The translations under genes and the position numbers were made by a program. Under the pieces are notes generated by a model. The model was given only the letters and a program-made list of their open reading frames with translations, searched no databases and had not been told where the DNA came from. DNA of 64,000 nucleotides from Leuctra nigra. Taxonomy: Eukaryota > Arthropoda > Insecta > Plecoptera > Leuctridae. Positions 1 to 64,000 of this stretch are shown here, piece by piece; position 1 is the stretch's first letter, and the number at the start of each line of letters is the position of its first letter. Location: assembly GCA_934045905.1 (NCBI GenBank), contig OW203764.1, positions 37,879,434-37,943,433 of the forward strand, read 5' to 3'.

Positions 1-604
1 AAATTAATACGTGATTTCTACAAAATTATATGTAAAAACAAAATGGCTGCTCAAAAATGTCTATAATTTTTTTATTTGTTAACTATATTTAACGGATCAA
101 AATAGTAATTATTTTATTTTTATTTTCAATTAGCATGTGCTATAAATCTCAAAATGAATGTGGAATCAAAATTTTTGTCAATGTAAGTAGAAAATGTCGT
201 TAGAAAAAATGGCTATAAAAAGCCGATTTCGGTAAACTTTTTATATGTCATAGTGTATCAAGTGAGGAATATTTCAGTGCAAAAATGAAGTCGATAACTT
301 AAATGACGACTTGACTAGAGCAGTTTTAATAAAATTGATGTTTTTGTATTTAAATGAATATGATTGGATAACAATGAAAGCGATCAAGCTGATTATTTTT
401 TTGGAGTTGCACAAAACATTGCAAAAAAATAAAAAAATCTTGAAAGTAAAAATTTGCTTCACATTTTCAAGTGAAAAATTAAATGGTGATTTTGACAAAA
501 CACTTGATAAAAACAAAATGGCGGCCCAAAATGTGGTAAACTTTCGTTTATGAGTTATGTGGGTAGACCTCAATAATATTGTCAAAAAACATTTTTAGAA
601 ACAA
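1..604. other. AT-rich intergenic stretch, no gene seen
   Basis: No coding signal or RNA gene is visible. The stretch is AT-rich and has runs such as 'aaaatggc' near 42 and 516, a phrase common in the degenerate repeats of this window. It ends where the RT-coding fragment of a LINE begins. Confidence 0.5.
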
Positions 605-1534
605 TTAGTTTGGGGTTGGACCCTTTTTTTCAGTAAAACGACTGGAGTAGAAGGGGAGAGCTTGAAGGAGATACACTGAGTCTTCTCTAGATTCAATTTC
701 ATTCCGTTTTCCTGCATCCATAGGTACACAAGTAGCATCCAAACTTTCTTGAAGTATGTTACAATCGGAATTTGACTTGATCACTTGGTATAAGATACAA
801 TCATCTGCGTAGAGTCTAATGCTGCATCTCATGTTACTTGAAATGTCATTGATGTAAACAAGAAACAGCAATGGCCCGAGCACACTGCCCTGTGGCACGC
901 CTGAGTTTACAGGGGTTGATTCTGACATCTCATTCCCTACTCGGACTCGCTGGGTTCTGTCATAAAGGTACTCACTTATCCATTTTACCACCCTCAGATC
1001 TATACAGGGCAAGTTTGTAAGTTTCATCAAGAGTTTGTCATGAGGTACAACATCGAAAGCCTTGGACATATCTAATAACAGAGCATCAATCTGCCCCCCT
1101 TTATCAATCGCAATGATAATCGTCTGAGATAAACCAGCTAGACTGGCATCACAGGAATCATTTCCTCGGAACCCAAATTGGAAATGGGATAGGAAATCAG
1201 AAGATTCCCACAGCTTCCGCAAGTATAGTTTCCAACCAATTGTTCAAAAAGCTTGCATAAACTGATTGGCCGATAGTTGCCTGGGATGTCTTTCTTGCCT
1301 CCTCCCTTGAATACTGGGATGACAGTAGCAGTCTTCCATTCTTGAGGGAGGTAAGTATTGTTTATGATTATTTGGAAGAATATCATCAAGTAGGATGTTA
1401 CTGGGCCAACAGCGAGCTTGAGAAGTTGACTTGTTATGTCATCAGGTCCTGGAGCTGTGTGGGGTTTTAAGCGGGAAATGGCCTTGGAAATATCACTGCG
1501 TTCAATGACAAAATGTGAATAGTTATCTCTGTTG
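605..1534 (-). pseudogene. LINE reverse transcriptase fragment
   Basis: Two overlapping open stretches in different frames (1534-1138 and 1222-605) together encode an RT core. The first has APGPDDIT, the LPQEWKTATVIPVFKGG block and NYRPISL; the second has FGFRGNDSC, LLDMSKAFDVVPHD, the [14 protein letters not shown] block and the catalytic YADDC box. The frame change near 1200 marks an indel, and the ORF stops without thumb or C-terminal region. RT would copy element RNA by target-primed reverse transcription, but this copy cannot make a full protein. Confidence 0.85.
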
Positions 1535-1982
1535 CAGAGTGAATGGAAAACACAGCCTTGTATACCTAAGATGAATAGTGTATCCACTAAACGTATTTAA
1601 CATTGGGCCGAATGTAGATGATTTTGGGCGGCGAGTTTGATTGTCTCTCGATCGCAGCGCTAGTCTGCGCTGCGGTCAAAGATTCAACTATGAAATTTTA
1701 ATATAATTTCTCATTCAAAATGCCATTTTAGGAACATATTTTGAATTATTATAATATTATTATTTAAATAAAACAACTTTGGTTTAATAAATGCAATAAC
1801 AAAGGGTAAATAAGATAATAAAATCTTAACACTATGTAGTTCCCCCATATGCCGCCAGGATCGCGTCGTTCTCGAGACAGTTCAAGGTCATATTTTATTC
1901 TCAAAAAATGTTACACGTTTTTGTGCTCAGTGGATACACTATTCATCTTAGGTATACAAGGTTGTGATTTCCATTCGCTCTG
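1535..1982. mobile_element. MITE with ~54-bp TIRs and 7-8 bp TSD
   Basis: Terminal inverted repeats (CAGAGTGAATGG... / ...CCATTCGCTCTG) extend about 54 bases inward and are flanked by the direct repeat TCTGTTG at 1528-1534 and 1983-1989. The TSD may be read as 8 bp if the flanking C is included, which would fit hAT. The 448-bp element has no transposase. It interrupts the LINE ORF: removing it and the neighbouring MITE brings the linker and RT parts close together. Confidence 0.75.
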
Positions 1983-1997
1983 TCTGTTGCCCCCTGG

Positions 1998-2888
1998 CAG
2001 TGGCGTCGGAAGTCTATTTTCCCAGGGGGGGCACATTTTGCTTAGGATCTAGGTAAGTTAGGTACTAAATTGTAAGGGAGAAAATAATACAGTAAATGAC
2101 TATGTGTGTGGGAAACACGATTGCCAAAGGAAACAATGGGGGGTCTGGGGGGAGGGCCCCCCAGCACAATGCGGGTCCGGGGCGCACAGCCCCGGGAGAA
2201 TTTTGAATTTCAAGAATGAATTTGGAGCGTTTCTACGTGATTTCACACTTTTTAAACCGATCTTTCTCTGAACAAATAAATGGACGACATTATTTGTTGG
2301 TAAATTGGATCCGATCCACTTCACGTCAGGACTGCCAAAAAAAGTGATTAAAAAAATATGTGTGGAAAATGTGTCATAAAATTATATAAGTAGGTAATAT
2401 GCACTTGAAAAGTGATTAGTTTTGGATGATATCTCCGCATTTTTTCACATTCACAATAGGTCCAATTTGAAATGCATTATGAAATTAAATCTCAGACATT
2501 TCACATTAAAATGCCGCGCAGCGGATTTTTTTTGAATTTCAAATGATTTTTGTGCATTTTATTTTAATTTTAAGAAAACAAAGGTTAATAATTCACTTAT
2601 ATCAAGAATGTTCATGTAAATATGCCCCGCAGCGATTTTCTCAAACTTTATTACTCTAGGCAGTGTTAAATGATTTTGGTGTAAAATAACAAAATCAATT
2701 GAATTTCGTAAGAAGACTCTCACATGACATTAGGTAACAACAATGCCGCGGAGCGATTTTTTTTGATATTCAGACCTTTTAAAATATATTATGCGTTGCC
2801 AGGGGGGGCAGATTGATACTCTTGCCCCCCCTTCAGACGTCTAGGGGGGGCACGTGCCCCTGCTGTCCCCCCGGTTCCGACGCCACTG
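1998..2888. mobile_element. hAT-like MITE, copy 1, perfect 8-bp TSD
   Basis: It starts CAGTGGCGTCGGAA and ends TTCCGACGCCACTG, and is flanked by the exact 8-bp duplication CCCCCTGG (1990-1997 and 2889-2896). TIR type and TSD length fit the hAT superfamily. The 891-bp interior is non-coding and holds repeated 'atgccgcgcagcg'-type phrases and G-rich subterminal blocks. A second copy with its own TSD lies at 28894-29716. It sits inside the LINE fragment, so it arrived later. Confidence 0.9.
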
Positions 2889-3094
2889 CCCCCTGGTGAA
2901 TAAGGAAAAGGCTGGATCTTAATTGTGCAAGCCCCAAAAGTTTGATTGTAAGTCGAATTTAGTATGTTCGCCTTTTCCCTGTCCATTGTTGCGAATTCCC
3001 CATCAGGTTTAATCAGCGAAGGTACACTTGGCACATTTAAAATTGATCGGTGAGCAAATTTGAATGACTGCTGGTCATGTTCCATATTAATCAA
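2889..3094 (-). pseudogene. LINE ORF2 linker fragment (between endonuclease and RT)
   Basis: The minus-strand translation holds a SIL.VPSVPSLIKPDGEFAT block followed by DREKANILNSTYNQTF. This is the usual 'I P .L...DG...T D..KA..LN..F...F' linker of CR1/jockey-group LINEs; the intact LINE in this window has the same block at residues 408-437. It continues the endonuclease-proximal pieces at higher coordinates. Confidence 0.75.
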
Positions 3095-3245
3095 AGCTTG
3101 TTATTATCATTGAAATGTGAGGTCACCTACTAGAGTGAGACAAGGAGATCGCTTGGAAGTTAACTTCTGAAGGTGCGATCTAACATTTTTCAGCCAATCA
3201 GATTTATTGAACAATCAATTTTAAATGTGCCAAGTGTACTAGTCG
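3055..3245. mobile_element. Short MITE-like insertion related to 49602-49822
   Basis: An inverted pair (about 3021-3052 and 3211-3242, cacttggcacatttaaaatt and its complement) brackets a segment with 'ttattatcattgaaat' and 'ttttcagccaatca'. Both phrases recur in the same order near 49680-49780. LINE linker coding continues on the far side, so this is an insertion. Exact ends and TSD are not resolved. Confidence 0.5.
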
Positions 3246-3387
3246 TTGCTGCATACCTTCAATTGTTTCAGGTGAGAGTAGAACTTCTTCCAAGATTGGT
3301 TTGATTTACCATCACATATTTTCATAATGTATCGATTGTAGGCTTCGAACTTTGCTGCGTTAAGCTTTGTTATTAGTTCTTTGAATT

Positions 3388-3431
3388 AGGAGCGATTTAA
3401 TTTCCTGTGCACAGGAAATTAAATCGCTCCT
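3388..3431. repeat. 44-bp perfect palindrome
   Basis: A perfect 22+22 palindrome with no loop is centred between 3409 and 3410 (arms end in ...CCTGTG|CACAGG...). It lies at the junction where LINE linker coding (minus strand) gives way to unrelated sequence. It may be an inverted-duplication scar from an insertion, or an assembly fold-back. Confidence 0.9.
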
Positions 3432-3768
3432 TGGATGTACTCTAAGGCTGGATCCAGGTAATTAGTTTTGACTAAAATATTAGTAGGTATTCGAAATATA
3501 CTTATAGTTCATAATTATAATAATTATAATAACTATAAGTTTAATATTAATCTTCACTTGGAATTCCTCAATAATGTCAAATGCCAACTGTAATATTACT
3601 TATAAATACCTACATATTTTAAATTTTAATACTCTACTTTAAGAATACTTTCCTAAATACCCTAACATATGGGGGCCTCATTATTGAGTCTCTCAAGGGT
3701 CAATACATTGTAATATGTACTATTGTAATGTGAAAAGGAAATAAAACTATGAAACTATGAAAACTATT
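3432..3768 (+). mobile_element. Possible LINE 3'-end fragment inside the older LINE
   Basis: This non-coding stretch ends with AATAAAACTATGAAACTATG-like short direct repeats, typical of CR1/jockey-group 3' tails, just before endonuclease coding of the older LINE resumes. No ORF is present. The call rests only on the tail and position. Confidence 0.35.
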
Positions 3769-3769
3769 G

Positions 3770-4335
3770 TACTTTGAATCTTGACCATCGCTCCGCCACA
3801 CTGCCAGATGAAGATTCCCATTCCACAAAATTCGATATGAGGTGATGCAAGCCCTTTGCGTCAGCTTTCTTGTAAAGCCAGATTCTTCTGGCCAATGGAG
3901 ATTTCGTTTTAACTCCCGGATTATATTTGATTGTCAGAATGACCCCTTTGTGATCGCTAATGCCATCAACAACATCACGTCCACTAGCATTTCTGGAGGG
4001 CTAATTAGAAAAACATCAAGAAGAGGCGCTGTACCGGTGGTGATACGGGTGGGCTGGTTTACAGTCTGTATCAAATTATGGTCATCTAGCAAATTATTTA
4101 TAATTATTTGCATGTGGCTCGTAGAATCAGGGAGAAGTGACCAATTAGCGTTTGGTAGGTTGAAATCACCCCCAACGATGATTTGATCGCTATAGCGACA
4201 ACCTGGGATTTAAGGGATTCCAGCTTCATATTCAAGCTATTCATGATTGAGAAGGATCATTGTCTGGAGGACGATAGGCCCCAAGAATATACACTGGATG
4301 ATTACCCGTTCCTAACCGGATGCAGGTATTCTTTG
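3770..4335 (-). pseudogene. LINE endonuclease (APE-type) fragment
   Basis: Minus-strand translation shows IRLGTGNHPVYILGAYRPP near 4325-4260, then GGDFNLPNANWS near 4180-4140, then a block ending LLDVFLISPPEM. These are the middle motifs of an APE-type LINE endonuclease; the GGDFNLP motif holds a catalytic Asp/Asn. Frame changes separate the pieces, and the catalytic SDH motif is not clear. It nicks target DNA in active elements; here it is a relic. Confidence 0.75.
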
Positions 4336-5681
4336 TATATTGCATCTTGACTAATTAAAATCCCAATTTGGTGTATTTTAAAAAAAATGTGAGCCCTTTT
4401 GTAGCTCTGCAGGCACAACAATAATTACAAAGATGGAATTTTCAAGATTACAAGTATGGAATACTGAAAGTGCGATGTGTTTCTTACTTTCTTTCTCCTG
4501 CGAGTAGGTATTCTCACTTCACTAATTTAAACACAATCGGAGATTGAAGAACATGTCATTATTTTATACGACACGGAATAGCCAAATACAAAGGGAAATG
4601 AGGCAGGAAGGTTTAATTAATTACTCAAGTTCACTTGATGAAACTTTGTACTGACTTTTATTAAAGATTTGAAAATAGGTATACACTACGTAAAAACTAA
4701 CAAAATTCATATTGTGTAGCTGTATTTCTTGAGTAAATTATACTGTGCTTGGAACAAATAAAATATTTTATTTTAGCAAAGTAACAGTTTCATTTCCAGC
4801 TTGTACAAATTCGTCATAAATTACCTCTATTACAAAGCACTCACTATACATTACAAAGTTATTAAAATAAACAAATATTGTCACAAACAATTCCTAAAAT
4901 ATAATGTGACGACTGTTGATCTCTAATGTAAGATGTTGGATTTTGTCCATCAATAAACAAAAATCAACCTAGGCATAATAGTTACCTATCACTTGCCTAA
5001 ATCAAAGAGATTTCATAATCAGTCCATAATCAACAGAAATTACATAATATTATGTAGTACCTACTGGAAATAATAACAATAATTTCCAGATAGCAAAACC
5101 ACAAGCCTTAATTACTACAAAACTCACCTCATTCATTATTCATTTATCATTAAATGTTTGACAATATACTTTATATCATATCTAGTGGAGCGTACTGTAC
5201 TGTACTAAGTCGTACACTCACTCACTCAACAATACCGTTACTGCCTAATACACTGATAGATTGTTCAAGAATGATTTTTGTGACATGTCAATCCATATCG
5301 AAATTCGAAGGTAACCAACCACTAAAATAAAATTCTGAACCTAACCTACACTTCAGATAAAGTAGACAGAGTTTACTTTAACCTAGGTACCTAACTTATT
5401 ACTAGGGCTAGGATCTTTAGGACATATCCTTTTTAATTTTTTGTTCAGACGCGTCTAAAAATGATACATGTTTCATGTGTTCTTGATTTAAAAAATAAGT
5501 GTTTTATTTTGCCTGAAAATGTTTTTTTTTTATGAATTCAGTACTTTTCTTTCTTTGTTTTTTTGTCATTTTTTAAAATTATTGGGGGAAATAATATCAA
5601 ATATTTGTTTCAAGTAACAAATAAATTGTTGTCTTCACAAAATTTCCATCCTCCACTTGGATGACCAACAAATTGATATAA
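4336..5681. other. No gene seen; AT-rich
   Basis: No ORF, RNA gene or terminal inverted repeat could be supported. A 'tctagtggagcg' phrase at 5184 recurs at 7198 and near 15850 inside other repeats, so at least part of this stretch is repeat-derived. Confidence 0.5.
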
Positions 5682-6584
5682 CTAGGAAAACGCTCTGTGT
5701 GACGCGTTGATGAGCGAGCACGGATACACGCAACACCTCGAACCGAAATTATGTCAATCGAAAATGGCATTAAAAGCCAATAGTTCTTGAATTTCGTCAC
5801 AGACTTATATAAATATCTCCAAAATCTCCAAAAATATTGGTCCCAATAACCTTGCTAAGTTTTAAGTTGATCGATTAACCCTTTGATTTAACGGTTCCTT
5901 GTTAAGTTTCAAAAATCACAGGATATCTTTCAAAAAATATACCTGGGACCACTCATATGATATGATATTAGTGTGTACACAATATCAGATCAATCTGTTG
6001 AACGGTCATTATTAGTTTCATTTCGTTTGAAACTTTCTGCTCTAACTACCTTGCCTTAAACTGAAGATTCGAAGTCGCCGTGAATTTGACAGCCAACACG
6101 CAAAATGTCCCTAGAATTACAAAAACTTTTGAAAATAACGACAGATTAGACCGGAAATTGGCAAAAATATCTTAAATGTTGGTACCAATGACCATGCAAA
6201 GTTTTTAGTTGGTCGGTCAATCGGTTCTAGTTTAAATTTCAAAACTCACAGGAAATATGGTTTCAAATTTAAACCAATGGGAGAATTTTGCTGAAACTTT
6301 TTATGATTGGGTACAATGTTGGTTGCAATTACTTTGCTAAATTTCAAATTGAGCAGAGCAACCAATCGAAAGATATTTTTTTTTAAACTTGAACCAATCA
6401 CAGGAGCCCGTTCAAAAACGATCCCAGGGACCGCATAGATTACGTTAGCATATGAGCAAAGTTTCAGATCGATTGAATTTGCGGTTTAACCTGGGCTGTG
6501 CGGACAAAAAAAAAACAAAAAAACAAAAAAACACACAGAGAAAGTGCCATAAGAGTACCGTGGTGACGCTCGCTACGCTCCCTC
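5682..6584 (-). mobile_element. ~0.9-kb 'GAGCGAGCG...CCTAG' repeat, copy 1
   Basis: One end is CTAGGAAAACGCTCTGTG and the other is a GAGCGAGCG-like block. Internal phrases recur in the same order in copies near 30515, 33473, 41911, 49198 and 54089 (for example 'aaaatcacaggat', 'gttttaagttgatcg'). Read from the GAGCGAGCG side, full-length copies end ...GAGCGTTTTCCTAG and are followed by T, with a GCTC/GAGC stem before the end. This resembles a Helitron 3' terminus, but the usual 5' TC is absent. No coding capacity. Confidence 0.65.
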
Positions 6585-6713
6585 AAAAATACAAGTTAAT
6601 TTTAATATCTTACTCCAAAATTAACTCCTCAACCAATAAATCAAATAATATATTGACGAATATTACAAAGCATAACATTTCATAGGTCCTTTTTCGGGAT
6701 TTTATGGTCCTTT

Positions 6714-6719
6714 TTTAAT
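6714..6719 (-). promoter_or_regulatory. Candidate polyadenylation signal (ATTAAA) of mle
   Basis: The first hexamer variant downstream of the stop codon at 6822-6824 on the minus strand is ATTAAA, about 100 bases beyond it. No AATAAA was found nearer. This is position-based only and weak. Confidence 0.25.
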
Positions 6720-6821
6720 AGTTTTAAGGTACTATTTGCCTGCCTTTTTGGACGTTTCATAGGTCCTAAACATCCAAGCCCTACCTATTACCCGGTAAGT
6801 GACAGCCACAATAGCCACATG

Positions 6822-7020
6822 CTAATAGCCTCCCTTGAACCCCCCTCCTCCTGAGAACTTCCCCCCTCCCCCACCTCCTCTGTTGGCCCCATACCCTCGT
6901 CCCCCTCCATCACCACCACCATAGCCGCTGCCGCCTCTGAAGCCTCCCCTGGAGCCCCCGGAGCCACGTTTGAACTTCTTGGGATGCCAGTAAGTGCCTT
7001 TAGGTTGTTGACTCTGGGAT
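6822..7020 (-). CDS. mle: mle last exon: RGG-rich C-terminal tail
   Basis: The acceptor ...TTGCTGCAG precedes base 7020, whose A completes a split Gly codon. The exon encodes [19 protein letters not shown] followed by glycine/arginine repeats ([19 protein letters not shown]) and ends in FKGGY and TAG. RGG tails in DHX9/MLE bind nucleic acid and carry nuclear transport and arginine methylation sites. At roughly 65 residues it is shorter than the tail of human DHX9. Alternative frames are open only because of the repeated GGN codons. Confidence 0.9.
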
Positions 7021-10000
7021 CTGCAGCAAGAGAAGAACACAATAAATACTTTAGAATTACATTTGCAATAAACAGTAAAAGTAAGTAGTTCTATACAAGA
7101 TGCAAGAAATTATTTGGTTCAATGAGGAAACAAGTGTTAGGAAACATGATCATTCAATTCAATTCAATTGTTTATTCACGCATAGGAATACACTACATCT
7201 AGTGGAGCGGTCGCTCCACGCCAGCCAAGTCGTACGGCGCGCACACTCTCATATAAAGGCTGGAGCAAACCCACTTTTACTGTAAGCATCAAAGTGGCAT
7301 TTTCGGCCTACTGGATCTTAAAATTGGAAAATCTCACATGAAATATCCTAATTTCGAGTATGGCCCACCCTACAACATGTAAACATGTACCAAATTTGGG
7401 AACAATAGGTTATGCCCTTTGCGAGCTAGAGGGCCGTGAAAATCGTGTTTTAGGGCGGTTTTAATCAGTAATAATCTTAGTAGTAGGCTGGAGCTAGAAT
7501 CCGGTAAACAGGCCACAGCCTGTGTGATCTCACATTTTTACCACGTGTGCACTTTTGGCGTCTGATTTGCCCTCCTCCCCTTGACTTTTTTTTGTGCCGC
7601 CATTTTGAAACCAAAAGTGACGTCATATCTCAACAACGGCTGGACCGATTGGAACGAAAATAGCGCCAAACGATTCGGACGGTCATCTATATGGATTATC
7701 AATGGCAACAGACTAAAAGTTATGTTAACGAAACCGGAAATGACGTCATGAAATTTGAAATTCATCGATTGGCATTTCGGCAACAAATTTGATCCAATTA
7801 TTTTGATATATGTGTTATCTATTTATATTTTATCGGAAAATAAGCACGGAGTTTGTCAGGAGTTCGTTAAATACACGAAGTGGTAGTTTTAAACATAACT
7901 GTACGTTTTATTAAAAGAAAACTAATATTAATTCACAAAGTAAATCCACACAGGATAACACGTCTAGGTTCTACAACTTCTGTTGATGCACTGAGAAAGA
8001 GCAAAGAGGAAGTTCATCCTCCAAGCTGCCAATAGTTCAAAACCAAAATGTCAGTTTAGTAAGGTTAAGTTGGCAGTGCTGTAGCGGGAGAATTTCGAAA
8101 ATATGCAATTTGCAACATATGTAACGTACGTATGTACTTTTGATTTCTTATTTGACTTGTTATAAAACCAACCGGAAGCCGCCATTTTGAAACCGGAAGT
8201 GACATCATATCTTAATAACGTCTAAATAGATTTGAACGAAACCAGCGCCAAACAATTTAGACGGTCAACTTTATGTATTATCATCAATAATATTTGCAGT
8301 TTCCTATACCGAAATCGGAAATGACGTCACACATTTTAGAAATCTCACACATTTACATTTTGATGCAATAAATATACTATTTGAGACAGCATATAATAAA
8401 ATGTTATCATGTTTAAATTATAATTCAAAATGTCAGTGATTTCAGCAGCCATTTTGAAACTGGAATTAACGTCATATCTTGAAATTTGGTTGACTGATCA
8501 GTATGAAACTAGCGCCAAACGATTCAGAAGGCCATCTCTATGGAATAGGAACAGTCAAACAATTTTCCTATTTATGAGGCCGGAAATGACGTCATTCAAA
8601 TTTATAAATCATTATAATCCCCTCCTATACAATAAATACATATTCAGAAAGCTTAAAATTATACACATCATTTATAGTTATAAATTCTATGTGACAGTGC
8701 AGAAAGTTCAGCAGCCATTTTGAAAACCGAAGTGTTGCCATATCTCGGAACTGGGTTGACCGATTGGAATGAAACCTTTGCTATTCTTCATGAGAATAAC
8801 CAAATTGTAAAGGGTGATTTTTTTCTTAAAGGATTTAGTAATTGTTCATTTGATATGTGTCACACATAAGTTGTAAGAATAAACTAAAAAAGTAGTGATA
8901 TCCCCATAAAAACACTCCGTGTAAAAATACCAGCCAAGTCTCTTCAACTTGAAAAAAAATAATGAAATCTAAAAATTCTGCACTGAAAAGTAGTGATATC
9001 AAAAAATTAGCCAAGTCAAAACTTTATTTGAAAATAAAAAAATACTTGGCGCATCGTTTTTTTAGGGCAGCATAGGTATATTAGTATAGTGTATATTTGA
9101 TGTATATTTCATATCTGGCATATACTTTTCAACTATTTATATACACGATGCGCCAAGTATTTTTTGATTTTCAAATAAAGTTTTGACTTGGCAAATTTTT
9201 TGATATCGCTACTTTTCAGTGCAGAATTTTTAGATTTCATTATTTTTTTTTTCAAGTTGAAGTATTTTCTTTTAGTTGAAGTATTTTCAAGCTGGTATTT
9301 TTACACGGAGTGTTTTTTATGGGGATAAAATATACTAACAGCTTTGAATATTTAGAATTTTAATTCTATGAAAAAAAACTAAACTTATTAATCAGATGTG
9401 AGAAAACAATTAAAGCATAATATTATAACAGACCTAACTTGCTGATGATGACTATTCCATACTTCATGGACCAGGTTATCGTAGAAGTTGCAAAGTTAGA
9501 TGAAGAGAAATTATACGCTTTGAAATTTAGTTTAGATTTTTGAAACATTACCTAGTCTAAGAGAAGTCATTAGCTGTTAACCTTCACCTCTTCAAAGGGA
9601 ATTTGAAAAGGCTGTGAGTAATGGAGTTCAGATAGGTGTGACTTTAAAAAGCAAAGATGTTACTTTATTAGTTTTAGGAGCTTTAGAAGACAAAGCTACA
9701 AAACAACTATTTTGAGCCCTAGACCTCTTAACAAGATACAATTGTCGTCACTGACCCCGGCTGTTTAATCGGTTCCATCTGATATCGTCCGGCGTCCAGC
9801 CGACACAGCTGCTTGATCGTGTCCAACACTTTGGCGTCCAACGGGCCGAGCTCGGAGATGCTCTCGGGCTTGCTCGCCGCTCGGACCACGAGGGCCTCGA
9901 GCGCGGGACGCAGGGCGACGATGGAGGCCGCCGTCTCGGGCCTCATCTCCAGGTTGATCCAGTTGTCGAGCCGCACGCACCCCTCGGTGTGCTCCACTTT

Positions 10001-13000
10001 GCGTGAGCCGAACAGCAGCAGGTGGATCGGAGTCACCATCGTCATCTGCTTGCACGATACGCCGCGTGTGCGGACCTGAAACATTCACTCAGGCATAAGA
10101 ACATGGGCTCAATGGTTCATGGGTTGGGATCTGATTTGAATGTACAATCACTCTTTTGCTGTAGTTTTGTATAATGTATTTTTGTACAAGTGAGCTAAAT
10201 TCTTGAGCACAGAGAAATGAGTATGTTCCAAGGAGGTTATATACATGTGGAGTGGCCATTCGCCGTGCGGATTGAAGCCGGCTGTCTGCAGGCATATTTC
10301 CCCTCATGCGCCAAAAACTCCAGGCAAGCAACGAGTCACGTCGCACGCGGTCATACGAGCGCAGTTCCAAGAGTTCAGGATTATTTTAATTGCGCGCAAG
10401 CCGCCAATTAATACACTTTGGGAGATGCGGTTTGTAGCATTGTTGAACTGTGACTCTAAAGAATAACATTAAATTTTTCGATTCTTGATACATCAAATAG
10501 TTGCGACGTTACAATAAGTTAAATAGAACACTTTTTGTGCGTTCTGAGTACAGATGGGTCGATACCACTTTTTCACCGATACCGATACTCACTTTATGAT
10601 TAGCAATACCGATAGTATCGCCGATACTTTTGTTTCTTCATATTTCTGTAGTTCCTGTCCACTAAAGTCTCAATTCAATCAAAATTCACAAAACTCTGCC
10701 AATGATGATACAGCTCACTGACGTGATGCCAATGAGCACCAATGGCGGGAAAATGGCCACAATTCAAAATTTCAACTAAAGAAGTAATAGTATCAAAGTA
10801 TCGCAAATATGGCATTAAAATTGACCGATACCGATACCACCGATACCATGGGTATCGGTGGTATTGGGAGTATCGGTATTGGTATCGGCCCATCTCTAGT
10901 TCCGAGTTATTTTCAAACCAAAAAAGATATTGGTGATATTTCCCAGAAATATTTTTATTGCATGCCACCCTAAGTGTAAAAAGTGAATTGAAAAATAGGA
11001 GGTGATTCCTTAGAGTCTCAGTTAAACAATGCTACAAACCACATCTCCCTAAGTGTATTAATTGGCGCGCAATTAAGAAATGCTTGGAACTCTTGGAACG
11101 GCGCCCATAAGCGCGCGTGCGAATGCAATTGTTTTCTGCCTGGAGTTTTGCCGCCTGCCTGTTGAGTGGGAGGAGTGGCGGATAGGGGAAAACGCAAGAG
11201 CAATACGGAAAACAATACAGTGCAATACGGAAAAGGTTCTGAACACTGATACCTAGCTGCTTTAGGGGAAGTACCTACTATTTATTAAGTTGAGTATATT
11301 TTCAACTAAACTCTCAACTTTTCTTTACAAATTTCTATCATAAAGTATGAAATTTTTAGCGAGAATGAAATCTTTAGACCATGGTTTGTTTTTTAACAAA
11401 CTCTACTTAGCGAGCGCTGTAAGCACAAAAATAGTGCAAAATGTGATACTAATTTTTCCTTTGGTAGTCTTATAGGAAATTTTCCGCTCTTTCATAATTT
11501 CGATATCCTCAAAAAACGGGCGGCCATTTTGGGCTCCAGGCTCATTCCATTCTGGTTAACCCAAAGTCGTTGCGCATAGAATTTTGATTCTTTAAATATT
11601 TTGCACAGTTGTTCCTACATATAAGCTGATATCAAATCTCTAGTTTCAGTTCGTTTCAAGTCGGCGTACTCAAATTACGTGTAATTAAAGATGGCGCGGA
11701 CGGGAAAATCGGGGTTTTTAAGCTTCCAGGAGAAATGCTGCCATTTCTATACTATTGAAGATAACAGAACGATCTTTGCGGCGTTTTGTTCATAAAAGAT
11801 CAGTCTATAATTATGTTCATTATATTTTTGCTGTATGTATATGGAACCCTTCATAATGTAATGTGCCCTCAAACTTTGACTAAAATTCTTACATTTATAA
11901 CCAGAAACCAGAATGCATTTTCGCACCTGGAAATGCACGTGAAAATGCATTTCCACACCAGTTAATTGACAAAGTCCAAACTTGCAGCAATTATACATCA
12001 AGAAATCCTGGTTATTTTGCCGCATAGCGCAAATTTTTATCTGGTCCCCCGCCTGAGGAAAATGGGACCAAAAATGGTACTTTTTAGGGTTTTGATTTTT
12101 TTGGTAAAAATCTATTAATAAAAACTAACAATGAAGTGTGTAAATCTGTTCCTACATTTAAGGTGAAACTAAAATAAAATTGGGAGTTTGAACCATCACT
12201 CCCTTCTATTCATAATCATGCCTCATATATTGGAAAAATGTAAGAATTTTAGTCAAAGTTTGAGGGCACATTACATTATGAAGGGTTCCATATACATACA
12301 GCAAAAATATAATGAACATAATTATAGACTGATCTTTTATGAACAAAACGCCGCAAAGATCGTTCTGTTATCTTCAATAGTATAGAAATGGCAGCATTTC
12401 TCCTGGAAGCTTAAAAACCCCGATTTTCCCGTCCGCGCCATCTTTAATTACACGTAATTTGAGTACGCCGACTTGAAACGAACTGAAACTAGAGATTTGA
12501 TATCAGCTTATATGTAGGAACAACTGTGCAAAATATAAAAAAAATATAAATTCTATGCGCAACGACTTTGGGTTAACCAGAATGGAATGAGCCTCCAGGG
12601 TTGTCCAAAAAGCCAAAAGGAGTGTATTTCAGTGAAATTATAATACTTTTGTCAATTTATTGTTCTTGTATAATAAACGATGTGTCAGAAAGGTACGATA
12701 AAAAAATAAAAATTCTAAGTATAACCAAAGTTGTATTTATTCAAGAAATTAAAGATGTCGTCGGATAAGCTCTAAAATGCCAGTAATTTTTAGGGAATTC
12801 GTTTTTAAGGTTGCAGTTGCTTATGTAGGTTCTTATTATGGACCTTTATCTTAAATATTGATGGACCACGAAATTCACCCTTGGGGGAGTGAGAGGTGGA
12901 GACCTAAATGTTTCGATATCTGTAAAATAAGCGATAGCCGATAGTAGATAGGGACTAATAATTTCATGCATACACTTATAAAATATTTTTGTGCTCTGTT

Positions 13001-16000
13001 CGAATAAAATCACAAGATCCCAAAATTAAGTCGCCATCTTGAATGAGACGTGTTTATATTTCGTTCTTTTGCGCTCAGCAGTACAAAAATCATGATAAAT
13101 TTGCTTTTTTGGTCATCCCTTGTTCACTGCAAAGGTATCGAGTCACCGCCTCCTGGACGAACATAACATGCTAAAATTTCTATCTTGGGACATTTTTTCA
13201 ATACAAGAATGCAATTTCAATGAGAATGGTTGGAGTTACAGAAAATATGCAAATTACAAATTTAATTATTAGTATTAGGGCTATATTTTATGTCAAATAA
13301 ACTTTTTCGTAGTGTTTATAAAACTTACTAAATTTTACGAAAAATTAAAATTAAACTCTTTTTATACAAGATGGCGGCATAATTTTGAGTTCTCGTATTT
13401 TTTTTTAAGAGAGCACATTTTCTTTAGTATGTGCAAGGAACTATTTTTCTCTAGCTAGTGTGGGCTATTGTACAGATATCGAAACCTTTATGTCTCCACC
13501 CCCCACCCCCCAAAGGGTTAATTTTGTGACCTAGGTATTGATTTTTAAGTTAAAAGTACATAATATGAACCAACATAAACAACTGCAACCTTAAAGCACA
13601 AATTCCCTGAAAATGGCGGTCAGTTTAGAGCTTACCCGCCGACATCTTTAATTTCTTGAATAAATACATCTTTGGTTTTTAGAATTTTATTTTTTTTATC
13701 GTACCTTCCTGACACAACAATAAATTGACAAAAGTAATATAATTTCACTGAAATAAACTCTTTTTGGTACTTTGGACAGCCCTGGAGCCCAAAAAGGCTG
13801 CCCGATTTTTTTGAGGATATCGAAATCATGAAAGAGCGGAAAATTTCCTATAAGACTGTCAAAGGAAAAATTAGTATCACATTTTGCACTATTTTGCTAA
13901 ATCTATGTGCTAACAGCCTTCACTAACTGGAGTTTGTTGAAAATGTTTGCAATGTGGAACTGCGCCACTGCACAATGGATTCATCGGATTTAACATTGAA
14001 AACAAAAAAGATTTCACTCGCTTTCGAATAGTCCAACATTTTCATATGCGGTTTCGATCCGAGAATAAGCACCCAGGTTTTGTTAAAACATCCTGGACCT
14101 GTCGCTCACCTTCTCTCCGAAGACAAAGAACGGGATCGGGAACTTCAGCTCGTCACTGCTGCTGCAGACGATGGACGTCTTGTGTACGAGGGCAGTGGTG
14201 ACCTCTGTGGTCAGCACCACCCGCTTCTCTCTGTGTAAGCACACGTTCGGGTAGAGTCCCATGCACATGAGCGCCACGGCCATGTCTAGCCGCATGTCCA
14301 AGCCCAAGTAGTTGAACGTCTGCACGGCCATCGTCTCCTCGGGGAAGCCGGATGACATAAGCAGCACCTTCAGCTGGTTCTGAAACGCCATAGGGCAATA
14401 CATTTACCACGTTACCACGCACTTTCAAACCGCATTGAATCCGCTTTAGCCAAATCGGTTTGACTCAAATCGGTTTTAAACCTGTGATAAACACATCGAA
14501 GTTAACTCAATTCACATTCAATTCGATTCACTTCTGAAAGTGAGCTGGAGTTTCAAACCAATTTGAAATGGTGTGATATACAGTTCAATCCGCATTGAAG
14601 ACGCGTGCACATTTGTTCCCCCCACACAGAAACGTCGTCAAGCAGGCTGTGGGTAGCTGTCATTTACTTCATTGTCATTTGTTTTGTTTTACACGTTATG
14701 TGGATAAAAACGTCTAAAATAAATGATAAGAGTCAGGATTTTCAGGCAATGCCTATTTCAGAATATGCTCCTGAGGACCGGCAAAATCAGGGATATATCC
14801 GTTTCATGACATGCCAATTCCAAAAATACCCACTTGATGTTGCCTTTTTTACCTTTTTGGGCGTTTTGGGGTTGATAGTGCCTTTTTGGGCATTTTGAGA
14901 AATTATACTGCCTTTCTGGGCATTTAATGCTGCATTTTTTGGCATTTTTGGCTCATTTTGCCATTTGCTACTTTTATACTATTTTCACTACTTTTAACTC
15001 ACTTTTTTCAATTTTAGTTAAAATTTTAAATTACTGTTTAAATATTCCCGACAAATATTTTCTTATGTTCCCGATTGGCTGTAATTTTTTAGTTAAATTG
15101 TAAAGCGAAATCAATATTTTTTTAAATTCTTTGTATCTACCTATTCTAAATACATTGTGTCGGTACAACGGAAATGAATCGAAAACTCTTTTTCCCTGGC
15201 TATAATGCGAAGTGGAATGGAATGGCAAAGTGGCATGGATATGCTTTTATCCTCCTAATTATAGTACTTCTGTTGTACTAAGTTACCTGCATGTAATTTA
15301 ATAATACCAAAGAACGTAATGAAAAATAAAAAATTACTTGTTTAAAAAAAATCACATGGAACATGAGATTTCTAGCTGATCCCAACCTCACATTATTTTC
15401 AAATTTTTCATGGCGTAGTTGCGATTTTGCTTATGATACTGCCTTTTTTTAACGCTTATACTGCCTATTTTGAGGGTTTTGATACTGCCTATTACCAATG
15501 CCATTTTTGGCATTTCATTTTGCCTTTTGGGGGTTCATACTGCCTAAAAATCCTCAAAATATTTGTGAGATCAATTTGGAGCATCCAGGAAGTATTTGTT
15601 TTAACCGAAACCATTTATTACAACCACATAATTAAAGCTTTGGACGGAAAACGGTAAGAATGATTTTATTTACTTCCTGGCGTAAAATTTGATCGCAACA
15701 ATGTGAGATTTTCCAATTTTAAGATCCAGAAGGCCGAAAATGCCATGTTGTTGCTTACAGTAAAAGTGTTTGGTCTGCTCCTCAGTTTATTAGGCTTTTA
15801 CGGTACGTTGAGAGAGTGTGAGTGTACAGTACGACTTGGCTGGGTGGAGCGACCGCTCCACTAGATCTCAATCCGATTGCACTCATTAAGCTTGCGTGAT
15901 ATACGGCCATGTTCAAACCGATTTGAGTCAAACCGATTTGGCTAAAGCGGATTCAATGCGGTTTGAAAGTGCGTAACAATCTAGTTACAGTTTAAGAGGT

Positions 16001-19000
16001 AGGTACATGTATATCGGAACAAGCCCACCCTGGCATGTTCCTGGATATTGACTTAGACCCGGCTTCAGACTTTGAGTTTCACAGGTCCCGTAGAGTAATA
16101 ACTTACTCTCTTACCCCAAAAAAGTGTGGTTTTGGTAGTGATTGTCAACTTGGTTTACAATTTACTAGATTAGTGCTAGGTACATGGATCGGCATCGTCA
16201 GCTAAAAGGGAAACTGTCAAACGGCATTATGAGTAACAACGGCCGGTTTTGGGACTGATAACAAAAGTATACCTAGGAAATATTGGCACTACGTAAGTAG
16301 AGTCTCTGTTATACGATTTTGAAGGGAGATAAGAAAAAAATCGTAAAAACAAATAATCGTACAACTGGATTTTTTATTTACTTTTTTTTTTTTTTTAATA
16401 ATTAAAGTTTGTTAAAAACATTTGTAATGTGATATACGTTTGGTAACAATTCCATCACTTGTTCTCGCCCTCTTATTGGATGTCATCAATGATGTCATCT
16501 GGGTGTAGTAACAACAACTGTAACCTTGACAGAGAGGGTTCAGACAGAGCAGCTGTGGAATGCAGGCTGGTGGGGTGGGGGGAAGGTTTCCTAGAATCTA
16601 AACAAGGGGATGGGGGCGGCTGCAAGCTTTCTTGGAAAAACCTATTATAACAAATGAATTATTTGCGCGCTGAAAAAATACTTTTTTGTCTAGGGATGTT
16701 AGTGGAAAATCCCCTTTTAGGCTTATAAATGAATAACATTTACTCAGGGGTCAAGAATTTAAGTTGTATAACAGAATAAATCGTATTTAACTGGAAGTCG
16801 TATAAATTACTTTATTTAACATGTAAACATATAGAAAATTGGTTGGGACTTCTCAGAAAAATCTTATAACTGAATAATTCGTATAACTGAGAAACTTATA
16901 ACAGAGGTTCTACTTTGTTTTCTGGCATTGTAAATGAGGAGTGCTGTTAGTAATCTTGAAGAGAAATCAAGTGATGCTGAACACAACTAGTATGAAGAGA
17001 ATGCTCGATACATTCTAGAAATTTCAATGTGAGGCAAGACGTAAAAAATATCTAAAATCAATAATCATGACCTCACAGGAAAAAGGAAACTCTTTTGTCA
17101 GCCCAGTTCATGAGACTGTGAGAATATACCACAGGAATAAGACATCCACTTCATCTGGACCCTTATTGCTAACTTATATTATTATTATATTATTGCTAAC
17201 TTTGGTGTTACGATGGTGCTGAGTTCAAGGTCTGTGCTACTATGGGCATAGTAGCAGTAGCAAAGTTCTAAGTAGCACCGTGCATACATGTAGCACTGGG
17301 TAGCACAGTTCTAAGTAGCACCGTGCATACATGTAGCACTGGGTAGCACAGTTCTAAGTAGCACCGTGCATACATGTAGCACTGGGTAGCACAGTTCTAA
17401 GTAGCACCGTGCATACATGTAGCACTGGGTAGCACAGTTCTAAGTAGCACCGTGCATACATGTAGCACTGGGTAGCACAGTTCTAAGTAGCACCGTGCAT
17501 ACATGTAGCACTGGGTAGCACAGTTCTAAGTAGCACCGTGCATACATGTAGCACTGGGTAGCACAGTTCTAAGTAGCACCGTGCATACATGTAGCACTGG
17601 GTAGCACAGTTCTAAGTAGCACCGTGCATACATGTAGCACTGGGTAGCACAGTTCTAAGTAGCACCGTGCATACATGTAGCACTGGGTAGCACAGTTCTA
17701 AGTAGCACCGTGCATACATGTAGCACTGGGTAGCACAGTTCTAAGTAGCACCGTGCATACATGTAGCACTGGGTAGCACAGTTCTAAGTAGCACCGTGCT
17801 ATCAAATGTGCGATATTAGGTAAGGGTCCTGCACGTTGCTAGAGTGCATCTACGAACCTTGGCCTCCGATATGACCCGCAGCGTGGGCATGGAGAGCATC
17901 TTGTGGTCGCAGAACTCCTGCTCGGCTTGCTCTCCGTTCATACGCGCGTCTTCCCACGCCTGGAATGCATTCAGCATGGCTACGTCATCAGAGTAGCGCA
18001 CGCCGGCTAATGCGCGCTGCTGGTTCGTCAGGCTGCATGGACAAGTAGATCAGTACAAAGACATTAGGTAAATTCATATTTGCGTATTTTACTTAGACTT
18101 ACTTTTAATAAAAAAAACCTTTGAACTAAGTCAACAAAGCTAAAATAAATTATTAATATTTATTCAATATTACTAGTAGGTGGTAGTTTATTTCGTATCA
18201 GCTTTATGAAATATTGGATGCTAAATCTTTCTAATATCTTGCTACGAATTGCCAACTTGGCAATAATTTTCAGCAAGGAACTGATTTTAGAGATACCTGT
18301 AATGAAATGAGTGTTAAGGCGATTCGAGCGATAACACGTGACTAAAAGTATAAATCACGTTATTGGCCAAACTACTGCACTCAAAGAGGAGGGAGGGCAT
18401 TTTTCTTATTCAGTAAGTAAATTTTACAACTTACTGTATCTTTTTTAACACATTATTGTTGTACCATAAAATTTTGACTTATATATTTTTGAAAATAAAC
18501 ATATTTACTTTTGGAGAAAATAAGGAACACAACTGACCTCTGGTGGATTTTGTGGTACTAGGTAAATGGCGGCTATCAAGGGCGCATTTGCATAAATATT
18601 AATACAAATATTTGATATAGTTGTTTGTTATGGCCAAGAAAGTAAATTTACAGCTAAATATCAATTTCATTTGTATTTTGTTTTTTCACTGCTTTATGGA
18701 AACACGAAATGTTAAAACAAACACATTAATATGGGGACCTAATAGTATTTTTATTTTTTATTTATTGATTTATTTTTTTTTTTTTTTTTTTATTTATTAT
18801 CGTAAACACACAAAAATACATACATTCCGTTTTCCACAAAGCCAAACGGCTTTTCTGTGGATTAATTTAAAGAAAATTAGTGGATACAAAAATGTTTAAA
18901 CAATATACAAGAAAAGAGAGAAAAATACATAATAAACTGATTAACAAAGAAAAAAAACAAAATATTTTATACATCATCAGAGTATTCATACAACCAAGAT

Positions 19001-22000
19001 TTCACTTCTTTCTTAATACTACTATAATTATCTAAAGACTTAATTTCTTGAGGCAACTGATTGAAAATAAAAGGGACAGCGTAATTTAAACATCGCTTTC
19101 CATACTTATTAGTAAATCGGGGGAGTATTAAAGAAACTGGATTCACCATTGATCTAGTGGCCCTGGAATGATTGTAGATAATTTTAAGTTCGTTCGAATA
19201 AAAATATTTGATTATGAATTTATATTTATACAAATCAGATATTGGAAGGAAATTAAGATGATCGTACATTAAGAGAGTGTTATTGTTACATTTGAGCTTA
19301 ACGGCATCAGGGGTCAAATTCTTGATCATTCTATCCTGTATAGATCGAATGACTTGAAGGTGAACATTGGATGTGCTGCCCCAAGCAAGTAAACCGTAAG
19401 AAATTACAGATTCCACTAAAGCAGAATATATTAATTTTAAAATTTTAACAGGTAAAAAAGATTTTACATGAAACAATTGAAACGAGCAAGAACGTAATTT
19501 GGAAGCTAAGCTATTTATATGAGGTCTCCAGGAAAAGTATTTATCAATTGTTATACCTAAATATAAACAAGTATCAACCTCCTCAATCAGATCAGTACAA
19601 GTACACAAAGCAAAATCTAATGTATGTAAACAATTAAAACTATGACACAATAATGTTACAGGGTCTAACCTACTTGCAATTGAAGGTGAACAAATGTGAA
19701 TTAACTTAGTTTTTGTACTATTTACTAACAAATCATTATCATGAGTCCACATCAACAATGTATTGAAATCAGACTGAAGAATTATCTGAGCCTGTTCTAA
19801 ATTTTTATGAGCAGATACTAGAACAGTGTCATCTGCGTACATATAAATTTTACAATTTTGAATATAACTAGGCATGTTATTCACATATAAGAGATAAAGA
19901 ATTGGACCCAATATTGACCCTTGAGGTACACCAGAATTACATACCCCAGCTATACTCACAGTTTCACCAACTTTAACTATAATTTGCCTATCCGTTAAAT
20001 AATTGTGAAACCAACATAAGAGGGGACCCCGAATACCAGCATTTTCAAGAGATGTTAACAATTTTGTATGGTTTAACGTATCAAATGCCTTTGAAAAGTC
20101 TATAAAAAGAGCCAGAACGTGCATATTCTCATTTAATTTAGAATTTATGTAATCAGCGAAAAGAGTAAGCAGATCAGTGGTGCTTCTACCTTTTTGAAAA
20201 CCAAACTGATGTGAATTGATGATTTTAAACTTTGATAAATAATCAGTTAATATTTTTGCAACACACCGCTCCATAATTTTCTCAATAGTAGGGAGCAAAG
20301 CAATTGGTCGGTAATTATTGAACTCGAGGTGGTCACCTTTTTTGTAAACAGGTCGAATTATTGACATTTTTAATTTAGATATAACAACACCTTCTGAAAT
20401 TGAAGTATTAATAATTTTAGCAATAACTGGGCTTACTTTTTCCGCTATATTTTTCAAATCAGTTATTCGTATCCTGTCAAAACCCGGTTGTTTGTTAGAG
20501 TTTAATGAATTTATAATATAATTTATGCGGGTGGCACACACTGGAGGCATGTATAAAGACTGAAGCTGAACTACATCATAATTGTAACTTAAAGTATGAA
20601 TGTTGCAAACATGTTTCAAAGATTCTACCTCACTGATGAAACAGTGCAAAAATCTATCTGCAATCTGCTTATCATTGAATTGTTTCCCTAAATATTTACT
20701 TAAAACCTGATCTACAGTATCCTTTTTCTTTTTACCAAGTACATCATTAATAGATTGCCATGTGTCCTTAATACTTCCTCTAGACTTCTCAAAGACACCT
20801 GTATAATAAATTTTTTTGGCATTACGAATAGCATTATTTATTTTATTTCTGAATTTTTTGTACTCGACGCCATAGTAAAATTTCAATACACCGTTACAAT
20901 TCTTCCATTTCTTAAATAGACGGTCTCTTTCTTTACAGGATTTAATAATATCAGCCGTCAACCAAAACTTTTTCTTACGTTTCCCCAGCTGGTAATTTAG
21001 GTAATAAGATTCATCATAACAATAATCAAACTTGGCAGTTAGGTTGTCAAAAACGTCAGTGCATGTATCATATGTCATAGGCTCAAGCCAATCACACTCT
21101 CTCAACAAACGTGTTAATTTAACTTCATTAATGCATTTTTTTACTGGAATTTGATGTTGAAATTTCTGAGATGAGCCATGAAACATGATTCCGGCAATAA
21201 TTATATAATGATCAGATATCTTGGTAGTGTACACAGCCGACTTAATATCATGGCAACTAGACTTAATAAAAATGTGATCAATGCAAGTACTCGTAAAAAC
21301 ATCACCTCTACATTCCTCGCGTGTTGCATCATTAATACAATTAATATAACCATTTGCAGCCATTAGCGATAAATATGAACGAACATTGCAATCATCTGAA
21401 TCGAACAGATTTAAATTCATATCTCCTAATATTACAATATTATTTACTTTGGAATAATTTCCAATTGATTGATTGATACAACTTTGACTAATGCTACTAT
21501 ACATGTTCCAATTATTAATAATAGTCAATGTTCTTAAGTGCACTTATTCGTCGGTTGTTGTAGTTTTATAAGTTCATGTCGGAATAATGGACTTCATCCT
21601 CTTCCTCAATTCTTTATTGTTCTGGGGAAGTGGCTCCACGACGCTGGCAGGCAGGTTGTTCCACAATCTGATCCCATGCGCTGCGAGAGAGAACTTGCCA
21701 GTGTCTGTTCGCGGCTGCAACAGACGAATTTTCTCGGTGTGGTCTCCTCTCGCGGTGTAATTCGGTCTCTGCAGTAGCTCACCTAGCTCCTCCCAAGCCT
21801 CTTCATGGCAGTAAGCCCTGTATATAGCGATAGCTCTGGATGCGTCTCGCCGGTCTTCCAGAGACTCCCACTTCAGTGATTTTATGAGTTCAGTGGGGCC
21901 AGGAGAGTTTCCGAATGAACTCTCAACATACCGTGCAGCCCTCCTCTGTACCATATCCAGCTGGTGTTTATTCACCATGGTATATGGACTCCACACACTG

Positions 22001-25000
22001 GCACAATATTCCATCTGTGGACGAACAAGGGTGAGATATGCCAGTTCCTTTGCCTTCTTTGCTGCACCTTTGAGGTTCCTCATGACGAACTGCAGTGATT
22101 TGGATGCCTTCTTTGAAGTTACATCAATGTGGTTATTCCACTTCAGGTCATCAGACAGCCACACTCCAAGGTACTTAGCATCCTTTGTGGGATCAATTGG
22201 TAGGTTCCCAAGCTGGTACTGGTACTGTATCCGTGTTTTCCTAGTGCTGAATGACATCTTGATGGTCTTATCGATGTTGATTCGCATCTGATTCAGGTCC
22301 ACCCACTTGGCTAGTTCTTCGAGGTCTTCCTGGAGCTGCCCGCAGTCATTGGTGTTGTTGACAGTCCTGTAGATTATACAGTCGTCTGCGAACAGCCGCA
22401 ATTTGGAGTGCAAGATACACTGTGGAAGATCGTTCATAAAGATCAAGAAGAGGAGTGGACCGAGAACACTTCCCTGGGGTACTCCTGATGTCACTGTAAT
22501 TGGCAGGGAGATTTCTCCTTCAATCCTTACTACTTGCTTTCTGTTATTTAGAAAGCTCCATATCCACTTAATGACCTCCTTGTTAAGATTTAGTTGGGAT
22601 ATCTTTTCCATAAGGAGGTCATGTGGCACTAAATCAAATGCTTTGGCAAAATCTATTAGGATGGCATCAACTTGCTTTGCTCTGAAGTCCACTTCTTGAA
22701 CTAGGTCTTGTGTAAGACCCACGAGACTAGCCTCACAAGAGTAGTGAGGTCGGAAGCCAAATTGACTTCTTGTGAAGAATTGAGTTTCGTCTAGGATTTG
22801 CCTGATTTGTTTTTCAATTATCTTCTCAAGTATTTTACATGGAATACAAGTTAGACTTATAGGCCTATAGTTGGAAACGGAGCTCTTACTACCACCCTTG
22901 TGTATTGGCGAGACAATTGCCATTGTCCAATCGGTGGGAAGGGTGCTTTCTTCTATCGATTGTGAAAAAATTATATGTAGATAGTCTAGTCCTGCCGATC
23001 CTGCAGTTTTTAGTAGATCTCCTGTGATACCGTCTGGACCAGCAGTAGTTCCAGGTTTTAGATTTTTAATAACATCCCATATTCCATGAGTACTAATCAC
23101 CAGGGGATTCGAATTATCTCCAACAATGGAAGGAGCTCTATGGTTCTTCGTTGAGAAAACATTTCCATAAAAGTCGTTGAGAGCGTTGGCTTTGTCTAGA
23201 TTTGTTGTTAGTATCTTATTGTTCAGTTTTATTGCTGGTATCGATCTTGAGCTGCATTTTTTGCTATTGATGTAGCTGTAAAACCTCTTCCAATTCGTTC
23301 TTGGGGCTCCATCTTCCATCAATAAGTTAGCCATATATTTGTCATAGCAGAATCTCTTGGCTTCAATCAACTTGTTTGAAAGGGTCTTGAAACGTGCCTT
23401 GTCAGCATGGGACCGCTTGCGATGTGAGTAGGCTCTCTGAACTTCTTTCTTCAGATGTTTCACTTTATCATTATAGTAGATGGGATCACTGTTCTTCTTA
23501 ATTACTCTGTGCGGAATGAACTTGTCTCTTGCTTGCATGATGATTTTCTTAAACGACTCCCATTTTTCATTTATCGTAATATTATCTGATTTCCAAGCAA
23601 GAAAATTGCATCTCAGGAACTCTCCAAGGCCACGTCGGTCAGCTTTCTTGTACTGCCATGATGTTAAGGGCTCCATCTTGGGAATCGTGTGCAATGGGGT
23701 GAGTTCAAGGATGACTGCGTCGTGGTCACTAATACCTGGGACAACTTCTGTGTCCCACCATATTTCAGGTGGTTGAACAAGGATAACATCCAGAATATTA
23801 GAACTTCCATCTGTTTTGGTCCTCGTGCCCTCCTTAACAGTTTGTATAATATTAAAATTACTTTGCAATGAATTTACAAGTAACTGCGCATGATTTTGCC
23901 CACTTGGGTTATCACTGTCCCACTCAACATCAGGGAGGTTTAGATCTCCTCCTATGACTGTGTGAGCCGTCGAGTCAGTGTTGCACTTTAAGTCTAATAG
24001 AGTTGTATGAAGTTCCTCCATCAAGGTATAGTCATTCCTGTTGGGATTATAAGCACCAATCACCTGAACTTTTATATTGTCCTGTAGAATAACTGTCACA
24101 CAGAGTAGTTCAGCTGTAGCACTTGATGAATTAATGTGGGCTGAGAGTTCCTTTTTCACACATATGGCTATTCCACCACCCCGGCTCCCTCTATCCCGTC
24201 TGAATACTTGATACTCTGATACAGGAAATATTTCGTTGTCATGATGATCTGGCGTTAGCCAGGTTTCTGTAGCTATGACAATATCAGGCATATGAAGTTC
24301 TATAAGATCTTGAAACAGAAGTTGTTTATTATTCAAACTTCTACAATTAACCAGCAGTACTTTGAAGCGTCTGGTCGTTCCATGTTCTTTGCTTCTCATG
24401 ATGGTGGAGTCTCCCTCGTCCTCTCGCGAAAAAACCGCCGGACCATTACACCTGCTGGCCATGAGGCTGGATCATTCATGCTGGCTAGGAGTATGTGGTT
24501 TGCCGTGACTTTGAAGGAATTGAATGATTCACTTCTGTTTTGCAGCTGCTCACACTCAAACTCGTTACTTTTGTACTTCTTCACTAAGTACTCCTTCACA
24601 TCGGCTTGCGTGATGTTCTTTGCTATGCGGCTAATGTGGAAGTACACATTACGATGAACAGGTCTGAGAACATCTTCTTCACTACTCTTGCCAGTTCCAA
24701 CAATATAAGTCCTGCTAGTTCCCTTACGTCTCCTACCTTGGACTGTTGTGAAGCCATCGTCCTGGCTTGAGGGGATCCTCTCGTCCTTACTTGTGGAAGG
24801 AATCGGATTTTCAGTGTTCTGGAACAACGTACCACGTCCTTTGCCTCGATGTTTTCTTCTTGGTAGTGTACGGATAATGACTGCTATGTTAGTTCCAATG
24901 ATAGCTTCTTCTAGCATGCGTTTTACATTCGGCCACTCGAGTCTGTCTCGGAAACACCCGATTTTTGACATTCCAATAGATTTCACTCCGTTAGCTTGAC

Positions 25001-28000
25001 AGTAATCAATCATATTTTTAATGCAAACTTCCAAATTCTCTTCATCAGGTTTGTCCGCGTACAAGCTTTTTGTCACAAGATTGAAGATCAACCTGGTTTT
25101 TGTAAGTACCGGGGCACAATCTCCAATTTGCAGGTTAGATTCCTTGAGTGGTTCGACAATTGGAAACCGGTTTCTGAAAGACACTGCTATTCCACGACCT
25201 AGATGAACGTCACCTGAAATGCAGTGAGCTAAGGCCGTCGAGTCTGGCAGATCAAATATGTCCCCTGTTTCTTCACAGACTGTGCCTGGTGCAAAAACTT
25301 CAGCTAGCTTAGAACCCGAAGCTGTCTGGGTTACTGAAACTGTACCTTCTGCATAGACATCGGCATGATCGTAATCCAAAGCAGTCTGGGCAGCTGACGA
25401 AGAACTATTAGTGTCAATCCTTCCCATAGTAGTTTTCCCAGGTTTGTTTCTAAGATTCTTGCGTATCCCTGAAACTGGATTCACTGTAGGAATTGGTGCT
25501 TTTATCTGCTCAGTCTGAAGTGGGGTTATAGGTGCCCATGTGCAGACTTTACAGACCCATTTAATGCATTCCTTGGAGGAAATCACCTTAAATTCTATTT
25601 CAGAAAGATCTGAACACTTAAGGTGAAATATTGCTCCACAATGTTTGTCACACTTGATGGCCTGATCACTTTGCAGTATACGTTTTAAGCAATTAGAACA
25701 TTCCAAGGTCTGTTGCTCAGACGCCATCTTGTCCTTTTTGTCCATCTTGCCAGAAGTGGCTCCATCACGTATCACTTATTTGTGGGAATTGCCCCAAGCC
25801 TTTTTTTGTGGCGCCCAAAAACAACTAATGTCACTTGATATCATATGTTACTAGCACCCTCTAACGAAATATGAAGCAATTTAATATTGACTTTTTTCGG
25901 TCGAATTGTCTTAAAGATGGCTAATCAGCTTAGGTATACTCATTTTGTACACAAAGAATGGGCGGATGTCATGACGGCCCCCAAATTTCGATAACATCAT
26001 TCTTACTTTGACTGTAGCTTCTACTAAATCAGTAATATTTTACTTTAAAATCCAATATGTTGTATATTTTTTTTGGTAAAAATTGAAACAAAAAATTAGA
26101 AAAGGGGGCCGTCAGCCCATAACTACCTAGATATCTAATGAATATTCTCTGCAAGTTTTGTGTCATTTAGATAAACGGTTTTGTCTATATGAGATGTCTA
26201 AAGTAACGTGCATTTTACACATTTGAAAATGTCCCGGATTTTTTTGTGGTGCCCAAAAACGACTACTAATGTCATTTGATATCATATGTTACTAGCTCCC
26301 TCTAACGAAATTCGAAATATGAAGCAATTTAATATTGACTTTTTTTGGACGAAATTGCCTTAAAGATGGCTAATCAGCTTATACTTTTTAAAAAAGCGAA
26401 GCACCTTGCTAGTAACGCCAGTTGTAAACTGCTGTAAACTATAAGCAGTGCATTCAAAGAAGGTTGATTTTTTCAGGGGAAATTACTTTATTAATAATTA
26501 TGAAAAACTTAAGAATTAACAATGAAGTGTTCTCTTAACACAAAGTGAGTAAGAAAGTGAGGAATGACGTACCTCGCCTGGTCCATCCCCATGGTGAAGA
26601 CCTCGGGGAACGTGGAGCTGTTGGCCGCCATGGTGGCGAGCGCGTCTCCGCAGTAGAACATGGTCCCGAGCACCATCATCTTGCCGAGGCGCGGCTCGAT
26701 CGGCAGCTTGGCGAGGATGCGGCCCAGCGGAGTCAGCTCGTCGTTTGCGTCCAGACATTTCATCTCTACGCGATCACAAACAACAAACACATTCATTGTC
26801 ACTGAACACGGTGGATGTTGATGAATCACAAAATAAAGTATTTTCATTTGAGGAAATTAATCACTTTCAGCAGAAGCCATTGAAGTTAAGTCACTCCTTG
26901 ACTAATCAAGGGTTTTAATTAATAGATTTGCAAATTCCTCAATTTATTTTTTAATTTTACAACAATAAGACAACAGGAAAATGATAAATCCATGAATATA
27001 CAGTTTCAAATCTAATCAATAATATCTAGAGTAGATAGTATTTGCATTTTTGGGAACTGTAATTATGTATCTATTTAATTTAAATCAATAATTAAGATTT
27101 TACTTATAAAAACATGACTAATAACTGTAGATTCAATACTTATATTACAGTCACAATAAAATAGTGCAAATGTGCTCATTCGTTGAAAGGTGTCCGATTG
27201 ATTGAATTGTAAACAGTTTATGTAGCAAAGGGTTGGCTTGACCCCATTGAACGTAAAAACATGGAAGACTCCTTGCGGGCTCTCGCTACTGGGAAGAATG
27301 AATCACGACGGAATGAAGCCTGTTTCGGCAGGCAGCCGGTGCACTTGCCATTGTAGAATGTAGAGGCTGCCATGCTGAGGGGGACTTGGCGGGAGCAGAG
27401 TTAAGAGCGTGCAGTAATAACAAATCAATACTTTAGTCCAGGGCTGCCGCCACATACAAATTAATATCCTTTTAAAAAGCATGAAAAATCCGTAAAAATC
27501 CGTATGCCCATTAAAAACCTTTAAAATGATGTAAAACTCCCATATTTCAAGCACTAACTGGGCCACTTGACAGATAAGCTATTGAATTCCTCACGCAACA
27601 TGGGACATGAGAGAAGGGGGGTTGGGTTCTGGACTGACAGCTGTGGATGGAATGGTAATTTTGAATTCAGAATTATAAATATCTTTCTCCCCTTTCCAAC
27701 ACATTATTCATAATGAGCATAATAAATTTCAAAACTATAAGCACACACAAGAATAAGGGATGCAATCACAAATCAGGTCATTAACCCACGACCAGCTGCA
27801 AACAACTAACAAGTGGATGCCTCAGGAAGCGCGCGCCCCTAGACACTCGAGACATTGCTCAAGGTCGACCAGATTCCCCACCCCCCTTCCTCCCTCAACC
27901 ATTCACTCGCAACCATTTATTTGTAGTATAGCTAGCCTACTTACACAAAAGGGTGTTTTGAAACAATCTCTGCACTGAAAATTGTTGGACAGGAAACGAA

Positions 28001-31000
28001 AATATCTTGTCAAACTATACATTTTCGTAATAAATTTGAAATATTATCTCATTCAACAGAGAAAATGTGGTTCAACTATGAATCACCAGTATCCGTTAAA
28101 GAGTCAACAAATCCGTGTGTCCGTTTTTGTACTCATAAATCCGTAAAAACGGATAATATCCGTAAAAACGGCAGCCCTGCTTAGTCTTAGCCAATTAGTA
28201 GAGCCAGTTTTAAATGGTGATGCGCGAATTCGGGAATTGTTCTGATTGCACTAGGTATTTTCTTCTACTAAAATCCATTTCATTGTGTATAGAACCCAAA
28301 TCTACCATTTTTACATCGCGAAAAAAAACGAAATCCAACCCTGATTGCGATATTCAACATTTTCCGCGAAATGACCACGAAATAAAGGTTTTCTATTAAA
28401 ATAACTGCTTTTATCCCCCTAACAGGTAACATAACAACAAACGAAACCAGTTTCTTTCCATGTGCTACTCACTCAACCCCCTCCCCCTCGCCAGACACTT
28501 TGCTACCCACCCTCAAAGTGAACCAGACCAGTCGAACCAGTTGATGATGCCTCCAGGCTGCTTTGTTTTGCGCCCCCATCTGTTCAAGGTCGACCGGTTT
28601 TCCCAACCCCCCTTCCACCCTCAACGAGTCGCAACTATTCATCAATAGTCTACTTACACAGAAGGATATTTTGGAACAATTACTGCACTGAAAATTGTTG
28701 GATTGGGAAAGAAAATATCTTGTCAAACTTTACATTTTGCGTCATGAAATTTTAAATATCTCTGTATATCATCTATACAGAGAAAATGTGGGTTGGGGAA
28801 AAGACAGTACAGAGCATTAAAGGCGTCATTCTAGACAAGCCTATTTCAGTGCTAATAGTGCATGACCAATCCATTCCAATCCCTCCTCCAAAGCAGTGGC
28901 GTCGGAAGTCTATTTTCTTAGGGGGGGCACATTTTGCTTGGGATCTAGGTAGGTTAGGAACTAAATTGTAAGGGAGAACATAATTCAGTAAATGACGAGA
29001 TGTGTGGGAAACACGATTGCGAAGAGAAACAATGGGGGGTCTGGGGGGAAGGCCCCCCAGCACCATGCGGGTCCGGGGCGCATAGCGCCGGAAAAATTTA
29101 GAATTTCAGGAATGAATTTGGAGCGTTTCTACATGATTTCACACTTTTTAAACCTATCTAAATCTAAATTATATGCACTTGAAAAGTGATTAGTTTTGGA
29201 TGATATCTCCGCATTTATTCACATTCACAATAGGTCCAATTTGAAATGCATTATGAATTTCAGACATTTTTAGACATGGACATAGACATAGACATTTTAG
29301 ACATTACACATTAAAATGCCGCGCAGCGTATTTTTTAGAATTTCGAATGATTATGGTGCATTTTATTTTAATTGTAAGAAAACAAAAGTTAATCATTCAC
29401 TCATAAGGAATGTTCATATAAATAAGCCCCGCAGCGATTTACTCAAATTTTAATAGGTACTCTAGGCAGTGAATGATTTTGGTGTAAAATAAATAACAAA
29501 ATCAATTGAATTCCGTCAGAAGACTTTCACATGACAATGCCGCAAACAATGCCTAACAATGCCGCGCAGCGATTATTTTTGAAATTCAGCCCTTATCGAG
29601 TAATTTTTTAAAGATATAATGCGTTACCAGGGGGGGCAGATTGATACTCTTGCCCCCCCTTCAGACGTCTAGGGGGGGCACGTGCCCCTGCTGCCCCCCC
29701 GGTTCCGACGCCACTGCTCCAAAGTGGCATACATGTTTTGATTCAAATTATGGTTTCTGGGGGCTATTACAAACTAATTTAATATCACCACAAAATCGCG
29801 AAATCCCTCTTCCAGAAAAAACACAAAAAACGAAATTGATGATTTTAAAAACGAATTTTAAGAAATAAAATCACCATTTAAAACTGGCTCTACCAATTAG
29901 AAAATTTGAAACATTAATCTTTTCTGGATTGTGGCAATAATTGTTGTCAATAGCTAAAAATTAAGGTTTTAATTAAAATTATAGTGTTCAAGTAATAAAG
30001 TGTTAAAGTAATAAAAAATGTGCAATTGCTCATGTATTTTAGAGGTTAACCCCAGAACAACAGAGTAGTCAAGATCTGTGAGTACGTGACTACCTCACCT
30101 CGAAGCATCACCTCTGCCTCGATGACGGCATCCAGCGGCGGTGGCTCGATGGCTTTGCTCAGGAACTGACCGATGGCCCCGAGCTTCAGCAGCTTGATGG
30201 ACAGAGCGAGTTCGTGTAGCGGCGTCCTGGAATGACAACAGATCGTGAGATGAGAGGGAGGTTTATTATTCCTACAGAGACCCAGGACTCCTATTTTCGA
30301 GCTTGTACGAGCGCTCGTATCATCGAGCATGACATCAAAGTGACGTCCTTCCGAACAAAATAGCACTCAATCTGCCGCGTCAGTGTATTATTTTGTTTGG
30401 TCTGACGTCAGGCGGCCGTGAAACCGTATGCAATTTGTCTCGAACAATCTCGAAAATAGGTCCCCAGGTTTGTCACAGGAGCTGATAGAAATAAAATGTC
30501 TCGAATATAGCTTACTAGGAAAACGCTCTGGGTAACGCGTTGATCTGTCTATCGAATGTCATTAAAACTTAAAAGCCAATAATTCTTAAATTTCGTCACA
30601 GACTTGTATGAAAATCTCAAAAAATTCCAAAAACATTGGTCCAAATAGCCATGCAAAGTTTTAAGTTGATCGATTGAACCTTTATGATTGAACGTTTCGA
30701 TGTTAATTTTCAAAAATCACAGGATCTCCTTCAAAAAATATACCTGTTGAACGGTCATTATCAGTTTCATATAAGTTTAAAAGTTTCTGCTCTAACTACC
30801 TTGCCTTGAACTGAAGAGTCGAAGTCGCCGTGAATTTGACAGCCAACACGCAAAATGTCTGTAAAATGTCAATAACTTTTGGATTTAAACACAGATTAGT
30901 ATGAAAATTGTCAAAAATGCAGATAATGTTGGTCCCAACCATCATGCGAAGTTATATGTTGATCGTTCAATCGGTTCTAGTTAAAAATTTCAAAAAAATA

Positions 31001-34000
31001 CAGGTTAAAATGGTTTTAAATTTTAACCAATTGGAGGATTTAGCTGAAACTTTGTAAGATTGGGGAAAATGTTGGTCGTAATGACTTGTCAACATTTCAA
31101 ATTGATCGGACCAAACCAATCGAAATATAATTTTTTTTAAATTTGAACCAATCAGGGGATTTCAAAAAAATTAGGGTCTGCAAATCTCATATTTGGTCTA
31201 GACAATAGACATGTGTGCAAAATTTCAGCTCGATCGGATAAACGGTGCGACCTGTATACAAGCAGACAACAGACAAACAAACAACAAAAAAAACAACAAA
31301 AAAAACAGAGGTCTGTGCCGTGCCAAAAGAGCCAAAAGGAGACGCTCGCTTTGATTGCTCCATAATCTGAGCTCATTCAAATGATTTTTATTTTTATTAT
31401 CAAATGAAACGAAAAGTGGTTTTGAGCCAAATTGTGCCATTTCATACTATTTTTTTCAATAATGATGTAATTTTCACATTTTCAACAAAAATATCAATAT
31501 CACGAAAACTCTACCTACATAAATTCTACTGTCTATTAAACCAATCAAGAACTAATGTTCAAATTACCTGAACATCTCCGGAGTGGCGTGCTCCTCCAGC
31601 TTGTTGAACCTGGCGCGACTGAGCAGGCGGAAACAGACCCCCGGACGGACGCGACCGGCGCGACCCTTGCGCTGCTCCAAATTGGTGCGCGACGCCCACA
31701 CGGTTGAGTAGTTGATCATGTTGTTGTGCGACGTGAACAGCTTCATCTTGGACTTGCAGCAGTCGATCACGTAGACAACATCGTTGATCGTCACCGACAT
31801 CTCGGCAATGTTGGTCGACAAGATGATCTGTTGGTAACCACGACATCGTCAACACTTTCGGGATGTTGCTTCAAAAAAGAGGCCTGGGTATGGTAGGGCG
31901 CAGTACAGTACTTTTACAGTCTTCAAAGCATTTTTTTAGTTTTGACTAGGGCTGTGCGAGTACCCGAAATTTCGGGTTCGGTCGGGTAGTTGAAACTTGA
32001 CTCAAAAATAAAATATCAAACTCAAAAACGTTTTTTTCGGGTAGTTTGAAACTTCCGCCAAAAGTCTCCAGAACGAAGTTACACTTTTTCCCGCTAGGTT
32101 GCACTAGTCCGCGGCAAAACCCTTAGGGCCTGCGACGTGAAGTCGGTCTTCCTCGTCCGCCATTTTGAAATTGACGTTATCAAAATGTGAGTGTCACTGT
32201 CGTCCTATTTACAGTTTAATAAAAGAAAGAAGAAGATAATATACCAGGAACCAACTAGTAAAATACAAATATTTGAACAGAAACACTAGTATTATCTAGA
32301 TAAAATAAAATAAAATGAGTATGCAATATTTCGTCGATACGTTCGATCGACTTTGTCAAGCGCGACTGGACTCATTTCGTCCAGTGTAAATTAGTACAAT
32401 GTAAATTAAATGAGTATGCAATATTTCGTCGATACGTTCGATCGACTTTGTCAAGCGCGACTGGACTCATTTCATTTTATTTTATCTTGACAATACCAGT
32501 GTTTCTGTTCAAATATTTGAATTTACTAATTTACAGTTTGTTGTTGAGTTTCTATTACATCTATAAAAGTGGCAAGTGCAATGAATCGGTTTGTTGTGGA
32601 TAGTGATGAGGAGGGCGAGGTAGTTGACAATGATTTATTGCGACGTAATAGTCCAAGACCAGGTGCAATCAACGGTACCAACAACAGTACGAGGGCTTCT
32701 TTGTCTCCTAGTCCACGTCCTATCACATGTTCAGGGTATGCCAAAATAAATACTACTCTAAAGAGTTAACAATGAATTTCTTTAAATAAAAAAACCCGAA
32801 ATTACCCAATTGATACCCAACTTGAAGTTCTTCACTGTTTTATCTGAAATTTGGTAAAACCTTATAAAATGTTAGTAAGTCCCAATGACAATGAAAAATT
32901 TGAACTTTATCGGACAAACGATTCCTTTCTAGTTTTTACTTTTCAAATATAACATAGGTACTAGCTAGGTAAAAAAACTTATAAATGTGACTGTGTAGTG
33001 TGTATGCAAATGTTCAGATTGATTGGTTGGTTGTGTAAGCTGGACATTCCCAGCAAAAAAAGAATTAAAAAAGATAAAAAGAAAGAAATTGCCAAGAGTA
33101 CCGTGGTGAATCTCACTGAATGTAATAACTGCAGCTCAACTATTTGTGATTACCACCACCGCTAGTAGCTCTGCTATCGCCTGCGAATGGCCGGCCGAGT
33201 GAGTATAAGCAGGTGGAAATTTCACGCGCTGTGTGCTGTCTTATACCGGGTGGCGCAAAACATCCCCTTGTTTAGAAGGCCACTACATCGACACTATTAA
33301 AGATATGGGTTTGAAACTTGTACATATTTTAGAAAACATACCGACAAATAAGTTTCCAACATATTTATTGAATGGGAAAAATGGGAAAAATTACCGAAGT
33401 TGTTGTTGAAAAAACAGAATAAACCAGACATAATTACGTGTTTGAAGGATTTGTTAGGAGTAACGTTGTAGTTAAGCGAGCGGAGCGAGCGTCTCCACTT
33501 GAAACTTATGGCTCGAATCTCTGTTTTTTTTTTTATTTGTTTGTATCTGTGCTTTTGGCGTCTCCTGCCAAACGAAGTAATGGATCAGGCTAATTTTTTC
33601 ACGAAACTTATATTACTATACTGGTTGTGGTCAAAATGATTTTTAGCAAGTTTGCTCCTTTGGTTTCATCGGAAACTTGATTTTGGTATCGTAGCAACTA
33701 AATCTTCTACGAAATGTTCATAAAATACCTTTGGACCATGATAACTTTGTTTCTGTGTTGGTATATCAGTAGGCAGTGACATTTGTTTCACAATTATTTT
33801 GACATTGACAGGAGTTGTTATTCTTGGAAGTATTTGGTGAACATAAGGTTTTGTGGTAATCTAGCCAGGAGGTATGTTCGTTTACCCTGCCAAAAGCTAC
33901 AGCAAACTGCCACAAACTGCAGAGGAACGATCTGATTGGATGATGTGTGCTTGTGGCAGTTTGCTGTAGCTTTTGGCAGGGTAAAAGAACAGACCTTGAA

Positions 34001-37000
34001 TCTGTAGAAAAATGGCTGTGATTTTGGGAGTGACGGAAAAGTATTTTGCTTCTCTAGGATATATTGAATGCAAGGTTTTGTGGCAATCTTCCCAGTTTCT
34101 GAAGAAAATTTGACCTCTTATGTTATCCTGCAAGTGATTACTTGAGGAATTATTTGTGATTATTTGATAGATCATGGTTAGATGTGCTGCACACCGGTGC
34201 TCGCTTATCAACGCGTTACACCGAGCGTTTTCCTAGTTTTATGTATAATTATGAATTCATAAATGAACATGAAAGAAATGTTAATAAATCTATGTGAGTT
34301 TAACCTTGGTTTATTGAGTTTATGAGTGGGAATATATTTAACTTTCGTCCACTGACATAAACAGGAGTTATACCTACATTTTCTAATTCTTCACTGAAAA
34401 TACATACTCAATTTTCTTCCCTCTCCTAAATATCTATTCTTGAAACCACATATTAATAAGAATAAGATACTTTACTAAATGGAGACACCTTAAATGGCAA
34501 ATTATGATAACAACGGAAACTTCTTTGTGCAAAACACAGCTGATTTTTTATAACAGCTACCAAATTGTTTAAACTCAAACGCGTGCTTTTCGAATGCTAT
34601 TTATTATAAACTGTTGATCAACGGCTCAATTCAAATGTCTGCAACTTTCTTCTCATAACTCAAATATTTTTAAAAATTGCATGCATTAAGGTGGGATGCC
34701 TAAGTAGATTTTCTGAAAAAATTTTTTGTTGAAATTTACAATTTTTATTAATTTTTTCAACATTTCAACTATATTTTAATGTAAAAGATTCATCAAATGT
34801 CTTGTAACTTGCAACTCTCGACTTATATTGAGTTTTCAATATGATGTCTTCAGATTATGAGGAAATTTTAACACAGGAGGTATAGGAAAACTATTTAGAA
34901 TTTGGCGTCTAACTTTTAAAAAGGTACGGCTAGGTGTCAATATAAAAATCTTAATAAATACCTTTATGTCCAATACACATAATATTAGTTTTTTGAAAAA
35001 ATCTATCGGCGGAAAAGAGTTTAAATCTAATATTTACTAGCAAAATTACTGTGTTTTTTCGAGTTGCCATGTTAAAGATAGGGCTAACTCAAATTTATAA
35101 AGTGATATATCTTGGAAATTAGTTCGGCTACCCCACTTTTTCTTGCTTTTATATGGTGCACAAGGACATTATCTATTAAATAAGCATATTAATTCAGATA
35201 TCTATCGGAGACCTCTACTTGGGCATCCCCCTTAAATTATCATATGTGTTCTATAACATTCAGCGACCTATTATTGAGGGGCAGCTTTAAATGCGTAATG
35301 ATGTACCTATGGATGGAAACTTCGACAGGAATGGAGCAAAAATTCATATTGAATTTGTACCCGAGTACAGTCTGTTTTTTTACTGTATGAACTCTCAACA
35401 GAATGCGCTGATTGGTAGCTTTTCTGCTAGGCCGAGAAAGACTTCATTGTGCGCTCACCTGGCAATGACGTCTTTCTCGGCCTAACAGAGTAAGTGACGG
35501 TGGCTCCATCTGGTGAGAGTTCAAACATAGAAAACACGAACTGTAACAAATTCACTTTTCATTCTCTGTTCTCATTTCGGTTTTTGTGTCAATTAATCAA
35601 TTAATCATAAGCTAAAGAAGATTATGAAGGTGTTATATTTCACTATAGGTAGTACTGTGAAAGTTTTAATCAACCGAACCATCAAGATTTTATGACATTT
35701 TCACTGGTTTCGCCCAATTTGCCCGCATTAATAGACCATGAGCCAGCCGTAGTGGACCCTCCCCCCCCCCCCTGCTCCATGAGGTCTGAAAGTGGTTTTG
35801 GGTACCTCAAGATACGCACATAACACTTTCACTTGTTTGACATCTGCCCGGTGGTGGAACAACCCCCCAGGGCCCTCATTCACGTACATTGTCCTTATCC
35901 TTGCCTACCCCGGGGTAGCCTACCACTTGCTTACCACCTCGGGGTAGCGAATGACACATTCGTATTCACGAAGCAGTGGTATCTTGGTGGTAGGTCACTG
36001 CCTACTTGAAATTTGTATAGTGTAAATAGAACGTACATTTTAAGTAGGCCGTGCTTTTTTTCACCAATCAGATTCGAATATCATTTTCCGCGCGCGTGCA
36101 TTTGTCTTTATTAAAAATAGTGACAGTCCAATACAAACGATAAACTATACAAATACGGAACAAAATGTGTTAGTTCAAGAAAATCTGGTGCAACAAAAGT
36201 TGTCTGTGGTGAATTCAGTGCTAACCTAACTCTCCAACATAAAAATATGAAGTTTATTACTTATATCTAGTGTTTAAGAAAATGTTTTGGAGGTTATATG
36301 GTCCATGGATTGACTTACTAGAACCAATAATACTATCCGATATTGTGTGGAATGATTAAATAAACATGAACTAACATAGAAAACATAACTCAAAAACAAA
36401 TTAGATACAATAAACACACAACACAGCTGATCAGATGACGACGCGAAGGAATTACTTCAAACAGTTGTTTTGACAGTCATGTCAAGTTCAAAAATGGCCG
36501 CCAATAAGTTACCACCAACTTCAAACTTGGTTACCACGGCTTACCCCTGCCTCGAGGTAGGGGTAGACTCTACCCCGGGGTAAGACATGATAACTTCTTC
36601 GTGAATACCGATACCACCACCTACCGGTCTACCACGCCTTACCACCAGCTATCATGGCTTACCCCATGTACGTGAATGAGGGCCCAGGGGGCGCAAAGGG
36701 TGATTTTTGGGGTATTTTGTCACACGTTTGATTTTTTTGTGGGCTAACGGGACACGATAATTACAATCAATTTGCATATTTGTATGTAGGTTGACATAAG
36801 TAATTTTATCCATATTTGTTTGTAAAGGCAATACACTTAGATCAAAATTTTTGATTTTTTGGAAGTCGGGGGGGAATTACCCAAAAATGTTTTTTTGTTA
36901 TTCAATCGATTCGTATTTAAAAGTTGTTCATGAATGTATTCCATCAATATTGCAAAATTTTATGTTTACAACCTGTTTAAACGGGGTTAAGTGTCTCTTA

Positions 37001-40000
37001 TGGGTTTATAATGTTAAATATTTGATTTTTATTATGGTCAAATGTAAAAATTTAATCAATTTTTTTTCAACACTATTAATTGGTATGACATATAAGTCAA
37101 TATATTTATATATTTTTGCAGAGCTGGGTAGTAACTTAACGAAAGTAACGCGTTACCGGTAAAGCGTTACTTTTTTGTAACTTTTACAGTAACGCGTTCC
37201 TGCTATGATAGAAGTAACTTAGTAACGTGGAAAGTTCCTTTTTGTTGTGGAACTTTCACATTTATAAAAGTTCCTTTTGCAGTTACTTTTAGAGCAGAAT
37301 GTACCTTCCCTCAACATTCAAAACTACACCATTTCCGCCCTCAAATATGTACCTGATTTTCTCTGATAAGGAATTTTAGGCCACCTGCACAAAACCGCAT
37401 TCCAATCACGCCGTTCATGCTTAGTGCGTCACCAGTTCGCCCTCTCACTTGCACTTGACCAACCCTGCCGTGGCATGGGGGAGGGGGTAGAATTAGATGC
37501 AAGACTTCTTACTGGGAGGAATTTCGTTGAAAATTTTGTTTTCCACAGAGAAAAATTACAGCCTGAATTTGTGTTTTAGCAAATTGGCTGCATTCCGGAA
37601 ATAAAATGGTCAAGTAACTTTCAAAGTAACTTTTCATTGAAAAGGAACTTCCAGTTCCTCTGATTAGTTGAGGAACTTAAACTTTAACTAGTTCCTTTTT
37701 TTCGGAAAGTAACGTAACTTTAACGCGTTCCTATTTTTTTGGTAACTTACCCAGCTCTGTATTTTTGATGAAGTGAAACCATTATTTCTCAAATTTTGAC
37801 AATATTAACTTTTTTATTGGTAATTTTCTAAACTTTTGTAAATTTTTTAAAAATATTGGGTTTGCTTCAACAAAAATATGTAAATATATTAAAGGTGGGC
37901 TATCACGGTTGAGCTCCATTTTTTTATTATTCAAAAAACATGATGACATTAGGCATGCAATCACAGCGGCGAAAACTAGAGCTCTGTAGGATATTCCTAA
38001 ACGAAGTTATAGCCCAGCGAAGACGGATAGGGGGTGGGAAACGCGTCATTCACACCCAACTCAGCCTCAAAAGCCTGCAAAGGTTGGGTGGGACCTACGT
38101 CACAACAACCAGGTTTTTCAAACTTCGCGGGGCTCTAGCGCCTGAACCAAACATCGCATCGCGTTCGCGTTTTCGACATTCTTCTTCTAGTTACAACATG
38201 TACAACATTTTCGACTTGTTGACCATGACAGCCCACCTTTAACTATGCCATACCAATTTATAATGTTGAAAAAAAATTGATTAAATTATTACTTTTGACC
38301 CTAAAAAAATTCAAATATTTAACATTAGAAACCCATAAGAGACACTTAATCCCGTTAAAACAGGTTGTAAACACAAAATTTTGCAAAATTGATGGAATAC
38401 ATTCATGAACAACTTTTAAATACGAATCGATTGACACCCAAAAAAACATTTTTGGGTAATTCTCCCTCGATTTCCAAAAAATCAAATTTTTTTATTTAAG
38501 GGTATTGCCCTTACAAACAAATATGGATAAAATTACTTATGTCAACCTACATACAAATATGCAAACTGATTGTAATTATCGTGTCCCGTTAGCCCACAAA
38601 AAAAACCAAACGTGTGACAAAAACCCCCAAAAATCACCCTTTGCACCCCCCTGGGCCCTCATTCACGTACATGGGGTAAGCCATGATAGCGAGTGGTAAG
38701 GCGTGGTAGACCGGGTGGCAGTGGTATCGGTATTCACGAAGAAGTTATCATGTCTTACCCCGGGGTAGAATCTACCCCTACCTCGAGGCAGGGGTAAGCC
38801 GTGGTAACCAAGTTTGAAGTTGGTGGTAACTTATTGGCGGCCATTTTTAACTTGACATGACTGCGAAAACAACTTTTTGAAGTAATTCCTTCGCGTCGTC
38901 ATCTTATCGGCTGTGCTGTGTGTTTATTGTGTATAATTTGTCTTTTACTTACGTTTACTATGTTAGTTCCTGTTTATTTAATCATTCCACAACATATCGG
39001 ATAGTATTATTGGTTCTAGTTAGTCAATCCATGGACCATATAACCTCCAAAACATTTTCTTAAACACTAGATATAAGTAATAAACTACATATTTTTATGT
39101 TGCAGAGTTAAGTTAGCACTGAATTCACCATACAAAACTATTGTTGCACCAGATTTTATTGCACTAACACATTTTGTTTAGTATTTGTGTAGTTTATCGT
39201 TTGGAATTGAACTGTCACTATTTTTAATAAAGACAAATGCACGCGCGCGGAAAATAATATTCGAATCTGATTGGTGGAATAATCCACGGCCTACCTAAAA
39301 CTTCGTTCTATTTACACTATACAAATTTCAAGTAGGCAGTGACCTACCACCAAGATACCGTGAAGATACCACTGCTTCGTGAATACGAATGTGTCATTCG
39401 CTACCCCGAGGTGGTAAGCAAGTGGTAGGCTACCCCGGGGTAGGCAAGGATAAGGACAATGTACGTGAATGAGGGCCCTGGGGGGTTGTTCCACCACCAG
39501 GCAGATGTCAAACAAGTGAAAGTGTTATGTGCGTATCTTGAGGTACCCAAAACCACTTTCAGACCTCATGGAGCATGGGGGGGGGAGGGTCCACTACGGC
39601 TGGCTCATGGTCTAAAATGGTTCATTTGGAAATTTATGAAATGAATTTATTCACGCTTTATTTTTACATTGTGGCACTGAAAAGTATCTATTACTTACGG
39701 TACTCTTTGTTCCTAACGCATATCCGTGCTTTGACACTATTTCCATAATTATATTTAAGAAAAATCAAATAGATTGCAGTGGCCAGCGTCAATGACTAAT
39801 AGCGTGCATAGCAGCCATGTTGGGTTCCTCTATACGCATCTCACGAGTTCAGCGTTTCGCTGCCAGATGTCACTGAGCTTTGCTGGTAATCGTGATTACC
39901 TTCATCACGCCATCCGGCACTGGCTGGAACACCCTGCGCTGGTCCTCGCGGGGGATATGCGAGTGCAGCGGCATGACGTAGTACTGCGACCCCCCGAACA

Positions 40001-43000
40001 CCGGGTGCTGCTGCAGACGATGCAGCAGTGTGAGGATCACGTTCCAGCCGGGCAGGAAGATCAGCACGGATCCGGGGTGTTTAAGTGTCTTGATGTATCT
40101 GCCGGGAATTCACAATGATCAATCTTGATGACTTTTTAACACAATGCTCTGCTTTTAATAAGCAATTATTTATTGCTTAAAATTATTCTGCAAAGGCGAT
40201 GATGACTTGGCTCATTAACTGTATATATGTAATACCTAGCATTAGATTGAAGGTGGATTTATTATACTTGTAATTAAATTAATAGATATATAAATGAAAG
40301 CCGTTTTGCAGTTGTTACACTTGCAGTGTATCCATCACTGAGTACAACTTGAAGGTTCATAATTAACGGGGTGAAGAGAGAATCGATTTTAATTGCTATG
40401 CCCTCTCATTCTCTTCTCAGCATCTTTAATTTTTTGATAGTAATGCAATACGAATATAACTAGGTAGAATTATTAAGATTATTAATAGATTATTAATTTT
40501 ACATTACAAGAAACCATGCAACCATGAAACCATGAAACCATGCAAACTCTATACATATTCTTAAAAAAGTATAACTTAAACCTGAATTACACGGTTCAAG
40601 TTTCCTTGAAGGGGTTGAATTCAACCCTTGATTTCAAGGATACTTGAAAGAGAATTTAGATGATTTAATGTTTATTGTTGATTGAAGTTGCAGTGAAATT
40701 AACAATTGGTTGAAGTATTTCAAGACTTGAAGGAAAATATTAAAACGGTAGATCTGTGCGGGTACCCGAAAATCCGGGTCGGTCCGGTTTTGAAGGTCAA
40801 AACCGGTTTTCGGGTTTGAATTTTCATTACGCGGGTCGGGTAGTTATGGCAAAGCCTGACAGATGGCGCCAGTAGTTCCATTTTAGTAATCCGACGTTGG
40901 GCCTAGTTCTAGATAGGTAACAAAATGACGTCATTTCCGGCTTTGATTTCCGGTACAAATAATTTCAGCACAGAGTGTTTACATTATTAAAAATGACCTA
41001 AAAATTAACAAAAAAAAATAAAATTTACATATTTCAAAGATGTAGCCTGAAGTCGACTCTTGTTTTCATGTGAAAACTATTTACTGGGCAGAGATTAGAA
41101 CACGGCAAGATGACGAAAATTTGAAAAAATGGAATCTATGTTGGGTCAATGATGACATTTCGTTTTACAAAGATATTATGCACGTAGGACACTGTAATTT
41201 ACATTTTTAAATGTATTTGAGATTACAACAGACTACCAAAGGATATTAATACATAAATTGGTAATTTAAACTCATTAAAACTCATTTTAGTTACTACAAA
41301 AATGTTACCCCACCGCTGGCGCCATCCCACGGACATTTTGGTTACTAAAAAAAAATGTTACCCATCTAGGCCCTACGAAGCTGCCCCGTTTAATAAGTAA
41401 GACTCCAGGGGAAGCAACATAACAGTGCTACATTCCCCCAACAGCATCAGAGCAAAGAAGGTGTGCAAAAAAGGCACGCTTTTTGAATAAGAACATTAAA
41501 TAGTAAACCAAAAATGATTTTTTCCAATGGAGTTTACTCTGGCTCTAGCAGTAGAAATCTGGCATTAATTTCATAGGGCACAACTTATCAAGTATTGATC
41601 TCAAAATATTTTGCCAACCTAGTAAGTAAAACCAAAATAATTAATAATTAATTAATTAATTAGGTATGGTTAGTGACTAGTTACCTACTTCTATTATTAA
41701 ATTACATGTTCCTACTAAAATATTTATCAAAGAGAATGTGATTTTGTTTGCTAATCAGTGAATAATCCAAGCGAATAATACAAGAATAATAGTGCATTAG
41801 TGAATAATGTGATTATTCAGTGAGTGAGCTGTCTTGATATTTTTAGAATTGATTTTACATGCATGTCTAACATTGAATTTGACTCGTCTAATCTAGGAAA
41901 ACCAAATTAACTAGGAAAACGCTCTGTGTAACGCGTTGATGAGCGAGCACGGATACGCGCAACACCTCGAACCAAAATTCTGTCTATTAAAAATGTCATT
42001 AAAAGCCAATAATTCTTCAATTTCGTCACAGACTTGTATGAAAATCTTCAAAAATTCCAAAAATATTGGTCCCAATAACCATGCAAAGTTTTAAGTTGAT
42101 CGATTGAACCTCTATGATTGAATGGTTCCTTGTTAATTTTCAAAAATCACAGGATCTTGTTCAAAAAATATACCTGGGACCACTCATATGATATATGTGT
42201 GTGTACACAATATCATATTGATCTGTTGATTATTAGTGTCATAATGCGTTTGAAAGTTTCTGTTCTAACTACCTTGGAACATTGGAACCGAGGCGTCAAT
42301 GTTGCCGTGATCCATAGCAACAAGTAAAATGTCCGTAAAATATCAATAACTTTTGGATTAAAAAAGAGATTTGTCTGAAAATTGTCGAAAACACAGATAA
42401 TGTTGGTCCCAATGACCATGCTAAGTTTTAAGTTGATCGGTCAAACGGTTCTAGTTTAAATTTAAAAAATCACAGTAAAGATGGTTTTAAATTTTAACCA
42501 ATGGGGGGATTTGGCTGAAACGTTGTATGATTGGGTAAAATATTAGTGGTCAAAATTTCAAATTGATCAAACCAACCAATCGAAAGATATTTTTTTTAAA
42601 ATTTGAACCAATCAAAGCATTTAAAAAAAAGGGTCAGCAAATCTCATATTTGGTCTGGACATGTGTGCAAAATTTCAGCTCTATCGGATAAACGGTGTGA
42701 CTTGTATACAAACAGACAACTGACAAAAAAAAAAAAAAAAAAAAAAACACGAGGTCCGTGCTAAATGAAGCCAAAAGAAGACGCTCGCTTCGCTCGCTCA
42801 ATAAATATAATTGAACATAAATAAATAAATATCGCGACCCTGCTTCCAACTATTGTCGGGTCAGGGGGTGGGATGATCCCACCAATGTTCTAGGGCACTT
42901 GTGTTCTCAGAGCCGACTTGCCAAGTCCGACACTCCACACTTCTTCAATCTCTTCTTCCAGTTCTTCAGCCTCCTCTCTTTCCACCAGCTCCCTCCATCT

Positions 43001-46000
43001 CTCTCTGTCTTCCCACCACTTCTCTGTTGTAATTACTCCCCAACACTCTCCTCTTTCTTCTGCAGCTGCCTCTTCCGTTGATCCATTTAGTTCTAGGTCT
43101 TCCTGCCTTTCTTCTGCCACCCATGGCTGCACACTCTGCCTCTCTACATGGTATCCTCTCTTTTCCCATCCTCTTCATATGTCCGTACCATCTTAGCCTC
43201 TCTTTTCCAACTTTAAATCTAAGAGATTCCACTTCTAGGTCCTTTCTAATCTTTGCACTCCTCACCTTGTCCATCTTCGTCACTCCTGCCACACTTCTCA
43301 GGAACTTCATTTCTGCAGCCTGCATCTTCATTTCTTCTTTCCCTCCCATTGGCCAAGTTACTGCTGCATATATTAAGATTGGTACAAAGTAGGTTTTGTA
43401 CAGTAATATCTTACACCTCTGTGGTACATCTTCATTCCATAGTAGCTTCCTTACACTCTGGTAAAACACTACTGCTGCTCTCACCCTCCTCTCGATCTCC
43501 CTGTCCACCTTTCCATCCTTTGCCAATACATTGCCTAGATATTTAAACTCGTCTTTTTCTGTAAGTTCCTCTCCTCGCATCTGCATCCGGCACCGTGTCT
43601 TCTGTTGCCTTTCCATAACCATGGTTTCGCTTTTTCTCTACTGATTTCTAGTCCATATTTTGCTGTCACTTCTTCCCACCTGTTGAGTTTCTCTTGCAAC
43701 TCTTCCTCGGTCTCTGCCCACACAAGAACGTCGTCTGCATATATGAGTGTGCGGGTGTCCTCTTGGTCCTCCGGCTCGACCTCTCTCAGCATCTCATCCA
43801 TTACTACTGTAAATAATGTTGGTGACAATACACTCCATTGCTTCAGTCCCTCCCTCACTTCGAACCAGTCCGTTTTCCCACTCCCGTCTGCACGCAACTA
43901 CTGTTCTTCTTATACATACTTTGAATTCTTTGTATCACTCCACTGTCCACACCCTTCTTCTCTAGGCACCGCCACACTTCTTCTCTTGGCATTCTGTCGT
44001 ACGCCTTTACCAGGTCCAGGAATATCATTCTCATCCCGTTCCCTTTCTCCCATCGGTCTTCCATGATTTGTCTCACTGCAAAGATGAGGTCAATCGTTGA
44101 CCGTCCTCTTCTAAAACCGTATTGTTCTTCTCTTAGTTTACTCTCAATACTCTCAGCCACCCTCCTTTCGATGATCTTTTCATACAATTTAGCTGTTTGG
44201 CACATCAAAGTTACTCCGCTGTAGTTGCAGCATCGCTTTCTGTCCCCTTTCTTAAAGATAGGAATAAGTATTCCCTTCCCCCAATCTTCTGGGACATCAC
44301 ACTGGGTCCATGCTGCTTGAATTACCCGGCAGAGCCACTCAATTCCCTTCTGCCCTGACGCTTTCAGCATCTTGACACTGACTTCGTCCATTCCTGGGGC
44401 TTTTCCATTCTTCATCTTCTTTAGCATTTCTTTCACTTCCATCTGTCCTGGTATTTCACCCGCAACCCCCTCGCTTTCCTCTGCCATTCTTCGGTTTGTC
44501 TCTCTGTCTTTCCTTTGTACTGCCTCTCCCTGAAGTAGCTCCTTAAAGTACTCTTTCCACATTGTTTTTATCTCCTCCGGTCTGTTTGTGAAACCACCAT
44601 CCTCCTTCTTCATTATGGTTTGAGTCTCCCCCGTATGTCGTTTCGCCTTGATTAGACTGTACAGCAGTCTCTTATTTCCATCAAAGTCTGTCTCCAACCT
44701 GTTTGCAAACTCTTGCATTGATATTTTCTTCTCCTCCTCTACTATCATCTTTACAATTCTCTTGCTTTCCCCGTAGTCCCTGATGTTTTCTTCCGTATGG
44801 GACTCTTCCTTCCTTCTCCATGCCTCCTTTTTCCTCCTCACTGCCTCTCTCACCCTTTCATTCCACCATGGTGTTTCTTTCCTTCTCTTTTTTCCTCCAG
44901 CTCTCCCACAGGTCTTTTCAGCTATGTCCACTAGAGCTGCTTTAAATGCACACCATTCTTCATCCACTCCACCTAATGCCCTCTCTGCTATCTCTCTTCT
45001 GAACTCTTCCCTGACTTCTTTCTGTTGCAACTTCCATACCTTTATCCTGGGTGCTTTGACTTCCGTTACGGTCCTCTTTCGTCGCTCTATTTCTACCTTT
45101 GCCACCAGCAATCGATGGTCGCTGCCTAGTGCGACTGATGGTAGCACCTCCACATCTCTCACCAGTCTCCCCATATCTCTGCTGACACATATGTAGTCTA
45201 TAACTGATTCCTATCTCTGATTATCAGCTCCATATCCATATCTCGTTATCTTCTGAGCTCTTCTTTTCATAAACCATGTGTTTGTGATTTTCAATGAGGT
45301 TCTTGCACACCACTCTTACATCTTCACTCCTTCAGTGTTTCTTTTACCCCAGCCATGTGGTCCCATTACCTCTTCGCAGTCCTTCCGCTCCTCTCCTACC
45401 ATGGCATTAAAATCCCCCATCACCCATACCTCCTTTGCTTGCACCATCTCATCTAGTTCAACCCAGAAAATGTCTTTTTCTTCGGTAGATCTTCCAGACT
45501 GAGGTGCATACACCTGTATCAGGTGCCGCACGCTGCTTCCTATTACGATACTGATTCCGATCATCCTGTCATTCACGGCATTTACATCCAGGATGTCACC
45601 AGCGTAACGGGGGCTGACCACAAAACCCACTCCATTTCTTCCCTCTTCCCCTCCCGACCATATCAACTTGTAGTCCCCTCTGAGCCTCTTCTCCCCCTTT
45701 CCCCTCCACTTTGTTTCACTTAGCCCCAGCAGGTCTATCTTTCTCTCCTCTATCATGTCCACTATCTCTTCCAATTTCCCTGTTAGTGTAACTATATTGA
45801 GTGTCCCCACTTGCATTGTTTCTCCTTTACAACACTTGTGTCTTACTCTTTTCATTAAGTTCCGTCCTCTTGCGCTATTGCTTCTGGTACCATTATTTAC
45901 ACAGTTCTCTTCATTGCTTGTCTCCATAGAAACCCGTCTTGCCCTTGCTACCTCACTCCGTTCCACACCCACCTTGTCCGAAAACCCGTTTCTCTCTTAT

Positions 46001-47427
46001 TGACACTCCGCACTGATTTTCCTCCAAGTCCCCAGCACTCTCGCAACACTCTCCCTGCCTCGTACTCCCATTTTATAATGTCTTTCATGTACCCTGGTAC
46101 GAAGGGTACATTTAGAAACTCCCCGGCTTCTGTTGCCACCACTTGTTGCAGCCTCTCATTTAGGCAACCACCTGCCACACTCTCTAGGCTGCAAACTACC
46201 ACCCTGGTTTCTCGCCCATATGCTGTTTTCGTTTCCGCCACTAGGTCACCAATGTCTTTCATTATTTCCTCTTTGTTCCTTCCCTCTCGTACTTCCTTGT
46301 TCCCCACTTTCAACATAATGGTGGCATTCTCGGTGTTCTTGCCATAATATCCTTCTTTCATCCTTCGTGACATTTCAACTATTCTAATTCCTCGGTCTGT
46401 TTTGGCTCTGTTTCCATTTAGCTTGCAAAACTCTCCGGCTTGCCTTCCCCTCACATCTCCCATTAGGATTGTCTGCGACATACCTGGTCCTTGCTGACGG
46501 TTCTCTGGCATCTCATCTTCTTGTACTCTCTCCCTATCTATCCCAACCATCCCAATGTTCGTTTGTCTGACCCCAGTTATTTCGCTTATGTCGCTGCTGC
46601 CGTTGCCCTGTTCATGTGGCTCGCTGATGTCGCTGTCTTGTTCATGTGGCTCGCTGATGTCGCTGCTGCCGCTGCCCTGTTCATGTGGCTCGCTGATGTT
46701 GCTGCTGCCGCTGTCCTGTTCATGTGGCTATTGAACATATTTAGGTAAATTTTGTATAGTATAAAAACAAAATAAATGTTCCTACACTGAATATACACAG
46801 CTCTAAAAATAGGACATGTTCTAATTGAAAAGGCTGAAGAGATGTCTTGAATTCAAGACTTGGAAACGTGTTAATGCTGCAATTTTTCCATTTAGACGAT
46901 CCAGTCTTGAATTCAACCCCCTTGAAAGGGTTGAATTCAAGGAAACTTGAATTGTGTAATTCAGCCTTTATAAAAAGGTACAAGAAAATATGAACATTTA
47001 CAGATTTACCGAGTTCCTGACTTTACCTCGAAAATTCATAAATCATACTACTAAATGCGTTATTGCGTTAATTTTCTGCCAATCTCTGGGTATAAGTTAA
47101 TGCTATGAACCTTTTACCATGTAGGTAAATTTGTTGTGAAGTTCAAATGAGACACACTAAATAATGTTTGACATGAACATGACAATGAGTTGACAACTCA
47201 CTTGAGCAAGTGCTCGATGAGCTCGAAGTTGATCTCCGTCTCGCTGAGCTGCGCCATGGCGTTCTTGGTGGTGATCTGGTAGTTGTCGGCGACCATCTTG
47301 TTCATGTTCTCGTCTGCCTCGTCGCCCTCGCCCGGACCGCCTTCGTCTTTGTCGCCGCCGCGGCTCTTGCGCTTGCGGATCGTTGGCACGTAGTGAAGCA
47401 TCTCCACGCAGTCTTCCAGGAAATACT
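6822..47427 (-). CDS. mle: maleless / DHX9 (RNA helicase A), C-terminal two-thirds, nine exons
   Basis: This DExH-box ATP-dependent RNA/DNA helicase unwinds dsRNA and R-loops in the nucleus; the fly protein acts in the MSL dosage-compensation complex by remodelling roX RNA. Exons, in transcription order: 47427-47202, 40098-39900, 31827-31568, 30226-30099, 26765-26573, 18032-17858, 14379-14110, 10075-9756, 7020-6822. All introns are GT-AG, and the joined frame stays open for about 655 codons to TAG. Visible parts: end of the RecA1-RecA2 linker, motif IV (VLIFLPGW), motif V ([11 protein letters not shown]), motif VI (QRKGRAGR), winged-helix/ratchet, OB-fold, RGG tail. The N-terminal dsRBDs and motifs I-III are upstream of position 64000. 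The coding exons are GC-rich against AT-rich introns. Family assignment is strong; MSL function is only inferred from the family. Confidence 0.95.
7021..7189. other. Start of last intron (7021-9755), unique-looking part
   Basis: The polypyrimidine-rich acceptor side of the last mle intron begins here on the minus strand. Nothing else is recognised. Confidence 0.4.
7190..7340 (+). repeat. Interspersed repeat, inverted copy at 15700-15865
   Basis: The segment with 'ctagtggagcggtcgctcca', 'cagccaagtcgtac', 'cttttactgtaagca' and 'ttggaaaatctcaca' reappears in the same internal order, inverted, at about 15865-15700. This is non-coding and gives the pre-mRNA a potential long-range pairing. Confidence 0.7.
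7590..8800 (+). repeat. Diverged tandem repeats carrying TGACGTCA palindromes
   Basis: Four diverged units start near 7600, 8180, 8448 and 8713, each with 'gccattttgaaa' then an 'aagtgacgtcatatct'-type phrase and 'gcgccaaacgattc'. The last three are spaced about 265 bases. Perfect CRE-type TGACGTCA sites occur at 7618-7625, 7741-7748, 8322-8329 and 8587-8594. Repeat origin is certain; any CREB/ATF binding is inference. Confidence 0.7.
8899..9327. mobile_element. Palindromic MITE with ~165-bp arms
   Basis: The arms begin 'tatccccataaaaacactcc' (left) and end with the complementary 'tgttttttatggggata' (right). Internal blocks such as 'tcaaaactttatttgaaaat' and 'acttggcgcatcg' are also inverted, leaving a small AT-rich loop near 9070-9130. 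It is non-coding. No clear TSD was found. Confidence 0.75.
9440..9718 (+). pseudogene. Unrecognised degraded coding remnant
   Basis: Two plus-strand stretches translate into protein-like sequence: one with [20 protein letters not shown] and one with [20 protein letters not shown] followed by a [15 protein letters not shown] block. They are separated by stops and frame changes. The composition (charged and hydrophobic alternation, no low complexity) suggests a retropseudogene fragment, but I do not recognise the family. It lies antisense in the last mle intron. Confidence 0.4.
9756..10075 (-). CDS. mle: mle exon: OB-fold domain
   Basis: The acceptor ...ATGTTTCAG precedes [20 protein letters not shown], equivalent to the 'IRTRAIS.K.MT.VTP..LLLF' start of the DHX9 OB-fold. 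The exon continues through LDNWINLEM and [16 protein letters not shown] to a CAGCCGGG|GTCAGT donor. It ends in phase 2 and joins the RGG exon exactly. The OB-fold contacts RNA 5' bases in this helicase family. Confidence 0.95.
10285..11190. mobile_element. Inverted-repeat element with nested hAT-like MITE
   Basis: Arms at about 10285-10468 and 11003-11190 are inverted copies with the phrases 'attaatacacttnggnagatg' and 'ggcgcgca.tta' shared. The arms are about 80-85% similar by eye. The interior carries a separate TIR element (10549-10898). No ORF and no resolved TSD. Confidence 0.65.
10549..10898. mobile_element. hAT-like MITE with GGTATCGG repeats
   Basis: Ends are TACAGATGGGTCGATACC and GGTATCGGCCCATCTCTA, flanked by near-identical 8-bp duplications GTTCTGAG (10541-10548) and GTTCCGAG (10899-10906). 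Subterminal 'accgatacc' repeats are typical of hAT MITEs. The 350-bp element is non-coding. Confidence 0.75.
11395..13938. mobile_element. Outer fold-back element (long TIRs), split by an inner one
   Basis: Arms run from 'aacaaactc' at 11395 inward to about 11539 and then, beyond the inner element, 12598 to about 12930; the other arm is about 13470-13938. Shared inverted blocks include 'ggaaattttccgctctttca', 'gtttcgatatctgta', 'caattccctgaaa'-type phrases and 'acaacaataaattgacaaaa'. Each arm is about 480 bases. No transposase was seen, and the terminal TSD is unclear. Confidence 0.7.
11540..12591. mobile_element. Inner fold-back element, ~355-bp near-identical arms
   Basis: Ends are GCTCATTCCATTCTGGTT and its complement, flanked by the 6-bp repeat CTCCAG (11534-11539 and 12592-12597). 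The arms (11540-11895 and 12237-12591) are nearly identical, so the element is young compared with its host element. It would form a ~355-bp RNA hairpin in the mle pre-mRNA. A 65-residue ORF occurs in both arms only because they are copies. Confidence 0.85.
14110..14379 (-). CDS. mle: mle exon: ratchet / helicase-associated region
   Basis: The acceptor ...GCGTTTCAG precedes [20 protein letters not shown], matching the 'QLKE.L..SGFPE' block of DHX9. The exon ends [11 protein letters not shown] with an AAG|GTGAGC donor in phase 0. The 90 codons include [18 protein letters not shown] and LVHKTSIVC, which align to the family's 'GVYPNVC.HKEKR' and 'LIHKSSVNC' blocks. This region follows HA2 and precedes the OB-fold. 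Confidence 0.95.
14418..15973. mobile_element. TIR element, ~1.55 kb
   Basis: Ends carry CGCACTTTCAAACCGCATTG and its inverted copy at 15973, continuing for about 70 bases (cgctttagccaaatcggttt). The interior has repeated 'tactgcctttttgggcattt'-like phrases (14820-14960 and 15420-15550) and a copy of the 7190-7340 repeat at 15700-15865. The longest open frame (14605-14898, + strand) has a hydrophobic start and end but no recognised family. TSD not resolved. Confidence 0.7.
15700..15865 (-). repeat. Inverted copy of the 7190-7340 repeat
   Basis: It shares 'gtgagattttccaa', 'cttacagtaaaagtg', 'gtacgacttggctg' and 'gagcgaccgctccactaga' with the 7190-7340 segment in inverted order. Confidence 0.7.
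16296..16914. mobile_element. pogo/Tigger-type MITE
   Basis: Ends AGTAGAGTCTCTGTTATACG and the inverted AACAGAGGTTCTACT resemble the 'CAGTAGAACCTCTGTTATA' ends common in pogo/Tigger (Tc1-mariner superfamily) elements. Further inverted pieces ('cgtataactga', 'ataatcgtacaactgg') lie inside. There is no transposase ORF, and a TA duplication is not clear. Confidence 0.55.
17238..17800. repeat. 43-bp minisatellite, about 12.5 near-identical units
   Basis: Units repeat exactly every 43 bases (phase mark 'tgcatac' at 17281, 17324, 17367 ... 17754) and contain three 'tagcac' phrases each. Units are essentially identical, so the array expanded or was homogenised recently. It ends about 58 bases from the donor of the mle exon at 17858, inside the intron. 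An imperfect founding unit is visible at 17238-17280. Confidence 0.95.
17858..18032 (-). CDS. mle: mle exon: HA2/ratchet segment
   Basis: The acceptor ...CCATGCAG is followed by a base that completes a Ser codon and then [20 protein letters not shown]. The exon includes [19 protein letters not shown] (DHX9: 'FQAWDDARMGGEEAE..FC') and ends at [10 protein letters not shown] with an AAG|GTTCGT donor. Phase 0 matches the next exon. Family signature is unambiguous. Confidence 0.95.
18033..18770. other. Intron sequence, AT-rich, no gene
   Basis: No ORF or TIR was recognised. It borders the poly(A)/poly(T) end of the LINE that begins at about 18771. Confidence 0.5.
18771..21543 (-). mobile_element. 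5'-truncated non-LTR retrotransposon with poly(A) tail
   Basis: A long ORF2 (18967-21543) is followed on the minus strand by a ~175-base 3' UTR and an A-run (plus-strand T-run at 18771-18793). The 5' end is cut inside the endonuclease and abuts the 3' end of the next LINE near 21544. Poly(A) and domain order suggest the jockey/CR1 superfamily. Confidence 0.85.
18967..21543 (-). CDS. LINE ORF2: partial endonuclease plus reverse transcriptase
   Basis: The 858-residue open frame starts at a Met that is probably internal. Residues ~35-115 are the C-terminal half of an APE-type endonuclease (GDMNLN at 40-45, SDH at 110-112); the catalytic N-terminal Asn and Glu are missing. RT follows: [10 protein letters not shown] (409-418), [35 protein letters not shown] and the YADD box at 569-572. 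The C-terminal part has the YLGI.ID...W..H thumb block. No stop interrupts the frame, so loss is recent, but without a full endonuclease this copy cannot mobilise itself. Sense to mle. Confidence 0.9.
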   Translation of the reverse strand: MHLRTLTIINNWNMYSSISQSCINQSIGNYSKVNNIVILGDMNLNLFDSDDCNVRSYLSLMAANGYINCINDATREECRGDVFTSTCIDHIFIKSSCHDIKSAVYTTKISDHYIIIAGIMFHGSSQKFQHQIPVKKCINEVKLTRLLRECDWLEPMTYDTCTDVFDNLTAKFDYCYDESYYLNYQLGKRKKKFWLTADIIKSCKERDRLFKKWKNCNGVLKFYYGVEYKKFRNKINNAIRNAKKIYYTGVFEKSRGSIKDTWQSINDVLGKKKKDTVDQVLSKYLGKQFNDKQIADRFLHCFISEVESLKHVCNIHTLSYNYDVVQLQSLYMPPVCATRINYIINSLNSNKQPGFDRIRITDLKNIAEKVSPVIAKIINTSISEGVVISKLKMSIIRPVYKKGDHLEFNNYRPIALLPTIEKIMERCVAKILTDYLSKFKIINSHQFGFQKGRSTTDLLTLFADYINSKLNENMHVLALFIDFSKAFDTLNHTKLLTSLENAGIRGPLLCWFHNYLTDRQIIVKVGETVSIAGVCNSGVPQGSILGPILYLLYVNNMPSYIQNCKIYMYADDTVLVSAHKNLEQAQIILQSDFNTLLMWTHDNDLLVNSTKTKLIHICSPSIASRLDPVTLLCHSFNCLHTLDFALCTCTDLIEEVDTCLYLGITIDKYFSWRPHINSLASKLRSCSFQLFHVKSFLPVKILKLIYSALVESVISYGLLAWGSTSNVHLQVIRSIQDRMIKNLTPDAVKLKCNNNTLLMYDHLNFLPISDLYKYKFIIKYFYSNELKIIYNHSRATRSMVNPVSLILPRFTNKYGKRCLNYAVPFIFNQLPQEIKSLDNYSSIKKEVKSWLYEYSDDV
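21574..24462 (-). CDS. LINE ORF2: endonuclease-reverse transcriptase, intact
   Basis: The 962-residue protein has an APE-type endonuclease (about 34-255) with VNCRSLNNK (Asn39), IVIATETWL (Glu66), [17 protein letters not shown] (Asp173, Asn175) and SDHDAV (Asp246, His247). RT follows: [21 protein letters not shown] (531-540), [28 protein letters not shown] and the FADD box at 691-694. The C-terminal region has [16 protein letters not shown] and RAARYV...SPGPTELI blocks. Length and motifs match full CR1/jockey-group ORF2. Its ATG lies 67 bases inside ORF1, in the -1 frame relative to it. All expected catalytic residues are present. Confidence 0.95.
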   Translation of the reverse strand: MASRCNGPAVFSREDEGDSTIMRSKEHGTTRRFKVLLVNCRSLNNKQLLFQDLIELHMPDIVIATETWLTPDHHDNEIFPVSEYQVFRRDRGSRGGGIAICVKKELSAHINSSSATAELLCVTVILQDNIKVQVIGAYNPNRNDYTLMEELHTTLLDLKCNTDSTAHTVIGGDLNLPDVEWDSDNPSGQNHAQLLVNSLQSNFNIIQTVKEGTRTKTDGSSNILDVILVQPPEIWWDTEVVPGISDHDAVILELTPLHTIPKMEPLTSWQYKKADRRGLGEFLRCNFLAWKSDNITINEKWESFKKIIMQARDKFIPHRVIKKNSDPIYYNDKVKHLKKEVQRAYSHRKRSHADKARFKTLSNKLIEAKRFCYDKYMANLLMEDGAPRTNWKRFYSYINSKKCSSRSIPAIKLNNKILTTNLDKANALNDFYGNVFSTKNHRAPSIVGDNSNPLVISTHGIWDVIKNLKPGTTAGPDGITGDLLKTAGSAGLDYLHIIFSQSIEESTLPTDWTMAIVSPIHKGGSKSSVSNYRPISLTCIPCKILEKIIEKQIRQILDETQFFTRSQFGFRPHYSCEASLVGLTQDLVQEVDFRAKQVDAILIDFAKAFDLVPHDLLMEKISQLNLNKEVIKWIWSFLNNRKQVVRIEGEISLPITVTSGVPQGSVLGPLLFLIFMNDLPQCILHSKLRLFADDCIIYRTVNNTNDCGQLQEDLEELAKWVDLNQMRINIDKTIKMSFSTRKTRIQYQYQLGNLPIDPTKDAKYLGVWLSDDLKWNNHIDVTSKKASKSLQFVMRNLKGAAKKAKELAYLTLVRPQMEYCASVWSPYTMVNKHQLDMVQRRAARYVESSFGNSPGPTELIKSLKWESLEDRRDASRAIAIYRAYCHEEAWEELGELLQRPNYTARGDHTEKIRLLQPRTDTGKFSLAAHGIRLWNNLPASVVEPLPQNNKELRKRMKSIIPT
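24396..25775 (-). CDS. LINE ORF1: PHD-type finger + OARD1/TARG1-like macrodomain + C-terminal domain
   Basis: The 459-residue protein has a C4HC3 finger (Cys26, 29, 42, 46, His51, Cys54, 75, 78), as is known for some CR1/L2 ORF1 proteins. Residues ~165-305 match a TARG1/OARD1-type macrodomain: [19 protein letters not shown] (ribose loop), FNLVTK (Lys236) and [15 protein letters not shown] (Asp277). The Lys-Asp spacing of 41 equals TARG1 Lys84-Asp125, the pair that hydrolyses ADP-ribose from Asp/Glu. A duplicated 17-residue stretch (130-146, 150-166) precedes it. Residues ~375-448 form a C-terminal domain ([20 protein letters not shown]) seen in LINE ORF1 proteins and probably RNA-binding. Start could also be Met11 or Met17. 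Enzyme activity is inferred from the residues only. Confidence 0.85.
   Translation of the reverse strand: MIRDGATSGKMDKKDKMASEQQTLECSNCLKRILQSDQAIKCDKHCGAIFHLKCSDLSEIEFKVISSKECIKWVCKVCTWAPITPLQTEQIKAPIPTVNPVSGIRKNLRNKPGKTTMGRIDTNSSSSAAQTALDYDHADVYAEGTVSVTQTASGSKLAEVFAPGTVCEETGDIFDLPDSTALAHCISGDVHLGRGIAVSFRNRFPIVEPLKESNLQIGDCAPVLTKTRLIFNLVTKSLYADKPDEENLEVCIKNMIDYCQANGVKSIGMSKIGCFRDRLEWPNVKRMLEEAIIGTNIAVIIRTLPRRKHRGKGRGTLFQNTENPIPSTSKDERIPSSQDDGFTTVQGRRRKGTSRTYIVGTGKSSEEDVLRPVHRNVYFHISRIAKNITQADVKEYLVKKYKSNEFECEQLQNRSESFNSFKVTANHILLASMNDPASWPAGVMVRRFFRERTRETPPS
25793..26375 (-). repeat. Tandem ~435-bp unit upstream of LINE ORF1 (1.3 copies)
   Basis: About 140 bases (25800-25940) recur in direct orientation at 26235-26375, sharing 'tgatatcatatgttactag', 'ccctctaacgaaat', 'gaagcaatttaatattgac' and 'agatggctaatcagctta'. 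The copy farther from ORF1 stops abruptly near 26375, as expected for a 5'-truncated monomer array. An inner inverted pair (gacggccccc near 25973, gggggccgtc near 26105) could fold. Assignment as LINE 5' UTR is inferred from position. Confidence 0.55.
26573..26765 (-). CDS. mle: mle exon: winged-helix/HA2 segment
   Basis: The acceptor ...GATCGCGTAG precedes AG, completing a Glu codon, then [20 protein letters not shown]. It continues [20 protein letters not shown] (DHX9: 'PIEPRFGKMM..G..FYVGD') and ends TMGMDQA with a GCGAG|GTACGT donor in phase 2. The [12 protein letters not shown] block is among the most conserved in DEAH-type helicases. Confidence 0.95.
26766..27438. other. Intron sequence, no gene
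   Basis: No coding signal, repeat end or RNA gene was recognised in this AT-rich stretch upstream (in mle sense) of the exon at 26573-26765. Confidence 0.5.
27439..28179. mobile_element. hAT-like MITE (CAGGGCTGCC ends)
   Basis: Ends are CAGGGCTGCCGCC and GGCAGCCCTG with subterminal 'atccgtaaaaa' repeats in opposite orientation. The flanks CTTTAGTC (27431-27438) and CTTAGTCT (28180-28187) look like an 8-bp TSD with one indel. It shares a ~150-base internal segment (around 27930-28060) with the neighbouring element (28650-28790). No transposase. Confidence 0.65.
28199..29892. mobile_element. hAT-like element with perfect 8-bp TSD, host of a nested MITE
   Basis: Ends TAGAGCCAGTTTTAAATGGT and the inverted copy ending at 29892 are flanked by CCAATTAG on both sides (28191-28198 and 29893-29900). 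Without the nested 823-bp MITE (28894-29716) it is about 870 bases. It is non-coding. The 8-bp TSD supports hAT membership. Confidence 0.85.
28894..29716. mobile_element. hAT-like MITE, copy 2, perfect 8-bp TSD
   Basis: Same family as 1998-2888: CAGTGGCGTCGGAA ... TTCCGACGCCACTG, flanked by CTCCAAAG on both sides (28886-28893 and 29717-29724). At 823 bp it differs from copy 1 mainly by indels (for example a missing block after 29160). It is nested in the 28199-29892 element, so it is the later arrival. Confidence 0.92.
30099..30226 (-). CDS. mle: mle exon: winged-helix segment
   Basis: The acceptor ...CATTCCAG precedes G, completing an Arg codon, then [20 protein letters not shown]. It continues [20 protein letters not shown] and ends CGAG|GTGAGG in phase 1. 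The block is near-identical to DHX9 '[35 protein letters not shown]'. A second in-frame GT 9 bases on is less suitable because it would break the join to the next exon. Confidence 0.95.
30515..31361 (-). mobile_element. ~0.9-kb 'GAGCGAGCG...CCTAG' repeat, copy 2
   Basis: It starts CTAGGAAAACGCTCTGGG and ends in a GCGTCTCC/GAGC-like block. Internal order matches copies at 5682 and 41911. An A-rich block (31270-31310) occurs at the same place as the A-rich block in the other copies. Confidence 0.65.
31568..31827 (-). CDS. mle: mle exon: RecA2 motifs V and VI
   Basis: The acceptor ...TTACCAACAG precedes [20 protein letters not shown]. Motif V ([11 protein letters not shown]) and motif VI ([12 protein letters not shown]) are complete, with the arginine finger in the latter; between them lie [20 protein letters not shown] and WASRTNLEQ. 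The exon ends at PEMFR with an AG|GTAATT donor in phase 2. These motifs bind RNA and couple ATP hydrolysis to movement. Confidence 0.97.
31947..32140. mobile_element. Solo end of a hAT-like family (TAGGGCTGTGCGAG)
   Basis: TAGGGCTGTGCGAG plus 'tacccgaaatttcggg' palindromic repeats match the left end of the element at 55060-55900. No partner right end was found in this intron, so it is truncated or diverged. Confidence 0.5.
32253..32530. repeat. Inverted repeat enclosing a ~68-bp direct duplication
   Basis: Arms with 'caaatatttgaacagaaaca' and its complement lie at about 32264 and 32520. Inside, a ~68-base segment ('gagtatgcaatatttcgtcg' ...) occurs twice, near 32315 and 32408, each ending in 'gcgcgactggactcattt'. 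It is non-coding. Confidence 0.7.
33473..34236 (+). mobile_element. ~0.9-kb 'GAGCGAGCG...CCTAG' repeat, copy 3
   Basis: It starts near 'gcgagcggagcgagcgtctc' and ends 'ccgagcgttttcctag' followed by T. An inner 34-bp inverted repeat (arms about 33883-33916 and 33951-33984, gccaaaagctacagcaaact) is a separate small hairpin insertion. Confidence 0.65.
34690..35231. mobile_element. TTAA-flanked MITE (piggyBac-like), family A copy 1
   Basis: TTAA at 34686-34689 and 35232-35235 flank GGTGGGATGCCTAAGTAG ... CTACTTGGGCATCCCCC. The interior is related in inverted orientation to 47542-48079 (shared 'aacacaggaggtata' / 'tatacctcatgtgtt'). TTAA target choice suggests a piggyBac-type transposase in trans. 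Confidence 0.75.
35428..35486. repeat. Short hairpin (TAGGCCGAGAAAGAC stem)
   Basis: TAGGCCGAGAAAGAC and its inverted copy GTCTTTCTCGGCCTA are separated by about 29 bases. It could be a terminator-like fold or a MITE relic; no function can be assigned. Confidence 0.6.
35870..36685 (+). mobile_element. GGGCCCTCATTCACGTAC element, copy 1
   Basis: Inverted ends GGGCCCTCATTCACGTACAT enclose 816 bases with 'taccccggggta' and 'ggtggtag/ctaccacc' repeats near both ends. Copies are at 38653-39478 (in the other fold-back arm) and from 63917 to the window end. Non-coding, and TSD unclear because the flanks are C/G runs. Confidence 0.8.
37119..37759. mobile_element. hAT-like MITE (CAGAGCTGGGTA ends), perfect 8-bp TSD
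   Basis: CAGAGCTGGGTAGTAAC ... GTAACTTACCCAGCTCTG, flanked by TATTTTTG at 37111-37118 and 37760-37767. Subterminal 'aagtaacgcgttac' and 'aactttaac' repeats are typical of this widespread animal hAT MITE type. It is 641 bp and has no transposase. Confidence 0.9.
37893..38238. mobile_element. TTAA-flanked MITE (AGGTGGGCT ends)
   Basis: AGGTGGGCTATCACGG ... TGACAGCCCACCT, flanked by TTAA at 37889-37892 and 38239-38242. At 346 bp it is non-coding. The TTAA duplication suggests piggyBac-type mobilisation. Confidence 0.8.
38653..39478 (-). mobile_element. GGGCCCTCATTCACGTAC element, copy 2
   Basis: This is the inverted counterpart of 35870-36685 in the right fold-back arm, with the same termini and internal order. 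Differences include small indels near 38700 and 38880, so the arms have begun to diverge. Confidence 0.8.
39900..40098 (-). CDS. mle: mle exon: RecA2 start, motif IV
   Basis: The acceptor ...ATTCCCGGCAG is followed by one base completing a Lys codon, then [20 protein letters not shown]. Motif IV (SVLIFLPGW) is followed by the block [15 protein letters not shown], typical of DHX9/MLE, here as [20 protein letters not shown]. It ends GVMK with an AAG|GTAATC donor in phase 0. Confidence 0.96.
40750..40870. mobile_element. Solo hAT-family end (GATCTGTGCGGGTACCCG)
   Basis: This block resembles the TAGGG(C/T)TGTGCGAGTAC ends at 31947 and 55060, with 'gggtac/gtaccc' and 'ccggtttt' repeats. Only one end is recognised. 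Confidence 0.4.
40935..41910. other. Intron sequence, no gene
   Basis: AT-rich; 'taattaattaattaatta' simple repeat near 41640. No ORF or element end was recognised. A TGACGTCA palindrome occurs just before it at 40926-40933. Confidence 0.5.
41911..42800 (-). mobile_element. ~0.9-kb 'GAGCGAGCG...CCTAG' repeat, copy 4
   Basis: CTAGGAAAACGCTCTGTG at the left and CGCTCGCTTCGCTCGCTCA at the right. A 23-base A run lies at about 42724-42746. The best-preserved copy at both ends. Confidence 0.7.
42890..45972 (-). pseudogene. RTE ORF2: endonuclease-reverse transcriptase, broken
   Basis: Endonuclease: [14 protein letters not shown] (Asn), LGLSETKW (Glu), [17 protein letters not shown] (Asp/Asn), SVIDYI, SDHRLLV (catalytic Asp/His). 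A stop and frame change lie around 45220-45316. [48 protein letters not shown], then after a frameshift near 43870 [14 protein letters not shown] and the [11 protein letters not shown] catalytic box. The C-terminal part after another frameshift near 43600 has EFKYLGNVL and WYGHMKRM, typical of RTE and related LINEs. Too damaged to be active. Confidence 0.85.
45948..46738 (-). pseudogene. RTE ORF1-like region with repeats and SGNH-hydrolase-like fold
   Basis: From 46738 the frame runs open (no ATG until 46550) through four imperfect copies of a [17 protein letters not shown] repeat and into a 200-residue tail with [40 protein letters not shown] and [13 protein letters not shown] blocks. These resemble SGNH/GDSL hydrolase blocks I, III and the following strand, but the catalytic Ser position reads Val (GDV) and no DxxH is evident, so the domain is degenerate or non-catalytic. 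It overlaps ORF2 by 25 bases. Esterase-like ORF1 domains are known in CR1 LINEs; the assignment here is tentative. Confidence 0.45.
46600..46735 (-). repeat. 36-bp in-frame minisatellite in RTE ORF1
   Basis: Four imperfect units ('ccctgttcatgtggctcgct' ...) of about 36 bases, one shortened to 27, keep the reading frame and encode serine/glutamate-rich repeats on the minus strand. The plus-strand hydrophobic ORF across it is a shadow. Confidence 0.8.
47202..47427 (-). CDS. mle: mle exon: end of RecA1-RecA2 linker, first exon visible
   Basis: The acceptor ...GTGCTTGGCAG precedes AG, completing a Glu codon, then [20 protein letters not shown]. An acidic-glycine stretch (about [20 protein letters not shown]) follows, then [20 protein letters not shown] and ELIEHLL with a CTCAA|GTGAGT donor in phase 2. 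In DHX9 the same 'V.EYFLED.....' block directly follows the end of RecA1, so the previous exon should end with the conserved PGR.YPVQ block, which is not found in 47428-64000. Confidence 0.95.
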
Positions 47428-47541
47428 CTGCCAAGCACACGATGATGTCACAACACTGTTAGGAGCAAGTTGCCTGCGTCCTGGGTTCGATTCAAGTGGC
47501 AGTTCTTTTAGACGGAGGTTCTTTCGTGGTTGGTTAGTTAA

Positions 47542-48079
47542 GGTGGCTCATCCAATCGGGCATAGTCTCAGATTTTCATAATTTTTTGTCTACTTATTGA
47601 TATTCATGCCATACACTATCCTTGAAAAAATTCAACACTTTTCGTGTCTAGTTTCTGAGATAAATTGAGTTTTCTTCCCAATGTTATCTTATGGCAGACA
47701 GGTAAAATCGTTGTCACAATACAATTAGGCTAATAATGAAGATCTAATTTTTAGTTTGTCCCAACTTTGATCAAAAAACTTATTTTCTGATAGATAGTTG
47801 GACATTATATTAGGGAAAAAATTAAAAACAATACCAACGTGTGCTATTTTAAAAGTTATCAACCAAAAACTAAATGATTTCCCTATACCTCATGTGTTAC
47901 AGTTTTGTTCAATCTCGAAAGGCAATAAATTGAAACCTCGCTGTAAGACAGGAGTTGCAAGTTAAATGACATTTTATGATTCTTTTATACTTAAATATAG
48001 TTGAAATGTTGGAAAAAGTAATTCATGATGGTAATTTCAAAAAATAAATATTTTGGAATGTTCGATCGGTTGAGCCACG
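47542..48079. mobile_element. TTAA-flanked MITE (piggyBac-like), family A copy 2
   Basis: TTAA at 47538-47541 and 48080-48083 flank GGTGGCTCATCC ... GGTTGAGCCACG. The interior is homologous, inverted, to 34690-35231. It is 538 bp and non-coding. Confidence 0.75.
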
Positions 48080-48083
48080 TTAA

Positions 48084-49197
48084 GACGGCTCTTCAAAGTG
48101 CTAATTTAGCCTATAAATGGGTAGTGTTACCAATTTAAATTTTACTAACGCAAAAATTGAGATAATTTCGTTCTCTTTGCGGCAGAATAATATTGAAATA
48201 ATGGCCCATGTTTCAGTGTTGCTATTTTGTCTTAATGGCGTTCACAACTTTATCCCCAAGTCCCCAAAACAACCCCTAAATTTAAGAAAAAAGCAATGAT
48301 GTTCAGTAATATATTGTGCCTTTCACAGAGCGTATAAAAATATTTCAAAAACATACCTACAAAGCTCTATCTTTTGGGTATCTACATACAAAAAATCAGA
48401 TCAATTGGATGCATAATGACGAAGAAAACTTCTTAATAAGATTCGATTATTTTGGAGTGGAAATCTTACTTCCAGCACCTATAGTGGAAGGGGGGGATTT
48501 TGGTTCGCTTACAATCTCGAGCGCCTGTCACATTAAATCATTCTGCGTACGTGACATTTTCTGAATGAGGGTTGTTTATCACTTTGCAACTCGGCTCGCT
48601 GCTAAATTCCAAGTATCATTGGTAATATGATCTCATCATGGACTTGTAACTCTCTTATATGATTTTAGTGTTGAAACCACAAAGTTTGTACGCGTTTTCA
48701 ATTAAAACTAAAAAATGTAATTACTGTAGTTGTATTATACCTGATACGTTGATTTGATTTCTTAACTCCTTATGTTGTAGAGAAAACGGTTTAAAACGAT
48801 TTTTCAGACGTTTTCCTAGGGGGGGGGGGGGGGGGGGGGGGTAGGAGATTTGCAAATCAAAATAGAGAGAGTGCACAACCAAATAAGGATTTACTTTTTT
48901 ATAACCTGAATTGAATTTGATGTTATTGTGAATTTACCTGTCGGAGGCAGGACGGCTACATAGGTGTCCTCTTGAGCCTTGTACAAGTGTGATTATGACA
49001 GTGAAAATGGATGAGGTAGCACAAACAACATAGGTAATTACAAGAATCACTTTGTTCCAATAGTTCGAGTCGGGTTGTTACCATTATTACCTATACATAT
49101 GGTGGGTGGGTAAGATATAGATTATAGAGTAAAAACATAAGCACAAGAATAATTTTGTTCCGACAGTTTGTGTCGGGTTGTTATAAATTATGATTAT
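48084..49197. other. Intron sequence, no gene; 23-base G run
   Basis: No ORF of note and no element ends. A homopolymer of 23 G (48819-48841) is present; its length is probably not accurate in the assembly. Confidence 0.5.
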
Positions 49198-50062
49198 TGA
49201 GCGAGCGAAGCGAGTGACTCGGACCTCTGTTATTTTGTGTGTTTTTTTCTGTTACTGAGGCTATAGTACACTATAGGTCACAGTTATTTTTCGATCGAGC
49301 TGAAATTTTGCACTCGTTCGGACTTTTTATGGGCGTTGCTGACCCAAATTTTTTTGAAATCCGTTCATTGGTTAACATTTAAATAAATATCTCCTTCAAG
49401 GTTGAAAAATGAATTGTCTTCCATAAATCGGATCAAACTCACATTTTGCATGGTAATTAATACCAACATTGTCTCTTATTTTACACATTTTCAGCCCAAT
49501 CAGTTAAGAACGTTTGCACTTATTGACATTTTAATATCTGTCAGAAATGAAGTATCGAACGAAATGAATGTTTTCCACTTCAACTGAATCTGATTTGCTT
49601 TAGGTACACCCAACAAATCATAAAACGGTATTTGAACGAAACGGATTAGCTGCTGGTCTGGTTCCTTGACAATCAATCCTTGTTATTATCAATGAAATCA
49701 GACCTCAACTACTAGAGGTATTATGACGAGTTAGCTTCAACTTCATCAGATGATGCCTTCACATTTTTTCAGCCAATCAATTTCTTTCAAATACCGTTTT
49801 ATCATTTGTTGAGTGTACCAGGGTGCTTAGATGCTATTTTCAAGTTTCGATGAAAAGCATACTTTTATGTTGATTGAGTGGATCATATTTCAATTCAATA
49901 TGGATGTATAAGTTTTCTGTGCGTTTGGTACGGAATTCCGGTTAGAGAATTTGTACGTTCCCGTGCTCACTATTTTTTTTATTTTGTATTTTATATTACA
50001 TTATTATCCCGTAGATTAGTACATACTACCATTATGGGTACCGTCACTGAGCGTTTTCCTAG
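49198..50062 (+). mobile_element. ~0.9-kb 'GAGCGAGCG...CCTAG' repeat, copy 5
   Basis: It starts TGAGCGAGCGAAGCGAGTG and ends GAGCGTTTTCCTAG followed by T. A short MITE is inserted at about 49602-49822. Confidence 0.65.
49602..49822. mobile_element. Short MITE, related to 3055-3245
   Basis: Inverted ends GGTACACCCAACAAATCATA and the complement of 'atttgttgagtgtacc', with 'ttattatcaatgaaat' and 'ttttcagccaatca' inside, as in the copy at 3055-3245. About 220 bases. Confidence 0.6.
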
Positions 50063-50194
50063 TTATTATTGTTCAGCGAGCGACTCAGGCGCGTCAAAAA
50101 GGATCAACACACTCAAGAAATTATAACGCTCTGTATTACATGAAAATAAATACCATTAGACAGACTTTTCCACAAACATCTAATTTTTCCTTAA

Positions 50195-50586
50195 AGGCGC
50201 ATTCACAATGCACCGCTAACTTTAACTTGAAACGTTAACTTTAACTTAAGAATGTTTGTTTTACGGGATCACTGAGTAGCATTCACAACCGCAGAACGCT
50301 AACTTAACGACGTTAACGTTAACTTGAAAGTTTACAAACTCCAAACATTCAAGTTTAAGTTAGCGGTCGACCTTGAGTCGACCAATAGAAATCGGGCAAT
50401 AATACGAAGATACCCGAGGGGAAGGCTAAGCATCCCGAGGTATGCTATTTGAAGAGTTTTGATTGGCTCGGGATTCTTCGGGATTCTACGTTGCCGTTGT
50501 CATTGTGAATAGTGTCAAGTTAAATTTCAAGTTAACGTTATAAGTTTAAGTTAAAGTTTAAGTTAGCGGTGCATTGTGAATGCGCC
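50195..50586. mobile_element. TTAA-flanked MITE (AGGCGCATTCACA ends)
   Basis: TTAA at 50191-50194 and 50587-50590 flank AGGCGCATTCACAATGCACC and its inverted copy ending AATGCGCC. Subterminal 'aactttaactt' repeats are frequent. The terminal A is unpaired, so the exact end is uncertain by one base. 392 bp, non-coding. Confidence 0.7.
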
Positions 50587-50590
50587 TTAA

Positions 50591-51584
50591 GGCGATAATC
50601 GATAGTAAGAGAAATTTAGAAGTAATTTGAAGAATTTCTATGAAAACATCGACCAAAATGTGTGTTTAAATCGCGTTTAAAATGCACTAAATTATGCAGT
50701 GAAATTCAAAAATTTCCAGGGCCTGGGAGGCCTACCCGCGAGATGCTCTGGTGCCCTCCCCTTGATATAATCAGACGCTATTTGACACTATACTACACAA
50801 ATCCACAGGCGACGCAGCAGGATTGACAATAATTGAAAAACTGTCATAAAATATTTAAACATTTACACAAAAAGATGCATTTATATAAATATTTTTACGG
50901 TACAGGCAATTAAGAAAGTAAGGGGGTCCCAAAAATATCTTACAGGGGGGGCGGGCGAATCTGAAGTTACGCCACTATCCATATTAACGAAACGGCATTG
51001 TTTCTTAGAGATGAAATATTATTTTGTCTAGCATTGTTGAGTGGAATCGTTGGTTGTTTATAGTCATAAGCCGGGTTCACACCGTAATTAATTGTACAAC
51101 GGAACGATTTTCCTATCATTAGCCAATCACAAGCAAGGTATTGTTGGTGTCTCGATTTTTCTCCGTGGCTAAAAATAAAATTAAAGTAATGTGAACTCAC
51201 CCACTACTCATTTTTGCTTGGAGCAGCACAGAGATAAGTAAAGTAACATAATCTCAAGGACCAATAGAAATAAATTGAGATTTCTATCAGAATTGTCAAT
51301 ACCTGTTATATATTTTTTTTAATTTTAATTAATTTAAATTTATTATAAATGAAATACATTTCAGCATAGCCCCGCTAAACCAACAATGGCTTGTCGGCAG
51401 GGTTACTAAATTCAATTACAAATTACAATATAAAATAAAACACTCTCAGATCATCAACCCTTGTGATAACTGTTACACAATTCAAAGTAATATAAAGTAA
51501 ATACAAAAATAATAGTATAATTTTAATTACAAAATTTTAATTTTAATTACTTATCTGTGTAGGTTCAAGTGTAGAAAAAATGCT
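50591..51584. other. Intron sequence, no gene
   Basis: AT-rich with a C-rich patch near 50930-50960 resembling the 'gggggg...gccac' end of other MITEs ('aagttacgccact'). No complete element, ORF or RNA gene could be supported. Confidence 0.45.
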
Positions 51585-52169
51585 TTCCGCTCGATTGGAG
51601 TGCCGAAATTAATTTTTCGGCAATATGGCGGATAACGTATATTTTACAAATTATTTAATTGTTGGCAGTGGTAGATGAAAGGTTGAAAAATTATAAAATA
51701 ATTCTGAATTCACTAAAACTAACTCAATACGCCGTGAACGAATTTTATTTTTTCATTGTTGGAATTTACCAATCACGTGTCTGTGTTTTTTTGCTCTAAA
51801 TTTATTACGAAACGAGTGGACTTAGACTAATATATGTGGAATTAAAATTTGTAGACAATTTCATTGTAAACAATACGCGTTTTTTATTTTAAAAAAATTA
51901 CTTTTTTTAACAAAATTGGTTTACGACGTTTTTTTATTTTAATTCAAGTCCCCATTTTTGAGTTCGTTTCAATGAATTATTTCATAATTTTTCAACATTT
52001 CCTTTACCAACAATTAAATAATTTGGAAAATGCACGTTTTCCGCTCGTTTCCGCCATATTTTCCAAGATGGCCACCAACATAATTGAAGGCACGTCAGGT
52101 CATTTTAAGAAAGATGTAAACAATCGATAATTATTAAAAAATCAATTTCGGGACTCCAATCGAGCGGAA
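51585..52169. mobile_element. TIR element (TTCCGCTCGATTGGAGT ends)
   Basis: TTCCGCTCGATTGGAGTGCC and the inverted copy ending CGAGCGGAA at 52169 bracket 585 bases with further inner inverted blocks ('aacaattaaataattt', 'gaattatttcataatttt'). Flanking TSD not clear. Non-coding. Confidence 0.65.
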
Positions 52170-52576
52170 TTACATTTGCTCCTATACTATATGATATTAC
52201 AAGATATCCTATTAATTAGTGAACATACAACATACAAAAAAATAAAATTTCACATTACAAAACCGATTGAGATATTTGCCAAAATAGCTTCAAATTCGAA
52301 TTATCTTTTACGAAAAATTAAAAAAATGAGGTGCCAAATGGGGGATTCTGTCAAACCAAATGAATATCTACAGATTATATTTCATGTATCTAAAGTTTCC
52401 ACAATAAATGGCATCGCACAATTTAAATTTCTTTCTAAAATACGCCAAAATCGCTTCAAATTGTATTCCTTTGTGTCAATCATTCCTGTGTGTTTGACAA
52501 ATATGAGGTATGTTCAATTTTAGTCAGTTTGAGGTGTTTTTAGTAAAATTGATGTTTTAATGTTGTGTCTAAGCTC

Positions 52577-52655
52577 GGCCTGCTGGCTGGATAGCTCATT
52601 GGGTTGAGCTCTCACCCGTAGGCAGTGTTGTGACACTGTCGAAACAATCTTGATA
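52577..52655 (+). repeat. tRNA-like SINE head (tentative)
   Basis: GGATAGCTCATTGGGTTGAG resembles a tRNA D-arm/A box (TAGCTCATTGGGT). A B-box-like 'cccggttcggtacgac' occurs only at about 54014, after a LINE tail and another element. It may be one SINE split by insertions. No full cloverleaf can be drawn. Confidence 0.35.
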
Positions 52656-52660
52656 ATTCA

Positions 52661-53302
52661 TTAATAAAGAAAGTAGACAATACAAAATTTCTCGGCATCA
52701 CCATTGATGGAAAGCTTAACTGGAATCGCCACTGTGAAATTCTAAAAAAGAAACTGAGCTCTGCATGCTTTGCCCTAAAAATTGTAAGGCAAACAACTAA
52801 TATAAAAACAGCAAAAATTGCCTACTATGCAAATTTTGAATCCCACGTCCGATACGCAATCGAACAATGGGGAAACTCAAGCCAAATACGAAAAATATTT
52901 ACACTCCAAAAGCGAGCAGTAAGAACAATTTTAGGCCTTAAAAGCAAAAAAGATTCCTTCATCAAGCCACACTGCAAACCCCAATTTATAAAACACAAAA
53001 TCCTAACAGTACACAGCATATACATATACGAATGCATACTCATTACGAAAAAGAACATTCAACAACACGCACTCAACGAAGACATACACTCACACGACAC
53101 AAGAACAAAAACACACGTTCACACTTCAAATCATAGAACAAAACAAACACAAAAAAACTCGAGTTATATAAAATGCAAACTTTACAACAAACTACCTGAG
53201 AACATAAAAAATGTAACTGACATTAATAGATTTAAGTATTTACTCAAAACATTTCTAGTTAATAAAGCATATTACTCTTTAGATGAATACATGAATGATT
53301 GA
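52661..53302 (+). pseudogene. LINE ORF2 C-terminal fragment
   Basis: Open for about 213 codons without an early ATG: TKFLGITIDGKLNWNRHCEI (the 'YLG..ID..L.W..H' thumb block), then IAYYANFESHVRYAIEQWGN, LQKRAVRTILGL (the 'Q.RA.R.I.G' block), and YNKLPENIKNVTDINRFKYL near the end, finishing DEYMND and TGA. This is the standard C-terminal region downstream of the RT domain. No catalytic part remains. Confidence 0.85.
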
Positions 53303-53560
53303 ATAGAATAGAATATAATAGATTTTTTCCTTATTATTATTATTTGTATTAGAATGAATGAAACCATGTACTGAGAATGAATGAATTACTTTTAATTTAT
53401 TCATAGCGACTATACTTTATTATGGTAAAATTAGATTATAATAAATTCCATACACCCAAGACAAAGCATAATTATTTATGCTTAAGGGTCACTGACAATT
53501 CTTGTATACATTACTTGTAATGTTGAAATGGAAATAAACTTACTTACTTACTTACTTCTA
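52661..53560 (+). mobile_element. 3' fragment of a CR1/jockey-like LINE
   Basis: The C-terminal coding piece (52661-53302) is followed by a ~240-base 3' UTR with AATAAA near 53531 and a (CTTA)n tail at 53538-53558, a 3' end style of this LINE group. It is 5'-truncated before the RT palm and opposite in orientation to mle. Confidence 0.8.
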
Positions 53561-53564
53561 GGTT

Positions 53565-54005
53565 TTTTTTTATCTATTTTCTTATCTAGATAATTACATA
53601 ATTTGATATCTTTATCTTTATCTAGATACAAATATTGTTATCTATTGACAATTATCTAGATAAAAAATGTAAAATTCTAAATTCATTTATGTGTAAAAAC
53701 ATGCACAAACCTCAAATGTCAGATGATATGAAAAAGGAAAATCATCACCGTTTAGTCGCAATAGTTGGCTTATTTAGACGCCCCATTTTTAAAAAAAAAT
53801 GAGTTCCGAATTTAGGATTCGAAATTAATTACGGAACAGTGTAGTATTTGGTAAAAACAAATGATCCATTATCTATTAAAGTTATCTTGATAATTTTTTT
53901 AACTGTTTCTATTATCTAGATGATTTCTTGGAAATTTATCTACTATCTTATCTATAGATACATTTTTGGCAGGTTATTTTTATCTTTATCTAGATAAAGA
54001 TACCT
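53565..54005. mobile_element. TATCTAGATAA-rich TIR element
   Basis: The palindromic phrase 'tatctagata' and close variants recur at both ends (53575-53660 and 53910-54002) with inverted order. It looks like a MITE with repeat-rich ends. Exact limits are uncertain. Confidence 0.5.
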
Positions 54006-54088
54006 GGTTTAAGTCCCGGTTCGGTACGACAACTTTATCAATGCAAGCTAATCAAGGTATTGTATAAATCGGCCCAAAATCGTATCAT

Positions 54089-54405
54089 TGAGCGAGCGAG
54101 CGTCTCTTATTTGCCCTTTTGGCACGGACCTCTGTTATTTTAACATGTTTTTTTCTTCCCTGCATATTATAAGGTCGAGGTCGCTTCGTTTGTCTGATAG
54201 TGCTGAAATTGTGCACATGTGTATGGACCGCCTCTGGGGTTTGCAGACCGAAATTTGTTTGAAATCCGTTCATAGGTTAAAAATATAATAAATAAAATTA
54301 TAAAATACATTCTATTAATTGGCGGAAAAACTAAAATGAAGCTGAAATTTTGCTTGGCTTTTACCACCATTACTCGTACATGTGCTCACTTATCAACGCG
54401 TTACG
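54089..54405 (+). mobile_element. ~0.9-kb 'GAGCGAGCG...CCTAG' repeat, copy 6 (internally deleted)
   Basis: It starts TGAGCGAGCGAGCGTCTC and keeps 'gcacggacctctgttatttt' and 'tgctcacttatcaacgcgtt', but lacks most of the middle and the terminal GAGCGTTTTCCTAG. Confidence 0.55.
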
Positions 54406-55051
54406 TTACATTGATCATTTTACAAGTATATTAATGAGAACATGTTCCAAGATCTTATCTCTTTTATAATAATGGCATAATGGTAGCATAAATAATATAA
54501 AAATGTTAGCAAAATTGTGTATAAACTTGGCAAGATCTTGGTAAGATAAAAAAGATCATGCCTCACAAATAATATCCACAAGTGTAAAATATATGCAAAA
54601 GGGGATCGAACCAGGCATTCTTACTTGGAGTTCAAGAGATCTGCCATCGAAATAATATCTGTTGCTTCGCGTTTAAATGGACTGCATGAATGGAATGTTG
54701 TGGTGTGGAGTTTGTTTACAATCTCGGACTATTTACGAGCTACGTGACTGGAAGCCAGCCTGGGATTATTATCACAACTGTCAAGATGACAAATGATCGT
54801 AAAGAGCTCATGTTACACTTATATCTACAATTTTGAGTTGGTCTCTCCGTGAACGGAGGTCTTAAGAGGCAAATGGTGAGAAGATTTCCTACTAATATGT
54901 CACCTCCTTCCCAGCATCCATCCTAACCCATTCGCCTCCCCATCATCATCTGAGCCATGCTGCAGAACTCCAATCATTTTGCAAGTGATAAAGGAGCATG
55001 AATTACTTTTCAATACATCAATTTTGACTAAGATGTATTTCAAAATAATCG
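54406..55051. other. Intron sequence, no gene
   Basis: No ORF over 60 residues and no inverted ends recognised. Confidence 0.45.
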
Positions 55052-55059
55052 TAAAATAT

Positions 55060-55900
55060 TAGGGTTGTGCGAGTACTCGAAATTTCGAGTTCGAGTTAAG
55101 TTTGGGGGGTGAATCGAGTCAAAAAGGGTTAAACTCGACTTTTTCGAGTTTAAAATTTTTTTTTTTATTTTTTTATTTTTTTTTGACAATATTATACTGC
55201 TTACATCCTTAACAGTCCCCTACCTACCTCTTCCTATCAATAATCCACTCCTCAACTCACAAGAACACAAGCATTTCTGTTAAAATGACACAATGTAATA
55301 ATAATAAAGTATTGTTGGACGAAATTGTTGAGATTTGGGAAATATGATATTCCTGCTGATAAAGTGACATAACTCAACTGCAGGTCTAAGTGCTTCTGAC
55401 AATACTTCTAGGAATGCAATAACCCAGAATTCTTGGCCTAAGGAAGTTCTAGGGTCTTTGGCCTTTACATTCTATGTAGTACCTACCTAGTAGTATTTCT
55501 AGTAGCAGATTGAATGAATTTTTTCCCCCCTAAGATACAGCAGCTGTTAAAGCTTATATCCTAGGAAGTTAGATCTTTACTTGTCATTCCAAGCTACAAA
55601 TTTCTAGTAGCACACGTCAAACCCCTGTAGTATGAGAATCAAAATAATTTACCTAATACACATCTTATCTTATAATAAGAAATGACATGAATTAGCAGCC
55701 CTACAATGTATAGATGATGTATGATTAATGTAAATATTTCAATTCATTTTGTGATGGTCGAATAATAATTTTATGACCTAATAGTACTTAGGTGAACATT
55801 TGCTGAACATGACTCGAACTCGACTCAAAAAACTCGATTCATCTCACTGACTCGACTCGAACTCGACTCGACCTTAAAATATCAAACTCGCACAGCCCTA
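55060..55900. mobile_element. hAT-like element, perfect 8-bp TSD
   Basis: TAGGGTTGTGCGAGTACTCG ... CTCGCACAGCCCTA, flanked by TAAAATAT at 55052-55059 and 55901-55908. Subterminal 'tcgagt/actcga' repeats are many. 841 bp, no transposase. Solo ends of related families lie at 31947 and 40750. Confidence 0.88.
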
Positions 55901-55908
55901 TAAAATAT

Positions 55909-56903
55909 CAATGATGTAAGTTCATGGCTGATTTAACAGAAAATACGCAATATATCTTGATGACCTTGCAAAATATCAACGAGAGGTATATCGAAAGTCG
56001 AAACACTTCTACAAAACCAATAGGTAAGGGAAAATTATCCATTATTTCAATTCAATCAGAGAAACAACATGCCTATCACACCAATAACTGGAAAAAATCA
56101 AATAAGAGACTCAAGCCAAAGAGTCAAAAGTCGACACTGACTCACGAGTCACGATTAATAAATCCTTACATTCAACAGCAATAGTTCCTACAAATGAAAT
56201 CACAATGAGACCATCAAGACAGTACACTTCAAACGAGTCAAGTGTGTAAAGCAAGCACATAAACAGCGTTGCCACGTACTAGGGCTGGGTAAAACTGGAA
56301 GTTTAGTAAACATTTAAAGGCTCTCAAAATATAAAAATAAATAAAAATGCATAAAAATGATACAAGGATATTTATTGACTCTCCCCTTATGAGACCACTT
56401 CCAAGACCATGTGTCATTCTTGAGAGCTTATCAACACTTGAAATAGGGCATTCTCCTAAGTTTTTATTACATTTTTAATAGATCCTCAGCTTCTAAAGAA
56501 ATACAACAGTATTTTTTTATATTTTTAAATCTACTTGTTATCGAGTTATGTTAGTTCAAACTTTTGCTGTCTGAATGGAGATTTGAAACGACCATGAGCC
56601 ATCTTTCCCAGCTGTGACGTCAGAACCTAGATAGCCAAGTGTCCTGCATGCAGTTCTAATTCGGTTCTAATGAATTTGATTCATGGATCTGATGGATCTA
56701 ATGCATTTGAAGTGAACACAAACTGGATATACACAGGGAAATGCCTCGTTTAGCCCTATCTTGGATGGTCTCACTGCTTATCAACTAGGTTCTGACGTCA
56801 TCCAATCACAGATAGCTGGGAGGCATTCAGAGCCCGCCCAATAAAATCATTCTTTCAAACCTCAATAACTATTGAAATACATTTATTTCAGAGACCTGTT
56901 ATA
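55909..56903. other. Intron sequence, no gene supported
   Basis: An 86-residue frame (55924-56184, +) is polar and Gln/Ser/Lys-rich with no recognised domain; it is most likely chance. Nothing else is recognised. Confidence 0.4.
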
Positions 56904-58374
56904 TGGGCCATTATCCCACTATATTAGTTTTGAACATTTTTTTTTCATAATTTTTTTTTTACTTGTTTCATGTTGCATTATTTTTTTTAATGTTACTTAC
57001 GTAGTTGGGTAACCAACTGGAAAGTAGCTTCGATCGATTCTCGGGTGTTACGAAATTATTTGCGATTTTGCATGATGAAAAGTTAATTTTAGTAACCTCC
57101 GTCCCACACATATTTAATCCTACAATATAAAATATGTTTCTCAGATAACTTGTTTATAGTATTTATTCGTAAGCTTATGATATAACTTATTATAAAAAAA
57201 ATGTACGTGACTTAGAAATACCAATAACTTAAAAATTGTGCCGAAAGTACTTACTATTTTGAAGGAATTTAACAAAATTTAACATTACATTTAGATTTGC
57301 ACATGAAAATCATAATGCAAATAACAAAAAATAAAATAAAATGAGTAAACTATTATATATATTTTCAGGAAAAAAATATAAACATATGCTAACAGCAAAA
57401 TTTAATTTTTTTCGGCTGTTTTAAGCGAGGGAAAGTGGATATTTCGGAGAATCGGTAGTTACTTAAATCCAAGAAAATCATATTTACAGCACTCATTGCA
57501 AGAGTTTTTCTATTCTAACATACTATTATACATATAATGGTAACTTGTAACGCATCAGATCATACAAAAATGAAAATTTCAAAATTTTCGTTATTCCCAA
57601 CCCCATTGAAATCGCTGTTTTGGGACAGGAGTTACGCGGGACAGGAGTTACTTTTAAGAAGGAAAATGACGACAGTTATTTAAGGGTAGGTGCCAGAAAC
57701 TCGAAACTCTGGAAATATTCCAGGGCAACATAGTACAAACTAATAAAAATTAATGCTAGTATGTAGCTTGACACGTTTTAATTATACCGGGGTGGACAGG
57801 AGTTACGAGAGAAAGGGAACTCTCACCTTTTTTGATAGAAAATGACTTCTCATTTTCTGTCATTTAATCAGAGCGCCATGAAGTAAGCAGAAAATTCATG
57901 AAGACAGGTTGACGAACCAATAAAAAAAAATCTGGGTCTGTATTACCAACTCTACAATATAATAAACCGGAGTTTTCAAACGGGACGGAGGTTACAACCA
58001 AAGTGATGGACAGCTATTAAAAAAATTACTACAATTAATTGTGTGGACTAACTGATGTTTCATCTGTGTAAATGTAAACTTTGCGTGGTCTTTTCACTAA
58101 AAAAAAATCACCCTACTATATTCATTGCCTCAAAATTAAATGCCGTGCGCTCAAACATTGACTTTTCAAAGACGGACACGGGACGGAGGTTACTTTTCAC
58201 CTATAAAAGTAGCAAATTTGAAAATATTATTGTACAAAAACACAAAAATAGTGATTGCAACATGTAGAGGGGTACGCAATACAAATTAAAAAAAATATTT
58301 CCCCTCATTTTCTTTCAATTGCTTTTAGCAATTCAACTCGGACAGCAAAACTAATATAGTGGGATAATGGCCCA
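56904..58374. mobile_element. 1.47-kb TIR element, TA/TATA-flanked
   Basis: TGGGCCATTATCCCACTATA and its inverted copy ending at 58374 are flanked by TATA on both sides (56900-56903 and 58375-58378), giving a 2- or 4-bp TSD. Inside, 'gggacaggagttac' and 'gggacggaggttac' recur at least seven times in either orientation. No transposase ORF is visible. Confidence 0.7.
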
Positions 58375-58905
58375 TATACTGTTGGTCTTCCTGTAATATC
58401 TAGTATTGTATTTAATTAATTAAAAGTAAATTAAAATCTGAGGAGAATTCCCTATTAATATTATACACTGCCCAAAACATCCTTTTAACTGATCAAAATA
58501 AAAACAGGTTCAATTTAATTGCAATATTTTTCATCATAACTTGCACTTTATTTGTTGTTTATTGAACAAGCACTTCTGCATCTTGACTCGACTGATCTAT
58601 AAATATAATTAATTAATTATGCATGACGCGTGATTTCCAGTCTTTCCATTCTACTATTCATTGTGAAGATATGAACTTACTTCATATTCTCAGAGGCTAT
58701 GTCGCCAGCAAACATATAAGGGTCAATACATGTTGAATGGTAAGGTATATAGTTTAGTTTCAGCCTTGAAGTGACAATAGGGGTGGGCGTGAGATAAGGC
58801 TGGAGGGGGTGGGGTCATAGCTGATCGCAGCATTCTGACGAACTGACAAAAATAATTAGACAAAACAACTGATGTTTACTTTGATAACAGTTTTTAGTAT
58901 TACAA
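58375..58905. other. Intron sequence, no gene
   Basis: AT-rich, no ORF or element ends recognised. Confidence 0.45.
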
Positions 58906-58914
58906 ATGTCAACA

Positions 58915-59040
58915 CTAGGGGTGTGCGAATAGTGATTTTTGACTTCGAATACGAATATCGAATAATTGACAAAAATATTTCGAATATCGAATAATTGAAA
59001 CCAAAATTAAAAGACATAGGTAATATCGATTTTAAAAAAA
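58915..59040. mobile_element. Solo hAT-like end (AGGGGTGTGCGAATA)
   Basis: The start AGGGGTGTGCGAATAGTG and repeated 'cgaatatcgaataattga' echo the ends at 31947 and 55060. The other end is missing, possibly displaced by the adjoining satellite. Confidence 0.4.
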
Positions 59041-59103
59041 TGGACACCAAACTCTTATCATATGACAAGAATGAAAGATGGCCATCGTGTGAATGTACTG
59101 ATT

Positions 59104-62100
59104 AGGATGTAATATGCAAGGATAGTGATGTAATATGCCAGGATAGTGATGTAATATGCCAGGATAGTGATGTAATATGCCAGGATAGTGATGTAATATG
59201 CCAGGATAGTGATGTAATATGCAAGGATAGTGATGTAATATGCCAGGATAGTGATGTAATATGCCAGGATAGTGATGTAATATGCCAGGATAGTGATGTA
59301 ATATGCAAGGATAGTGATGTAATATGCCAGGATAGTGATGTAATATGCCAGGATAGTGATGTAATATGCAAGGATAGTGATGTGATATGCCAGGATAGTG
59401 ATGTAATATGCAAGGATAGTGATGTAATATGCCAGGATAGTGATGTAATATGCCAGGATAGTGATGTAATATGCAAGGATAGTGATGTAATATGCCAGGA
59501 TAGTGATGTAATATGCAAGGATTATGATGTAATATGCAAGGATAGTGATGTAATATGCCAGGATAGTGATGTAATATGCCAGGATAGTGATGTAATATGC
59601 AAGGATAGTGATGTAATATGCAAGGATAGTGATGTAATATGCAAGGATAGTGATGTAATATGCAAGGATAGTGATGTAATATGCAAGGATAGTGATGTAA
59701 TATGCAAGGATAGTGATGTAATATGCAAGGATAGTGATGTAATATGCAAGGATAGTGATGTAATATGCAAGGATAGTGATGTAATATGCCAGGATAGTGA
59801 TGTAATATGCAAGGATAGTGATGTAATATGCCAGGATAGTGATGTATTATGCCAGGATAGTGATGTAATATGCCAGGATAGTGATGTAATATGCAAGGAT
59901 AGTGATGTAATATGCAAAGATAGTGATGTAATATGCAAGGATAGTGATGTAATATGCAAGGATAGTGATGTAATATGCAAGGATAGTGATGTAATATGCA
60001 AGGATAGTGATGTAATATGCAAGGATAGTGATGTAATATGCAAGGATAGTGATGTAATATGCAAGGATAGTGATGTAATATGCAAGGATAGTGATGTAAT
60101 ATGCAAGGATAGTGATGAAATATGCAAGGATAGTGATGTAATATGCCAGGATAGTGATGTAATATGCAAGGATAGTGATGTAAAATGCACTGATTAGGAT
60201 GTAATATGCAAGGATAGTGATGTAATATGCCAGGATAGTGATGTAATATGCAAGGATAGTGATGTAATATGCATGGATAGTGATGTAATATGCAAGGATA
60301 GTGATGTAATATGCCAGGATAGTGATGTAATATGCAAGGATAGTGATGTAATATGCAAGGATAGTGATGAAATATGCCAGGATAGTGATGTAATATGCAA
60401 GGATAGTGATGTAATATGCAAGGAGTGTGATGTAATATGCACTGATTAGGATGTAATATGCAAGGATAGTGATGTAATATGCCAGGATAGTGATGTAATA
60501 TGCAAGGATAGTGATGTAATATGCAAGGATAGTGATGTAATATGCAAGGATAGTGATGTAATATGCAAGGATAGTGATGTAATATGCAAGTATAGTGATG
60601 TAATATGCAAGGATAGTGATGTAATATGCACTGATTAGGATGTAATATGCAAGGATAGTGATGTAATATGCCAGGATAGTGATGTAATATGCAAGGATAG
60701 TGATGTAATATGCAAGGATAGTGATGTAATATGCAAGGATAGTGATGTAATATGCCAGGATAGTGATGTAATATGCAAGGATAGTGATGTAATATGCAAG
60801 GATAGTGATGTAATATGCCAGGATAGTGATGTAATATGCACTGATTAGGATGTAATATGCAAGGATAGTGATGTAATATGCCAGGATAGTGATGTAATAT
60901 GCCAGGATAGTGATGAAATATGCAAGGATAGTGATGTAATATGCAAGGATAGTGATGTAATATGCAAGGATAGTGATGTAATATGCAAGGATAGTGATGT
61001 AATATGCAAGGATAGTGATGTAATATGCCAGGATAGTGATGTAAAATGCCAGGATAGTGATGTAATATGCCAGGATAGTGATGTAATATGCAAGGATAGT
61101 GATGTAATATGCAAGGATAGTGATGTAATATGCCAGGATAGTGATGTAATATGCAAGGATAGTGATGTAATATGCAAGGATAGTGATGTAATATGCAAGG
61201 ATAGTGATGTAATATGCCAGGATAGTGATGTAATATGCACTGATTAGGATGTAATATGCAAGGATAGTGATGTAATATGCCAGGATAGTGATGTAATATG
61301 CCAGGATAGTGATGTAATATGCAAGGATAGTGATGTAATATGCAAGGATAGTGATGTAATATGCAAGGATAGTGATGTAATATGCAAGGATAGTGATGTA
61401 ATATGCAAGGATAGTGATGTAATATGCCAGGATAGTGATGTAATATGCAAGGATAGTGATGTAATATGCAAGGATAGTGATGAAATATGCAAGGATAGTG
61501 ATGTAATATGCAAGGATAGTGATGTAATATGCAAGGATAGTGATGTAATATGCAAGGATAGTGATGTAATATGCAAGGATAGTGATGTAATATGCAAGGA
61601 TAGTGATGTAATATGCAAGGATAGTGATGTAATATGCCAGGATAGTGATGTAATATGCACTGATTAGGATGTAATATGCAAGGATAGTGATGTAATATGC
61701 CAAGATAGTGATGTAATATGCCAGGATAGTGATGTAATATGCAAGGATAGTGATGTAATATGCAAGGATAGTGATGTAATATGCAAGGATAGTGATGTAG
61801 TATGCAAGGATAGTGATGTAATATGCCAGGATAGTGATGTAATATGCAAGGATAGTGATGTAATATGCCAGGATAGTGATGTAATATGCAAGGATAGTGA
61901 TGTAATATGCAAGGATAGTGATGTAATATGCAAGGATAGTGATGTAATATGCCAGGATAGTGATGTAATATGCACTGATTAGGATGTAATATGCAAGGAT
62001 AGTGATGTAATATGCCAGGATAGTGATGTAATATGCCAGGATAGTGATGTAATATGCAAGGATAGTGATGTAATATGCAAGGATAGTGATGTAATATGCA

Positions 62101-62873
62101 AGGATAGTGATGTAATATGCAAGGATAGTGATGTAATATGCAAGGATAGTGATGTAATATGCCAGGATAGTGATGTAATATGCCAGGATAGTGATGTAAT
62201 ATGCCAGGATAGTGATGTAATATGCAAGGATAGTGATGTTATATGCAAGGATAGTGATGTAATATGCAAGGATAGTGATGTAATATGCAAGGATAGTGAT
62301 GTAATATGCAAGGATAGTGATGTAATATGCCAGGATAGTGATGTAATATGCCAGGATAGTGATGTAATATGCAAGGATAGTGATGTAATATGCAAGGATA
62401 GTGATGTAATATGCAAGGATAGTGATGTAATATGCCAGGATAGTGATGTAATATGTACTGATTAGGATGTAATATGCAAGGATAGTGATGTAATATGCCA
62501 GGATAGTGATGTAATATGCCAGGATAGTGATGTAATATGCAAGGATAGTGATGTAATATGCAAGGATAGTGATGTAATATGCAAGGATAGTGATGTAATA
62601 TGCAAGGATAGTGATGTAATATGCAAGGATAGTGATGTAATATGCCAGGATAGTGATGTAATATGCACTGATTAGGATGTAATATGCAAGGATAGTGATG
62701 TAATATGCAAGGATAGTGATGTAATAAGCAAGGATAGTGATGTAATATGCAAGGATAGTGATGTAATATGCAAGGATAGTGATGTAATATGCAAGGATAG
62801 TGATGTAATATGCAAGGATAGTGATGTAATATGCAAGGATAGTGATGTAATATGCAAGGATAGTGATGTAATA
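59104..62873. repeat. 21-bp satellite array, about 179 units
   Basis: The unit (gatagtgatgtaatatgcaa + g) repeats in register for 3.77 kb. Two main variants alternate irregularly (tgcaagga and tgccagga). A marker unit 'tgcactgattaggatg' recurs at about 60189, 60441, 60630, 60840, 61239, 61659, 61974, 62457 (variant) and 62667, with intervals that are multiples of 21 (about 189-483). As 21 is divisible by 3, long ORFs arise in several frames; they are by-products. Confidence 0.97.
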
Positions 62874-62896
62874 TTCCCGGGAATTTATTTTTTCGG

Positions 62897-63718
62897 GAAT
62901 AGAGTACTTGAGTGCCACGCCCACTAGGTACTTCCGGAGGCTTTTTCAAAACCCTCTTATGGAAAATAACATGGGGACTTACTTTGATTGCTGGTCATTT
63001 GTAAACGAAACAGAGTTAAGAAAATCCCAATACACCACCATTAACTTCAATCGTTCATTTATAACATTATGTCGACACATCTCTTCAAATATATACCAAA
63101 TTAAAACTGTTTAAGTTATTAAACAGCTCCAAAGTGCGACGTTGCAATCTACATCAATAATATATTGTAACACGACGCAGCGCGATGTCCTGGGAAGCGA
63201 GTTGGCAACTGCGACTTTACAAAAATGAAAAACAAATGAAACAATTTTCAACAATGATGCCAGACCTTGCATGTCAATTTTCGATTGTTGACGAAAAGTA
63301 AACAAAACTGAAGTATTTCTGTGCTCCTCGAGTTTATACACTGAATCAAGTTCATATTATAGTTATTTTAATTTCAGGATACCATAAAACGAGATGTAAT
63401 GAGCTGTTGAAATGTAGACTGACAGTTCATTGAATTTACATCTTGCACCGGTGTAAATTTTCGTGACGTCATACCCTGTGTAGTGTGTTGTTTAACTTGT
63501 AACAGTTTAAAATTTGTATATATTTAAAGAGATGTGTCGACATAATATTATAAATGAAAGATTGAAGTTAATGGTGGTGCATTGCGATTATCTTAACTCT
63601 GTTTCGTTTACAAATGACCAGCAATCAAAGTAAGTCCCCATGTTATTTTCCATAAGAGGGTTTTGAAAAAGCCTCCGGAAGTACCTAGTGGGCGTGGCAC
63701 TCTAGTACTCTATATTCC
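62897..63718. mobile_element. TIR element with ~215-bp arms next to the satellite
   Basis: Arms 62897-63113 and 63501-63718 are inverted copies (gtgccacgcccactag, 'acatggggacttactttgat', 'gtcgacacatctctt'). Both flanks carry 'ccgggaatttatt' (62878 and 63724), which may be the TSD or part of an older repeat. 822 bp, no coding capacity. Confidence 0.75.
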
Positions 63719-63916
63719 CCAAACCGGGAATTTATTGGGAATTTACTACAGAGATGAGTAAACATTAAGAGAAAACATTATTAAAGCATGTTTATGTTTT
63801 GAGATGTCATAAGACAGGGGTTGGCAACCTGCGGCTCCTTGGTGGGTTTTGAATGGCTCTTTATAATTTAAATAAAGATCTGGAATCGAAATATTTGAAA
63901 ATTTGAAAAACGCCCT

Positions 63917-64000
63917 GGGCCCTCATTCACGTACATTGTCCTTATCCTTGCCTACCCCGGGGTAGCCTACTACTTGCTTACCACCTCGGGGTAGCGAATG
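63917..64000 (+). mobile_element. GGGCCCTCATTCACGTAC element, copy 3 (cut by window end)
   Basis: The visible 84 bases match the start of the copies at 35870 and 38653 (complement side) with very few changes. The rest lies outside the window. Confidence 0.8.

Follow-up and report, generated by a model that had tools for sequence, protein, structure and literature searches.

The window element and its open reading frames

The window, a stretch of 64,000 nucleotides of Leuctra nigra DNA, contains a LINE (non-LTR retrotransposon) of about 4.3 kb on the minus strand (21463..25742). Its boundaries were defined from the 5′ edges of 14 other near-full-length copies (a fifteenth, L016, has a rearranged 5′ end and was left out) and from the 3′ ends of three other copies, these being the ones among six fetched stretches that contained the end. 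The element has almost no 5′ UTR and a 3′ tail of TCAATCAATCAA, and the other copies carry TAA-type repeats as their 3′ tails.

Two open reading frames, both on the minus strand, make up the element. The original prediction placed ORF1 at 24396..25775 and gave it 459 residues. This reading frame is real and its strand is correct, but the GTG codon at 25775 belongs to the flanking sequence, because the flanks of all 14 compared near-full-length copies differ just a few bases before ATGGCGTCTGAG; the open frame merely extends into the flank. As the ATG of ATGGCGTCTGAG is also kept in 13 of the 14 copies, ORF1 most likely starts at ATG 25727 and encodes 443 amino acids (24396..25727). ORF2 (21574..24399) is open from 24462, and at 24399 its ATG and the stop codon of ORF1 overlap as ATGA. 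It contains an APE-type endonuclease domain (23713..24348, minus strand; Pfam Exo_endo_phos_2 / Exo_endo_phos) and a reverse transcriptase domain (22159..22893, minus strand; Pfam RVT_1, 4.5e-36). With both ORF2 domains and no LTR, the element is a LINE of the APE-endonuclease (Jockey/CR1/L2) kind; our ORF2 tree compares the ORF2s of this genome with one another.

The N-terminal part of ORF1 contains the PHD-type finger that had been predicted upstream of the macrodomain (25539..25703, minus strand). Its closest PDB relative is the Pygopus PHD (3zpv; phmmer, E 8e-6), and its Pfam PHD score of 17.8 bits is below the cut-off of 24. The window ORF1 therefore has the N-terminal PHD finger of type III ORF1 proteins, albeit with this sub-threshold Pfam score. 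At the C-terminus, the full ORF1 model shows a domain of beta-alpha-beta-beta-alpha-beta order (24429..24656, minus strand; block pLDDT 64-91), which is RRM-like by topology only: Pfam gave no RRM match in ORF1, and no RRM occurs among the 50 fold-search matches listed for the full model. No esterase match was found in the window element.

A TARG1-type macrodomain in ORF1

Between the finger and the RRM-like part lies a TARG1/OARD1-type macrodomain of 143 amino acids (24858..25286, minus strand). Residues 166-304 match human OARD1/TARG1 (PDB 2l8r) with a phmmer E-value of 4.4e-27, and the predicted fold is clearly TARG1-like, TARG1 being the closest macro fold to the model. Sequence match and fold together bear out the proposal that a LINE ORF1 carries such a domain, and structure prediction pointed to no other fold. 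The expected Pfam Macro (PF01661) match was weaker, at 20.9 bits against a gathering cut-off of 22, although the match to TARG1 itself is strong. Against the NCBIfam DarG model the score was 35.3 bits (E 7e-9), well short of that model's cut-off of 250. Among the 16 families of alignment A2, 12 pass the Pfam Macro cut-off, while the window family, L032, L034 and L036 fail it.

The pair of residues originally numbered Lys236 and Asp277, 41 positions apart, was confirmed in the 459-residue numbering and becomes Lys220 and Asp261 in the 443-residue protein. The Lys codon (25068..25070, minus strand) aligns to Lys84 and the Asp codon (24945..24947, minus strand) to Asp125 of TARG1, which form its catalytic dyad (PMC9411070). 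Of the TARG1 pocket residues, Gly43-Ile44 are kept, and Gly123, an ADP-ribose pocket residue two positions before the Asp (PMC5928194), is replaced by Phe (24951..24953, minus strand). All five families of the window's macro subclade have F, H or Y at this position, and in human TARG1 the G123E mutation is reported to abolish binding (PMC5928194). ADP-ribose hydrolysis by the window copy is therefore presumptive and, judging from sequence, the replacement counts against a simple 'active hydrolase' at this locus.

The window family comprises 16 near-full-length copies on 8 contigs, with 97-100% residue identity, 15 of them stop-free. Every family copy that covers the dyad keeps it intact, at all 26 such loci, or all 24 places once L029 and L030, which repeat L023 and L027, are discounted; L027 has one stop within the macrodomain. 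These numbers rule out an artefact or a single decayed locus. Confinement of the domain to one decaying locus, named beforehand as an outcome that would undermine the prediction, does not apply, since many copies and families carry it in open frames.

Spread, constraint and exchange of the domain

We read 21 distinct macrodomains from LINEs of this genome, and by their ORF2s these elements fall into three deep clades (the ORF2 tree leaves out L042 and L045; the fetched stretches of L037, L047 and L048 contain no RT motif). The macro-bearing loci L031-L068 number 38. Of these, 19 representatives and the window family (L001) make up a table of 20 families; the remaining 19 loci are near-copies and were left out. 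LINEs with a macrodomain in ORF1 recur as many copies and families. The N-terminal module of the macro-bearing LINEs is a PHD, a SAP or none that was recognised. An esterase-type domain is frequent among them, with a GDSL/SGNH match after the macrodomain in several families.

Both dyad residues are kept in 20 of the 21 LINE macrodomains (19 of 20 in the table, plus L077). The exception is L041, with its copy L062, in which both residues are lost (R, E), yet domain and frame are kept. In addition, L049, one copy of the L033 family, has lost the Lys. Pairwise identity within the 20-family set is 24-66%, and the columns of the Lys and of the Asp both rank in the top 10 of 141 for conservation. 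All 190 family pairs have pN below pS (0.19 versus 0.82 in the closest pair). The proposed dN/dS comparison yields no ratio between families: for 8 of the 10 most closely related pairs of families, NG86 dS is undefined through saturation, so that pN and pS are given in place of omega. Of the best-scored macro matches, host exon excluded, 143 of 149 have no internal stop, a share inflated by the preference of the search for best-scoring copies. The part of ORF1 that is best kept is not always the macrodomain: among 21 pairs of related ORF1s, it was the macrodomain in 10, the C-terminal part in 9, and the N-terminal part and the linker in one each.

As part of the overall explanation given below, selection has probably kept the macrodomain in ORF1p. 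The fold could be kept as a scaffold for nucleic-acid binding or ORF1p assembly, with ADP-ribose irrelevant; ORF1 proteins package RNA, and the pocket is altered in the window subclade. In human TARG1, RNA binding does not depend on the pocket (PMC5928194). A scaffold would not account for the catalytic pair being selectively retained across families down to 24% identity, and we consider this explanation improbable.

The domain also occurs in two Ty3/Gypsy-type elements, L075 and L076, so called from their internal domains. In both, it lies between protease and reverse transcriptase and keeps the dyad, and Pfam Macro scores below its cut-off. L075 has Ty3_capsid, zf-CCHC, Asp_protease_2, RVT_1 and RT_RNaseH, each above its own cut-off; in L076 the protease is above cut-off (RVP_2), zf-CCHC and RVT_1 are below, and the stretch stops inside the reverse transcriptase.

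The ORF1s of L034 and L040 are 61% identical before the macrodomain, 36% within it and 70% after it. On this sequence evidence, the macrodomain has been swapped between elements, and it probably moves by recombination. Comparison of the macro tree with the ORF2 tree gave p values of 0.0485 for ORF2 clade A, 0.0024 for its core five, 0.19 for clade B and 0.32 for clade C; the rejection of the core clade (p 0.002) supports exchange of the domain. The original view of the macrodomain as a LINE trait consequently holds for LINEs but is too narrow, as the domain is also carried by Ty3/Gypsy-type elements and exchanged between elements.

For comparison beyond this genome, a macro profile retrieved 33 OARD1-like proteins among 698 candidates, including snail and fish proteins and a 95-aa beetle protein; eight of the 33 entered the first macro tree and seven the larger one, which adds more families, the two Gypsy-type rows and the host exon. 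A single clade of all LINE macrodomains is not rejected (p-AU 0.199; 0.060 in the larger tree), nor is a single clade of all retroelement macrodomains (p 0.184, larger tree); in the larger tree, four of the nine 'cellular' rows are unnamed metagenome proteins. Support is low on many internal branches of the trees. A search with the profile of 16 ORF1 families gave a single hit, a fungal macro protein matching over 9% of the query. Relatives of ORF1 in other species numbered 0 among 4178 candidates in a search that detects only shared exact words, and these searches are thus no evidence of absence.

A host OARD1-type exon (L080) is present in the genome, and the macrodomains of L040 and L077 group with it (support 87/86). 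Capture from the host may therefore happen, and the domain may trace back to more than one such event. The same grouping is what could be expected of a host OARD1 retrocopy or chimera hitchhiking in one element without a role. Such an accident is, however, refuted by spread and constraint: diverse, constrained and frame-keeping domains occur across the 21 families that were read, in three clades by ORF2 and in both element classes. We regard it as extremely improbable.

A proposed role in countering ADP-ribose marks

To our knowledge, the role of ORF1 proteins in CR1/L2-type LINEs is poorly known. That many families of two element classes keep the macrodomain, nearly always with its catalytic residues, suggests use against a host marking system. 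Our favoured explanation, which we think is probably correct, is that a TARG1-type macrodomain has been built into a chromatin- and nucleic-acid-directed ORF1p (PHD plus RRM-like part), kept by selection and shared among elements, and counters ADP-ribose marks. Within this genome, the same module would serve some Ty3/Gypsy-type elements as well as many LINE families. With ORF1p coating the RNP or positioned at the nicked target, the macrodomain would recognise and, in most families, remove ADP-ribose written by the host. Candidate substrates are ORF1p/ORF2p, acidic residues of chromatin proteins, or phosphate ends of RNA or cDNA, and TARG1 is described as acting on Asp/Glu, nucleic-acid ends and thymidine (PMC7050489, PMC8501950). 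PARP- or sirtuin-type marks would then fail to stall or silence insertion. According to reviews, L1 integration involves PARP1/2, and SIRT6 silences L1 by ADP-ribosylation (PMC8535693, PMC4695847). An eraser could also harm the element, because PARP1/2 are reported to promote human L1 insertion (PMC8535693).

The F, H or Y at Gly123 in the window subclade, the dyad loss in L041 and the Lys loss in L049 may be counted against an eraser. The first two would suit a reader, in which the macrodomain, as a module for insertion-site targeting beside the PHD, would anchor the RNP to chromatin carrying ADP-ribose or to damaged DNA, without catalysis: L041 retains the domain without the dyad, the neighbouring PHD and SAP modules also suggest chromatin or DNA targeting, and the ALC1-like class is described as including readers (PMC7050489). 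Gly123 is itself a binding residue, however, and the dyad, superfluous for a pure reader, is kept in 20 of 21 LINE and both Gypsy-type macrodomains. A pure reader thus seems unlikely, and we retain the eraser as the preferred explanation. By analogy with RNA viruses, we tentatively suggest that ADP-ribosylation in this animal may be a host barrier to retrotransposition, against which LINEs of several clades and Ty3/Gypsy-type elements might have recruited, kept and exchanged a host TARG1-type eraser as counter-defence. If true, the virus-type ADP-ribose arms race would extend to resident retrotransposons. A recurrent, constrained ADP-ribose-directed domain common to two retroelement classes points to a specific host pathway, which the 143-residue domain makes directly testable, its human relative having standard assays and known dead mutants.

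A literature search of titles and abstract openings, mostly of non-subscription literature, found no report of a macrodomain in a LINE ORF1. The closest architecture is the type III ORF1 of CR1/L2 LINEs, with a PHD and a C-terminal RRM (Metcalfe and Casane, 2014; PMC4120745). The window element shares with it the N-terminal PHD nearest to Pygopus PHDs, a C-terminal part that is RRM-like in predicted topology, the APE endonuclease and reverse transcriptase of ORF2 and the reticulate, modular ORF1, and differs in the macrodomain between PHD and RRM-like part; the words macro and ADP are absent from the main text of that paper. The type IV ORF1 of ZfL2-1 has likewise taken in an enzyme domain, an SGNH esterase, which has no match in the window element; the abstract makes no mention of a macrodomain (PMC3905857). 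Compared with human TARG1/OARD1/C6orf130, an ALC1-like hydrolase, the window domain lies inside a retrotransposon ORF1, has Phe for Gly123, and its activity is putative. The bacterial DarG antitoxin macrodomain is described as keeping only the Lys of the dyad (PMC7050489). Retroelements with a macro domain have been published before, namely endogenous retroviruses of fish that have macro-domain genes (Basta et al., 2009, via PMC4977317); they differ in being vertebrate retroviruses, neither LINEs nor Ty3/Gypsy, with the domain in additional open reading frames (PMC4977317). Alphaviruses and rubella virus, whose structures appeared in the fold search, coronaviruses and hepatitis E virus are further RNA-based agents with an ADP-ribose-directed macrodomain.

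The window LINE and its reading frames

The LINE occupies about 21463–25742 on the minus strand of the window, which belongs to a eukaryotic genome of 536 Mb in 144 contigs. Near-full-length copies elsewhere (L002–L016) share 99.4–99.97% DNA identity across about 2.8 kb. At the 5′ edge, 14 of the 15 other copies were compared (L016, rearranged at this end, was left out), and all 14 have different flanks, each ending a few bases short of one common ATG. Because the copies are near-identical and share this edge, the family is young, with almost no 5′ UTR, and ORF1 (24396..25727, minus) likely starts at 25727; in L013 this ATG is lost. The original prediction had read ORF1 as open from a GTG at 25775, which the comparison of the 14 copies places in flanking DNA. 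The ORF1 stop and ORF2 start overlap in ATGA (24396–24399, minus), an arrangement that suggests termination–reinitiation. ORF2 is open, with Pfam matches to endonuclease (1.6e-14) and reverse transcriptase (RT; 4.5e-36).

The PHD-type finger predicted upstream of the macrodomain is supported, the Pygopus PHD being the closest match of the N-terminal finger. The C-terminal part of ORF1, modelled with a beta-alpha-beta-beta-alpha-beta order, is RRM-like by topology only.

By eye, the downstream flank at about 21200–21460 (minus) resembles part of the endonuclease of a different LINE; the window LINE thus seems nested in an older one. The flanking DNA just upstream contains a stretch in two diverged copies, about 445 bases apart (25801–26381). 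An exon-like frame at 26512–26847 (minus) matches the helicase DHX9/maleless, a dosage compensation regulator (E 1.5e-25).

Macrodomains in LINEs and Ty3/Gypsy-type elements

Searches of the genome with ORF1, Pfam Macro and human OARD1 gave at least 115, 76 and 150 matches, respectively, in overlapping lists that are each a lower bound. Eighteen further loci were analysed in ~6-kb stretches (L031–L048) and 20 in short stretches (L049–L068); of the 18 longer stretches, 15 have an RT motif downstream. Collapsing near-copies yielded 20 macrodomain families with pairwise identities of 24–66%, and L077 adds a 21st.

The accompanying modules vary. A PHD-type N-terminal module is found in the window, L034, L040, L043, L044, L046 and L048 (reaching the Pfam cut-off only in L048 and, just, in L044), a SAP module above cut-off in L031, L033, L036, L037 and L039, and neither Pfam match in L032, L035, L038, L041 and L042. 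A GDSL/SGNH esterase-type match follows the macrodomain in L039, L041, L042, L044, L046, L048 and L077, above cut-off in L039, L042, L046 and L077. The Asp preceding the catalytic His motif of this domain looks altered by eye in L042, L046 and L048. Long in-frame tandem repeats lie 3′ of the macrodomain in ORF1 of L035, L038, L042 and L047, with more than one frame open.

Two Ty3/Gypsy-type elements, L075 (C11:16655200-16660200, minus) and L076 (C104:32200-37000, minus), carry a TARG1-type macrodomain between protease and RT (E 4.7e-39 and 2.5e-32). Their very long frames comprise a gag-type frame, then one with aspartic protease, macrodomain and RT; the L076 stretch breaks off within the RT, and its Pfam matches are in part below cut-off. 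Both macrodomains keep the catalytic Lys and Asp. Among the human OARD1 matches listed, 20 of 150 have frames of at least 1000 residues, and three of these were analysed, namely L075, L076 and L047; L047 is a LINE that bears tandem repeats.

Constraint, exchange and origin

The dyad aligned to human TARG1 Lys84 and Asp125 is kept in 19 of the 20 families, plus L077, the sole exception being L041 (Lys to Arg, Asp to Glu). Each residue is present in 19/20 families and is among the ten best-kept of 141 alignment columns. L041 and L062 represent a family lacking both catalytic residues, with the frame still open in several copies. In all 190 family pairs pN is below pS. Among 21 pairs from seven related ORF1s, the best-kept of four parts was the macrodomain in 10, the C-terminal part in 9, and the N-part and linker in 1 each; the macrodomain is thus one of two well-kept parts, not the best-kept in every pair.

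The window macrodomain forms a subclade with L032, L034, L036 and L050 (support 100/99), in which position 123, in the ADP-ribose pocket, is F, H, H, Y and Y, respectively, starting with the window; the remaining 15 of the 20 families have Gly there. According to PMC5928194, ADP-ribose binding and activity of human TARG1 are lost in G43E, I44E and G123E. Catalysis is therefore plausible for most families and may or may not hold for the window's.

The ORF2s of 14 macrodomain-bearing LINEs fall into three deep clades, in a tree with long branches. The macrodomains reject the ORF2 core clade L032/L033/L034/L036/L040 (p 0.0024) and, barely, clade A (p 0.0485), but not clades B and C; the macrodomain tree therefore departs from the ORF2 clades in part, not throughout. 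L034 and L040 agree in PHD (61% identity) and C-terminus (70%) but diverge in the macrodomain (36%), and the L034 macrodomain is nearer those of L036 and L032 (50–55% identical), which indicates that the macrodomain was replaced between elements in this case. The L040 and L077 macrodomains cluster with a host-type OARD1 exon, L080 (C8:32877557-32877877, minus; its start resembles a splice acceptor, AG after a T-rich tract), with support 87/86, which suggests a second, later capture from the host. A single origin of all macrodomains is not rejected (p 0.06–0.20). Three other host OARD1 candidates (L078, L079, L081) were discarded, their short matches being element remnants.

Possible function and relation to known systems

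TARG1 is described as stripping ADP-ribose from Asp/Glu, nucleic-acid ends and thymidine. Reviews place PARP1/PARP2 at L1 integration sites, with insertion aided in human cells (PMC8535693), and describe mono-ADP-ribosylation of KAP1 by SIRT6 as silencing L1 (PMC4695847). We rank first, as fairly probable, that the macrodomain removes ADP-ribose, whether or not it also reads it. For an alphavirus macrodomain in mosquitoes, ADP-ribose binding and not hydrolysis is reported to matter for infection (PMC12632316), so that removing and reading are both realistic roles; reading alone we consider unlikely. TARG1 is also reported to bind RNA (PMC5928194), and a nucleic-acid scaffold would be a still less likely role than reading alone.

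A literature search of titles and abstract beginnings found no macrodomain in a LINE ORF1 or Ty3/Gypsy element, and the main text of a CR1/L2/Jockey ORF1 survey (PMC4120745) has no words starting with 'macro' or 'ADP'. As reported there, the Pygopus PHD is among the top structures for the PHDs of CR1/L2 ORF1s, a likeness shared by the window's finger. What appears new is the particular enzyme-type module in this modular LINE ORF1, present in two element classes. Fish endogenous retroviruses with macrodomain genes have been published (PMC4977317); these are described as additional open reading frames, whereas here the macrodomain lies in LINE ORF1s and Ty3/Gypsy-type elements.
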